Of a DNA stretch of 64,000 nucleotides, positions 1-64,000 are shown piece after piece. The DNA comes from Maylandia zebra. Taxonomy: Eukaryota; Chordata; Actinopteri; Cichliformes; Cichlidae. The stretch spans positions 17,717,378-17,781,377 of the forward strand of contig NC_135174.1 of assembly GCF_041146795.1 (NCBI RefSeq). The letters run 5' to 3'. Numbering within the stretch: the first letter of the stretch is position 1; each line of letters begins with the position of its first letter. The notes below the pieces were generated by a model. It did no database searches and was not told the DNA's origin. It saw only the letters and a program-made list of their open reading frames with translations. The position numbers and the translations under genes were made by a program.

Positions 1-214
1 ACTTTAATTACATTAGCAATTAATTGGGGGGCAATATATACAATATTTAGTTAAATGCATTTGTTTTATTTTTTGTTTAGAATAGAATAGAATAGGATTT
101 GATTGTTTTTATATTCTTATGCATATAAAAGACAAGTGGATGCTGTTCCGACTATTAAAACCAAGGAACCCTGCATGTTCAGTGGCTAACAACTTATGCC
201 CAACAACTTATCCA

Positions 215-815
215 CTTATGTAAACTAGGGCTAATCAGATTGCAAAACATTGACTCAATATGTGAGATGGTGGTAAAGCTCAAAAAGATTTTTAGCTTTC
301 TGACCATTCAAGTACAGAAAAGATCAGATGCACTCCATCTTGTGGATCTAGAGAAAGCATATGACAGGGTGCCAACACAGGAACTATGGTGCCACATGAG
401 AAAGTGAAGAGTGACAGAGAAGTTTGTGAGGGTGGCGCAGGGTACGTCTAAGAACAGTGTGCAGCAGTTGAGATATATATAGGTTAAAGTTTCATCAGGG
501 ATTGGCTCAGAGCCCCTTCTTGTTTACAGTGGTGATGGATAGGTTAACAGATGAGGTCAGGCATGGACTATGATACTTGCAGACGACACTGTAATCTATA
601 AGGTGTCGAGATAGTGAAGGTGGATGAGTTTAAATACTTTGGGACAACCATCCAAAACAGCGGACAGTGCACAAGAGTGGTAAAGAAGATAGGGTGGAGT
701 GGGTGGAGACGAGTGACTCGGGTGATTTGTGACAGAAGGATAATAGCAAGAATGAAAAGGAAGGTTTACAAGATATTAGTGAGCCCTACTGTGAAGTACT
801 GCATTGACAAATTGA
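215..815 (+). mobile_element. Decayed RTE-like LINE reverse-transcriptase fragment
   Basis: The plus strand, read with several frame changes and stops, contains pieces typical of a non-LTR reverse transcriptase. These are a DLEKAYDRVP block near 345-375, a degraded DD-type stretch near 575-600, and a VDEFKYFGTTIQ block followed by WRRV and VICDRR near 620-750. The open stretch 614-835 is part of this remnant, not a gene. It lies upstream of NHLRC2 exon 1, on the opposite strand, so it is in the first intron of that gene. The family (RTE-like) is inferred from the block pattern; the copy is clearly dead. Confidence 0.65.
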
Positions 816-1123
816 CATATTTTACATATTATTAAATTACATGAATGCCTGTAATTTTTCTTCCTCTTCCGGAATAGATAAGGTAGCTAGCTAATTAATT
901 GACAGACTATGAAGAACTTGTGTTTAAGGGTTACAAGGCGTGTGGTGCTGTAACGTTAGCTTTTAAAAGGAAAGAGAGCTCTTCCTAAGTAGACTGCAAT
1001 TGTCCAACATTCTTAATGTATATATGAATGAACATGCCGAGTCCTGTAGTGACGAGCAGAGTTGGCAAACTCAAGTCAAACTGCTACGAAAGAGAGGCGA
1101 AGTGTTTAAGCTAAAGCTCTAAC

Positions 1124-1286
1124 CTGTCTGGAAATCGGGTATCTTCAGGTCCTCTCTCTCGTCTAACTTTTTTAGATATTGTTGAACGAGATCTTCTTTT
1201 TCTTGCTGTGTTGCAGCGTCATCTAAGGCGTTATCCAGCTGACTTTGGACAGGAAACAGTGTAGAGACGCTGCACCGGGACGCCAT
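1124..1286 (-). CDS. NHLRC2: NHLRC2, first coding exon (partial gene)
   Basis: This 163-nt minus-strand exon starts at the ATG complementary to 1284-1286 and ends at a GT donor (1122-1123) in phase 1. It encodes 54 residues beginning MASRCSVSTLFP and containing DAATQQEKEDLVQQYLKKL. That closely follows the N-terminus of vertebrate NHLRC2 as I remember it (TQQEK...YLQK, then a P-E/D-F motif before the thioredoxin-like domain). NHLRC2 is a cytosolic protein with a thioredoxin-like domain followed by NHL beta-propeller repeats; neither is in this window because the gene continues past the left edge. The exon is too short to stand out as an open frame and is called from homology, the splice site and synteny next to DCLRE1A. 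I saw no second exon in 1-1123. Confidence 0.85.
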
Positions 1287-1802
1287 GTTTCAAGCAACAA
1301 CCAGCTAGCTCGGTAAAGCAGCGAGGAGATTCATACCGCGGATTTCGACACAATAGCAAAAAATGTTATCGACTATAAGGGTTCTAAAAGAGTTTCAGTT
1401 TCAATTATCCGAATTAAATACCCTCTAAAATAGGGTTCTTATTTTTTTCAGCCTTCAAATCAAACAATTGGCTAAATTAATCGTTTAAAACGTGTAGAAA
1501 GTGTTGTTGTCCCTTCCTAGTTGTTTTTACTCCATTCATTGTAGCATAGTGGCGGTAAGTCCTGCTGTTGACATGTTATTAAACGGTGTGTCAAGAAGGA
1601 AAATTTCTCCATTTCGTTGTTAAATAATGAGGTTGAACTGTTTATCAGTAACAAATATCCGCAGTGTATTATATAATATATAAGGAAGTTGTCAGTAGCC
1701 GTTAACTTGCTGTGATCGCGGAATGTTACCAAACATCAGTCCTTGTGTAATAACAATGGTTCCGAGGTAACGTCGGGCACGTTACGCTTTATTTTGCTCC
1801 AA
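1287..1802. promoter_or_regulatory. Head-to-head promoter interval NHLRC2/DCLRE1A
   Basis: The start codons of NHLRC2 (minus, 1286) and DCLRE1A (plus, 1803) are only 516 bp apart and point away from each other, so both promoters and 5' UTRs must lie here unless there are distant non-coding exons. I see no convincing TATA box at a useful position. An in-frame upstream ATG at 1743 would add 20 residues to DCLRE1A. The bidirectional-promoter reading is inference from spacing. Confidence 0.55.
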
Positions 1803-4800
1803 ATGTCACAGAAGGAAAATGAAAATGACATCTGGGACTATAAACCTCTTGGCAAGAAAAAGAAGAGGCACGAATCGCCACCTAAAAACACTAAAAGAAA
1901 ATGCACTTTCAGGAAATCCTCCAAGAAAGACGCATCTTCTCTCTCAATCAAGCCACAAGACAGGAACGCAAAAGCCAAAGCGGCAGAAAGTGAAGTCAGT
2001 GCTACAGCTGGAATAACAGACGACTGTAACTTAAGCTTAAATGCACAGGAGCTTAACTCAAAGAGATCTCCCACAAAAGAAACAAATCAAAGTGACAATG
2101 CTGCAGCCGAGGGCCCATCCCCTGAAGACTTCTGCCCCATCTGTCAGATGCCATTCTTCATTTTGGTTGTGCAGTCCCAAAGATGGCACGTTGCTGAATG
2201 TATTGACACTCCCAGGGATACGTGCACAGGTACAGACGTCCATACTCATCACACATCTTAAAGTTACACTTGATACCAAATCACAGCTTCAGATAAGCCT
2301 AATGTCATTCACAGCAGCCATTCAGGTCCATAATAATCCAAACCATCTCAGCTTTTCCTCAATCCCAGTGAATGTATGTTCACAGGTGACGCTGTGATCT
2401 GCAGTGAGAATAGGCAGCAGCCTGGAGAGGCAGAAAGGAAATGGAAGCAGGTTGGAGACAAAGATAGAGAGGCGAGGCTGAGATGTTTTGGGCATAGTGG
2501 GATAGGGATGGACAAAGAATTCTGTGCAATGTATCCATTGCCAGGGAAAATGAAAAGTGCAAGATCATAGAGAAGATAAATGGATGTAGTCAAGGAGGAC
2601 ATGCAGAGTAGTGTGACAGAAGGGGAAGCTCGGGATAGGGATGGAGGTTGATCTCCTGTGGCGACTCCCACAAGGAACAGCTGGAAGAAGATATGGCATA
2701 CGGACATATCTATGATAATTCAAACTTTTGAGAGAAAAAAATTAAATAAGAGGACCAGAAGTCCACAGGATAAACAAGTCTCCTCTAACAAAAGGTCCTT
2801 CATTTCCCATAATGCATTGTGATGGTATCCTTCATGCTTGTTGGATGGTAGAAAGAAACCTTCTACATAGCCTAACAGCTCAGGATTAAGGATTAAAAGA
2901 AATGTGCACTGACAGTGTAGCACTGATTCTATGCACTTAGCTCAGTTGTGTTTATCTCAAACAGCAGGCTGATAAGATACCTTTATAGTATATATCATCA
3001 GTTTAGTTTAGAGTAGAGTAGCGCAGTTGGTAAAGTGCTAAATATTATCCTCTTGTAACCCTGCTCTAACGAGTGCAGGCACTGTTCATTTATCTGTTCA
3101 TACAGAATGTCCAGATGGTCTTCGGTGCTCCTCCACCATTCCGAACCATTACAAGAAATTCAACCACACACTTCTGGCCCACAGTCGAGCCAGCAGCGGC
3201 ACAGCCCTCCTCAGTCTGTCCCAACAGGCTGAGACCAGCCTGGATTGTTTTCCAGGGCTGATAAAAAATCAGGGGTCTATTTTAGAGACTTCACAGCAAG
3301 GGGCTCTAACTCCTCCTGCATTATCCAGTCCTAGCTCCTCACCTCACCAACGTCACACCGGAACACTTCAGTCAAAACTTACAAATGGCCTTCTGCTCCT
3401 GCGTTCTCCTGGACCGGAGGACTTTAAGAAAAAGAAAGGCTGGTCATCATCTACTAAAAGCCAAAACTCTGTCACTGTTTCTCAGGAAAGTAATAAAGGG
3501 GATTTATCCATCCCTGTCATGGAAAATAGTGGACAGCAGGATAGTGAAGATTTACACAGAAGTGAGGATTCTTTGGAAAATGATAACATGATATCCTACT
3601 CTCCTCTTTCTGAGTTCCCTGCAGAGACTGAAATCAATACTACAGAGTGTAGAAAATCTCTTTTTAATGACAGTGCAATTCAAAATGAGCATGAAGACTC
3701 GATGATGCTGTTCAGTGACTGCTTCTCCAGTGAAGATGAGCTCCTCACTGACTTTATAAACAGCAATTCAGAAGCCAGCAATGTGCAAGGAAAGAAACTG
3801 CCTTCTGCAAACACCCAGCTGGGTGCAGTTTCCTCATTAACACCCACTAATCAGTTAACTGCTGAGAACAGAGCTGCTTCCTCAGGTGGAAAAGAAGCTT
3901 CTGAAATCAGTAAGACTAGTATTCAGTCTCCACAGAGTATTGTCTTAGAGCGTCTGAGAGACACTCTTCTGAGCTCAGATAACTCACACTCCCAAAACTC
4001 AAACAGCATTATTCAAACAGAGCAACCAGCTTCTCTTCAAGTGCCTTCATCTCAAACTTCCATTGTCCAACGATCTCAAGCCATGCCCCCTCAGAAGGGC
4101 CACAGCAAAGCCGGTCAGGTCTCCGGTCTCAAACAAACTGACATCGGGGTGTTTTTTGGCCTCAAACCACTGAGGGAGAAGGAGAAAGAAGCAGAGAGTG
4201 CACCAAATGACCTCAACGCTTCGTCTACTCCAACGGCTGGGAAGAGCTCGGGACAGAGACGGCAAAGAGGAGACCGGCAGAGAAAAAATAAAGCTGACAC
4301 ACCTGCAGATACGCCACAGGCCACAGAAACCATTAACCCATCAGTAGATGGACAGGGAGAAGTCTGGGGGAGGAGTGGGACCACAGGGAGGAGGAGGTGG
4401 AGGAACAGAGTCAATGCTGATGGAGAAGTACAGCTGCCCCGTTGCCCTTTCTATAAGAAAATCCCAGGTTAGTAAGCAAATGTACATTTCTTCTTGCTGT
4501 GTAAATTTAAACATTAATTATTATTTAATTTGTAATCTTATGCAAAAAACTTTCCCCAGGCACAAAGTTTGCCATTGATGCCTTTAGATATGGACAGATC
4601 GAGGGCATCGCAGCCTACTTCCTTACTCACTTCCACTCAGACCACTACGGAGGCTTGACCAAGACTTCCACTGTTCCCATCTACTGCAACAGAGTAAGTC
4701 AATCTGTAGTTTTGATGAAATAATTTACTTAGTTTTGTTTTTATTTGGTACTGGATCACCGAGTGCCAGGGACAGTTCACCCTTAAATCACATTTACATG

Positions 4801-7800
4801 TTCTCTCACCACCCTGATTGTCCGTGAGGTACCCAGCTATGAAAATATTGGATGTAGAGATGTCTGTCTTCTCATGAATATATCCTTGCTTATGTTGTGC
4901 AGGATTTAGATGATTGAGGTTGCACAATCTGTGTTTTGAAATCAGAATCTGATTTATTATATGCATTGATTTGCATAAAACAGTTGCTGTTTTTCTATGA
5001 TACTAAACAGTCAGGGTGATGGATGTTATCCCTGCTTTGAGTCCACTGTTGAAACTATATCCAACACCATCTCAGCAAAAGGCTGACATTTTGTCCGTTT
5101 ATGTATTTCTCCTTCAGTGGTATGGAAGCGATTCACTTATTTGAAAATGATATAACACCACCACCACCCCTCTCTGCCGCCAGAAATCCTATTTACTTTC
5201 AACTCATTAAAAAGCTTCCTCACTTCCACAGAATTCATAGAGGAAGTACTTGATCCATTTGTTATCTCTCTGCACTGCTTTGACTCACATTAATGGAAAA
5301 TGTTTGGCAGCTATGAATACCAAAATTCAAATGGCTCTGATCACAGTTGAGTCAATTAAAATTCGAAGACCTTTGTGGGAGTTTTTTCTTCTTCTTTTGG
5401 ACACAGAAATACAACATTTGATGTGCAGTAAAATAAGTTTAGCTGGGGCCCAGTTGTTTGCCATCCCCTTTGTTGTTACTGTGAAAAAGCTACATCAGTG
5501 AAGGTGTGTTAAATGTAGAGAATTATCTAAATAAACTGAAGTTTGCAGTTAAACAAGTGTAAAATCTTTAGCTCAGACTTTATTGCTTATTTTTGGTTCA
5601 ATTAGCTACGACTTAACAATATATAATATCAGGTATGATATGAGGTATGAACTTGAAATGATATAAAAGTCAAGAGACTAGAGATGTTGGGAGTTCTTCT
5701 ATCAAGTGGGTCAGGTTTATCACAGTGGTGTGTGTGTGTGTGTGTTTTCTGGGGATTAGGCTAAAAACAGACTTATAAGTACTTGTTGGGACTCCGTTTG
5801 CTAGGCCACAGACTTTGAGCGTGGGCGCCAGGTGGATCACAGCCCAGAAAAGTTTGATCATAATCACAGAGGGTAATTAGAAAGTAGATTGGGAAAATAC
5901 GATTTCAAGGCCAGGGTTTGGGAGGCGGGGGGGTGAATTACTCCGCATATCTGAGATTGTTTGAAACCTGATCATCACTGTAAACTGCAAAGATTTGTTC
6001 ACTCTCAGCTGTGTCTCCTGATTAGATTACAGGGAACCTGGTGAAGAGCAAACTGAGGGTGGCCGAGCAGTACGTCCACATCCTCCCCATGAATACTGAA
6101 GTCACTGTGGAGGGGGTCCGGGTCATCCTCCTAGACGCTAACCAGTGAGTCATCTGTGACATCAGCAGGGATCTGTACTGGTGACGCTGTTTTGTGACAC
6201 ATGAGAGCTTCTTTGTCACGCTGCTGATTTCATGCTGATCAGATTCAGCTGGTTTATTACCAGAAGGTTGATTTTCTGTCTTTGAGATTTAAATACTGTT
6301 TTAGATTTGCAGCTGAGGTTAATGGGCTCTTCACCAGCATGCATTAAAACTTGACCTGGTATTTTCCCATACGATCTTTCTGAAACCCAGAGAAATGGCT
6401 CTGAAAACACTGTGGGCAGAGGAGAAGGACACAATGAGTCACTTATAACATATGTACCGCTATTAGCAGACTACAAAAACATGCATTCATGCATTCGGGA
6501 GCAGATACAAAAGTTTCTACCGTAGCCACTTTCTTTATAGTAAAATTGTCATAAAGGGATAAATTGAGGCAATTTGAAGTATATTCAGACACAACCAAGC
6601 GAATAGCCTATTCATTATGTCACTGGGAATACATTCTTTTGAATGTAGAACACATCTTTTACAGTTGTGCTACATAGTTTCTACTTAATGACTCTATTTA
6701 CTCCTCGTAATATTTCCCTGGAGAGTTAAATGAATTTCTCACAGTGAAAACTGGCTAAATTTGATTAAAACCTCTCTTTTGTATCCTTATCTGTTCTTTC
6801 AGTTGTCCAGGTGCTGCAATGCTGTTGTTCTTCTTGCCCGATGGACAGACGGTTCTTCACACCGGAGACTTCAGAGCTGACCCCTCAATGGAAACCTACC
6901 CTGAGCTACTCAGCTGCAGGATACAGACACTCTATTTGGATACCACGTAAGTACCCCTCAGTTTCATCATTTTCACTTGTTGCTGTAAGTAACAACTCCC
7001 GGTAATGACGACCACTTTCTTTCTCTCTGATTTTGGTAAACTGAGCACAACTCCAGCAGTGAAACTCAGATTTTTCAGTGTGACCTCTTATATCTCTCTA
7101 GCTACTGCAGCCCTGAGTACACCTTCCCCAGGCAGCAAGAAGTCATCAACTTTGCAGCCAGCACTGCATTTGAATTGGTGACACTCAACCCACGTACACT
7201 TGTGGTGTGCGGGTCGTACTCGGTGGGGAAAGAGAAGGTCTTTTTGGGTATGTGCTTTGCAGGAGAGTCTATGCTCACACTTTCTTTTGATGTTTTTTTT
7301 GTTTGTTTTTGAGCTGTATGGCACATTTTCTACTCCTTTAAAAATCAGAAAGTCAGTTATAATCGGATATCTCGGCATGAGAGACATGGCTGACCCAAAT
7401 GTATAAATACAGAAAGAAATGTGTTTTCTATCCACCTCTTAGTAACAGTAGTTATACTTAAAATAAATATGAAGATGGGTTTTCTAAATACTGCTTGATT
7501 TCATTCTGAGAATACACAAAGCAAAATGGTTTCTAAACCTAATAGTAGAATAGTTTTCCCCCTGTAGTTTTCTGTGTGTGGCTGACCTGTCCTATTATAA
7601 GTTCATCTGATATTTCTTCTATATTGAAATAGGAGCATTGTTGTTTAAAAACTGGAGCCCCTCACAGTGCATTGTCTTCAAGTGGAGGCAAAGTGTTCCC
7701 TTGTGATACATGGACGATAGTTTGAAGCACTTTAGTACAATGAAAAACTGAAAAAACAGTGTTTAACTGACAGAAGGGGAAACTGCATGCATTCATTCTT

Positions 7801-10266
7801 TAATCACAGCTGCTTCAACAAGCGCTGCATGAAGTGGAGACAAAAGCAGATGGCTAGTTTAATTGACTGTAGCACTTTACTCATCCTTTTTGTCCTTCTG
7901 TTATTCCACAAAAGCATTTGTACACGTACAGCAAACACTTTACAGGCCAGGGAGTGCCATATTTAGTCAGTCAGTTGTTTTCTGTTTTGTTTTTTTTAAT
8001 AAAGGCCTGTTGAGTTTGAAGAGTTTGTTTCAGTAATGTTGGTGAAAACTAAAATCCACTGTTTTCCTGCAGTTTTCATTCTCACACAGACCTCGTTCTG
8101 CTTCATTTGCAGCGCTGGCAGAGGTTCTGGGGTCTAAAGTTTGCCTCTCTAGAGACAAGTACAACACCATGTGCTGTCTGGAGTCGGAGCAAATCAAAGG
8201 ACGTCTAACCACCGACTGGAAGGCAGCCCAGGTCCACGTGCTGCCCATGATGCAGCTGTCCTTCAGAGTAGGTGCATTTTTCATGACTTGTTTTCCCAAA
8301 GTCCCACTATTCTTAATATTTTAAGTTCATATTTATACAACAAAGAGCAGATTTACAATGCACGTTTTAATTATGGCATGTGAGCCATGTTAGCAACACA
8401 CATTAAGTCCAAATGTGAACACCAGCAGCAACAAAATGGTCAGAAAATCGTCATGTTTTTGTAAAAAACATATCTATCTTGGAGAACTGATATTTAAATA
8501 TTACCACAGATAGGTCACAGAGGTGAGAATAGATGTAGCTTTTCATATCTGCTTTATTCTCCTTAATGAGCAATGTTCAGAGGAGCTCACATCACGAGGT
8601 AAAGAGACTCTAAAATACATGTGTGAGATTAAACTACAGCATTATGAGTTTATTCAAAGACTGGTGGGAAACAACTTCTTTTTGGTGACTTTTGCTTATT
8701 TGAGTTAAAAATACTCGAGCGCAATACACAGTTTATTCATGAAATAATCGGGAATCGAGAAAATGCACAGATTTCTTCTAGATAAGCTAACAGTCACGCA
8801 TATGGTTCTTACTCCACCAGGTCCATGCTGAGGCAGGAAAACCCCCGACAATGCAGCTCTTTTAAGTTGTCCTTTTTTCCCCTCCCTTTTTCCCTTCTCT
8901 TTCCAGAAACTGCAGGATCACCTGGCACGCTTTTCTCATCAGTATGATCAGCTGGTGGCCTTCAAACCTACCGGCTGGACCTTCAGTCAGCAGATAGAAT
9001 CAGTGGAAGACATTCAGCCTCAGAAAAGCGGCAACATCACCATATATGGTACGCACAAAGCCTTTTTTCTTCTAGTTTTTGGAGAGGAAAAAGAAGTGTC
9101 ATATATAAGAGTATTATCCCACAACAATTTGAGTGTTGTTAATATTGTTGTATTTAGCCTACAGCTCCCTCTTTTGGTAAAGCCTGAAACAAGTCTTATA
9201 GAATCACAATAGAGCATGGCTTGGTTTCAGACTGCTCTGGCTTGGTGGCAACAGGATACATAACGTCAGTGCCCTGGGGTCGTGGATCTCCTCTGTGGAC
9301 AACACTTCCTAGTCTAGCATTAAACCCCAGTTCTAAATTTGGGCCATGACTTGATTTTTCAATTGCAGATTTAGCCAGTTTTTCTTCCTAACCCCCGTTT
9401 CATGTTCTGAATAGATCCATCAGAAGCATCAGCCATCTGGCTCGTAACCTCCAATCACCAGCTAGAGGCTTCTGGGGTGCACACTCACGTATATTTTCTT
9501 CCTTCTCAGCAGTTTGTGTGTCACTCAGGCGGAAGCCAATTTGCACTCTCCCTCTCTCTCTCTCTGCCTTGTTTATCTCCTCCTTCTCGCTCTTCCCTGC
9601 CATATGCCGCCATTTGCTGCAAATGTTCTCTGCATGTGGAAACGGACTGACTTTATCCATGAATAGGCTTTTTTCCCCCCCTTTTTCTAGCTAGACCTGT
9701 TTAAAGCAGAGGAGCACATAAAATTTGTCCAGGGCTAAAATGTGGATAAACACAAGGCATCTGCTTTCTGCATTGGTTCCAAGCTAGGTTTTTATTTTGT
9801 GTATTAACTGAAAACTGAATAATTCTGCATTGTCCCTTAGAGGGGAACAGTCTGAGCCTGTGGACGTCTTCATTGAGCATCTGGTCCGGCTTTTAAAGCT
9901 TTGCCCTTTTGCTTGCCTGATCGATTTCCCTGTGTGTTTAACATCTGTCTCCAGCGTTGTTTACTGCAAGCCAGTTTCCCTCTGAATTGACTAAACTCTA
10001 AAAATTTCCCAAAGGAGAAGTAAAACTTTCAAATTAGCTAATTGCTTTTTAAAGAGCTGTCGGTTTATGATGATATCAACCCATCTGTTTGTCTGACAGG
10101 TATCCCCTATAGTGAACACAGCAGCTTTCTTGAGTTGAAGCGGTTTGTGCAGTGGCTCCAGCCCCTCAAGATCATCCCTACAGTTAACAATGGCAGCTGG
10201 GCCAACAGGAAGGCGATGGAGAAGTGTTTCAGTGAGTGGCTCATGGACGTTAAGAATAAACAGTGA
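1803..10266 (+). CDS. DCLRE1A: DCLRE1A (SNM1A) DNA cross-link repair 5'-exonuclease
   Basis: Nine coding exons join in frame: 1803-2229, 3106-4467, 4560-4693, 6026-6144, 6803-6946, 7102-7247, 8113-8267, 8907-9048 and 10100-10266. They total 931 residues; the human protein is about 1040. SNM1A is a nuclear metallo-beta-lactamase/beta-CASP nuclease that digests past interstrand cross-links. Visible parts: an N-terminal DIWDYK block with basic stretches; a UBZ4-type ubiquitin-binding zinc finger (C111, C114, H near 129, C near 133); a long low-conservation Ser-rich linker in exon 2; a PCNA-binding PIP box QTDIGVFF at 486-493; and the catalytic HFHSDH motif near 620-625, followed by DANHCPGA and HTGDFRAD. 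The C-terminus keeps the PYSEHSS and KIIPTVN blocks. The start at 1803 is preferred over the in-frame ATG at 1743 because family N-termini begin just before the IW-x-YK motif. All key motifs are intact. Confidence 0.95.
2395..2705 (+). mobile_element. LINE C-terminal fragment in DCLRE1A intron 1
   Basis: The plus strand reads, with interruptions, as the end of an RTE-like LINE polyprotein: a [10 protein letters not shown] block near 2470-2500, a short PGKMK block near 2540, then a MDVVKEDMQ block near 2582-2608 and an EARDRDG block near 2625-2645. It continues where the remnant at 215-815 stops in the protein, but the promoter and exon 1 of DCLRE1A lie between them. They are therefore either separate insertions or one element split by rearrangement. 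Frameshifts and stops show it is inactive. Confidence 0.6.
5728..5746. repeat. (GT)n microsatellite
   Basis: A short uninterrupted GT run lies in DCLRE1A intron 3, which is otherwise ordinary AT-rich intron sequence (4694-6025). Confidence 0.9.
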
Positions 10267-10625
10267 CTTATTTTCCAGCTGCCTGTCGGTGCTAAAGGAA
10301 CACCCTAATAGTATGCGATACTTGAAGTGTTGTATGGACTGGTTTATTTTAACGCTATTTGTTTAATTAACTTTACATTTAAATTTAGAGGAAGCGGTTG
10401 TGATTTTTAGACCTGAATTAGAAAAACTCTGGAAGCTGTGTTATATGAACCTGACATGATTCATGTATTAAACTTACAGTTGGACCAGGGTCATCCAGAC
10501 TCTTTTACCATCTCATTCATTTGATATGCTGCAGGTGCTGCTCTGAAACTGTGCAATTTTTTTTTTTTTATTGTGATTTATTTTGTACATGATCAAAGTT
10601 TTATGCTGAAGAAATAAATATTTTA
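10267..10625 (+). terminator. DCLRE1A 3' UTR with polyadenylation signal
   Basis: After the TGA at 10264-10266 there are about 350 bp of AT-rich sequence ending in an AATAAA hexamer at 10613-10618. No coding signal follows. The exact cleavage site cannot be read from the sequence. Confidence 0.7.
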
Positions 10626-11745
10626 AAATAACATTGCTACCGTGTTTTTATTTCTTTGCAACAATACCACTTTAGAAACTTTTCTTTCTAATTGCTCTAT
10701 ATTTAATAATACTTGATATTTCTATTGCCTTCTTTAAACAATCCGTTTTATTCCCCAACCTACGTAAAAGCACCTAGAAGAGCCCATCAAAGCTTTTAGG
10801 TTTATAAGACATATTATGACTCTAAGTATTATATTGATAATAGTTGTTTTGGCTAATTTGCTAACTTTACATGGTCAGTTTGGAAGGTTGCAGTCAACAT
10901 GTGGATATTCACTGCTGAATCTTATGTTGTGATTCATACTGATGAACCTCTGCAGCCACTTACAGTGTGTTAGGAGGGAATGCCAGGTGAGTGTAAGCCT
11001 TTTTTTTTTTTTTTTTTTTTTTAAGATGTCTTCGGTCTTGTCTTTCAGGAGTTTATCTCTGGGTCAGCAGACATACAGTACAGAGATGGTTTTTGATTTC
11101 GTTCGTCCTTAAGTTAAACCATCTGTCTTATCATGTGTTAAGGTGTTTCAGGGTGCATGTGTATTTTGAGCATCAGATACCAGAGTAGGAGGAGAGAAAA
11201 GGAAAAAAACAAAAGCTGAACACTTCAGAAATGTGTCCTGTAGATTCCACCATGTGAGAAACACCGTGTAGCACACTGCAGGGTGCAAGTTATCTATACA
11301 ATTTTAACCTCCTAGGATCTGGCGTCCACACATGTGGACATCACATTTTGGGTTGTCTAGACCAAAATACTAAATTTTTCTCTACAAGGGCCTGATATCC
11401 ACTTACAAGGACATTATACTGCCACTGTTCCATCAAAATTTATAACTAATATCCTCATACGTGGCTCTCATTTTTGTTAGGAACAGAAATCAGGTAAAAA
11501 AACAAAAACAAATCTGCTGATTCTTTGTTTTTACATTCATTGGGTCCCAATATGCCCAAATATCAAAGAGAAATTAAAAAATGCATGCTGTGGAAGAGTT
11601 CGGGTTTTAGGAGGTTAATCTAGGAATTTGGTTTCCACATCACCACTTTGCATAAAAGCACTCAGAAGAGCTGCTTGGAATATTAATTCACAGCTTTTAA
11701 ATTTAACCACTTATGTTAGTTTTTGGCAAAAAAAAAATAGATGGA

Positions 11746-11750
<5 letters not shown>

Positions 11751-11789
<39 letters not shown>
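11751..11789. repeat. (AT)n microsatellite
   Basis: A pure AT dinucleotide run of about 39 bp. Open frames across it (poly Ile-Tyr) are artefacts. Confidence 0.95.
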
Positions 11790-11794
<5 letters not shown>

Positions 11795-11892
11795 TAGGCA
11801 TTTCATTCCCTGTCCCTCTTCCCTCTCATTTTATTTTATGTGTTATGCTGTGGAAATATCAAATCATACAGTTACATGGCAGTAACACCATT

Positions 11893-12155
11893 CATTTAGA
11901 CCATGTAGACATGGTGGAGATGACCTGCTGAAGTTCAAACTGAGAAGAAAGGTGATTTAAGTAACATTCAAACCTCGAGGCAGATGGGCTACAGCAGCAG
12001 AAGACCTCACCAGGGACGTCTCCTGTTAGTTAACAGGAAACTGAAGAAACCGTTTAACCATGCTCACCAAAACTGGACAACCAGACATTAGAAAAATATT
12101 ACCTGGTGTGATGAGTCTCAATTTCTGCTGCCACATTCAAACAGTATTTTTGCGT
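11893..12155 (+). mobile_element. Tc1-like transposon remnant
   Basis: This segment shares its order of blocks with the fish Tc1-like element seen at 36592-37373 and with the transposase gene I recall for that family: a CATGTAGACATGG block, a GAAGAAAGGTGATTTAAGT block, then GATGGGCTACAGCAGCAGAA and a block near TGATGAGTCTCAATTTCTGC. It has large internal deletions and no open frame. It is a dead internal fragment without recognisable terminal repeats. Confidence 0.6.
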
Positions 12156-12593
12156 AAAAAAATGAAAGAATGAATCGATTCTGAACAAACTGGTTTGCAG
12201 CAGTTCAAGGGAACAGGCCTTGCAGATAAAGTCCATTTAATGCTGGACCTTCACCTGGAACGGCGCTGGTTATTTGGCACAATACAAAAAAGATTACAAC
12301 CAAGTACAAAGTAAAGTGTGCAAGTGTCCTCAGTTATTTGAGTCACTACTACATGTCTCAAAACAGCACAAATAGGTGAAGCAACACGATTCTGTCTACA
12401 TATTAATGTTCCCCGAGGTGCTGAGGACATCAGCTAATGGTCTCTTCGTTGTTCATCTCCTACTTGCTTTGACTTACTATCAAGGAATCCTTGCGTTAAA
12501 AAAAAAAAAAAAAGCCAAACAGAAAAAATTAATGTATGCCAGCATTTTATTAGTGCACTCATGTAATCACTGCATACATACAAAGAATCTCTG

Positions 12594-13340
12594 TGTCATG
12601 GTCTGGGTGTGTGGCTGTAAAGTTCTGCTGAAGGTCTGGACCTCCCTGGTATCCACCCATGGGCAGGGCCTACAGCTTCCCTCACCTGGAGCTGATTGAG
12701 GCAATTAGGTTGGAGATTTAAGCTGCTTGCTGACACTGTTTCCTTGCCAGTTCCTCAACAACCCCATGTTGGTAACCAGGCCTCACGCTTCATGTCTATG
12801 ATTCTCAAGTGCTTTACTAACCTTGCAATCTTGTGTTCTAGTTGCTCCTGGGAATTACATCACACTGAATAACTTATCCTGGAAATCTGGTTAACCCGCC
12901 TGCTTTCAGAATCATCTCCTTGCCTCACCTGCCTGCCCTCCTGCCCTTACACTACCACGGGACCTTCACCGCCCAGGACAGCTGACACACACCACCAAAC
13001 CCACCCGGACTACACCACCTCTCCTTCAATGTTTCCATCTCCCACCTGCACAGTTTCAATAGCTTCCACGCTCTCCAGAACTCCTCATTGGCTACTGCTT
13101 TAACACTGCTCTCCTCTCTTCCAGTGCGTACCTAATCACCAGCCAGCTGCTGTTGCTTTCTTGGACCTGTCCCCTTACTTTATCCCTCTCTCCTAGCCAA
13201 GACCCCCACGCCCCATGTGTCAAGCCTTAAGTCAAGGGCCATTGTAAACATCATCCTTGTGCTAGCTAATAAACCTTTGTTAAACCCTTTCCTCCGCCTC
13301 CACTTTGGGTTCTCTGCACGTGGGTTTGATTTTTGGTACT
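12594..13340 (+). mobile_element. Possible solo LTR or retroelement 3' end
   Basis: A ~700-bp block is markedly more C-rich than its flanks. It begins with TGTCATGG and contains a poly-A-signal-like AATAAA hexamer near 13268-13273, followed by a CCTCCGCCTCC stretch. This arrangement resembles long terminal repeats or LINE 3' ends common in fish genomes. I see no coding sequence and could not find a clear right-hand terminus or target-site duplication, so the type is tentative. Confidence 0.3.
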
Positions 13341-14092
13341 CGGCTCTCAATCACCAGACTTCAGTGGTTACAAGGTAAACCAGAGATTTATCAGCATGGT
13401 GATAGCATTCACATTAGATATCTGGCTTTCCTAAGCCACAGGAATATAATAAAATGGGATTTTAATACTTTAAATGCACACGTGTATATTTTCAAAATAT
13501 ATAACTTTGTCAAAAAGAATTCAGCCGTAACTTTTTAGATTAAATCTGTTAGCTGGTGCTTCTGGTGATCTTACAATCGAAAACACACAATTGGGTAGGT
13601 GATGTTAGGAAAAAGTACTTGACATCGTACTTGAAGACATTCGAATAGGCTCAATATTTACTTTCATCGACATATTTACACCATTTCTTCACAACATGTC
13701 ATGTACAATTTAATATCTTGCAGACACTGACATCAGCCTGGGAAAAGGCACCGTTAATGCAGCACAAGGAACTATTTTTCTGCCTAATGTCTGCCTTTTG
13801 TTTCCTTCTTTGGTAACTTTTGACAGTTTCCTCTTATCTGCAGTTAATTAAACAAGCACTGAAACATACACTGAGTACTTGTCCAAAAGAAGATCACATC
13901 TATCTGGTCACAAATATGGTTTATGCAAGGTGCAAAATGATTTTCATCCTTCATTTGTTGAGTAAACTGATGACAGATTTAAAAACAAAACAAAAAAAGC
14001 AAGGGAAGGGAAAATACTGTCAGCTATTATAAGTGGTCAGCACAGGTCATATAAACACATGCTGGCTTGTAGAAGAATGAAATTTCTCATTT

Positions 14093-17000
14093 CTAATTAG
14101 CATTTTGCCAATCAGTGCAGGTGAAGTTTGGCAGGTGCAGCTGCTGGTTTCTAGGTTGACGCAGGAGGGTCACTTTCACCTGAAAGTAGATTTGCTTTTC
14201 AGATAGACTGAATGCATGCATGAATTAACACATCTATATCATGGACTCTTATAATCTGTTAGTGCGTTGTCATTTGGTTGATTGCAAGTTATGAGCATAC
14301 CTCATTCTTGAGTGACTTGCTGATAAACGTGGTGAACTCCTCCACAGTGCTGACCTGCAGGTCATTAACTGCCAGAATCTGGTCGCCTTTGTGGAACAGA
14401 CACACGGTCTGTGGCTGTCCCGTCCACCCAGACACACTGACACACATACACAAAGAGAGGTTTGAGTTTTCCAAGCACTCTGTAGCTTCTGGCTCTTCTA
14501 TTTAGCATACCGCAGAAAAAGGTTTTCACAGGACTGTATACAGTCCTTTAAAAATTTAAGTGCATGCTTACTGCTTCCATGGGCATTTCATTTCATTTCA
14601 TTAGAGGCCAGGTGCCTATAATCGTATGCACTTGATCATCAGCAAGTCTGAGCATGTTATGAAAGCAGCTTTGGCAGTTTTCATGAGCATTTGTGTGTTA
14701 ACGCAATGCCTCAGTCTTCTAAAGAGTGGAGGTCCAAGCAAATTCACTCCAAGAAATGACAAAAAACACAAGATCTACATCTGAGATTCTACAGGTCTCA
14801 GTTAGCATGTTAGATGTTGGATGAACAGATGAGACCGCTATTCAGTGGCACGCAAAATATCAGCACAAACATATCAGAGAAAAGCAATTAAACTGACACA
14901 AGAAATAGCCTAATAAAATCAAACATGCCACGAATAAACAATATTAAGCCTCGTCAGCTGTAAAAGCGCAAGTCAGGACAAACAGTCCAACTGTGGCCAG
15001 CTTTGCCAGTGATACACAGGATTAAACGAAACCTGATCAACAGACCTGAGTAAATATGACACAAATGTCTGAGATTTTTGTGTTTCCATAAATATTAACA
15101 AGTTGGAAAGCATTTAGTCAAACATTTGACACTACATCTTCCAGTTAGACCAGGCTTCTCAGTTATCTGACTCAAAGCAGTCCTATGTGAATACATTTTC
15201 AGTTTGAGGATTGTTGGATTTCATCCTGATTTTTGATAAACCCACCTGGGCTTCCTATCCACCTCTGTTAGGGTCAGGTAGTTTTTAAGGTCTGCCTGTT
15301 TCACCATAATATCCCGCTCTTCTGTTCTGTGGTCAGAGCTTGAAAGAAAGACAAAAGACAACAACATCCATTGTTCTATCAAATCTTTAAAGGTATGACT
15401 CAAATCAGTTCAAACTGTGTGATCTTTCATGCTTTAATATCACGTTTATAACTTGATTGTCCATTTACTTCAGTTAGTGTGCACTGCCTTCTGAAATACA
15501 TGTCTTTCACATCAATCTCTCTGTCAATACTTGAAAGAAAATTAAAAGACAACAAAAGCTTTATTAGGGAGTGTTATATCTTGTACCCGTAAGAGAAGTA
15601 CATCTAAAGCTAAATCTAACCATCCAGCTACCTTTCCTCACAACTTGAATTTATATTATTGTACTCATTAATTGTACAAATTTTCCCCCAAAAAACATTA
15701 TGAAAAATACACAGTTTTAATCAAATTAGTTAACAATAAGTGAAATGAGGGGAAGATCGCAACCTGTGAACAACAAAAGCAAAGGGGAAGCACACAGACT
15801 AAATATAGGCCAGGAAGAGAAGAGTAATAAGTAAGACAAAGGCATTAAAAGGTCCCATATTAGAAAAAAAGCATTCAGCATAGACCATGATGTCACTGAA
15901 ATGGAGACATGGGACATACATAGACATGAAGACACAAAAGAAAACGATAACAGGCAGGACTCTTACACATAACCTATTTAAATTCTTGGATAAAACTTCA
16001 ACGACTTGTTGTTGTTTTGTTTTGAAAGACTGCTTATCACCAGCTGTCATCGCCTTCTTGTAGAAATCTCCAGAAACCACGCCAACCAGTCTAACATGTC
16101 AGCATTCAATTCTGGTTAAGTCAGACTGTGGTGACAACTTTTTTATTTTTATATGACAGACATTGCTATAGTTGGGTTTTAAAATGCTACCATGTCCATG
16201 TGTCAAGTAAAGCAACTTATCCCTAATACAGGTTAACACCTACTGGCACATTGTGTTTGCTTATTATGAAACTGAATTAAAAAAAAACAACTTCCTGTCT
16301 AATCTCACCTCTCACTGGAGTCATTTTTTTCAGATGCATCCAATAGTTCAACAGGGGACATGGCACCACGGTCACTAGAGCTGCTGCTTAAATCTGTAGA
16401 CCAGCGTTTACTGTATAGCATAAGGAAATAAAACACCAGATATTAGTAAATGTGTAGTCTGGCTGCATACACTTTGCATGCATACAACAACAGTCATTGG
16501 CACTGTATTGCAAGTCTGGAATTTTAGTTCCTTCTAGCCTCAGCCTGCACAAAGAACATCATTGTTAAACAGAAAGGCATGAATGCAAGAAAGAAACAGT
16601 TTGTCGTCAGTGCTTTAAATATAGGATGATGATGAAACCTTGTATTGTTTGATGGGATTCCTTTTTATTTATTAAGAAAGACATCATGACGAGTGAGTGA
16701 TTTGCAGTATAGGAACCCAATCCTCTGCAAAAAGCATAAAATATTTGTACAGGACAAAATTCAGTTTAATTGAATTCTGTCTGTAGAGTGCAAAATAATA
16801 ATAAGAGTCACCTCAAGGCGCTTTATACTGTAAGGTAAAGACTGTAAAATAATACAAAGACTCGCCTATAAGGAAGCACTGGGCGACAGTGGGAAGAAAA
16901 AACTCCTTTTTAACAGAAAAAATCTGTTGTGATCGGCTGTGGGTGAGGGCAGGAAGACAGAACAAAAGAGACAGTTTACCAGGCAAGCTACCCGAGTTGA

Positions 17001-20000
17001 CCTTTTCACAATGTTTTTATTGTACGCAAGCCAAGAGGCTTTTACATAAGAAGCAAAAGGACTTAAAAAAATTAATTTGTGTAAATAATCTGTAACAGAC
17101 ATCAACAGTAGATAATGCACACAAGTAAGTGTAGTTTAAAAGCGCCTTTGGATTCACGTACAGATAACACAGATTATGTTAAACGGTTTCACCCAATCTG
17201 AGAGATATATAATTGATATGTTTAGCTTATATATCGGCCTTTTTCAGTTGTGCCATAACACACATTCACAGCCTAACTGTAAATGAATCAGTAAAGATGT
17301 TCAGTCCAAGTGTAGAGGCAGAGTTGAGTTGAGACACAACTTCTTTCCCAAGATAAGAAGATATGTTTCATGTTGTCAAGCACATTTGTTGCTAAACTGG
17401 CTCTGAAACGCTGCCTTTTATAAATTCTTGCCTCTTCCTGGAGTGTAAACAGTTCCGTGCGCTAAAAATAAGTCTGGTTGTTGTCAAGGTGTTTGTGCCC
17501 GTGGCACCACAGTTACCTGTGATTATTATTTTTGTAGGGTGCTCACAACACATGTCACGAAGGGCTCCAGGGCACTGATATAGAAGACTGAAGTAAACAA
17601 GCCAAACAGAGATAGGACCACTAACTGCGTGAGAGCTACCTGTTGTTGTCATCATCTGGCTCCTCAGCAAACGGTGGCAGCGGGGACACCTGTGTCTTCA
17701 TTTTGTCAAAGGTCTGAATGACGGTCCTCATCAGCGTGCTTTTGTTAGCGTCCTCAACTTCATGGTCCCTAGAGGCATTTGGTACGGTTACCTTTTCAGC
17801 AACCATAAGCAGTTAGCTATCATTATTATTGTCATTATCTTAAAAAATTCTGTATGCTTACTCTGGCTGAGCTGATTCTTCAATATATTTGAAGCCACTC
17901 ATTGTTTCATATCTAAATGAGAACAAACATTATGACATGTTTTAAAGAAGTCTGTATGACAATGGAAACATTAATTAATACTTACAATGCTTCCACACTG
18001 TTGCGTCGTTCCCCACTTGGTGGTCCATCTTTATTCACATTCTGTGCATAATTAGAAAAAAGAAATTGGTTTTACTAAAAGTCTTAGTCACTGTACTTTT
18101 GATCAAAGATGTGATTCATCATTTGTCACATATGCTACGAAACTGTTTATCTTTAGTTTTTGTGCTGCTTTTTTTTTTCAAACCTGGACTTTGGAAAACT
18201 CTAACATGAACATATTCTATTTGTCATTTTATAGAGAAAACACATGATTGATCAGGCCAAAGAATTAGCAATGAAAATAATTTTTAATCCCAGTTGTACT
18301 TTTTGTGGTCTTGGAACTACATAGATTGGTTCCTCAGGCTCAGATGCGCGTCTTTTAGGATCCGCTTGCTCCTGTTGAGTAAGATGCAAAGCAATAATGC
18401 ATACAGTCAAGTCTAATTCTCAAATGGAGAGAGGTAATTTTGTTTACTATCTACGAAAAGTCAAGTGAAGATGTTGCACCTCGGGTTTTTCAGTGACATT
18501 CTCCAAAGTGTTTGAGGACGGATCGGACATTGACCGGAATTTTAGGAATCCCTGACAAGTAAAATCACACACGCACACATTCAAACATTTGCATTGTCCT
18601 GATAAGACAAACCCCATAAAAAATATTTTATGCAATTGAGAAGCGTGGATTGGAAGAACAAAGAAAATTGCAGAAAGAAAAAAAAATTAGGATATAATTT
18701 AGCGTTTGGATGCTTTCTGGTTGAGAAAGCATGAGGCAAATTAACACAGAGCTTTTGGTGACTAACCTTTTCAGCCTCTGCGAAAGAATTCGTCTTTCTG
18801 ATGAGTGGTTTTGAAATTACCTGTAAAAAAGAGATTTTTTTGTTGTTATTTTTGTCATAGAAGGAGGCACTGTATATTTATATCAAGGTTATCTGCTTCC
18901 TTTTCTAGAGATCAAACATAGAAGTAGTATAGCTTGTTTATCTCAACACAAAGACTGGAAACAAAGGAGTTTGCAGGCGATTAACTTGTTGAACGTACAG
19001 TTTATTATCTTTCTGTAAACCCGAAATACTCTGACAGATAATAAAAACGTGACTTTTTATTTTTTATACAGATTTCGAATAAGATATACGTCGGATAGCT
19101 GCTGGTAGGTGGATTTTGTTAACTGGCAAGCTGTTTACAGTCTTAACTAAGCTGAGGTAACCAGATACTGACTCCATGTGAAGTGAATGTATTTTTTTTT
19201 TAATGTCAAAGCTTTCCTCAGATGCTGTGCATGTGTTGAGTAGATATCGCCAAGTAGATTTTGAGTATTTACCTCAATCGTTGCCTGCTTATAAGGGAAC
19301 TCCTGTAGGAGCAGGATAGTCCAAGTCAGTGACAAAAGAAGCAAACACTGCATATAATTAAATTGTATTTATTATTTTTATGAAAAAAAAGGTTAAATGT
19401 ACCCCTGAAGAGGAGAGTTGATGAGGTCGGCTTTTCATTGCATCAAACAGGTCAGAGAACCAGCCATCCACATCGTCGCTGGAAGAATAAAGGATACCAA
19501 TGAAGGTCTTTTTAGGCTCCACAAATGACAACTACTGGGTTTAATTTAAAATTCAATACCAAAACTAAACGCAGAGTGGAAATAATAACAATTTAGTAAA
19601 AAGGGGCAATTTAGTTTGAGCAAAGCCGTCACCAGATGATAAATGTTACTAAACCAGAAAGCAGCATTATGGTGTCTTTTTGATTGTTGAAACCTCCTAA
19701 AATAGTAATAGGGTGTGAAGGGCAGGGGGGAGGTGAGAACATGTAATTGAAAGCCTGTTGTCTTGGTTTTGCCATTGCTGACTTTCAAATTAATGCAGTT
19801 TACTCTTACAGGAACATATTATGAAAGTTGCAGGAACCCCCCCCCCCAAAGAAAACAATATAAACCAATCTCTTTTGAAAAAGTTACACCCATTAAAGTT
19901 GGCTGCTTTTATCCACACTTCAGATGAGTCAGACATTGTCATAACAAAATGACTGTAGTTTATTTTGAAAAGCATTTATGATTCCTTTTTTTGTTTTTAA

Positions 20001-21233
20001 TTCTGTATTCTAGGGGTCCATACACACAACAGCAGTCAGTACTTGGGCACAACAGACAAAAGAAACAGAAAAACGCCACATGACAATCTGCACTGGGGTT
20101 TGCCTAGAACTTTTACAGGACAGTGTAATAAAATGCATGCCAGCTTTATGTAGCCCATAAAGCCCTGCTGACTAACCTGTTCTCCCCGACAAGGAAGTAC
20201 TCCCGTTCCGTAGCCTTGATGAAGAGCACACAGGAAGGGGAGCATTTAAAGCTTTTCTGGATCCAGTTCCATTTTGGATGATGCTGCGGACTCACATGCA
20301 ACAGTGAGACCCTGATGGGCGATTGAAAAAAGTTAAACCCTCAAAAGCAGAGCTGCCCTATTTGCATCGTGCCACTTCAAATTCTAACATGTATGTAGAT
20401 GAAATTGTATTTTTAGATTTGGTATTTTAAAAGTTCAACACACATTTGTGTTGGTGAAAGAATATGCTGGAAAACAAAGGAGAGAAAAGTATGCTGGTTT
20501 ACATTCTCAAAGACCTTAATGGCTTAAGGTGAGCTTTTAAAGTGTTATGCAAGAACTTACTGTGACAAGTCTATTTCTCCAGCTGCCTTGTCCTTTTCCT
20601 CTCTTCTGAAGTACTTGAGCTGATATTCTGTGTCACTGAGCTTGAACAGGATAAAGAAACGTTTCTTCCATGCTTTCTGCAAAAAAAAAGGTTAAACAAT
20701 GTTTTGTACTTTTCACAAAGAACTGCAAATATAAGTACAATTACTGGATCACTGAGTGGGTTATATTACCTCTGTTGTCATCAGTTTTGGAGGAGGAGAC
20801 TTATGCAGGTATCCAGCTCTTACCTCTGTCACTGCTTTGGGAGGTCCATAGAACAAACTGCATCTAACTGAGGGCAACAAAAAGGCTGTTTAGTAGTTTT
20901 TTGCTTAAAGGTGACCTTAAAGATTCGCCTTATTAACAAAAATCTGTATTTCCAGTTCTATGTTTGTATGTTCTTACATATTTTGCTGAATACCAGCAAA
21001 ATATGTAAGAACTGAAAAGTTTTAATTCCTGCAAGTTGACGAAATGAGCTGTTAATAAACGTGTCAGATTTGTACATTAGATTCTGTCTTTGTCAGATTA
21101 ACCTTCTGTGCTCATCTGCAAAAACAGGTTTTCTAATACACCGTAAGCGCTGACAAAACACCAGGAAATACCAGCACCAAAAACAAAAAACACCCATCAA
21201 GTTTCCCAGATCTCATACAATACCTGGCTTCAT
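14093..21233 (-). CDS. PLEKHS1: PLEKHS1, PH domain-containing family S member 1
   Basis: Sixteen minus-strand coding exons join in frame to 420 residues: 21233-21224, 20867-20824, 20676-20561, 20311-20177, 19478-19403, 19302-19273, 18820-18767, 18551-18480, 18371-18300, 18041-17986, 17912-17862, 17768-17640, 16410-16309, 15338-15246, 14436-14301 and 14179-14093 (TAG at 14095-14093). The first coding exon holds only three codons and one base (MKP). A PH domain spans about residues 19-115 (WKKRFFIL at its start, EREYFLVG before the C-terminal helix with DGWF). The middle is a low-complexity, Ser/Pro-rich adaptor-like region carrying a Tyr motif EEPIYVVP. The C-terminal ~100 residues (YLTLTEV, then [10 protein letters not shown] and KVTLLR) look PDZ-like and match mammalian PLEKHS1 well. 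Its biochemical role is poorly known; lipid binding is inferred from the PH domain. Confidence 0.9.
16790..17000. repeat. Dispersed fish repeat in PLEKHS1 intron
   Basis: The block around CACCTCAAGGCGCTTTATACTGTAAGG (split: CAAGGCGCTTTATACTG, then TAAGGTAAAGA) and GACAGTGGGAAG-AAAAACTCC resembles a very common teleost interspersed repeat that I remember. It is degenerate here and I cannot name the superfamily. It lies between PLEKHS1 exons at 16410 and 17640. Confidence 0.45.
20970..21012. repeat. Perfect 19-bp inverted repeat (hairpin)
   Basis: Arms 20970-20988 and 20994-21012 are perfect reverse complements separated by a 5-nt loop. It lies in PLEKHS1 intron 1 (between exons at 20867 and 21224). 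No transposon context was recognised. Confidence 0.85.
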
Positions 21234-21605
21234 TTTTACACCAAACCTTTGAAAAGATGAAGATGATAACATGAGAATGTATCACTCTCTGAAACTCAAC
21301 CTTTCAAAAAAAAATTTAAAAACTATCCTTATTATGCCCATTCCTCTATAAATTCCTCTATAAATCTATTCAAACACAAAGCTTATGTCAAGAAAAACGT
21401 CGTTGAATTTAAACACTGAGAAAAAATGCCCATGTGCAAGCACAAGAGGGAGGAAAGTGAGTCGTTTACAATCAGCGAATTCAAAGTATGAACTCATAAA
21501 GAGCATTAACCTATCTCACTAACTTGCTGTTGAATGGACTTTAAACTATACAAAGACAGAAAAACTACTAATTGCAACACAAGTACAGCATAAGTATTCT
21601 TACCT

Positions 21606-21655
21606 GTGGAACAGCTGTTCACCTCGCACTCTCTCTGGCAAGCTGCGCAACTGTT
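21606..21655 (-). other. PLEKHS1: Probable PLEKHS1 5' UTR exon
   Basis: A good donor (CAG|GTAAGA read on the minus strand, GT at 21605-21604) sits about 370 bp upstream of the exon holding the ATG. That exon is itself preceded by a pyrimidine-rich acceptor near 21246. The 5' limit of this non-coding exon is a guess. Confidence 0.45.
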
Positions 21656-21829
21656 TAAGAAGCCAGGTTGTTTTTTTGTTTTTTATCTCTTACAGTGACC
21701 GGAAAAATCTAATATGAACTGGAATTTCTGGTTACTGGAGTGACAACTTCAAGTGCACCTTCTCGGAAGAGGCGATTCCAAGAAGATATGCTCAAAGCAT
21801 TACAGCTATTGCCAGTCTTGGCAGTGGCA

Positions 21830-21975
21830 AGCGGCAGAAATGAGCTTCCTCCGAAGGGTGGCTGGCTTCTCCCTTGGAGATAGGGTGAGAAGTTCGGCCA
21901 TCCGGGAGGGGCTCAGAGTAGCCCTGCTATGTGGCTGATGCTCCACATCGAAAGGAGCCAGCTGAGGTGGCTTTT
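21830..21975 (+). mobile_element. LINE C-terminal fragment
   Basis: Reads as a short conserved block of a fish non-LTR element, with an MSFLRRVAGFSLGDRVRSS motif near 21840-21897 and an ERSQLRW block near 21953-21970. It matches the same family as the fragment at 29190-29456. Too short and isolated to be a gene. Confidence 0.6.
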
Positions 21976-21979
21976 TTTT

Positions 21980-24900
21980 TCTATTTTGCCAATACCCACA
22001 AATCTTTTTTTCCTAGTGAATCCAGTTATCTTAAACATGATGCAAAATGCATAAAAGCCCTAACAGGTCACATTGATTAAGATTGATTAAGTCTTTATTG
22101 AAATAGGCCCCCTTCTGACCATACACACATGCAGAGCAACTTAACCCCTAACCCTAACCCTTTACTTGTTATTGGATCAATAACAAAATTTGTAGTGTGG
22201 GACAGCACTACTGTGAATGAGGGAAAGTGTGAATGTTGAATGTTTTTGTTGAAACTTCAGGTTATTTATTTCTGTATGATACTTCTTTATAATTACACAA
22301 TAAGAACAAGTAGTCTGATGTCCTGTAATCATTAAGCTATCCGATTGTTAAGTGATGACGTGACGAATCCTACTTCCGGGCCTAAAGTAGTCTGTGTTTA
22401 ATATGGCTTTTGTGTTGTTAACATGTTTAATGTTATGTAGCTTAGCAGGGCCAGATGTGTGTTGCAGACTTTGCAGATGTTTCCTATGATGTCTCATGTT
22501 AATTGCTGGAGTGAGGTTCATTTAGGTCAAGGGGGCTGCATCTGTTAAATAGCAAATCAACATTTCCCAGCATTATAAGACCGAATCAGACCCTTATCCC
22601 TCAATCCCTTGAGACCGATGCCTGCAAGGGCAATGGTCTGGATGGGAATGAAGGTGTTTCTCCTCCAGGAGGAATCACAGACACATACGAACACATACAG
22701 ACAGCTAAGAGAAGCAGCGCCCTGACCTGATTTGAGAAAAGCCTGACACTTTTTAAATAGAAAGCAGCAGAAAAAAATAAATAATGGCCTGTGATTGTTG
22801 CAGTGACAGTCTTGGAAACATTTTAATGCATCCATCCATCCATCCATCTGCTCCCGCTTGTCCTTTTCAGGGTCGCGGGGGAGCGCTGGAGCCTATCCCA
22901 GCTGTCATAGGGAGACATTTTAATGCATTAATGCAAAACATAAGGAATTCCCCACAATCTGTCCATCTAGCTCTGTCATTGAATAAAAAATTGATTATTG
23001 GGATTATTGGATTTCCTGATAATTACCCCATCAACAACATGATAAACAATTTATCTATGTAATCAAAAAATAAAAACTTAATGGGACTTATGTCAACATA
23101 TAATCTTCATAATAACTTGTTTGCTGACTGGATGAAATGTGCACAAAGCAGCTGTCACTATGTAATCAATAACATAATGCTTATGTGACTCAGATTATCA
23201 TCCTAACACCCAGTATGATTTATTGGACTAGTTAACGAAATAGAAGTTTTACTCTGCTGCAGTCCAGGGAACCACATGTACACTTAATATACAGAGCCAT
23301 CATCAGTTTGTTTTGTTTACAGAAAGCTCAAATAAATGTAGTTTTTATGAAAATTTGTTGCTATGATTAAACTATAAGAATTTGAGTTGGTGGATGAATG
23401 GATGGGCTGGAGCCAATCCCAGCTGCCATAGGGCACGAGCCATTTGTACCTGGCATGAAGGTCCTGGGTCATGGCAAGAATTTTTTAAACAGGTATTAAC
23501 AGGATGAATTGAATTTTTTCTGGCAGCAGGCACTCATGTGTGCACTTGATATATAAATAATTAGGCACTGTCCATGTTTCAAAAACTTCACAAACTACTT
23601 CAAATGTGCATGTGGGTCACAAGTACTCTCACACATGCATCAAGGCCAGTGTCAGGCTGGTATTAATAGAGCTCCTAGGGGCTTCATGTTTAGTAGGACA
23701 TGGAATAACTCTTCAGAAAATCTGACAGTTTAGCTGTCTATTTGACCATCTTCGCCAGAAAACTTCTTGTGTTCAAAGTTTTTAAGGCACTAGTACAGTA
23801 GAGGCAGTAGGTGACATATATTAACCCAAGCCTCCCCTTCTTTGACAAGAAAGCATTTACATCAGTTTGGGGGGGGCAATAAGAGCCCTTGTGGTTGTGC
23901 TGCCTCTGGTTAGTGAGGTTTTAGTAGCACTTCTGTAAGTACTGTACTTCTGTATTAGCAAAGTTGGTGGGAAGGGCACAGCTGACATAGGGCGCGTCCA
24001 CTTTTCAAGAAGACTTTTCAATGACTTTGATTCATTTCATGGTGTTTGGACCTCTTTTACCTGGAGTTCTTGAACTCTTTCTTTTAATTTTCTTCATATT
24101 TTCTGCCTGTATGTATTTCAGAAAATGCTTTTGAAACATCAGCAGCACCTGCAGTGGCAAAGAGAGGCATAGCGGCCAGTAACTGGCAGCCATGCAGGTG
24201 GAAATAACAGTATGTCTATTGTTCTCTTTAACTTTTAAGTGTTTGGGTCTCAGTAAAAAGAATACAATACAAATACTGATTGACATCTGGGATTAGTTTA
24301 TAATTTTGTTTGCATTTGTTGCTATTTATCTGCACTAGTGGACTGCTTTCATATGCTGAACCCACCTGAACTTGGTCAGTAGTGTAGTTTAAAAAAATGA
24401 AAATAGGAAGAATTTGATTTTGTATATATAATCAAAAAACAGCAATTTTCATCCAAACCATTTGTATCATCATGCCAAATACCAAACAACAACCTAACAA
24501 CTTCTGAACAGAAGTCTTGACAAAGGACAACTCTGGAGGAGATTAACAGCCACCATGGATCATTTCATGCTTTCACAAAGGCTGTACAGTGATCACCTCT
24601 AATACTCATAACCCACATACAGACTGGCCGGGCAAACATCCAAGTTCCCTCCCAGAGACCTTTCCACAGAGGCTCGGAAAGTTCATCTACTCGAAGTTGG
24701 AAAGCATTATCAAATCTCCCTTCTTTAGGAAAAATAAACAAAGAATACATACGCAACAGTCAGACCCCCAACCACCCCTCTCAGCCAAAACAGGAAGCTG
24801 ATCCAAGAAGCTGTGCTGTAAAGTTTGATGGACCAGTCTATATTAATTTCTCAAGCTATACACAATATCCTTAAAGCTAATTTTAATAGTTAGGAATCAG

Positions 24901-26480
24901 CCTACCAAGGCCTCTGACTTTGAGTGTCATCTCATCTAAAAGCACTCAACGACTCAGCAGCTCCCTCTGCAAGTAATGGGCTTACAAGAGAGTCAGCCCA
25001 GGCAGGCACCAGAGACTCACCAAAGGCCACTTCTTCCAGGTATTGTTCCAGGGCAGGGACCTGGTGTCCCTATTAATGGCAAGGTTTCTGGGTTGTTTAT
25101 GTATTTATAGAGCTGTTATGAATCATTCTTGCTTTTGGCTCCTCACACAGGACAAGATTGCCTTGGGAGACCCTTCCCGAGGCGAGGTGCCCCTGCTAGC
25201 TAACCTCCTGCTGTCAACTGGGGAAGCAAATGGTGCAATTCATGGAGAGGTGCACTTAGATTAGAAATTTAGAATTAAAAATCATTTTAAAAATATTAGA
25301 TTAGGTATTTGATTAATACATTGACAGTTTAGTTTTCAGCACAAAGATATTTGCAAGTGAAACATTTTAACAATGTTTTGTTTAATAATGTTTTTCTTCT
25401 TCACACCAAAAATAAATAAACAACTAAATAAATCCTCATTCTAGTGTCTTTTCTTTGATGTTACACTATGTTATGAACTTTTGAACTGGCCTCCTTTTCT
25501 TGCACAAACATTTATCACTGTGACCGATTTAGTGCCTGGCATGCCTGAAAACAAAGCTCTGCCTACAGTTTGATTTCTATCCAAGACATTTCACTACACT
25601 TGTTCTTGAAATTGTAATCTGCTCAGGTGTTAAATCCTTGGCCACTTTAACTTCAGATAAAGACTAGAACAGGAAAGGATCAAATAAACAAGAGACAGGA
25701 TGACGCAAAGTGAATTGTAGATGGCCCGAGGCCACAGAGGAGCTAGAAACTGGTCAACATCACTGCTGAGGAAAGTAATATTCAGGTAGACATAAAGTAA
25801 AGAGCCCAGCTTGTGCCATTGAATTTCAATGTATATCTCTCTCACTGGCATTAAATAGCATTATCATATGTTCTTTGATATATCTTTAACAGGATCTAGA
25901 AACAGTCACATTTTCTGAGGTAACAGCTTGCTTCAAAACCTCTTTGTGTGAGGTATATATTACTCACATGTGACACAATAGGTACCTACAGTACAATATT
26001 TTAACAGAGTAGAGTGCCCAGACATACCAAACATATTTTGGGGGAAATACCGAAAGGGGAGAATACCCTGAAAATCAAGTTGTGGCGTTTACCAGTACCT
26101 TGAGCCACTTTATTTACTGCACAGCCTGTTTTTCCTTACTGAAAACAAATGGAGCATTTCCTGGTGCAGTGGAATGACAAATCGATTCTTAGTTGACTAA
26201 CAAGATCCAGTGTTTAGATTAAACCTCAAAGCAGAAACCTCTGGTTAGAACTTTGATTGACAGATATTAAAAACACCTCTTTAGCTTTTCATTACTTCTT
26301 TAATCTCTTTCTTTTGTGTGAAATTGGAATTTCTAAGACACTGAAACTGGCTGATCCAGACCTGACTGAAATGGATGACTTCAAGATTAAACAGCTTCTA
26401 AGTCTTACATCAGTCTATTGTTGTTCATCAGATCTTACGATCCTGTCACTGAAAAGATGTTGCAAGCTATGAGTTTACCC
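21980..26480. other. Gene-free intergenic DNA
   Basis: I find no gene, RNA or convincing regulatory element in this 4.5-kb stretch. It contains short fish interspersed-repeat fragments at 22828-22910 (CATC microsatellite followed by a GGAGCCTATCCCAGCTGTCAT block) and 23398-23440 (a related block). A two-and-a-half unit CCCTAA-like stretch near 22144-22163 is too short to call telomeric. Confidence 0.55.
22828..22915 (+). repeat. (CATC)n plus fish interspersed repeat fragment
   Basis: A CATC run is followed by sequence with a GGGTCGCGGGGG block and a GGAGCCTATCCCAGCTGTCA block. This is a combination I recognise as the end of a very abundant teleost repeat. A more diverged partial copy lies at 23398-23440. 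Confidence 0.6.
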
Positions 26481-26485
26481 AGAAA

Positions 26486-27113
26486 TAAGAAAAGATAAGA
26501 TAAACCTTTATTAGTCCCACACGTGGGAAATTTTTGGTACACGAACAGTGAAAACTTAAGAGAAAGAAGAGAAAAACAATAGAATAGAATGAGATAAACA
26601 TGTGCCATTGCACATCAAGGAGAAAGGGAGGCAGTTACAAATGTGTATGGGATGTGTGTGTGTGTGTCTGTCTGCACATCTGTGGGCCTCTGCAGACACC
26701 ATGTTGTAGAGTCTGACAGCAGTGGGGAGGAAAGGCCTGCGAAATCTCTCCGTCCCACATCGTGGGTGCTGCAGCCTGCCACTGAAAGAGCTGCTCAGTG
26801 CTGTCACAGTCTCCTGGACGGGGTGGGAGATGTTCTCCAGCAGGGATGACAGCTTAGTCACCATTCTCCTGTCACTCCCCACCTCCACTGGGTCCAGAGG
26901 GCATCCTAGAACAGAGCTGGCCCATCGGATCAGCCTGTTCAATCTCATTCTGTCCCCTGCAGAGATGCTGCCGCCCCAGCAGACCACACTGTAAAAAATG
27001 TCAGAGGCCACCACAGAGTCATAGAAGGTCTTTAGGAGTGGGCCGTTCACTCCAAACGACCTAAGCCTCCACAGCAGGTACAGCCTGCTCTGTCCTTTCC
27101 TGTCCCCAACCCC
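26486..27113 (-). mobile_element. 5'-truncated L2-clade LINE
   Basis: The minus strand encodes the C-terminal end of an L2-type reverse transcriptase ORF without interruption over roughly 27050-26700. It runs LLKTFYDSVVASDIFYSVV, then CWGGS, RLNRLIRWASSV, CGTERFRRPF and a closing YNM. Downstream is a 3' UTR with a (GT/CA) stretch, ending in a short AAGATAAGATAAA-type 3' tail at 26486-26510. The intact reading frame makes this one of the younger repeats in the window. The 5' end is missing, as is usual for LINE copies. Confidence 0.85.
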
Positions 27114-27479
27114 CGGGCTATGGACTAGTACCGGTAGTGAGTCGTTTGCTTTGTTTACTTTGTTGATACAGCACCGCAGCCCTGATTACAAGCAAGTCTA
27201 TGTTAGTATGAAGTAATTTTTAAAGCATTTCTGTTTTAGATTTACTGCACATGTTGTTTACCATCATTCACGTGTATGCATACCAGAGCTTACATATCTT
27301 TAGAGTTAAATAAGCTTTGGTATGTATAACCAGTATGTGATGTAATAGGATTATTGAAACAACAATTAAACAATTAGTGCAACAATTTATCGAAACATGC
27401 AAACATACATGGTAAAATTAAGTCGGCAAAGGAAAAGTGGAAGTTTGTTCAACTCTAATAAGCTTGAAAGTCAATATTT

Positions 27480-27765
27480 GAAACACCTTGATTTTTCAAT
27501 AAAGCCTCAACTTTCTTAAGCAAGCTTTCTTATGCTCTCATTATTTCTTCAGCTGCTCTAAAGGAATCATTATCCAGGTTTCCTGAAGGACGTTCAGAGG
27601 TCTTCTTAGGGTCTTAGCTGTCTTTTTTTCCGTTCTCTATCAAGATGATCCCACATTGGTTCAATAACTTTCACATCCAGGCTCTGGGGAGGCCAATCCA
27701 TGACTGATAGTGTTCCATTGTGTGTTTTTCTATCCAGGTATGGTTTTACTGCATTTACAGTTTAA
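27480..27765 (-). mobile_element. Tc1/mariner transposase C-terminal remnant
   Basis: On the minus strand the sequence decodes, with stops, to the DDE-end of a Tc1-like transposase. It has an MDWPPQS block near 27700, then VIEPMWDHLDRERKK. The catalytic third acidic residue region is recognisable, but the rest of the transposase is missing and frames are broken. Confidence 0.65.
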
Positions 27766-27769
27766 ATGA

Positions 27770-29180
27770 TTTTTATTTTATTTTTAGGTTTGAATGATTA
27801 ATACATCAGTGTTAAGAGTTTATTTTCATTTTTATTGCAGATTTTAGTTCATGGACTAAACACACACATGCAAACCTGAAAATAGTAGAAAAAAAAAATC
27901 ACCCGAGTTGTCTTACAGAAAATATGATATTAGTAGTTCATCCGCTTTTTAACCAACTGTTTTCATAATTCAAAGAGATGTTCCAGCATAGATTGACTTA
28001 CGGTAAAAATCTCATTATAGGATGCCACAGGCATGATGTTATCAGTAAGGTGATTCAGATCTTTGGCTTGGTTGAAATGAGCAAAGTGAACAACTATTAT
28101 CACAACATAAGTCATGCTTCCTAGCGGGAAATACAAAAGCTCCAAAAATGAGCCCCTCCTTCTCTGTGCTTTTCACAGCTTATACAGTAAACCCATTCAG
28201 TGAGCCAGATTAGACTTTGCTAGGGCACTGCTGGTCTGCAGGTCTTATGGTTTGACATTCACGACCTAAAAAAAAAAATTAATGTTTTTAAGATGACAAT
28301 GAGAGAAATGTTTTTAAAAACTTTAATATCCATTCTGATCCTGGAATGTTTTTACCAATACAAGTACAAATTTTAGGTGAGCACTGAGTGAAACACATGG
28401 AAACATTTAAAAATACCCAGTGACTTCATAATATGTTTGTATGTATGTAAGCACCATCCTACCAAAAAACAATGTTTTCAATGGGGTCTGTTTACAAATG
28501 TGCAAGACAAATGATACAGACTTCACTACATTATAAAGTGTGTAAGTTTAATACAATGAACTGTTTACATGAGCATTTCTTTATTTTGAAGTTGTTTAAA
28601 TAATGTATTGCCCCAAATAAAAAAGAAATAAATCATGAATTCAGTCATTCATTTTCCCAAATCTTTTCAAATATATTCCTGAGGACAACAGCATTTAAAA
28701 CCTGAAAGCATTTAAAATTTCTACCCCTAAACACATTTTCCCCCTTTTTCAACTCCATTCCACAATAAGCGGAGCAAAAACTCCTTTTGGCACAGGTTAG
28801 GCACTACATCGCTCATCACAGATCCATGTGTTGAGAAGATTTAACACTTGTGGGTACAATGGACACGGATGGGGAATACCATCCTGATTAAAAAAAAAAT
28901 AATAATAAAATATATTTATTTAATTAAAAAAGCATAAAAAAGCTAAAACAAAATGAAACCAACTGCTGAACTTCCCCCTCTAAGGTACTGAGACATGCAG
29001 TTATATGAATTATGGTAAAAACCTTTTAGAAAAAGCGAGATTGTGGACATGTGGAGTGTGTATGTTCAGAATGTCAGTAATAGCTGCCTTTGTAATTAAA
29101 AACACTCAATAACACATTATCTGCAGAAACAAACTTTGTTTAAGTTGAAACAAATTAATTAATTCATTAAATTGTTTAGA
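27770..29180. other. Gene-free AT-rich DNA
   Basis: No coding exon, RNA gene or recognisable transposon was seen. Short A/T runs only. Confidence 0.5.
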
Positions 29181-29189
29181 AATTTGTCT

Positions 29190-29456
29190 GTACCATCCAT
29201 CCATTCTCTGCCGCCTATCAGAGTTCAGATTGCAGGGGTAGCATTCTAAGCAGAAAACCCAGGCTTCCCTCATCCCACCACCTCTTCCAGCTCATCTGGG
29301 AGACACGAAGTTGTTCCCAAACCAGCCAAGAGATGTAATCTCCCCAGAGTCCTGGGTTTGCCCCGGGCAACTGGTTCCTTGCTATATGAAGAGGTGGTGG
29401 CTCTACTCCACCTATCTTTAAGGGCAGGAATGCAGAGCGACCCGTAGAGTGACCTA
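29190..29456 (-). mobile_element. LINE 3' fragment (3' part of an inverted insertion)
   Basis: The minus strand decodes to the extreme C-terminus of a fish LINE (a GDYISWLVWEQL block, then DEGSLGFLLRM) and runs into a GATGG-rich 3' end at 29190-29205. The adjacent plus-strand fragment 29490-29640 comes from further upstream in the same kind of ORF but in opposite orientation. Confidence 0.6.
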
Positions 29457-29490
29457 TCACTTCACACTCGACCCCTCAAGTGTGAAGTGA
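29457..29490. repeat. 12-bp inverted repeat at LINE inversion junction
   Basis: TCACTTCACACT at 29457-29468 and its perfect complement at 29479-29490 flank a 10-nt spacer exactly where the two opposed LINE fragments meet. Confidence 0.8.
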
Positions 29491-29640
29491 TGGGAATGAG
29501 AATCAGCCCCTCTAAGTCAGAGGCCATGCTTTTAAATGGTACAGAGCCCACTTCAGGTCTGGGACAAGTTAATACCCTAACTGGGGGAGTTTAGGGTCTT
29601 TGGTGTCTTGGTCATGAGCTCTTGTGGTGGTTATATGTCC
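29490..29640 (+). mobile_element. LINE internal fragment (inverted 5' part)
   Basis: The plus strand reads GMRISPSKSEAMLLN near 29490-29537, a block found in the middle of fish LINE reverse transcriptases, then decays. It lies head to head with the minus-strand 3' fragment. Confidence 0.5.
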
Positions 29641-29649
29641 TAATTGCAT

Positions 29650-31036
29650 AAGGAAAGCATAGCAACAGTTTAAAAAAATGAATAAAAGAGATTTGGTATG
29701 AGACTGATAGTTTACTACTGTGTAGTGTATAAGCAGAGAACATAAATGTACTGAGTAAAATGATTTGGCATTTGTGCTTAAGGCACATAGTCTTAACCTG
29801 AGTTCAAGTTAAGACTATGATATTTACAAATTTACAACACAGCTTTGGACATTCTTTTGTCTATCTAGTGTTATAATCATACAGCATTTATTTCATTCTT
29901 TAGTAAAAATATTGAAGAAGAACTCTAAAGATAACAAGCAGAATCCATTACAGTTTTTTGACTGCATAATGGTGCATAGATTAACTTATTTGAGTTTAAA
30001 TAGGGCGGACTCTATGCTATGCACTTGACCCAAAACCTCACTGAACTAATCATTACACAGCAAACAATCACATCTTCCTAACCACTATGGATATGAAATT
30101 AACATGACATTTACCCACTTCGTGGACATTAAAGAACCTGAGGATACCAGCTTTCTGCTACAAACTAAAACTTGCTAGGAAGGCTGAGACAAGAAGCCTT
30201 TGGCAAGAGGGTTGACATGTTTCTGATCTGTTTGTCTTTTCTTTTGTCTCTTTTTCTGACAATTGACAGTAGAAACTTTAAAATACAGGTAGCTGAAAAT
30301 GATCTAAGTCATTTTAAAAGGCATTTTTCTCTTTAACAATTCATTGCACAGGGTCTGTAATGAAGGCAGGTCCCTCAACACTCCTACAGCAATCAAAGTT
30401 CTAGTAATCACTCATTTCAGTTTCCTACTGAAGATTTCTATAAACTGCCTAATGAATCTTAAAAGGGGCTTAATTTAGTTTTTCAAATCATATTAGATCA
30501 GTCAAAATGACAAAATGTCTTTCCACTGGGAGTCGTATAATACCAAAAGCCAACTTTTGCCCATCCTTGCTTGCCCGTGTTCATAGGGTTCAGTCCCTTC
30601 AAACATCTACTGCAAATGCTGGAAATGGTGTGACGTATAGACGATTCTATAAACCCACAAAACCTGGCAGCAAATTTTCTGGGCTGGTAGAATAACATGG
30701 ATATTTCACAACGCCTGTCAACGAAGATCAGATCAAATGTGACACCATTATTCTGAAGAAGTGGAAGAATGTGAAGAAGAGGAAGAAGTTTCACTATCAA
30801 CACATGAACGCCATGTGCCACTGTAATGTTTTTGTTTCTCATGTAGTGCTTTTCGGCCCCAAGTCCACATGCAAAATGTCATATGTGCATGAAATATGAA
30901 GCGTCCTGCCAGGCCTGAATCATCCCTGAATGCTTTGACTGCTTAATCAGTACCTGAAACAGTCTAGTCTAGTCAGTCTAGTTAGTCAGTCGGTCAGTCT
31001 GTGTCACCATTACAGTACAGTCAGGTGGATCGGCAG
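29650..31036. other. Intergenic DNA and CASP7 3' UTR
   Basis: No separate gene seen. The left part is AT-rich and includes a 12-bp inverted repeat (29786-29797 with 29808-29819). The right part must include the CASP7 3' UTR, whose end I cannot place; candidate minus-strand AATAAA hexamers are several hundred bases away. Confidence 0.45.
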
Positions 31037-34000
31037 TCAGTTGAAATACAGTTCTTTTGTCAGCATAGAGACCACACAGGGAATCTGCTTCTTCTCACTG
31101 AAGCGGCGGTCTTCAGACCAGGACTCAAAGCTGGTGGCCACCATGTAATTGACCCGTGTCAGGATCTGCATTATCTCCAGCTGTTTTCCAAACTCGTTCA
31201 GGACGTTGCAGAGCGCCTGTACAAACCAGGAGCCACGCCCAGGATTCCTCCATGAGTAATATCCTGGAAAATAAGCATCATTAGTGAGCAATGAAACTAG
31301 AAATCAGTCAAACTAAACTCTTCAGGAAATGCTTCTCCACTTATATATATACCAATTGTATTTTACTGTAAGGAAAAATATGTTGTTTAAACTGGGATTT
31401 CAGGTTTACCTGGTACAGTGGAGTAGGCAAAGAGGAAATCAGCCTCTACGGGGATCTTATGTCTTGGATTTGCATCTGTCTCCAGGGCATCATTTGGTGG
31501 ACCTGAATCTGTCTGTATACCATCATCAAATTCTGAACCCCTACAAGCCTGGTGAAGTAAATGAAATGACATTTCATTGTGATCCTGAGTAGTTTTCTCA
31601 TCGATGACCTGGTGAAGCAATTCAAAATTAACTGTTTTTAAAAGCTGAGATAAGCCAAATTCACCTATTTCCACAGCAAAGAACTGTTCAAACTGCCCAT
31701 TTGGGTGAAAAGTAGCAAATAGAAGTTCACACAAATCTGTAACTTAACACTGCTATTGTTACAATAAAAGACTTTAGTCACACAATCAAGTATGAACCAT
31801 GCACACCTGGATGAAGAAGAGTTTTGGCTTTCCCACTAAGCTTTTGCACTTGTCCCCCCTGAACAGCGAGGTCATCGTTTTGATGGGCATGGCTCCGTCT
31901 GTGCCGTAGATCATTCCTTCCTCGCCGTGGCTCAGCAGGATGCAGGCGAAACACGAGCTGTCACTGTGGTCTTCTTCCGAGGCTGAACCACACACACAAA
32001 CAAACAAACACTGAACTCCTAGCTCGACTCAGGCCTTGTTAAACCTGTCTAGATCAATGAATAAAGTCAGTCCCTAATAGTTACGTCTGAAGTTTATTTA
32101 GCGTGAATTTGAGATTTCAGCTAAGTTATATATTTAACTGATAAAGAATGATTTATAATGCAGCCCATCAAAATATTTAATATGCCAGTGAGCCCTTTGT
32201 TATAAGAAGAAATTTATCAGCATCACTGACATGACAGGTTCATATAGTCTTATGATCATAAAACCTGGTTATTGGACTTCCAGTTACTTTGATTAGAGAC
32301 ACATCTGGCTAAATTTAGTAGTAGGATGTGTTACTTTTATACCAGTGGTGGTTGTTAAGAAACAAGAATTATTAATTTAAACTTGCACATCTTGGTCATT
32401 TTACAACAGGGATGTCTAACATAAGGCAGAATCAGGCCAAGGAAGACTTTAATGGTAGGACTGTGCGATATGACCAAAAATCTCATATCCCAATATAAGA
32501 CATTTATCGTCCTGACAACGATATATATCAGAAAAATGTTACATTTTCTGTAAATTATGTGAATCTCAGGCAACTCAGCTTACGTGAAGTGTTTTCAGCT
32601 GGGTGTCGTGTAACTGGAGTCGAGTGTTTTGACCAATGCATGAAACTATACATTTTTAGGCATTTTCTTTATGAGTATTTATTACACGGCGTGCTGCTGA
32701 GAAAAGCCTGTTTTAACGTTTAAGTCCAAGGTTTATTTTGAGCACCTGACATAAACGTTCTCCGTACTCTTTCACATGATTCTAGCATAGGAGGTAGAAG
32801 AGCCTTGTTTGAGTGTGAGGTGGGGACTGGTTTCCTGTATAATTTGCATAGTACAGTTTTCTGGTCCGTGTCAGACTTTTCATAACCAAACCATGTCCAT
32901 GCAACAGAGGTGGCCCCTCGTTTAAAAATAAGTTCCTCACTTTGTTTTGACAGGTCCTTTAGTTTGTCATCATTTCAGTTTATTTTGAAAAATCTCAACA
33001 GGATCTTCAGCTTTATTGTGAAAGGTTTATGTGGAAAATAAACAAAGGATGGTGGCGCCACACGTTGCTAATGACAACGCGTAAAAATAGTGGCTTGTCC
33101 ATCCGTAGTGTGGTTATTTTAAATATAAGAGAAAGTGAGAACTTTAGGAAATTAATAAAACCACTACAGTGACCATCAAAACGATGAAAAAATATTGCCG
33201 TAAACGGTTTATTTTGCGACACCACAAAACAAACGATAGCGTAAAATGAAACGATAGACATTTTCATATCGTCATCCGATATCATTATATTGAACAGCTC
33301 TACTGGATGGCTTTGAAAAATGTGAAGGAGAGCACAAGTTTTGTACTTTTTACAGGTTTTCCTACTGATAGAGATCTCCCTATCACCATTCATATTTCAC
33401 TTAAGTAAGTAAATAATAGATTTCTGTAATTTTACACATTTGCTTCTTACAATTTAAGACTCATACTGACACATTTCTTTCATCTACTAAAGCAGCATTT
33501 CTTTGTCATGTTGAAAAACATACACGCAATGTTGAACTTGTGCTCATTTTTCTAATATAAAAATATCTAAGTGACTAAATGTGTAGTTAAATATCTGTAC
33601 AATGACAGAGAAGGAAGTTTCATTTCGCGGGCCCACAAAAGATCAAAGAGGGTGTATATGACCAAAGGCCTCCCTGTTTTACACATTAAAAGGCACCAGA
33701 TTACTAGTATATAACTATATGTAACTAAATAATACCCTTTGTGCTGCTAACCCTTCCGTCAACTACAGTGGCTTACAAAAGAAAATATATGCCTACATTT
33801 GGATCTAAATATTAAATATGAAACACCATCACAACAAAAAGAAAAATGTAAAAAAAAAAGAGAAAAGTCTCGTTATCTATATGACATGACTTACCCTCTC
33901 GGAGAAGACGCTCCATCTTCTCACATGTCTGATCGTTGTAAAGAATGACATCAAAGCCCAGGTTCTTGAAGCACTTGTAAAGCTCGCCTGCGTCTCGATC

Positions 34001-37000
34001 CGTGCCGTTGCGTACATTCATCCCTGTCAAAAAAGAACGCTTACATTACAAACTCAATATGCAATAACACTGAGCCAAACTGAATTTATACGTTTGAGTA
34101 AGGTTTGCTATACCCGTCTTTTCATCAAAGTTTTTGTTATTGATGATGATGCACTTTCCCACTCGCCGGTGGCTCATCTTATACTGGAATGTTGGTGAAA
34201 CAATTCTGTAATGGCTTTCAGAAGAGTAGTCCTGCTCCCGCGTCTGGCCATCCTTATTCTTCCTGCTTTTATACAATGACAATAAAAAAACAGTTATATT
34301 ATATTGCACAGCTAAAACAGTTTGTCAAATTTCTCTCAGTTAAAATTTCCTGCAGCTGAGATGTCTATTTAAATACAAAAAAATACTACAAATGAATGAT
34401 CCTTAAGTAAAATTTTCAAAACAAGTAACACACATTAAACTGAAAACAACACGAACTACTTACTTAGAAACCAAAGGGTACATACATTTCCAAATAAGGC
34501 ATTAAAGTCACGGCCAAAGTTGGTTGCAGAAATCCAAAGGAAGATTTAAGGAGAAACTAGAACATTTTTGTTTAACGCAGATAATTGGAAAAAAAAAAAT
34601 CATAAAAACAGCAATCTATACTGAGCAAGAAGAAATCCTCCACGAGTGGTAATTCTCACACACCTGTCATATTTCCATTCTTTACAATATCCATCCAGAT
34701 AGCTTAGCCAACAGTGACCCATTAGGGACTCACAAAATCAAGGCTTTTTCCAGAAGAGCCTAGTCAACAGCTTACTCAAGCATGGGAACAATGCACAGCA
34801 ATGTGTACCAACAGTGTTGCGTGCTCACTCACAGGCTGCCCAGCCATATTAGAAAAAAACAAACAAAAAAAACATGTGATCCAGAACTTTTTCTAGCCCC
34901 CTCCCACTTCCAAATTGTGCCAACTGTACCAAACAACTGCACGAGGCTGTGCAAAGAGCTGAGACCCTGGGCACTGCAGGTACAGCAGGAAGACAGTCGA
35001 GCGGAATAGGAGGCCGTTGCGTCTGTCTTACCTGGGTTCGTCATTAAGCGCTACGCCACTCTGCATCTGAAATGCGTTGCTTTCGTCTTGTGTCTTTTGT
35101 TCCCTCACAAAAAAACAAGTTTCTCCAAACCTGGAAGCGTAATTTTTGGTTGTGTGCTAGGATACTGACATGCTCTCTGTTCTGGATGGAGACCTGACTG
35201 GGGCGGCGCACTGTGAGGCCCCTGAGTCAGCAACCTCACCATCACACCAGTGCTTTCTAAAGGCCTATTCACACATGGCCCCTGTGCCTCGCTCTCCCTG
35301 CTGAGGTCAGACAGGGCAACAAGTAGCTCCTCTGCTGACAGGTACAGAATCTACCTGTATGGATTTTCATACTTGTTATCTACACTTGTGACAAAAGGCA
35401 ACTAAATAAATAAGTAAATAAAGAAAATATTTCTTTCCAAGAAGATATTCCTTTGATGAACACCAAAGCACACTACAAATGATTAATAAATGAATGTGAA
35501 TTTCATTAATAATTCCTTAATATAGTATTTTTTACATCTTCTATTGCTTGCTATCTTGATATTTTTGGGTAAGAATCTAAATTCCAGACGGAGCGCAGAG
35601 CCTTTTTGCTTGATTACCAGTGTCTGAGGGAAAACACAGCTGCCGTACTTTATACTTCTCCATTAAAAAGGTCCAGAGTGCCACCTTGTGAGTAAGACTG
35701 GAATAAACAGCTCTTTGTGTCAGTGATCAGTTTACAAAACAAATTTGCATATTGTTAAAAGGCCCACACTCCATAATATAATGAATGCACATTTTGAATG
35801 ATTTTGGCCTCAGCTATGGTCTAATTTTGAGAAGCCACTTGAGGACTGACCCCTGTCCCTGAATTAGACTTAAGATTGATTTCATGTTCTGTGACCCATT
35901 GCCTTAATTGGGCTATTCAAAACCAGGTCGCTGTGTAAAATCAAGGGTATTTTTACAGTCTACTTTTTTAGGTTTTGATTAGCTGTGAAACCACAGTCAC
36001 CTTCAGATACTGAATCCAGGATCTTACTGAGAGTGCTCGGCTGTGTGTGGTCCAAAAATAACTGTGTGGTTGTGGACACAAATCCTATGTGGAAGTGGTT
36101 TAATCACCACAATAGTTTTACTTGAGAAAATGAGCAAATACATGTCTGAGTAATTTAAATCAATACACTTTGGGTTTAATTTCTTTTCTAAATTAGAGAA
36201 TAATAAAGCAAATTTCAACAGAAGACTACCATTGAAATAAAAAGACGAGCCACAAATTACTTGCAAACCAATTCTAATAGTATCTACAGGAATACTGAAG
36301 CAGTCAGAAACAGAGTTTTGTTATAACTTTTGTTATTCTATTCTGTAAAAACCTTCTTTTTAATTTTATGCAAAGTGCGAGCTTGCTTGCTATGTTTATG
36401 TGTTATGACGTGTGTACTGTAAGATCTGTGGGGCATATACAGATGTGGAAGAACCATGAAAAAAAAGAAAAGAAAGTTTGCACATCCAACACAAACAAAT
36501 CATAACAGGTGACAATATCCCCAGAAAAATATAAGCAAATTAAAACAGACATAGATTATGCTACAGATGATAGGATGGTTTAAAAACTACACACTCACCA
36601 GCCACCTCATTAGGTACATCTGCTCAATTGCTTGTTATTGCAAACATCTAATCAACCGATCACATGGCAGGAACTCAGTGCATTTATGAATGTAGACATG
36701 GTCAAGATGATCTGCTAAAGTTCAAAACTGAGCATCAGAACGGGGAAGAAAGGTGACTTAAGTGACTAAATGTGGCATGGTTACTGGTAGCAGATGGGAC
36801 GGTCCGAGTATTTCAACTACTGATCTACTGAGATCTTGTCACACGACAGTCTCTGGGGTTTAGAGAGGAAGGTCCAAAAAAAGAGAAACTATCCAGCGAG
36901 GTTAGATGAGGTCAGCCAGACTCCGTCAAGCTGATAACATTCGTAACAATCAATTTAGGTAGAAGAGCATCTCTCACCTTCACACTGGCTCACCAGCTTA

Positions 37001-37711
37001 ACATTTCTTCAACACTACAGCCTATCTGAGGGATGTTAACCATCCCTTTATGCTTGCAGTATAACCTCCTGACGGCTTCTTGCAGCACAATTACGTGCTG
37101 TGTCACAAATCCAGATAATTTCAAACTGGTTTCTTGAACTTGAGATGATCCCCAAGATCTCAGTCCACCTTTGGGATGCGGCAGAGTGAGAGTCCCACTA
37201 TGGATGTGCAGCCAACAAATCTCCTACACAGCTGTGTGATGCTGTCATGTCAATATGGACCAAAATCTCTGAGGGAGGTTTCAAGCACCTTTCCATAATT
37301 AAAGCACTTCTGAAGGGAAAAAAAAAGGTCCAATCCAGTACTAGTATGGTGTACCTAACAAAGTGTCCAGTACATGTACCTTATCTTGATACAACCACAG
37401 TAAATGAACACACACCTTGTAAATGAGTGAGGGAATAATAATGAAAGCAAAACCCACAGCTTAATACCTATATTATTACAGTACGTAGATTATTTGCGTT
37501 ATACTGAGTTTATTTTTAGGGCCCAAACTTATGACCTTTTTTTCCCTCGAAGGTTAACTGGTTTTCATGTTTAGAAGCAATAAAAAGGAAGTCACCTCCC
37601 AAATAGCAGAAATCTCCCTTTGCGGTCAGGCTTGGCGTCTGTTTCGTCTGTCACCGGCCCATCTCCCCCACCCTCTCCAAGTTCAGAGGGTTCACCGGCG
37701 TATCCAGCCAT
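31037..37711 (-). CDS. CASP7: CASP7, executioner caspase-7
   Basis: Six minus-strand coding exons join in frame to 311 residues (human about 303): 37711-37596, 34262-34114, 34023-33895, 31982-31807, 31548-31410 and 31263-31037. Caspase-7 is a cytosolic cysteine protease made as a dimeric zymogen and activated by cleavage during apoptosis. The N-peptide carries a DETD motif ending at D25, before AKPD, a likely removal site. The large subunit contains KCIIINN and RNGTD, the catalytic His in LLSHGEE (about H150) and the catalytic Cys in QACRG (about C192), with this pentapeptide split by an exon junction after Q. The inter-subunit linker has two Asp sites (IQTD near 204, ETD near 215). The small subunit holds [13 protein letters not shown] and the terminal [13 protein letters not shown] block. 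No inactivating change is seen. Introns are up to 3.3 kb (34263-37595). Confidence 0.95.
32455..33303. mobile_element. Non-autonomous DNA transposon (MITE-like) in CASP7 intron
   Basis: The ends form degenerate terminal inverted repeats: the left end near TAGGACTGTGCGATATGACC and the complement of the right end near TAGAGCTGTTCAATATAATG share most bases. The interior is rich in CGATAT-type words (for example ATATCGTCATCCGATATC near 33265-33284), as in a fish MITE group I recall. There is no transposase frame. Two T/A-rich spacers and a GC-richer centre fill the rest. Confidence 0.5.
35032..35066 (-). other. Candidate alternative CASP7 exon (35 nt)
   Basis: On the minus strand an ATTTCAG acceptor precedes a 35-nt segment starting with ATG and ending CCCAG|GTAAGA. 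It encodes [11 protein letters not shown] plus two bases and ends in phase 2, the phase needed to join the CASP7 exon at 34262. Used as an alternative first coding exon it would give an in-frame short N-terminus. Included after the normal exon 1 it would introduce a stop. No transcript evidence is available, and the polypyrimidine tract is weak. Confidence 0.35.
35070..36590. other. CASP7 intron 1, no further feature
   Basis: Part of the 3.3-kb first coding intron of CASP7. AT-rich with no exon or RNA recognised. Confidence 0.5.
36592..37373 (+). mobile_element. Internally deleted Tc1-like element with both ends
   Basis: The left end near 36597-36618 (CAGCCACCTCATTAGGTACA-type) and right end 37350-37373 are inverted copies of each other. 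Between them are ordered remnants of a Tc1-like transposase gene, including a CATGTAGACATGGTCAAGA block (36691-36709), a GGAAGAAAGGTGACTTAAGT block, TCTCAGTCCACCTTTGGGAT near 37158 and ATGTCAATATGGACCAAA near 37247. The coding part is heavily deleted and frameshifted, so it cannot make transposase. It lies in CASP7 intron 1. The fragment at 11893-12155 is the same family. Confidence 0.8.
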
Positions 37712-38101
37712 CTTCTTCTAGCACACAAATCGAACATAACGTTATGGTTTACTTAACCTACTGCTTTCCTTACATTAGGTGTAAACTAACCACACGTTGG
37801 CGTTATTTTGAGACAAGTTTGCCTCACTTCCTTAATCTTCTTCAGTCCCACCTCAACGGTTTGAAAACGGACAGCTAGCAAAATTTAGACTGCTTTTATT
37901 AACACTTTGTCACATTGAGGCATTCAACTTGACTTGTTAGCTTCATGTCTGGTTAGCATGTAGCAGAAAAGCGACTTAGCTAAAAATACATAAATAAACT
38001 TTTCATTTTCTTTAAGTATACCTAAAGAGATTAATACACAGGAGTGAAGTTAAGCTGAATCGTACTGTGTTACGCGAACTTTGCTGTAGCACTAAAGTTA
38101 C

Positions 38102-38225
38102 CTGACTTATTTTCGTTCTCCAAAGTGTCTCCTTCTGAGTTTCTGTCCCTTCTTCCTTGTGAAAGAAAGAGAAAGTACGGTTTGACTTCTCGCGACTGCG
38201 TAACTGCGTCACAGCACTGCGTCCC
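38102..38225 (-). other. CASP7: Probable CASP7 5' UTR exon
   Basis: A donor (CAG|GTAAC on the minus strand, GT at 38101-38100) lies ~390 bp upstream of the ATG exon, whose acceptor is at 37718-37719. Sequence upstream of 38225 holds CG-containing words in an otherwise CpG-poor area, consistent with a promoter. The 5' end is not defined. Confidence 0.4.
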
Positions 38226-38285
38226 TCCTACCTGCACACTTGGCACACTTGTTTTCTGAAAGGAGAAAAACGACTAGTTGTTTGC

Positions 38286-38318
38286 AAATAATAATAATAA
38301 CAACAACAACAACAATAA
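38286..38318. repeat. (ATA)n(ACA)n microsatellite
   Basis: A trinucleotide run changing from ATA to ACA units, just upstream of the CASP7 promoter. Confidence 0.9.
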
Positions 38319-38559
38319 AGGATGCAGTAAAAGCAAGATTGATTTATGAAGGTTTATCTTTTTTCTCTTCCAAATGGGAAAGGTTTTAGTTGCTCTGGAG
38401 CAGAAATATTCGTGACAGCATTTACCTGTAGCATATTGATCAAATTTATATCCACAAACGTAAATTAAGGCTTTTTTTCTGTGCTGGCCGGTGAAGACAT
38501 AATAATACAGCATAAAGCGAATAATCTATGCCAGGTATGTATATTAATTTGTTTAATGT

Positions 38560-38945
38560 TGCCCTAAATTACAAATGGAAGGAAGCTCAGAGCCTTCGAT
38601 ATCAGTCTATGTTTATTACTCTGGTGGCAAGTGTGGTTTTCTATGTGAGCTGGGGCAGCAGAGTGCAAGCAGCTGATGCCAGCAGAATGAACAAACTAAA
38701 AGGCTGGTTCAGTTCTGGGAGTGGAGCGTCAGACTCCAGTAGAGGTGTGAGAGCAGGATGCTGAAGAAACTCCTCAGCATCATGGGCAATCTATCCCACC
38801 CGACACATGCCTCTCTGATTGGTCACTGCAGCACACACAGCAACAGCCTCATTGGCCCAAAGGATCTCTGAGCACTCCAAGAGATCCATTCTATCTGTGG
38901 CTATTACACAAGTCATTTAATTGTTATTTTCTGTATCTTGGTTGC
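38560..38945 (+). mobile_element. Degenerate L2/Rex-like LINE fragment
   Basis: The plus strand decodes to a typical LINE C-terminal segment: a VFYVSWGSRVQAADASRMNK-like block near 38633-38695, then after a frameshift KKLLSIMGN-like and SHP-like codons near 38762-38800. Stops and frameshifts show it is dead. It lies between the divergent CASP7 and NRAP promoters. Confidence 0.6.
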
Positions 38946-38949
38946 TAGT

Positions 38950-40073
38950 AATTCAAGCTTATTTAGTTATTTTTAAAATTATTTTATCTAACAGAGTATT
39001 TCTGTTTCTGCTCCTGTTTCTATTCTTATTGTAATGAAATTGTAAAAGGCACAAGAAGTCCTACTGTATCTTAGACTAAAACAGTTGATCCATTAGAAAA
39101 TCAAAGAAGCATTTTAAGACATCACAGATAAAATGTCACATTATAGACTGAAGTTAATAACCTCAAACATCGAACGTCTCTGATCACGCAAAGAAAAGTA
39201 ATATGTTATAACTGACTAATTCCCTAATATGAAACTATTTCCTTCAAGTATAAGAATACTCTATAAACAATTAATTTCAAAGTATTAAATATTTACTCCT
39301 ATTGCATATTTAATCTATCAAAAATCACAAAAAAAATCCTATGAGGTCAAGGTATGTGACCTATTATCACAGTTAGATTAAAAACCTCAACCTCATGACA
39401 GTCTTCCTACAGTGAATACAGCCCTGACCCTTTTGAGCTTCAGAGGGTCTTGATTGCCTCATTTTATGTCAAAAAAGCTGTTTGCTAATGTTGCGTTAAC
39501 CTTTTTCTTTAGTATTCACTTTTTGTGTATTTTTTTCTCGTATGTCTGTATTAATCCTGTGTCATTATTCTTTACATCTTTTGTAAGTCTACAGAAACTT
39601 GCCTTAAACAAGCAGCCTACACTTTGTGTTTACATGCATGGCTGATGACTTGACTAAGTAAAAGTATTACACAGGGAATCACAGTTTTATGTTGTTAGTC
39701 ATGTGGAGATACTCAAAGTTGAGGTAGCTGTCCAACTGAGGATCATTACACATATAGATTGACACGTGAACTCTCTGTCACTCTGTTTCCCCCTCACTGC
39801 AGACAGACAGCTGGACTCGGCCAGTCTTTGAGCACGGGGCACAGAAGGGGGGTGGTCCATCATGGGACATGGTGTGAAGTAAGAGCCAGTTTCACAGTCC
39901 CACAGTCACAGAGCTAAGTTTTCAGCCACCAGAGACGCACTACCGCTACTGTCTGGGATTCCCAGTTCCTCAGCTAAAGGGCCGTCTGTCCGTCTGACTG
40001 ACCCGACTTCATTTTGGCCAATAGTTTTATTGGTTTTCCCGAGAGATTTTGAGAAGAAGGGAAAACATTCACC
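38950..40073. promoter_or_regulatory. NRAP upstream region
   Basis: About 1.1 kb of non-coding sequence before the NRAP start codon. The last ~330 bp (39740-40073) are less AT-rich and probably include the 5' UTR; an acceptor-like CTGCAG at 39797-39802 could precede a UTR exon. I could not identify a specific muscle regulatory site with confidence. Confidence 0.4.
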
Positions 40074-40934
40074 ATGCAGTCTTGCGCCAGGTGTGGGTTT
40101 GTGGTCTACCCAGCTGAGAAGATCAACTGCATTGACCAGGTAATACATTAAAGCATTTATAAATAAATGCCTTCTTGGGTTAAAGTGAACTCTCAAATGT
40201 GTCTGTGTTAGCCATAAAACTAATAACAGCTGCACAATGGTTATGGATATAAGATTGTTTTTAATTAAAAGACTGGACAAAAAAAAGACTTACAGTTTAG
40301 CAGTGACATTAAAGCTTTAGAGAATCGGTCATTGAGTGGAAAAATGTGATGTGATTACTGATGTTATTCTGGGCCTCTTATTAATCAGATATAACAGAAA
40401 TTACTTGTCCAGCATTTTTTCTCTGCTTAATGAACTAGATTCCAGTCATGTTTCCTCTGAACACGGATTTAAAGATTCATGGTCTGTCTTTCTTTTTCTT
40501 TCTTTCATTTTTGGCAGAATTGGCACAAAGCATGTTTTCATTGTGATGTCTGCAAAATGGTACTCACTCCAAATAACTTTGTCAGCCACAAGAAGAGGCC
40601 ATACTGCTCTGTGTAAGTAGGAGTCAATGCTACTGCAATGCCTATTGAGCGTTTGTAGTTAATCACCAGACATGATAAAAATAAATAAAAACGTAATCTT
40701 TTTTTAATGAGTAAAGCACAGAGGAGGCAAATTAACTGCATCTTAGTAAACCACGATTGCACAATAGCCAGGGTCCCATTTTTAACGTTGTGAATTACAC
40801 CTGGTGTGACCATGTTGGCAACTATATGTGTATCTCATCCTTTCAGGCACAATCCAAGGAACAACACATTCACAAGCGTCTATGAGACCCCCATCAACAT
40901 TAACGCAAAGAAGCAAAGTAAGGCCAGCAGTGAG
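40074..40934 (+). CDS. NRAP: NRAP exons 1-3: LIM domain
   Basis: Exons 40074-40139, 40518-40612 and 40847-40934. The LIM zinc ligands are visible as C4, C7, H25, C28 for the first finger and C31, C34, C52, H55 for the second, with the usual WHKACF block between. Introns 1 and 2 are in phases 0 and 2. After the LIM domain the NPxNNTFTSVYETP segment matches the family. Confidence 0.95.
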
Positions 40935-43900
40935 GTAAGAGGACATCCTGAGCAAAACCACAGCAGCAGCATGCATGCCATACAACATGTTTCAGTCCTC
41001 TGACTCACTGGCATTGTTGTTGCTGTCTATGGCACTAGAGGAAAGACAGTTTATGGCTGTGTCTACTCTAAAGATTGTTATTTATACTGAACACCGAGGT
41101 CTAAAAAGGCAGTAAAAAACTTGAGATTTGACCCTGAGCATTTGTATCCATTACTGTTGGATCACAAAGGTCTAAATCCTTCTTTACGAGAGGTGGTCGG
41201 TGGTTCTGAGGCCGTGGTGACGGAGGTGGTTTGGAATGGAGACTGGCTCAGGTTATTTCTGTTTCCCTGACAGGGGCTAGATACCCCCCTCCACTTAGCC
41301 CACTTTATGCTTCAACGGGCTAAAATTATATGTCAGGAAAAACAGCTTCACATCCCTTCCTCTCCTCTGCTCAGCCACCTGTTTCTGTCTGTCTGAGTCT
41401 GTCTGTGCCTCTAAGTTCACGCAAGGCTCTCATGCTTATATTAGCAGTAGGCTAGCAAGCGCCTCGGCTACTGTTTTAAGCCACTGGAGGGATGTGGGAA
41501 TTAACATTTCAACATTTGATCTGAGGGCTGACCTCGGATCGTGAGTGGCCCTCAACCCCCTGTCTAGATTTACCCCACTGAACATTTTAAAAGTGTATAT
41601 CTTGCTTGGGTTAACATGCAGCTTTTGCTTTCTTATTCCTATTGATTGTACTTTATACCCTTTAGGCGATGATGCTCTAGAGACGTCACTCTGTCCTGTG
41701 TCTTCCTCTGACATAGAGCTATTCTAAGATTAGTTTGGGATGGTTTTTACAACTCTAGGATGATATACAAAGTACTCTATTCTGGTTTGTTCTGGGCAGG
41801 TCTTGTACCATCTTGAGTGGAACATCTTAGTTATTAATACCAGCTCTCTAACATTATCCCTTCATCATTTAGCTTTTCAGCTCAGGTTCTCCTGCAGCAC
41901 AAGAATAGAGAGATGTTTGGCACTGTTTAAGTAAAGCAATACCAGTTAGGACTAGCAGTAAAAAAAATATATTTTTATTTTTAGGTGATTAGTAGCATCC
42001 AACTACCAAAATGGATGCTGCAGTCACATGTGCAGCGTCTGCATGTGCAAATGCTCGCTGGCCTTGGCTTAATGCTTGTCATCCATGTGCCATCCTTGTA
42101 GCTGAAGTATCGCGAAGATGGCGAACGCTTTATGTCCACCTTCCACTGTGACACGAGATCCATGGAGCTGAAGAAGGCTTGCCTAGCCAATCAGATGGCC
42201 AGCCAGGTGAGCTCCTGGGAGAGCAACTGGCCATTGAACCCTTTTAAAGGGAATTTTCAACCCAAATTCTTATCTTTATCAAATAAAAGAGAGAAGAATT
42301 ACAAATTATTCTTCAAACTTCCTAATTTCTTCTACTTTAGTATTTTAATTCAGCCAAATCTTTTGTCTGTCATGAGTAAGCACTTGTTTATTTTTTGTAT
42401 GATTTCACATAAATGAATTGCATGGCTTATTTAACAGGTTCATAAAAACCTTGCAAGATGCATAATTGCCTGGTTTAGGAACATTTGTAATTGACCATGT
42501 TTATCTTTTATATATAAACCGGCCTTTCAGTCTCAGTCTGAGTTCTCACAGCAGCAGACCTGGTATTCAGGGATGGTGAGCAACCAGGAGATAGTGACAA
42601 TGTCCCAGGCACAGAATACCATCAGTGATGTGAGTACACGTTTTTTTCTCACTGGTTGTTGTGTTGTTGTATCATGAGTATATTCTATTTAAATAGTTGA
42701 TATAAAAAAAACTTACAATTTTTAACAGTGTTGGTCACATGGCTGATTTTGTGGCTTCTTTTTTGTACAGGTCAAATACACAGAAGAATATGAGCAGTCA
42801 AAAGCAAAGGGTAGCTTCCCTGCAATGATCACACCGGGCTACCAAACTGCCAAGAAGGCAAATACCTTAGCAAGTAATGTAAGTGGATTTCATTTAGCTT
42901 TCTGTACCTCACAGAAAAGATTAAACTTCACTGATTTTCCCTTTCTGTTAAACAATCCATGCAAGTTTATCAAAAATTCAAGAGGCCAAATAAAAATGCT
43001 TTGTTGTCTTTCTCTTCAGCTGGAATATAAAAAAGGACACGAGGAAAGAGTTTCCAAATACACAACATTTGTGGACCCCCCTGAGGTGATTCTGGCCAAG
43101 AAACAAGGACAAATTGTTAGCGATGTAAGCCCTTCAGACATTGTTGACTTTTTTTTTTTTAACTAGCTCTGCTCAACTATAAACATATATATTCTTACAA
43201 TAATATATTTATGGATATGAGGCATCACCTCTTTTTCATCAGTATGCCTACACAGAAGAATATGAGCAGCAGAGAGGTAAAGGTAGTTTCCCTGCACACC
43301 TTACGCCTGGATACAAAATGTCAAAGAAGGCCACTGAGCAGGCCAGTGACGTAAGTAGTACAAAACAAAAAACAAAAAAAACAGCACACACATATGCAAG
43401 TAAATACTAATGCATGTAAATGCTGTTGTTTTCATGCTGAACCAGATTAAGTATCGTCAGATGTACGAACAGGAGATAAAGGGGAAAGCCAGCGCTGAAG
43501 CGGCTGTTACTGAGATTGTCCATGCCAAAGAAAATGCAGAGAACTTCAGCCATGTATGAAAATTACTGTCACTGTTCCATCAGTTTGTTTTAATTCAAAG
43601 TGAACTAAATAAAGCAAAGTGCTCTCCTGTTTCCAGATTGCCTATACTGAAGAATACGAGCAACAGCGAGGCAAAGGCAGTTTCCCCGCCATGATTACGC
43701 CTGGTTATCACCTTGCAAAGAAGGCACAGGAAATTGCCAGTGATGTAAGTATCAATCTGACTGTGGACCCAGTGAAATATTTCTAAAAGCTGTAAGTATC
43801 TTTGACAAACATGTAATTGGTCCATCTTGGTAAATGGACTGAGTCTTATTTAGCCCTTTTCTACTCTCCCAGCGCACTCAAAACGCTTTATACAACATGC

Positions 43901-45276
43901 CACATTCACTTTCTTCAGTGCTTTCTCACTAGCATTCACACTCTGATGGATGAATCGGAGAGTAACCTGGGGTTAGTATATTGCCCAAGGATATTTGGCA
44001 TGCAGACCTGAGGAGCCAGGGATCAAATCACAAACCTTCCGATCAGCAGATGACCTGCTTTACCTCCTGAGCCCCAAATATGTTGAGTCTAACATTTAGA
44101 TGCTTTGTTGTGTAGGTGTTGGAAGGATTGCATGTAGTTATAAAGGGAGCTTGTATCTGTCATCTAGTCATGTGGACTAGTAGTAAATGTTGTCAAAACA
44201 TTGCAGAGTGTAGTGTGTAAGAGTTTCAGCTTCATCAATCAAGTGTCCTTGTCAACACCGGGCAGAATAGCAGACGAGGGACAACAATGAGGAGACTTGA
44301 TGTCATCATTCTCTAAACTATCCGCAGTGAATGAATTAGACTCTGTTTGTGTGTGTTCCTCAACCTTGCAGGAGCAAAACTGTTTGTCCTTCTCCTCCTG
44401 CAACACGTTTAGTAATTTTTCATCTCTTTCCAGTTAAAATACAAGAAAGACTTAAACAAGATGAAGGGCACGTCACACTTTCACAGTCTGACCTCTGAGG
44501 ATAATCTGGCACTGAAGAACGCACGAAAAATCAACAAGATTGTCAGTGAGGTGAGGCTCGTGAGAAGCATACAACCTTCGCTAAATACATTTGTGTGTCT
44601 AGATTTATTCAGAGCGTAGGGAAAGAACAATGTGAATATTCAAATAGCTTTTTGTCTAAGCAACAGTCAGTCTCAGGTGAATGTATGTATGTGTGTTTAA
44701 GAGTGGGAGATATTGGGTGTACTGTGTCAGCGTCCAGCAGACATGAAGCCTCCTGAATTGCATTTTCAGCATCTCTGAAATGCTTGTGTGGTGAGGTGAC
44801 AGCTTACCTCCAAGGTCATGGCCCATCCTGCCAAACTAAGGTTACCTCACACTGCGCTTTATTTTTAAGAATCTATTCTTAGCCTTAAAAATATGTGTGT
44901 TAGAAATTAGCTCTTATTCTGAATCTAATTTTCCACCAAAACCACACAGACACATTATCTCAGTTTTGTTTTTTTGTTTTATGCTTCAAATAATGTTTAT
45001 GATATAATGACAGACTGTAAATAAAGAACATAGCATGGTTAGTGAGTTGCATTTTAAACCCTGGAGTGTAGTCGTTTTGGCTTTTTAATCCAAAAGTAGA
45101 AATATTTGGATGAGAAGTTATCAGCTAACACTAGTGCTGCTCTATACTGCGAATTGTAAAGTATTTTAAGTAAATACAGGGCAAGTATTTCAGATACCAA
45201 TGCCCACACTGATACTTTTTAACCTATAAAGGCAGCTTGTGTAGCAAAGAGCAGCATGTCATGATTTTAAAAAATG

Positions 45277-45317
<41 letters not shown>

Positions 45318-48300
45318 CATTTAATAAACACTAAATCACTTTCAGTTTTAGTTTACACAATAAAACACACTTTTCAGCTTTTTATTGCTTATGGAAACTG
45401 TTTTTTGGAGACCTGGAATGTAAATGTGCCTGTCTCTAAAGCACTTTGTGCCAGTTTCTGTTGTGCTATAGATTTGACAGTGAACACAAGAGTACTGAGG
45501 TATATTTTTGCATTAAAAAACAAATATTTAACCCAATTCAGTGGACTACATACTCAAGTAAGAAGATAGAAATAAAATATCAATCATATAGCACTACTGT
45601 CGATCCAAAACCAATACCAGCGTTGGATTAATCTGCCCACCACAAGCTAACACTAGCAAACGTGATTAGCATGGTGCATCAATAGACTTTATATTAGTAC
45701 TAAATGTGATACTGGTATTTCACTCACCACGCTGGAGCACAAAGCATTAGATTTCTCAGATAATTTTATGAAAATATTTTAAATAGCTCCAACGATTCAA
45801 ACAGCATCCAGAGGTTGAGATCAGTGACTTTATTTGCACTTAAGCATAAAGCTAGCAGAAAAGAGGGCCCCAATAACAGCCATGATCACATAACTTCAAG
45901 CACCAGTGTTTAAAGGTGAGGTTTCCCCTGTGTGATATTTTCATGATAAAGAGACTGACATGTTAAATAGGGAAATGGTTTTAATGTTAAGCTCAGCAAA
46001 GCATGTTTAAGATTAAAGGTTGGTCTCAGAGACTCTCGAGTGATGATGGAGTGTCAGTGATGGTGACTGATTAGTGGGAGGAACTTTACTGTATATTTAG
46101 CCATGTAGGCACCAATGTGCCACAAAGGATCAGCTCTCACTGTGGAAAACAGAAAAATGAGGTTGCAGTGAAAAATGTTACAGCTTGGCTGCTTTATTTT
46201 TACGTTTGCTAACAGGTGGAGTATAAAAAAGACTTGGAGAACAGCAAAGGACACAGCATCAATTTCTGTGAGACCCCACAGTTTCAAAATGCAGCCAAGG
46301 TTGCCAAGTTCACCAGTGATGTAAGTTTAATCGCAAAAACAATGTCAAATATATATATTTTGATAATTTTGTAGATTTTTTGACACCCTACAAACAACGT
46401 ATTTATATATTAATACCTGATATTAGCACATGAACATGTTTCTTTTTAAACAAATATTTTCTATAGAACAAATATAAAGAGAAATACACTACTGGTATGA
46501 AAGGCCACTATGAAGACTCGGGTATTGATAAGAAGACCATGCATGCCATGAAAGCGAGGAAGCTGGCAAGTGATGTAAGTCTTATTTTTAATCAAATCAG
46601 TGTATTAGATCTGCTTGGTTGGATTTGATTTCATATTACACGGATAAAAAGAAACAATTTTACATGTTTAATTTGTAAATAGAAAATGATAAACTGTCAA
46701 CTGTCTGTGCGAGTGATTTTATTGATGTGGTGGTTTTGTCCTGCATATCTCAGATTACTTATAAACAAGGCTGTGAGCAGGAGCAGGCTGAATACAACTA
46801 CCCGGCCAATCTTACGCCAGGTTACCAAAGCCAAAGAAAACTGGATCCACTGAAAGAGGTACAGCCTCCAACAATATAATTAAGACAAAGGGACATTTTA
46901 ACGCTAAAAGGGTTTTTTTTAAAAGCACTTAAAATCAGAAAAATTATTCAAATGTAAAGTCGGTTCTCAGATAGCAAACTTCATCCCAGCGCTGTTGTCA
47001 TTGTGGTTGCAGAAGAACTACAGGCAGCACATTGACCAGGTGAAGTACAAGTCAGTGACAGACACACCTGACATTGTTTTGGCCAAGAAAAATGCTCAGC
47101 TTGTCAGCAACGTAAGTAAACAGTATAACACCATGCATAACACTTAATAAGTTTCTTATTTTTTCTAACCATGTAATTCATGTGGCCTCTAGTTAAATTA
47201 CAAAGCCGGGTATGAGAAGACAAAGCATCAGTACACACTATCCCAAGACCTGCCCCAAATCCAAAAAGCCAAAGCCAATGCTGCTTTGTGTAGCGATGTA
47301 AGTTTACTCTTCTCACACTTGCATCAATAGCTTACCTTCACTCGTCATGCAAGCACCCAGAATTCAATACCAATCCACATGATCTATCTTGTTATTGGCA
47401 TTATGATGCCATAACCCATTTCTGTTTCTTCAGATTAAATATAAAGAGGAGTGGGAGAAGACAAAGTTTAAAGCTTGTGAAATTGGTGTGGACGATCTGA
47501 GCGTCAAAGCAGCCAAGGCCTCCCGAGACCTTGCAAGTGACGTAAGTAAACTCACGCTTCTCTTTGCTGCAAAGACATCTAAGCAAAAATCTAAGTGGCT
47601 TTAATCAGAAGTAAAAGCTGGCAAATGAAATCAAGTCAGACGGGCATGTGTTTCAGATTAAATACAAAGAGAGTTACATGAAGAACAAGGAGAAGGCTGT
47701 GGGGGTCAACGTGAGCGACTCCAAGACTCTGCACTCTCTGCAAGTGGCTAAGATGAGCAGTGATGTAAGTAGAATTGCTTGACCTGCAATGTAATAGTGT
47801 AGACTTGTGTGACTCACACAAGCCCAGAGTATAACCTCAGAGGTTACCTATTGCTTTTTGTTACAACTTCAGATTGAATACAAGAAGGGCTCTAAAGAGA
47901 GCCAGGCCCAGTACAGCCTTCCTCTGGACATGATCAACCTAAGCCATGCCAAGAAGGCCCAGGCACTCGCCAGTGACCTGGAGTATCGCACAAAGCTCCA
48001 CGACTACACAGTCATGGCAGATGACATCAAGGTCCAGCAGGCCAAAAAGGCTTATGCCCTCCAAAGTGAGGTGAGAGAGCCACCTGAGGGTGATATTTTG
48101 GTTAAGGGGTCTCTTTTAAATGCAGAGACATGAAGAAAAAGGCAAAGAGAAGTCTTTTGGAGAAGTCTTTCTTGACATTTGTTCCTCTCTGCAGAACCAG
48201 TATCGTTCAGACTTGAACTGGATGAAAGGAGTGGGCTGGGAGACCGAAGGATGTCTCAACATCACTCAGGCAAAGAAAGCTGGAGAGCTGCTTAGTGATG

Positions 48301-49027
48301 TGAGTGGAAATGTGCTTGTGTTTATATTTTAGTTTGTTGCTGTTTTCTTTCAAGCACACCATTTATTTGGCTGCTTTTTTCTCTCAGACCAAATACCGTC
48401 AGAAGGCAGACAGCATCAGGTTCACCCAGGTGGCTGATGATCTCTCCATCAAGCACGCAAAGAAAAGCCAGGAACTGCAGAGCGATGTAAGTCTCCACTT
48501 TAGAGCCGGAATGAGACGCCATTCATTCTAGTGCATTCTTGCAGTATATACTAATCTATGTGACTTTTCAGTTGGCCTACAAAGCAAACACAGAGCAGAT
48601 GCTGCACCAGTACACCATCACAAAGGACGAACCTCTTTTCAGACAAGCAAAGGCTAACGCGGACCTTCTCAGTGCAGTAAGTTCATTTATAAAAAAATTG
48701 ATGTAGAAAACAAATATTCACATTTTTAAACTATATCTGTTATCTGCTACGTTATACAAGCTCCTCAAGAATGTGCAGTTGACTGCCGTGTGTCTCACAC
48801 TTGAACTGGTATAAGTTCATGCATGCAATCATTTGACAAATTATGTTTTAAAGGGACTTTATGTGGAAAACCAAGTACGTCCCTTGTTCTTTCATAGAAA
48901 TTAAAAAGGTAAAAAACTAGCTACCAGGATCTGCAGAAAACGATTACTTTCAGTTATTGCTGCTGAAGATGATTCTACAAGTTAATGAATCATAGGGTAT
49001 CATTACAAAACTGTATATATCAACCAA

Positions 49028-49124
<97 letters not shown>

Positions 49125-52100
49125 CACAAACAAACTGTATTTTATCTTCTTAAAAGCAGTTTGATTCTGTGACCTGGTTCGACATAGTGTTGTTCTCAGA
49201 AAGCGGAATCTATTTAAGCCAATTTCTTATATTCAGCTGAACTTATTTAGTGTCTCCATATGGTACAAAATCAAGCTGGTTAGCCAGTTATTCAGTCCAA
49301 TAATTTAAAATTATCAAAATTAGATTTGCTTTTAAAAATCCACATGACGTGATATAATGCACTTTAAGTCTTTTGAAATAGCAGCTCACGCACCGTTCAA
49401 CGTGAAATTGTCTTTCACGCTTAATTTGTCTCACAAATTGTCTCTAGTCTGTCTCACGCAGCCCTCACAGTTTTCTGTGTTTTCACCTGAAGGTGAAAGC
49501 AATTTAACGAGTTTCTCAATATGTGCGTGTGAGGTGCTGATATGATTTTTTTCCTCATGCATTTGTCTTTGCAGAAAGTGTACAAGAGCAACTGGGAGAA
49601 GCAGAGGGAAAAGGGCTTTGAGCTCCGTTTGGACTCCCTATCTATACTCACAGCAAGAGCCAAGAGAGACCTGGCTAGTGATGTGAGTTTCTATTCTCTT
49701 TTACTCTGAAATTTGCAATAACCTTAGGTTAGGTTGAGTTGCAGCATTTTGAAATCATTGGATTCTTTAAGAAGTAGCATTTAGCATCTTGAACCATTTA
49801 TTTCTTGTCTTTTTGCAGGTGAAATACAAAGAGACGTATGAGAAAAACAAAGGCAAGATGATTGGCATTAAAGCGGTCAGTGAGGATTCTCAGATGGCTC
49901 ACTCCACTCTGGCCACCAAACTACAGAGTGATCGCCACTACAAAAAGAACTACGAGGACACTAAGACCAAATACAGGTGAGGCCAAGCTTAGTTCTTTAC
50001 ACCCAGATGCATCTGGTACTAGAGATAAAGTAAAGGGAGTCATTTATAGTTGGGTATAGTTTCTTAAATCTGTGTTGCATGGTCTTCTTCAATTAATTGG
50101 TAATAAGTGAAGCAATTCATTTTGCATTTTCTGAGTTAGCGAGGTCATTTAGCCCTAATATTCTTGTCTTTATACCTCAGAGGGTAATGATGCATGTGTT
50201 ATAGCATTTCAGTAACTCTAAAAATGAGATAAAGAGCTTATATCATTTATCAGATATCAGTTGAAGAGGAAAACTACTGACAGAAGCTTTTAGATTATTA
50301 CAAACATTATTAGCAGATTCCTTAGCAATATCCTGCTTTCTTTTCATACCAGCAGCAATTTAGAAAGTTTTACAGGACATTTCATTTCAAAAGGTCAAAC
50401 AAGCTCTGATAAAGACTGCATGAGCCATCACCCCAGATAAAGTCAAAGTAAAATGAAGTGTATTATCCTTCTTTTTAAGTAGACCCCAATCAGCAAAGAG
50501 CTGAACTCAACTCAACAATAACTGACCTTTCATTTTCTGCAGTTTTGGAACAAAGCTCCTCATTGAAACTAATCTTCATTTCCAGTGTTTCCCTGGATAT
50601 GCTGAACATCAGCCATGCCAAGAAGGCTCAAGACCTGGCAACTGAGACCAATTATAGGACTATACTCCATGAATACACTACTCTGCCAACTGACATTAAT
50701 GTTGCCTGGGCGAAGAAGGCTTATGGACTACAAAGCGATGTAAATCTTACTTTTAGGCACTGGAATGACCAATCATTTCATGCAAAAGTACTGCAGAATT
50801 TGATACTGATATGTGCGCACGTCTGTTTTCAGAAACAGTATAGGTCAGATTTGAACTGGATGAAGGGCGTTGGCTGGGAGGCCTCGAAATCTCTGGATGT
50901 CCTGCAAGCAAAGAAAGCTGGGGAGCTGGTCAGCGAGGTAATGTTTAATACTATGACTGACAAGGCATTGCTCCGAGTAGCTATAAAACAATCACTGTTA
51001 AATGTTATTAATATTTCCCCCTTTTTTTTTTAGTAAAAATGAGGCAAAAGTATTCTTTTTTTAGATCAGTCTCAATCTTCTTAGTGTTCAGTTTGGTTAG
51101 AGAGTTATATCACAGAAACTTCCAAGGTTTAAAATCATATCTGTTTATATATTTTTCAATTCAAGTTGAAGTTCATACTTTAAAATATGAGGAAATCTGA
51201 TTTTACATGTTAAAAAACATAAAACTATAAAGCTCATCCAACATATTCAGGCATTCTTTCAACTATGAGAAAACTTGCTCCTTCAGGCCTATGGGCTAAA
51301 TTTCCATTCAGAAGCCCAAAACTATCAGGCTTCTGCTCTGTGGAACCAGGTCTCACTTTGAGTACAAGAGACATATAATTTGACATTATGTAATTTAGCA
51401 TTTCTTGTTGCCCGAACTGATAAGTTCAGGTGGATTTCATCTTAATTTGATAGCTACAGGGGTGGATTTTTAATTCGATTCAGGGCGTATAAGTCCCTGC
51501 TTCCTATAATTTCCACATGCATAATGGGTGTTCTAATCGAATGAACCAGCTCTTATGTTGAACTCAGGAGAGAGGTCTCTGGTTCGAGTCCGGATACCCC
51601 CTACTTAGCAAACATTCTTGACTGTCATGCATCTTAGTGCTTTCAGACACAATCCGAATCAAAGCCTTAGCTATTACGGTTCTTTTAAAACATTCCTAGA
51701 AATGGGGGTAGAGCTCAGTGGCAGAGCATTTGACTGCAGATCAAGAGGTCTCTGGTTCAAGTCCAGATACCCCCTACTTAGCAAACATTCTTGACTGTCA
51801 TACATCTTAGTGTTTTCAGACACAATCCGAATCAAAGCCTTAGCTATTATGGTTCTTTTAAAACATTCCTAGAAATGGGGGTATAGCTCAGTGGCAGAGC
51901 ATTTGACTGCAGATCAAGAGGTCTCTGGTTCAAGTCCGGATGCCCCCTACTTAGCAAAATTTCTTTGAAGCCCTGACTTTGCGTTCAGAAAAATCTAAAT
52001 CTTTAAAATTTCCATTTCTAACGTTTAATTTCATGAAAGCTTTGTCAGGTTCATTGTGCAGGGGTATTGGGGGTATAGCTCAGTGGCAGAGCATTTGACT

Positions 52101-55100
52101 GCAGATCAAGAGGTCTCTGGTTCAAGGCTGGATACCCACTACTTAGCAAACATTCTTGACTGTCATGCATCTTAGTGTTTTCAGACACAATCCGAGTCAA
52201 AGCCTTAGCTATTAGGGTTCTTTTAAAGCATTCCAAAAAATGGGGGTATAGCTCAGTGGCAGAGCATTTGACTGCAGATCAAGAGGTCTCTGGTTCAATT
52301 CCGGATACCCCCTACTTAGCAAACATTCTTGACTGTCATGCATCTTAGTGTTTTCAGACATAATCCGAGTCAAAGCCTTAGCTATTAGGGTTCTTTTAAA
52401 GCATTAGGAGGAATGGGGGTATAGCTCAGTGGCAGAGCATTTGACTGCAGATCAAGAGGTCTCTGGTTCAAGTCCGTATGCCCCCTACTTAGCAAGCGTT
52501 CATGAATGTCATGTATATTCAGACACAGTCAAAGCCTTTCCTGTCAGGGTTCTTATAGAGCATTTGACCCCAGATCAAGAGGTCTCTGGTTCAAGTCCTG
52601 ATACCCCCTACTTAGCAAGCATTCTTCACTGTCATGTATATTCAGACACAATCCGAGTCAAAGCCTTTCCTATCAGGTTTCTTATAGAGCATTTGACACC
52701 AGATCAAGAGGTCTTGGGTTCAAGTCCGTATGTCCCCTACTTAGCAAGCGTTCATGAATGTCATGTATATTCAGACAAAATCCAAGTCAAATCCTCTCCT
52801 ATCAGGGTTCTTAAACAGCATTTGACACCAGGTCAAGAGGTCTTTGGTTCAAGTCGGGATGTCCCCTTACTAAGCAAATTTTCTTTGCAGCCCTGACTTT
52901 ACATTCAGAAAAAACTAAATCTTTAAAATTTCCCTTTTGTCCATTTCTTCCGTTTAATTTCATGAAAGCTTTGTCAGGTTCTCATGTCAGGGGTAATGGG
53001 GGTATAGCTCAGTAGCAGAGCATTTGACTGCAGTTCAACAGGTCTCTGGTTCAAGTCCGGATGCCCCCTACTTAGCAAACATTCTTGACTGTCATGCATC
53101 TTAGTGTTTTCAGACAAAATCCGAGTCAAAGCCTTAGCTATTAGGGTTCTTTTAAAGCATTCCGAGAAAAGGGGGTATATCTCAGTGGCAGAGCATTTGA
53201 CTGCAGATCAAGAGGCTTCTGGTTCAAGTCCGGATACCCTCTCCTTAGCAAACGTTCTTGAATGTCATGCATCTGAGCTTTTTCAGACACAATCCGAGTC
53301 AAAGCCTTTCCTATCAGGGTTCTTATAGAGCATTTGACCCCAGATCAAGAGGTCTTGGGTTCAAGTCGGGATGCCCCCTACTTAGCAAACTTTCTTTGCA
53401 TGCCTGACTTTGCATTCAGAAAAATCTAAATCTTTAAAATTTCCCTTTTGTCCATTTCTAACGTATAATTTCATGAAAACATTGTCAGGTTCATTGGGTA
53501 TGGGTAATGGGGGTATAGCTCAGTGGCAGAGCATTTGACTGCAGTTCAAGAGGTCTCTGGTTCAAGTCCGGATACCCCCTACTTAGCAAACATTCTTGAC
53601 TGTCATCCATCTTAGTGTTTTCAGACACAATCCGAATCAAAGCCTTAGCTATTAGGGTTCTTTTAAAGCATTTTGAGAAATGGGGGTATAGCTCAGTGGC
53701 AGAGCATTTGACCCCAGATCAAGAGGTCTCTGGTTCAAGTCCTGATACCCCCTACTTAGCAAGCATTCTTGACTGTCATGTATATTCAGACACAATCCGA
53801 GTCAAAGCCTTTCCTATCAGGTTTCTTATAGAGCATTTGACACCAGATCAAGAGGTCTTGGGTTCAAGTCCGTATGTCCCCTACTTAGCAAGCGTTCATG
53901 AATGTCATGTATATTCAGACAAAATCCAAGTCAAATCCTCTCCTATCAGGGTTCTTAAACAGCATTTGACACCAGGTCAAGAGGTCTTTGGTTCAAGTCG
54001 GGATGTCCCCTTACTAAGCAAATTTTCTTTGCAGCCCTGACTTTACATTCAGAAAAAACTAAATCTTTAAAATTTCCCTTTTGTCCATTTCTTCCGTTTA
54101 ATTTCATGAAAGCTTTGTCAGGTTCTCATGTCAGGGGTAATGGGGGTATAGCTCAGTAGCAGAGCATTTGACTGCAGTTCAACAGGTCTCTGGTTCAAGT
54201 CCGGATGCCCCCTACTTAGCAAACATTCTTGACTGTCATGCATCTTAGTGTTTTCAGACAAAATCCGAGTGAAAGCCTTAGCTATTTGGGTTCTTTTAGA
54301 GCATTAGGAGAAATGGGGGTATAGCTCAGTGGCAGAGCATTTGACTGCAGTTCAAGAGGTCTCTGGTTCAAGTCCAGATACCCCCTACTTAGCAAGCGTT
54401 CATGAATGTCATGTATATTCAGACACAGTCAAAGCCTTTCCTGTCAGGGTTCTTATAGAGCATTTGACCCCAGATCAAGAGGTCTCTGGTTCAAGTCCTG
54501 ATCCCCCCTACTTAGCAAGCATTCTTCACTGTCATGTATATTCAGACACAATCCGAGTCAAAGCCTTTCCTATCAGGGTTCTTATAGAGCATTTGACACC
54601 AGATCAAGAGGTCTTGGGTTCAAGTCCGGATATCCCCTACTTAGCAAACGTTCTTGAATGTCATGCATCTGAGCTTTTTCAGACACAATCTGAGTCAAAG
54701 CCTTTTCTATCAGGGTTCTTATAGAGCATTTGACCCCAGATCAAGAGGTCTTGGGTTCAAGTCGGGATGCCCCCTACTTAGCAAACTTTCTTTGCATGCC
54801 TGACTTTGCATTCAAAAAAATCTAAATCTTTAAAATTTCCCTTTTGTCCATTTCTAACGTATAATTTCATGAAAACTTTGTCAGGTTCATTGGGCATAGG
54901 TATTGGGGGTATAGCTCAGTGGCAGAGCATTTGACTGCAGTTCAAGAGGTCTCTGGTTCAAGTCCGGATACCCCCTACTTAGCAAACAGTCTTGACTGTC
55001 ATGCATCTTAGTGTTTTCAGACACAATCCGAATCAAAGCCTTAGCTATTAGGGTTCTTTTAAAGCATTCCGAGAAATGGGGGTATAGCTCAGTGGCAGAG

Positions 55101-58100
55101 CATTTGACTGCAGATCAAGAGGTCTCTGGTTCAAGTCCGGATACCCCCTACTTAGCAAACATTCTTGATTGTCATGCATCTTAGTGTTTTCAGACACAAT
55201 CCGAGTGAAAGCCTTTCCTATTTGGGTTCTTTTAGAGCATTAGGAGAAATGGGGGTATACCTCAGTGGCAGAGCATTTGACTGCAGTTCAAGAGGTCTCT
55301 GGTTCAAGTCCGGATACCCCCTACTTAGCAAGCGTTCATGAATGTCATGTATATTCAGACACAGTCAAAGCCTTTCCTGTCAGGGTTCTTATAGAGCATT
55401 TGACCCCAGATCAAGAGGTCTCTGGTTCTAGTCCTGATCCCCCCTACTTAGCAAGCATTCTTCACTGTCATGTATATTCAGACACAATCTGAGTCAAAGC
55501 CTTTCCTATCAGGGTTCTTATAGAGCATTTGACACCAGATCAAGAGGTCTTGGGTTCAAGTCCGGATATCCCCTACTTAGCAAACGTTCTTGAATGTCAT
55601 GCATCTGAGCTTTTTCAGACACAATCTGAGTCAAAGCCTTTTCTATCAGGGTTCTTATAGAGCATTTGACCCCAGATCAAGAGGTCTTGGGTTCAAATCG
55701 GGATGCCCCCTACTTAGCAAACTTTCTTTGCATGCCTGACTTTGCATTCAGAAAAATCTAAATCTTTAAAATTTCCCTTTTGTCCATTTCTAACGTATAA
55801 TTTCATGAAAACTTTGTCAGGTTCATTGGGCATAGGTATTGGGGGTATACCTCAGTGGCAGAGCATTTGACTGCAGATCAAGAGGTCTCTGGTTCAAGTC
55901 CGGATACCCCCTACTTAGCAAACATTCTTGACTGTCATGCATCTTAGTGTTTTCAGACACAATCCGAGTCAAAGCCTTAGCTATTTGGGTTCTTTTAAAG
56001 CATTAGGAGCAATGGGGGTATAGCTCAGTAGCAGAGCATTTGACTGCAGATCAAGAGGTCTCTGGTTCAAGTCCGGATGCCCCCTACTTAGCAAGCGTTC
56101 TTGACTGTCATGTATATTCAGACACAATCCGAGTCAAAGCCTTTCCTATCAGGGTTCTTATAGAGCATTTGACACCAGATCAAAAGGGTCTTTGGTTCAA
56201 GTCCGGATACCCCCTACTTAGCAAACATTCTTTGAAGGCCTGACTTTGCGTTCAGAAAAATCTAAACCTTTAAAATTTCCCTTTTGTCCATTTCTAACGT
56301 TTAATTTCATGAAAGCTTTGTCAGGTTAATTGTGTAGGGGTATTGGGGGTATAGCTCAGTGGCAGAGCATTTGACTGCAGTTCAAGAGGTCTCTGGTTCA
56401 AGTCCAGATACCCCCTACTTAGCAAACATTCTTGACTGTATATTTAGACACAATCCAAGTAAAAGGCTTTCCTGTCAGGGTTCTTCTAGATCATTTCAGT
56501 CAAAACCTTTCCTATCAGGGTTCTTCTAGAGCATTTAACCCCAGATCAAGAGGTCTTGGGTTCAAGTCGGGATGCTCCGTACTTAGCAAACTTTCTTCGC
56601 ATGCCTGACTTTGCATTCAGAAAAATCTAAATCTTTAATATTTCCCTTTTGTCCATTTCTAACGTATAATTTCATGAAAGCTTTGTCAGGTTCACATGTC
56701 ACGGGTAATTGGGGTATAGCTCAGTGGCAGAGCATTTGACTGCAGATCAAAATGCTCTGATCAAGAGGTCTCTACTTGATCAGAGCATTTCCTGATAGGA
56801 AAGGCTTTGACTCGGATTGTGTCTGAAAAAGCTAAGATGCATGACATTCAAGAACGTTTGCTAAGGAGAGGGTATCCGGACGTGAACCAGAGGCCTCTTG
56901 ATCTGCAGTCAAATGCTCTGCCACTGAGCTATACCCCCATTACCCCTGACATGTGAACCTGACAAAGATTTCATGAAATTAAACGGAAGAAATGGACAAA
57001 AGGGAAATTTTAAAGATTTAGTTTTTTCTGAATGCAAAGTCAGGGCTGCAAAGAAAATTTGCTTAGTAGGGGGCATCCCAACTTGAACCAAAGACCTCTT
57101 GATCTGGGTTCAAATGATCTAGAAGGACCCTGACAGGAAAGGCTTTGACTTGGATTTTGTCTGAATATACATGACGTTCATGAACGCTTGCTAAGTAGGG
57201 GGCATCCGGACTTGAACCAGAGACCTCTTGAACTGCAGTCAAATGCTCTGCCACTGAGCTATACCCCCATTTCTCTTAATGCTTTAAAAGAACCCTAAAA
57301 TCTAAAGCTTTGACTCGGATTGTGTCTGAAAACACTAAGATGCATGACAGTCAAGAATGTTTGCTAAGTAGGGGATATCCGGACTTGAACCAGAGACCTC
57401 TTGAACTGCAGTCAAATGCTCTAGAACAGGGGTGCCCAATCCCGGTCCTCGAGAGCTACCGTCCTGCAGCTTTTAGATGCATCCCTACTCCAACACAGCT
57501 GAATCAAATGGTTTGATCTCTACAGCATGCCATCATGTTTGGCAAAGGCCTGATAACAAGCCATTCATTTGATTCAGGTGTGTGGGAACAAGGATGCATC
57601 TAAAAGCTGCGGGACGGTAGCTCTCGAGGACCAGGATTGGGCACCCCTGCTCTAGAAGAACCCTGATAGGAAAGACTTTGACTGTGTCTGAATATACGAC
57701 AGTCATGAATGCTTGCTAAGTAGGGGGCATCCAGACTTGAACCAGAGACCTCTTGATCTGCAGTCAAATGCTCTGCCACTGAGCTATACCCCCATTACCC
57801 CTGCACAATGAACCTGACAAAGCTTTCATGAAATTAAACGGAAGAAATGGACAAAAGGGAAATATTAAACATTTAGTTTTTTCTGAATGCAACGTTAGGG
57901 CTGCAAAGAATGTTTGCTAAGTAGAGACCTCTTGATCAGTGCAGGGGTATTGGGGGTATAGCTCAGTTGCAGAGCATTTGACTGCAGTTCAAGAGGTCTC
58001 TGGTTCAAGTCTGGATACCCCCTACTTAGCAAACATTCTTGACTGTCATGCATCTTAGTGTTTTCAGACACAATCCGAGTCAAAGCCTTAGCTATTAGGG

Positions 58101-61100
58101 TTCTTTTAGAGTATTAGGAGTAACTGGGATATAGCTCAGTGGCAGAGCATTTGACTGCAGATCAAGAGGTCTCTGGTTCAAGTCCGGATGCCCCCTACTT
58201 ACCTGACTTTGCATTCAGAAAAATGTAGATATTAAATATTTCCCTTTTGTCCATTTCTAACATTTAATTTCATGAAAGCTTTGTCAGGTTCATTGGGAAG
58301 GGGTATTGGGGGTATATCTCAGTGGCAGCGCATTTGACTGCAGATCAAAAGGTCTTTTGTTCAAGTCAGGATGCTCCCTACTTAACAAACGCTCTTTGCA
58401 TGCCTGCCTTTTCATTCAGATAAATCTAAATCTTTAATATTTCCCTTTTGTCCATTTCTAACGTATAATTTCACAGAAATTTGACTGCAGTTCAAGAGGT
58501 CTCGGATTCAAGTCGGGATACCCCCTACTTTGTAAGCGTTCTTGGGTCTCGTGCATCTTAGAATTTCCTGACACAATCCGAGTCAAAACCTTAGTTGTCA
58601 GGGCTTTTTCCAGGCCTGACTTTGAATTCAGTAAAACACTGTTCCTTAATTTTTCACCTTTGTTCATTTCTAAACTATATTTTCATACAAATGTTGTCCT
58701 ATCCTTTGACTCTCCTCGTTCTTAGTATTTCCTGACACAATCCGAGTCAAAGCGTTAACTATCAGGGCTTTTTCCTGGCCTGATTTTGCATTCAGATAAA
58801 CGCAGTTCCTTAGTATTTCACCTTTGTTCATTTCTAAACTATATTTTCATACAAATGTTGTCCTATCCTTTGACTCTCCTTGTTCTTAGTGTTTCCTGAC
58901 ACAATCCGAGTCAAAGCCTTTGCTATCAGGGTTCTTCGAGAGCATTTGACCCCAGATCAAGAGGTCTTGGGTTCAAGTCGGGATTCCTCCTACTTAGCAA
59001 ACATTCTTGATAAATTCTTTTGGCCATTTTCTTGTACCTACATTTTCCAGAAGCCCATCCTGTAAAGAATCTGATATCTCAGAAGTCACTTCTTTTTATC
59101 TGGTGCAGTCTTTTTTGTAATGTTCTGCATATGATACACGAGGCTGGAATCTACATGCACTATTCTTAATCTCATCATGAGCAGCCACTTATTTGTCATT
59201 CCACTCATGTTACCACCATTAGTTTATGAAACAGAACAGATCTTGGAGCCCGTCCTGAGCAAGCATTTTTCTGTATACTGTTTGTGAACATGTGGTTATG
59301 TATCTATCTAACAAAGTCTCCTTTTGTTTTTCCATCTTTTTGATTTTTTTAGGTACTTTATTTTTTAGGATCCATCCCACATAGCAGAAAAGTCTGGTCT
59401 GGATCTGGTGTCAAGCCGGCACAGCTGGCTGACTTCTGGCATGGCAAGTGATATGTCATCCAGATATGTGCCAGGCCTGATGTAGATGGCACTGTTTATG
59501 CGATGGCATGCCACATCTGGCCCTATTATGTTTTGGTTTATGTGGCCCAGGCTCATACAAAACAGGTCTGGCCCAGATCCGGCATCAAGCTGGCACTTCT
59601 GACTGACTGGTGTCATGGCGGGGTGTATATCAACCAGATGTGGGGCAGGTCTGGCAATGATGGCACTATTTATGTTACCATTTTCCTGTTTTAGTTAGAA
59701 GACCCAAATGCCATGTTGCGATACTATACTGCTATGGTAGCCAACGTTTCAATTGCAGGTTTGACAGGTTTGTGATGTACACTTTATCCTAAACCTAGTG
59801 AGGGTTTAGTCATGTTTACCACTGGGTGGCTGAAGCTCAGGAGGTAGAGCAGGTCACCTACTGATCAGAGGGTAAGTGATTCGAGTCCTGCCTCCAGTCT
59901 GCATGTCAAGAGTTAGAATATAGTTAGGAAGCACCCAGTTTAGACAAAGTGTGTGAATGTGGCATGTTGTACAGAGCACTTTGAGTAATCTGGATGACTA
60001 GAAAGGCATTATATAAGAATCAGTCCATTCTCTGTCTGAACAGAGTTTTGTCTTGCTAGTTTTCCACTATTATGTTCCAGTACATGTTGTTATTACATGG
60101 CTTGATTAAGGTACACATTAGGCTGACATCTGGGGCCAGAGTTCAAAATGTTCTGGGCCAGCACAGGGCCAGCAGTGTGTCTGCAACTGGCCCATGTGTG
60201 AGCCACCTCTGGCAAACCAGATCGGGGCCATCATTCTTTTCGGTATGTGGGCCATGTGTAAGCACATTGTGTGGGCCAGATCCAGGCCATACCAATTTTG
60301 CTATGTGGGATATTTATGATATAGTGTGTGCCCTCTAGTGGTCCCAACACGTATATGCATTGAGTTTTTTATGGTTGCCTCCCATTGTTACAGCCTAGTG
60401 TTCATCACTGGGGTATTTTTCTTCTCCAGAAAAAGTATCGTCAGGATGTAAGCGCTCTGAAGTTCACCAGTGTTGAAGACACTCCAGAGATGAACCAGGC
60501 CAAACTAAGCAACAAACTTGCAATTGATGTAAGTTCAGCTGACATTTGTAGCCTCAGCCATATGTTATTATTGCGTGATATAGCATACAACAAACATGTT
60601 GTTACCTAGCTTGTTGAGTTTTTTTGGCCCACTTGACATATGCCACAAAAACCACTGTAGCACCTAGAAGTTCACCAGATTGAGTTATTTTAAGGCTTGT
60701 TTCATTGCGGTAAACTGATCTTTAGTGCTGTTTTTTCTTCTTTACAGAGGTTGTACAGGGAGAAGGGTGAAAACATGAAGCACAACTACACACTGAGTGG
60801 AGAGTTACCCGAGTTGGTGCAAGCCAAGCTGAATGCCATGAATATCAGTGAGGTAAAACCATACATAGGCACATTTAGTCAGTCAAAAAGTTCTTCTCTG
60901 CGGCAGGTTTTATATAATGTTTTCGCGGTGAAACTGAGTTTGTCCATCCGACACATTTCAGACGCAATACAAGGAATCTTGGAAGAAGATACGTGATGGC
61001 GGTTACAAGCTGCGTCTGGATGCCATTCCTTTCCAATCTGCCAAAGCATCTGCAGAGATCCTCAGTGATGTGAGAATCCATTTCATCATATGAAACCACA

Positions 61101-64000
61101 TTATTACTATTTTTTAGCAGAAAGTTGAACTGAAACTGCTCTTGTCAACACAGATTTTCAAATAGCTCTCCTCACTAAGCTTTGTGTGTTTTGTGTGTCA
61201 TTTCAGCAAAAGTACAGAGAAGAATTTCAGAAGACCAAAGGGAAGATGATCGGCCTGAAGGGACTGCAGGATGACTTGAACATTGCTCACTCAGTCTATG
61301 CCAGCAAGCTACAGAGTGATGTGAGTACTTAGTTTCTGCAGTTTAGCTGATAGAAATCATATTTTAATGATTATACAATATTCTCGTAATCACATTTCCC
61401 CATCTAGATCAAGTATAAGAAGGACTCTGCAAAGGAACTCTCAAAGTTCCACCTACCCATGGACATGTTGGAGGTTGCACATGCTAAAAAGGCACAGTCA
61501 TTAGTCAGTGACCAGGACTACCGGCTGTCCCTGCATCAATACACCGCGCTGCCGGATGACTTGAAGCTGCTAGCTGCCAAGAAAGCATACACCCTGCAGA
61601 GTGAGGTGAGAGTGACGGCAGACAGCTGCTCGCAGCATCTTTTATTTATAGATTTAACAACGCTCTTCTGTCACAACTGAGCTTGCTGTGAAAAAGAGCA
61701 CAAAGGCAACATTATTTGTACTTTACAATTTTAAACCATTAAATCAATGAACACATGAAATGCTGTATTTGTAGATCAAAAAAAAACCTTTGCAGTGGTT
61801 GTTTCTATGTAATGAGACTTGTTTTTACATTCAGAGATGTGATCAAGATTTTCAGTTTTTAGTGCCAATTGTTGAGGCCAAGCTATTTTAAAGAAACAGC
61901 TAGTATCTGATACTTAAAGTGTGTTTGAGGCTGGTTACAAGGCTGGTTTATTTATCTCTGTAACAGACAGCACACGTCTACCAGGCAAATTGATTATTAA
62001 AGGCTGAAACTTGTACTAGATAGTAACTGACAGTAATAAAATGGAATCACGTTTGCTTCTGTAATATTCCTATTTTATTCTTTTTTGTCCACCCTACAGA
62101 AATTGTATCGCTCTGACCTGAACTACCTGCGTGGCACAGCCTGGATCGCCACTGGTGCTCTGCAGATTGAAGGATCCAAGAAGGCCACAGACCTCATCAG
62201 TGAAGTGAGATATCCCCTATGCTTTTCATTTACTTTCTGCCCTTTTTAGTGCTTTCAGTGCATGTTAGGTTGCCTATATTCACCCTATCTTGATGCATGA
62301 TCAAGGGAAATCGTATAGTTGATTCTGGATCTGACGTTTTCAGTGGTAAAAATGTTTCACTATAAATTTTCTGGGTTTAACTTTTGATTTTGTTGGTGGG
62401 AATTCAAAACATTGACTTGATTTACACCAAAAACTAACTGTTTAATTCTCTCTGCAACAGAAAAAGTACCGTCAGCAGCCGTACAACTTCAAGCACACCT
62501 CTGTTGCTGACTCTCCAGATATTATCCATGCCAAACACAGTTCACAGATTGCAAATGAAGTAAGACAATAACGTTACTGTTTTAGTTTCTCCTTTTCTTG
62601 TAAATGTTTTTTTGCTTGCTTAAGCTGCAACGTTCCTTTTTAAGATTACTAGAAATAACCAGGCATGTTACTTTGCTGGAAATATTTGATGATTTGAATG
62701 ATAATAAACTGGGTTTTATCTCTCTGTCCCAGCGTTTGTATAAGGAGAAAGGGGTGAATGACCAACACAGCTACACTATTACATCTGAGAGGCCAGAGAT
62801 TACACAAGCAAAGATCAATGCAGCCAACTTTAGTGAGGTACTTAACAGCATACAGTGATCATAAGCATGTTCTTTTCAAATGTTATATGTATATACAATA
62901 TAGATAACTTTTTTTCTTTGCAGATAAAGTACAGAGAGTCCTGGCACACTCTCAGGGCTCAGGGATACAAACTCACCATGCAGGACATCCCCTTCCAGGC
63001 TGCCAAGAGCTCCACGGGCATCGCCAGTGATGTAAGATCACATTTGTTGAACAGCACAGCAAAACCCAAGCATTTAAAGAGTTAAATCAACCATGATTAA
63101 GTTTTTAAAAAAAATGCTCACTCTAAGCTCTGGTAAAGTAGGAATCGTATGCAGGGTTTTGTATCCTTTTGATTAAAATTTGCAGATCAGTTCCAGTTGA
63201 TTAATCTAACTTGTGTCTCTGCAGTACAAGTACAAACACAACCACCTGCTGGAAAAGGGGAAGCACATTGGGGTCAAATGCATCATGGACGACCCACGTA
63301 TGCTGCACTGCCTGCAGGCCGGCCGATTGGCCAGCGACCAGGAGTACCGCAAGGATGCACTGACAACCAGCGGACAGTACCACCTCACGCCAGACATGAT
63401 TAATCTGGTGGCGGCTAAGAATGCGCAGGCACTGGCCAGCGACCAGGACTACAGGACGAGGCTGCACGAGTACACGGTGCTCCCTGACGACATGAAGGTC
63501 AAATGGGCCAAAAAGGCTTATGAACTGCAGAGTGAGGTGAGGGCTGGGAGTAAAGAAGAGATTAAATTACTAATAGGAAGTGCAAATGTCCTGACTCATC
63601 TATTGCTCTATTACTTTATGTTTAGAAACTCTACAAGTCAGACCTCAATTTCATGAAAGGGGTAGCCTGGGATGGAGTGGGTGCGCCTCAGCTGGAGTCT
63701 GCCAAAAAGGCTGGAGAACTTATAAGTGATGTGAGTAATGCACCGAAACCTGTTAATTTATAATATTGCTGCAGTTTACTGTCAAATTAAAGTAATATAT
63801 CCATCATGTTTATGGTTTTAATTAAACTCCTGTAAGGTTATGAGCTCCAGCTCTGACTGCATATGAAGCTGAATTTAGCATTTATGCAGTATTGCTTTAA
63901 AAGCTTTCGCCATCTGTGTCTAAATGTGTGTGTGGTCTTCCTTCTTGCAGAAGAGGTATCGCCAGCTGCCAGACAGCCTGAAGTTTACCTCAGTACCTGA
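40074..64000 (+). CDS. NRAP: NRAP, nebulin-related anchoring protein (3' end outside window)
   Basis: NRAP is a striated-muscle scaffold that binds actin through nebulin repeats and helps assemble myofibrils and link them to the membrane at intercalated discs and myotendinous junctions. Here 38 exons, the last cut by the window edge, code for about 1461 residues; the human protein is about 1730, so some 270 residues lie beyond 64000. An N-terminal LIM domain (residues 4-55) is followed by nebulin modules of about 35 residues marked by Y-K/Y-R, and SD or SE at module ends. Almost every module is its own exon of 99-117 nt with phase-0 borders, so the exon map mirrors the repeat. The ATG at 40074 sits in CACCATG context. 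Later modules form seven-module super-repeats. Intron 26 (50938-60429) is exceptionally long and carries a tRNA-Cys array. No frame break was seen. Confidence 0.95.
42102..44550 (+). CDS. NRAP: NRAP exons 4-11: first nebulin modules
   Basis: Exons 42102-42206, 42531-42629, 42771-42878, 43020-43124, 43243-43350, 43446-43553, 43637-43744 and 44434-44550, all phase 0. Exons 6, 8 and 10 are close copies carrying a YTEEYEQ block then KGSFPA and TPGY (three linker-type modules typical of NRAP). They alternate with exons 7, 9 and 11, which carry plain Y-K or Y-R modules. Confidence 0.93.
43826..44078 (-). mobile_element. tRNA-derived SINE in NRAP intron 10
   Basis: On the minus strand the element begins with GGCTCAGGAGGTAAAGCAGG (A-box-like), then a GTGATTTGATCCC B-box-like stretch, a body with GAATGTGGCATGTTG, and a tail with AAAGCGTTTTGAGTGCG and ATAAGACTCAGTCCATTTAC. 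The plus-strand copy at 59823-60034 has the same order of blocks. A protein frame spanning 43817-44011 is an artefact. Confidence 0.65.
44551..46215. other. NRAP intron 11, contains (ATC)n
   Basis: A 1.66-kb intron. It contains a (ATC)13 run at 45278-45316 and otherwise AT-rich sequence with no exon or RNA recognised. Confidence 0.7.
45278..45316. repeat. (ATC)n microsatellite
   Basis: Thirteen uninterrupted ATC units. The apparent poly-Ser frame through it is not a gene. Confidence 0.95.
46216..47764 (+). CDS. NRAP: NRAP exons 12-18: nebulin modules
   Basis: Exons 46216-46320, 46467-46574, 46754-46858, 47013-47111, 47193-47297, 47434-47541 and 47657-47764. Each encodes a 33-36 residue module starting near V-E-Y-K, N-K-Y-K, I-T-Y-K, K-N-Y-R, L-N-Y-K or I-K-Y-K and ending at SD, KE or SN. 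All borders are phase 0. Introns are short (about 90-190 bp). Confidence 0.93.
47873..50937 (+). CDS. NRAP: NRAP exons 19-26: nebulin super-repeats 1-2
   Basis: Exons 47873-48070 (198 nt, two modules), 48195-48299, 48388-48486, 48572-48676, 49575-49682, 49819-49976, 50586-50739 and 50833-50937. The length pattern 198/105/99/105/108 marks a super-repeat. Exons 24 and 25 (158 and 154 nt) together make 312 nt but are split at an unusual phase-2 position (TAC AG|T). The equivalent pair in the next super-repeat is split as 114+198 at phase 0, and the following one is a single 312-nt exon. The protein is continuous across the unusual junction (KTKYSVSLDM). Confidence 0.92.
49027..49118. repeat. (CA)n(TA)n compound microsatellite
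   Basis: A short CA run passes into about 75 bp of TA in NRAP intron 22 (48677-49574). The rest of that ~0.9-kb intron shows nothing else. Confidence 0.95.
51704..51775 (+). tRNA. tRNA-Cys(GCA), U8 changed to G
   Basis: 72 nt with full acceptor pairing, T-stem fully paired and GCA at 34-36. The conserved U8 is G, which also alters box A, so activity is uncertain. Confidence 0.75.
51877..51948 (+). tRNA. tRNA-Cys(GCA)
   Basis: Clean 72-nt cloverleaf: GGGGGTA acceptor strand, TAGCTCAGTGG box A, anticodon loop CTGCAGA and GGTTCAAGTCC box B. It ends TGCCCCC plus discriminator T. It is 173 bp after the first copy. Confidence 0.92.
52069..52140 (+). tRNA. tRNA-Cys(GCA), degenerate
   Basis: Full length with GCA, but the T-loop ends GG instead of GT and the 3' acceptor strand has an A in place of a C (unpaired at the second base pair). 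Possibly a pseudogene. Confidence 0.6.
52242..52313 (+). tRNA. tRNA-Cys(GCA)
   Basis: Intact stems; box B reads GGTTCAATTCC, still within consensus. 173 bp after the previous copy. Confidence 0.9.
52415..52486 (+). tRNA. tRNA-Cys(GCA), one T-stem mismatch
   Basis: Full-length cloverleaf with GCA; CCGTA in the T-stem leaves one C-T mismatch. It is followed directly by type-B truncated units without a nearby run of four T. Confidence 0.8.
52558..52867 (+). pseudogene. Three 5'-truncated tRNA-Cys copies
   Basis: Copies at 52558-52609, 52687-52738 and 52816-52867, each 52 nt and spaced exactly 129 bp. All begin at tRNA base 21 (GAGC or CAGC) and keep the anticodon and T arms. The anticodon loop reads CCCCAGA or CACCAGA instead of CTGCAGA. 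Lacking the acceptor 5' strand and most of the D arm, they cannot fold as tRNAs. Confidence 0.9.
52998..53069 (+). tRNA. tRNA-Cys(GCA), G18A and 27-43 mismatch
   Basis: Full length. The D-loop reads AGTAGCA (G18 to A) and the outer anticodon-stem pair is T-C. An identical copy lies 1144 bp further on. Confidence 0.7.
53171..53242 (+). pseudogene. tRNA-Cys-like pseudogene
   Basis: Full length with a GCA anticodon, but G10 is T (D-stem broken), the variable/T-stem start reads GCTTCTGG, and the 3' acceptor strand has a T among the C run. Confidence 0.75.
53328..53379 (+). pseudogene. 5'-truncated tRNA-Cys copy
   Basis: 52 nt from base 21 onward with loop CCCCAGA, followed by a long type-C spacer. 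Confidence 0.9.
53509..53580 (+). tRNA. tRNA-Cys(GCA)
   Basis: Intact stems, anticodon loop CTGCAGT, acceptor GGGGGTA paired with TACCCCC. Confidence 0.9.
53682..53753 (+). pseudogene. Chimeric full-length tRNA with CCA at 34-36
   Basis: Bases 1-20 are the normal tRNA-Cys 5' part, but from base 21 on it is a copy of the truncated unit at 52558 (offset 1144 bp). It therefore has a complete cloverleaf with anticodon loop CCCCAGA. Positions 34-36 read CCA (a tryptophan anticodon on a Cys body), and the nearly universal U33 is C. The T-stem has one T-T mismatch. Probably non-functional in decoding, though Pol III boxes A and B are present. Confidence 0.8.
53831..54011 (+). pseudogene. Two 5'-truncated tRNA-Cys copies
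   Basis: At 53831-53882 and 53960-54011. These are the 1144-bp-offset duplicates of the copies at 52687 and 52816. Confidence 0.9.
54142..54213 (+). tRNA. tRNA-Cys(GCA), G18A and 27-43 mismatch
   Basis: Duplicate of the copy at 52998-53069 at an offset of exactly 1144 bp, with the same two deviations. Confidence 0.7.
54315..54386 (+). tRNA. tRNA-Cys(GCA)
   Basis: Intact stems with a fully Watson-Crick T-stem (CCAGA) and loop CTGCAGT. It is the first copy of the 936-bp duplicated block. Confidence 0.92.
54458..54775 (+). pseudogene. Three 5'-truncated tRNA-Cys copies
   Basis: At 54458-54509, 54587-54638 and 54724-54775 (spacings 129 and 137 bp); loops CCCCAGA, CACCAGA and CCCCAGA. Confidence 0.9.
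54905..54976 (+). tRNA. tRNA-Cys(GCA)
   Basis: Intact stems, loop CTGCAGT, preceded by a type-C spacer. Confidence 0.92.
55078..55149 (+). tRNA. tRNA-Cys(GCA)
   Basis: Intact stems, loop CTGCAGA, 173 bp after the previous copy. Confidence 0.92.
55251..55322 (+). tRNA. tRNA-Cys(GCA), G10C
   Basis: Full length with GCA. Base 10 is C, breaking the first D-stem pair and altering box A. It is the 936-bp-offset counterpart of the intact copy at 54315. Confidence 0.65.
55394..55711 (+). pseudogene. Three 5'-truncated tRNA-Cys copies
   Basis: At 55394-55445, 55523-55574 and 55660-55711, matching 54458, 54587 and 54724 at an offset of 936 bp. Confidence 0.9.
55841..55912 (+). tRNA. tRNA-Cys(GCA), G10C
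   Basis: Full length with GCA and the same G10C change as the copy at 55251, although the positional counterpart at 54905 is normal. Confidence 0.65.
56014..56085 (+). tRNA. tRNA-Cys(GCA), G18A
   Basis: Intact stems; only the D-loop base G18 is A. Confidence 0.82.
56163..56580 (+). pseudogene. Truncated tRNA-Cys copies flanking an intact one
   Basis: Truncated copies at 56163-56215 (53 nt, one inserted base in the variable region) and 56529-56580, on either side of the intact gene at 56345-56416. Confidence 0.85.
56345..56416 (+). tRNA. tRNA-Cys(GCA)
   Basis: Intact stems, T-stem fully paired (CCAGA), loop CTGCAGT. Confidence 0.92.
56709..56750 (+). pseudogene. 5' half of a tRNA-Cys cut at an inversion breakpoint
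   Basis: Bases 1 to about 41 of the tRNA are present (first G replaced by T), ending just after the anticodon loop where a hairpin and the inverted block begin. Confidence 0.85.
56750..56790. repeat. 16-bp perfect hairpin at inversion breakpoint
   Basis: Arms 56750-56765 and 56775-56790 are perfect reverse complements around a 9-nt loop. The sequence is made of tRNA anticodon-arm pieces. Confidence 0.9.
56867..56938 (-). pseudogene. tRNA-Cys-like pseudogene, minus strand
   Basis: Full length with a GCA anticodon, but it has a mismatch in the 3' acceptor strand and a base change in the T-loop. It resembles the degenerate plus copy at 53171. Confidence 0.75.
57068..57119 (-). pseudogene. 5'-truncated tRNA-Cys copy, minus strand
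   Basis: 52 nt from base 21 onward, with an altered anticodon loop and several further substitutions. Confidence 0.85.
57197..57268 (-). tRNA. tRNA-Cys(GCA), minus strand
   Basis: Intact cloverleaf, anticodon loop CTGCAGT, acceptor GGGGGTA with TGCCCCC. Confidence 0.92.
57370..57421 (-). pseudogene. 5'-truncated tRNA-Cys copy next to a MITE
   Basis: Minus-strand truncated copy that keeps the GCA-type loop (CTGCAGT), so it differs from the other truncated units. The hAT-like MITE is inserted right at its truncated 5' border. Confidence 0.85.
57427..57649. mobile_element. hAT-like MITE (223 bp) with 8-bp TSD
   Basis: The ends CAGGGGTGCCCAATCC and the complementary GGATTGGGCACCCCTG begin long terminal inverted repeats of nearly 60 bp. 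The element is flanked by a perfect 8-bp direct repeat CTCTAGAA (57419-57426 and 57650-57657). An 8-bp duplication and CAGGGGT-type ends are typical of the hAT superfamily. There is no coding capacity. Confidence 0.92.
57722..57793 (-). tRNA. tRNA-Cys(GCA), minus strand
   Basis: Intact cloverleaf with GCA; the T-stem contains two G-U pairs. Confidence 0.9.
57952..58023 (+). tRNA. tRNA-Cys(GCA), G18T
   Basis: First plus-strand copy after the inverted block. Stems intact; the D-loop reads AGTTGCA. Confidence 0.8.
58125..58196 (+). pseudogene. tRNA-Cys-like pseudogene
   Basis: The D, anticodon (GCA) and T arms are normal, but the 5' acceptor strand is TGGGATA, giving two mismatches. It is 173 bp after the previous copy. 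Confidence 0.7.
58308..58379 (+). pseudogene. tRNA-Cys-like pseudogene
   Basis: Full length with GCA, but changes are spread over the D-stem, anticodon stem, T-stem and acceptor strand. Confidence 0.8.
58479..58991 (+). pseudogene. Decayed right edge of the tRNA array
   Basis: A partial tRNA 3' portion at 58479-58526 is followed by two spacer-like copies (about 58540-58700 and 58730-58900) sharing a CTTTGTTCATTTCTAAACTA block but lacking any tRNA. The last truncated tRNA (loop CCCCAGA) is at 58940-58991. Confidence 0.8.
59374..60311. mobile_element. Non-autonomous DNA transposon with nested SINE
   Basis: The left end ATCCCACATAGCA (59374-59386) and right end TGCTATGTGGGAT (60299-60311) are perfect inverted repeats. 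Similarity extends inward for about 35 bp, with a CTGGATCTGG block on both sides. The interior has repeated GGCCAGAT- and GGCCAT-like words and no transposase. It is interrupted near 59823-60034 by a tRNA-derived SINE. Superfamily not assigned; target duplication unclear. Confidence 0.75.
59823..60034 (+). mobile_element. tRNA-derived SINE nested in DNA transposon
   Basis: Starts with GTGGCTGAAGCTCAGGAGG and GTAGAGCAGG (A-box-like), then a GTGATTCGAGTCCTG B-box-like segment, a body with GTGTGAATGTGGCATGTTG, and a tail with GCACTTTGAGTAA and ATATAAGAATCAGTCCATTC. It has the same order of blocks as the minus-strand copy at 43826-44078. Confidence 0.65.
60430..64000 (+). CDS. NRAP: NRAP exons 27-38: nebulin super-repeats continue
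   Basis: Exons 60430-60528, 60748-60852, 60962-61069, 61207-61320, 61408-61605, 62100-62204, 62461-62559, 62733-62837, 62924-63031, 63225-63536, 63626-63730 and 63951-64000 (cut by the window). Lengths 99/105/108/114/198/105/99/105/108/312/105 repeat the super-repeat pattern. The 312-nt exon 36 fuses what are separate 114- and 198-nt exons one super-repeat earlier. Typical blocks recur: KFTSVEDTPEM, YKLRLDAIPFQ-like, HAKKAQSL, AKKAYTLQSE and YRSDLNYLRG-like. Confidence 0.93.

What the first reader, a model, noticed from the sequence alone, without database searches (positions are those of the whole stretch)
51573..58991. Large tandem tRNA-Cys(GCA) array inside an intron of a muscle gene
Twenty-three full-length tRNA-Cys genes (nine with no damaging change that I can see) sit in one 7.4-kb array within NRAP intron 26, mostly in the same orientation as NRAP. 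tRNA-Cys clusters are known in vertebrates, but a dense single-isoacceptor array inside a long protein gene raises two questions. One is whether Pol III transcription through the intron affects NRAP elongation or splicing. The other is whether the array acts as an insulator, as tRNA genes can in yeast and mammals.
Basis: partly seen in the sequence, partly recalled or inferred. Interest (0 to 1): 0.8.

Follow-up and report, generated by a model that had tools for sequence, protein, structure and literature searches.

The report
Tandem tRNA-Cys cluster in NRAP intron
A real cluster of 23 full-length and about 20 broken copies of one transfer-RNA gene fills most of an intron of a muscle gene, apparently of a fish; it looks like an ordinary, still-churning local gene amplification, with no sign yet that it controls the muscle gene.

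Summary
ARAGORN and Rfam find the same 23 full-length tRNA genes at 51704-58379 (20 on +, 3 on -): 22 Cys(GCA), one with anticodon CCA. BLAST adds 20 fragments. Nine of 23 full copies have no broken pair or changed invariant base. The array fills 76% of a 9,810-bp intron of a nebulin-repeat gene near CASP7, fitting NRAP; intron number and species were not checked.

It is a higher-order tandem repeat: a long spacer, full genes 173 bp apart, then truncated copies in 129-137-bp units lacking the 5' 19 bases and A box. A 36-bp deletion between AGAGCATT repeats would explain these. The CCA copy is a full/truncated hybrid. One 586-bp block recurs with 2 mismatches, so growth is recent.

Copies drift nearly neutrally: in matched units tRNA bodies are not significantly less diverse than spacers (p=0.17; weaker signs elsewhere). 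Nine of 23 lack a TTTT within 100 nt; only four are intact with a TTTT starting 37 nt downstream.

Most likely this is a tDNA cluster of the kind described in teleosts, with a few live genes. Effects on NRAP, or insulation, remain untested. No vertebrate genome could be searched.

The parts
50938..60747 (+). intron of the NRAP-like gene that contains the array
   Evidence: GT donor and AG acceptor with phase-0 join restoring a nebulin-type SxxxY motif; read from sequence, no transcript
51571..58991 (.). whole tRNA-Cys-derived array, 7,421 bp, 76% of the intron
   Evidence: outermost tRNA-derived matches; fraction; TRF arrays
51877..51948 (+). intact tRNA-Cys(GCA); first TTTT 229 nt downstream
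52242..52313 (+). intact tRNA-Cys(GCA) with TTTT 37 nt downstream
53509..53580 (+). intact tRNA-Cys(GCA) with TTTT 37 nt downstream
54315..54386 (+). intact tRNA-Cys(GCA), joint best score 68.4 bits; first TTTT 288 nt downstream
54905..54976 (+). intact tRNA-Cys(GCA) with TTTT 37 nt downstream; tRNA body identical to 53509
55078..55149 (+). intact tRNA-Cys(GCA) identical to the array consensus used, TTTT 37 nt downstream
56345..56416 (+). intact tRNA-Cys(GCA), joint best score, body identical to 54315; first TTTT 230 nt downstream
57197..57268 (-). intact tRNA-Cys(GCA) in the inverted segment; first TTTT 139 nt downstream
57722..57793 (-). tRNA-Cys(GCA) passing the structural test, but with one B-box mismatch; first TTTT 116 nt downstream
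53682..53753 (+). full-length hybrid with anticodon CCA: 5' part from a full copy, 3' part from a truncated copy
   Evidence: called tRNA-Trp; ungapped, 3' part plus downstream 99.6% identical over 250 nt to truncated unit 52557 (42% to two full units, whose spacers differ in length); 5' part with upstream 93-97% identical to three full units and 27% to 52557
52557..53142 (+). 586-bp block that recurs at 53701-54286 with 2 mismatches (highest identity among long blocks found)
52557..52867 (+). run of three truncated copies (no A box, anticodon-loop changes); one of several such runs, 17 copies in all start at tRNA position 20-22
56711..57943 (.). inverted segment with 3 full and 2 truncated copies on -, between 25-nt inverted repeats (56753-56777, 57919-57943), with a 5' part copy at 56711-56759
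57427..57649 (.). transposon-like insert with terminal inverted repeats and 8-bp duplication CTCTAGAA, inside a truncated copy
   Evidence: inverted repeat I3; flanks printed; hAT-like by recall

Best explanation
This is a tandem tRNA-Cys(GCA) gene cluster that arose by local amplification inside an NRAP intron, apparently of a fish. It grows and shuffles by unequal exchange and block duplication (the repeat structure and a hybrid copy show this; the exact exchange mechanism is inferred). Many copies are already broken (shown). A minority, the four intact copies with a nearby TTTT and perhaps five more, are probably transcribed by Pol III as ordinary, redundant tRNA-Cys genes (inferred). The truncated copies are most simply explained by a deletion between two AGAGCATT repeats, one in the spacer and one in the D arm, later multiplied by block duplication (inferred from lengths). 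The intronic site is most likely incidental, and the array is spliced out of NRAP with the intron (inferred).
For: 23 of 23 full copies score above the Rfam threshold. 9 of 23 are intact, U73 is present in 23 of 23, and the consensus cloverleaf has 21 of 21 standard pairs. The order is regular: long spacer, then full genes at 173-bp spacing, then truncated units of 129-137 bp. In 2 of 3 units examined AGAGCATT occurs twice, 36 bp apart, and 173-36=137 bp is one of the two truncated unit lengths. Block duplications: 586 bp with 2 mismatches at offset 1144, and 1,020 bp with 24 mismatches at offset 936. One clear hybrid at 53682 and one copy at 57370 with the opposite make-up. No significant constraint in the matched test: pi 0.046 in tRNA against 0.068 in spacers, p=0.17, 10 of 23 copies; 17 of 29 distinct changes damaging against 68% expected. 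Known precedent: tDNA clusters of fifty and more members in teleosts, 87% of stickleback tDNAs clustered, poor syntenic conservation of tDNAs (PMC2888827, passages).
Against: Some results hint at constraint. Of the five commonest variants in full copies, four (A37T, A66G, C61T, G62A) do not break the fold, though C61T alters a B-box base, and one (G17A) is damaging. Diversity is lower in tRNA bodies than in the long spacers (p=0.028, uncorrected, one of five tests), and truncated remnants are more diverse than the same region of full copies (0.105 against 0.061, p=0.07). Five of the nine intact copies have no TTTT within 100 nt, which fits poorly with simple Pol III genes. The deletion product made from two present-day units matches three truncated 137-bp units at only 84-88%, so the event is old or the ancestor differed. 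The precedent paper finds mostly heterogeneous pairs in zebrafish clusters and says clustering is relatively rare in three other teleosts, so a homogeneous cluster is not the rule in every fish.
Confidence: 0.78

Rival explanations
1. Host-gene coupling: Pol II traffic through NRAP represses (or licenses) the embedded, mostly same-strand tRNA-Cys genes, so that the array is off in striated muscle and on elsewhere; conversely Pol III complexes could slow NRAP transcription.
For: 20 of 23 copies are in the sense orientation of the host. In C. elegans intronic tRNA genes have lower Pol III occupancy than others, same-strand ones lower than opposite-strand ones, and the host promoter affects an intronic tRNA (PMC4999229, passages).
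Against: No clear sign of selection on the copies. Orientation follows from head-to-tail duplication of few founders, so 20 of 23 is not 20 independent events. In the C. elegans model promoter silencing also suppressed the tRNA, so the direction of the effect is not settled. No expression data here.
Confidence: 0.12
2. TFIIIC-bound insulator: full copies plus A-box-less truncated copies with B boxes act like a dense set of tRNA/ETC sites that block chromatin spread or enhancer contact.
For: Seven of 16 truncated copies examined keep a consensus B box and lack the A box. TFIIIC-only sites and tRNA genes have barrier or insulator activity in yeast and human (PMC12409998, passages).
Against: Nine of 16 truncated copies examined have one or two B-box mismatches, and distinct B-box changes in them are 4 of 24 for 11 of 53 sites (my count from the variant list), no visible protection. 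An insulator within the transcribed body of one gene has no evident target.
Confidence: 0.04
3. Intronic tRNA-like folds act on the NRAP pre-mRNA, as splicing enhancers or as RNase P/Z substrates that release tRNA from the Pol II transcript.
For: 20 of 23 full copies lie in the sense strand. tRNA-like folds of mitochondrial origin placed in introns raise splicing of reporters, depending on number and position (PMC7722341, abstract).
Against: 14 of 23 full copies are damaged. A section heading of the same paper says the mitochondrial-type copies are not processed as bona fide tRNAs in 293T cells (outline only).
Confidence: 0.03
4. Assembly artefact: copy number inflated, collapsed or misordered.
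For: One 586-bp block occurs twice with 2 mismatches and at least three pairs of full copies have identical tRNA bodies (52998/54142, 53509/54905, 54315/56345), a pattern that assemblers can mishandle; no reads were available.
Against: The full copies carry 29 distinct changes from the consensus, and unique features (transposon-like insert, inverted segment, hybrid) mark positions along the array.
Confidence: 0.03

Closest known systems
tDNA clusters of teleosts, homogeneous type (Bermudez-Santana et al. 2010, PMC2888827, passages)
   Same: tDNAs within 1000 nt of each other, one isoacceptor, mostly same direction, mixed with pseudogenes; clusters of fifty and more members are reported in teleosts.
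   Different: Sits in an intron of a long protein gene; contains a truncated type amplified along with the genes. Zebrafish clusters are mostly heterogeneous there. The passages that I saw do not treat intron location, and the text has no 'Cys'.
Intronic tRNA genes of C. elegans such as sup-7 (PMC4999229, passages)
   Same: Pol III genes inside a Pol II gene; here mostly same-strand.
   Different: There, specific pairings are conserved across Caenorhabditis species; here a large array, conservation untested.
Extra-TFIIIC (ETC) sites (review PMC12409998, passages)
   Same: The truncated copies have a B box and no A box.
   Different: B box imperfect in 9 of 16 examined; no binding data.
nimtRNAs, intronic tRNA lookalikes (PMC7722341, abstract and outline)
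   Same: Cloverleaf-forming sequences in introns.
   Different: Nuclear-type tRNA-Cys, not mitochondrial; in a dense array; no splicing data.

Membership tests
Nuclear tRNA-Cys(GCA) genes (Rfam RF00005) | cloverleaf above gathering score | tested here: met
   23 of 23 full copies, 40.7-68.4 bits against 29
Nuclear tRNA-Cys(GCA) genes (Rfam RF00005) | GCA anticodon, U73, unbroken stems and invariant bases | tested here: met
   GCA in 22 of 23 and U73 in 23 of 23; all features together in 9 of 23, not met by the other 14
Nuclear tRNA-Cys(GCA) genes (Rfam RF00005) | Pol III terminator (TTTT) close behind the gene | tested here: inconclusive
   TTTT within 48 nt in 14 of 23; first TTTT at 116-392 nt in 9 of 23. 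Of the 9 intact copies, 4 have it at 37 nt; weaker stop signals not scored
Nuclear tRNA-Cys(GCA) genes (Rfam RF00005) | transcribed and charged with cysteine | not testable with these tools
   needs tRNA-seq and charging assay
Homogeneous tDNA cluster (definition of PMC2888827) | adjacent tDNAs within 1000 nt | tested here: met
   22 of 22 gaps between adjacent full copies are under 1000 nt, largest 518 nt (from the coordinates)
Homogeneous tDNA cluster (definition of PMC2888827) | all of one isoacceptor family | tested here: inconclusive
   22 of 23 Cys; the CCA copy is a Cys-derived hybrid, so homogeneous by descent but not by the letter
ETC / TFIIIC insulator sites | B box without A box, TFIIIC bound, no Pol III | not testable with these tools
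   truncated copies: B box perfect in 7 of 16 examined; binding unknown
Conserved host-gene/tRNA pairing | same tRNA in the orthologous intron of related species | not tested
   own-genome search did not complete; no vertebrate collection on hand

The most novel reading that the evidence does not exclude
The array is a muscle-gated tRNA-Cys bank. NRAP transcription in striated muscle runs sense through the array and shuts the Pol III genes, while in other tissues they supply tRNA-Cys. Five of nine intact copies read through to distant terminators, several of them across truncated copies, and make long multi-tRNA Pol III transcripts whose processing differs from ordinary pre-tRNA.
Probability: 0.1. 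Interest if true: 0.65.

Novelty: new member of a known kind. Interest (0 to 1): 0.33.

Why it matters
A dense, almost single-isoacceptor array inside one Pol II gene, with copies that can in part be told apart, is a good natural site to test how Pol II and Pol III transcription interact in a vertebrate. It also shows, with readable breakpoints, how tRNA genes are amplified, truncated and given a new anticodon by exchange. As it stands it adds a member to a known class.

Tried and rejected
Constraint test by diversity: tRNA bodies against spacers gave no clear difference for matched units (10 of 23 copies, p=0.17). The other four comparisons gave p=0.028, 0.07, 0.11 and 0.75. All were one-sided column permutations, uncorrected, and copies are not independent because of exchange. 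Constraint test by kind of change: 17 of 29 distinct variants damaging against 68% expected, one-sided p=0.18; the 29 include three changes that the CCA hybrid took from a truncated copy. For truncated copies 16 of the 17 that start at position 20-22 were used (56162 dropped for a 1-base insertion): 15 of 24 against 65%, p=0.83.

I first guessed a 44-bp deletion for the 129-bp units; the repeats lie 36 bp apart in 2 of 3 units examined, the third having only one, which gives the 137-bp unit. The 129-bp unit needs a further 8-bp loss in the spacer, in the stretch that holds the TTTT (my reading of the two spacers printed).

Looked for a spacer word and the tRNA 5' half in viral contigs as stray fish DNA: 0 matches each. 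PDB search with a nebulin-type exon: one chance hit, E 0.5. Pfam on the frames at 3042-4469, 1716-2258 and 26559-27185: no family at 0.001. A LIM-domain pattern over the 1,210 open frames of 30 codons or more (listed) printed no hit, so the N-terminal LIM of NRAP was not found.

Literature: 'NRAP' + 'intron' + 'tRNA genes' gave 0 papers. Searches on tRNA-Cys clusters gave mitochondrial-genome papers in 8 of 10 and 12 of the 12 listed of 71. Searches on zebrafish and stickleback tRNA genes listed PMC2888827 first. So nothing in print on this array was found, of which I saw listings, plus passages of PMC2888827 and PMC11417395. Searches looked for Pol II/Pol III interplay, termination and insulation.
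Full report
What is there. ARAGORN reports 23 tRNA genes in the window, all between 51704 and 58379, none in 1-51500. Rfam's tRNA model scores the same 23 at 40.7-68.4 bits against a gathering score of 29, and adds a fragment at 56710-56760 with 31.2 bits. Twenty-two carry GCA (Cys), one (53682) carries CCA. Twenty are on +, three on -. A BLAST of the window with one copy finds 43 tRNA-derived segments: 23 full, 17 that start at tRNA position 20-22, two other 3' pieces (51571, 58479) and one 5' piece (56711). A BLAST of the array against the window gave 0 hits outside the array at E 1e-5.

Host gene. The last exon before the array ends GAG|GTAATG at 50937/50938 and the next begins after TTTACAG at 60748. 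The join is in phase and gives ELVSE|RLYREKGE, a nebulin-type motif. Two of three exons tested hit Pfam Nebulin (PF00880), one just above its cut-off. A caspase-7 exon is at 31390-31743 on -. NRAP near CASP7 is the vertebrate order as I recall it, so NRAP is the sensible name; the LIM domain and the intron number were not confirmed. The intron is 9,810 bp and the array covers 76% of it.

State of the copies. With standard pairs and the usual invariant positions as a test (positions from general knowledge of tRNA), 9 of 23 full copies are intact: 51877, 52242, 53509, 54315, 54905, 55078, 56345, 57197, 57722. The first TTTT behind the gene starts within 48 nt in 14 of 23 and at 116-392 nt in 9 of 23. 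Among the nine intact copies, four have it at 37 nt (52242, 53509, 54905, 55078) and five have none within 100 nt. TTTT is scarcer in the array than in the whole window (8.2 against 14.0 per kb). Weaker Pol III stop signals were not scored, so read-through is a possibility and not a result.

Architecture. Units follow an order: a long spacer (mostly 129-130 nt) leads into a first full gene; 101-nt spacers link further full genes (period 173); then come truncated units of 129 or 137 bp; then the long spacer starts the next cassette. The truncated units lack the first 19 bases and hence the A box, and 15 of the 16 examined carry a changed anticodon loop that reads CCA; the other (57370) keeps GCA. 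In 2 of 3 full-gene units examined the octamer AGAGCATT occurs both in the spacer and in the D arm, 36 bp apart; loss of one repeat and the stretch between gives exactly 137 bp, though the present sequences match three truncated units at only 84-88%. A further 8-bp spacer loss, in the stretch with the TTTT, would give 129 bp. This explains the truncated type by a repeat-mediated deletion; it is an inference from lengths and junction sequence.

Turnover. A 586-bp block (52557-53142) recurs 1,144 bp on with 2 mismatches, and a 1,020-bp block recurs 936 bp on with 24 mismatches. The CCA copy at 53682 is a hybrid: its 3' part and following sequence are 99.6% identical over 250 nt to truncated unit 52557, its 5' part 93-97% identical to three full copies. 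The truncated copy at 57370 has the opposite make-up: its GCA-type remnant plus 60 nt is 97.3% identical to full copies 53509 and 54905, against 66-90% to three truncated copies, behind a truncated-type upstream; a separate deletion event would explain it as well. Three full and two truncated copies are inverted, between 25-nt inverted repeats. These are marks of unequal exchange, block duplication and one inversion. The CCA copy has lost U33 and has a broken T-stem pair, and keeps U73, so it is unlikely to serve as tRNA-Trp (inference).

Selection. In the 10 full copies with a 101-nt spacer, diversity is 0.046 per site in the tRNA and 0.068 in the spacer (p=0.17). Other comparisons: long spacers 0.104 against all full tRNAs 0.057 (p=0.028); truncated remnants 0.105 against the same region in full copies 0.061 (p=0.07); short spacers against full tRNAs p=0.11; short spacers against remnants p=0.75. 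Of 29 distinct changes in full copies 17 are damaging, 68% expected (p=0.18); four of the five commonest changes are not. Together: weak or no constraint on individual copies, with intact copies perhaps favoured as templates or kept by mild selection.

What it most likely does. Ordinary Pol III tRNA-Cys genes, a few live among many failing, spliced out with the NRAP intron. Known biology makes host coupling possible: in C. elegans intronic tRNA genes, above all same-strand ones, have lower Pol III occupancy and one depends on the host promoter (PMC4999229, passages). Human tRNA genes are described as insulators, and TFIIIC-only sites as barriers (PMC12409998, passages). Intronic tRNA-like folds can help splicing (PMC7722341, abstract and outline). 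None of this was testable here.

Comparison with what is known. Passages of PMC2888827 report 65% and 87% of tDNAs in clusters in zebrafish and stickleback, clusters of fifty and more in teleosts, homogeneous clusters as a class, and poor syntenic conservation; they also report mostly heterogeneous pairs in zebrafish and little clustering in three other teleosts. Zebrafish tRNA genes are said to sit mostly in highly repetitive clusters (PMC11417395, passages). The present array is a new member of that kind. The intron site and the amplified truncated type are details I did not find described in the searches.

Noticed in passing
57427-57649: Transposon-like insert with about 91-nt inverted arms (91% complementary, duplication included) and 8-bp duplication CTCTAGAA inside a truncated tRNA copy; looks like a hAT-type non-autonomous element (family by recall).
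   Followed up: partly
56753-56777 and 57919-57943: 25-nt inverted repeats at both ends of the inverted tRNA segment, as template switching or a staggered break would leave.
   Followed up: partly
52408-52893: Stop-free frame of 162 codons through truncated tRNA units (129 bp = 43 codons, so the frame is kept); likely meaningless, but prone to be annotated as a repeat protein.
   Followed up: no
58556-58931: Tandem 164-bp repeat (2.3 copies) at the right edge, built from spacer-like sequence.
   Followed up: no
26559-27185 (-): 209-codon open frame resembling a retroelement reverse-transcriptase tail (by recall); no Pfam match at 0.001.
   Followed up: partly
1716-4469 (+): Two long open frames that I would take for DCLRE1A, which neighbours CASP7 and NRAP in vertebrates (recall); no Pfam match.
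   Followed up: partly
31390-31743 (-): Caspase-7 exon with the QACRG active-site motif (motif by recall), supporting the conserved gene order.
   Followed up: yes
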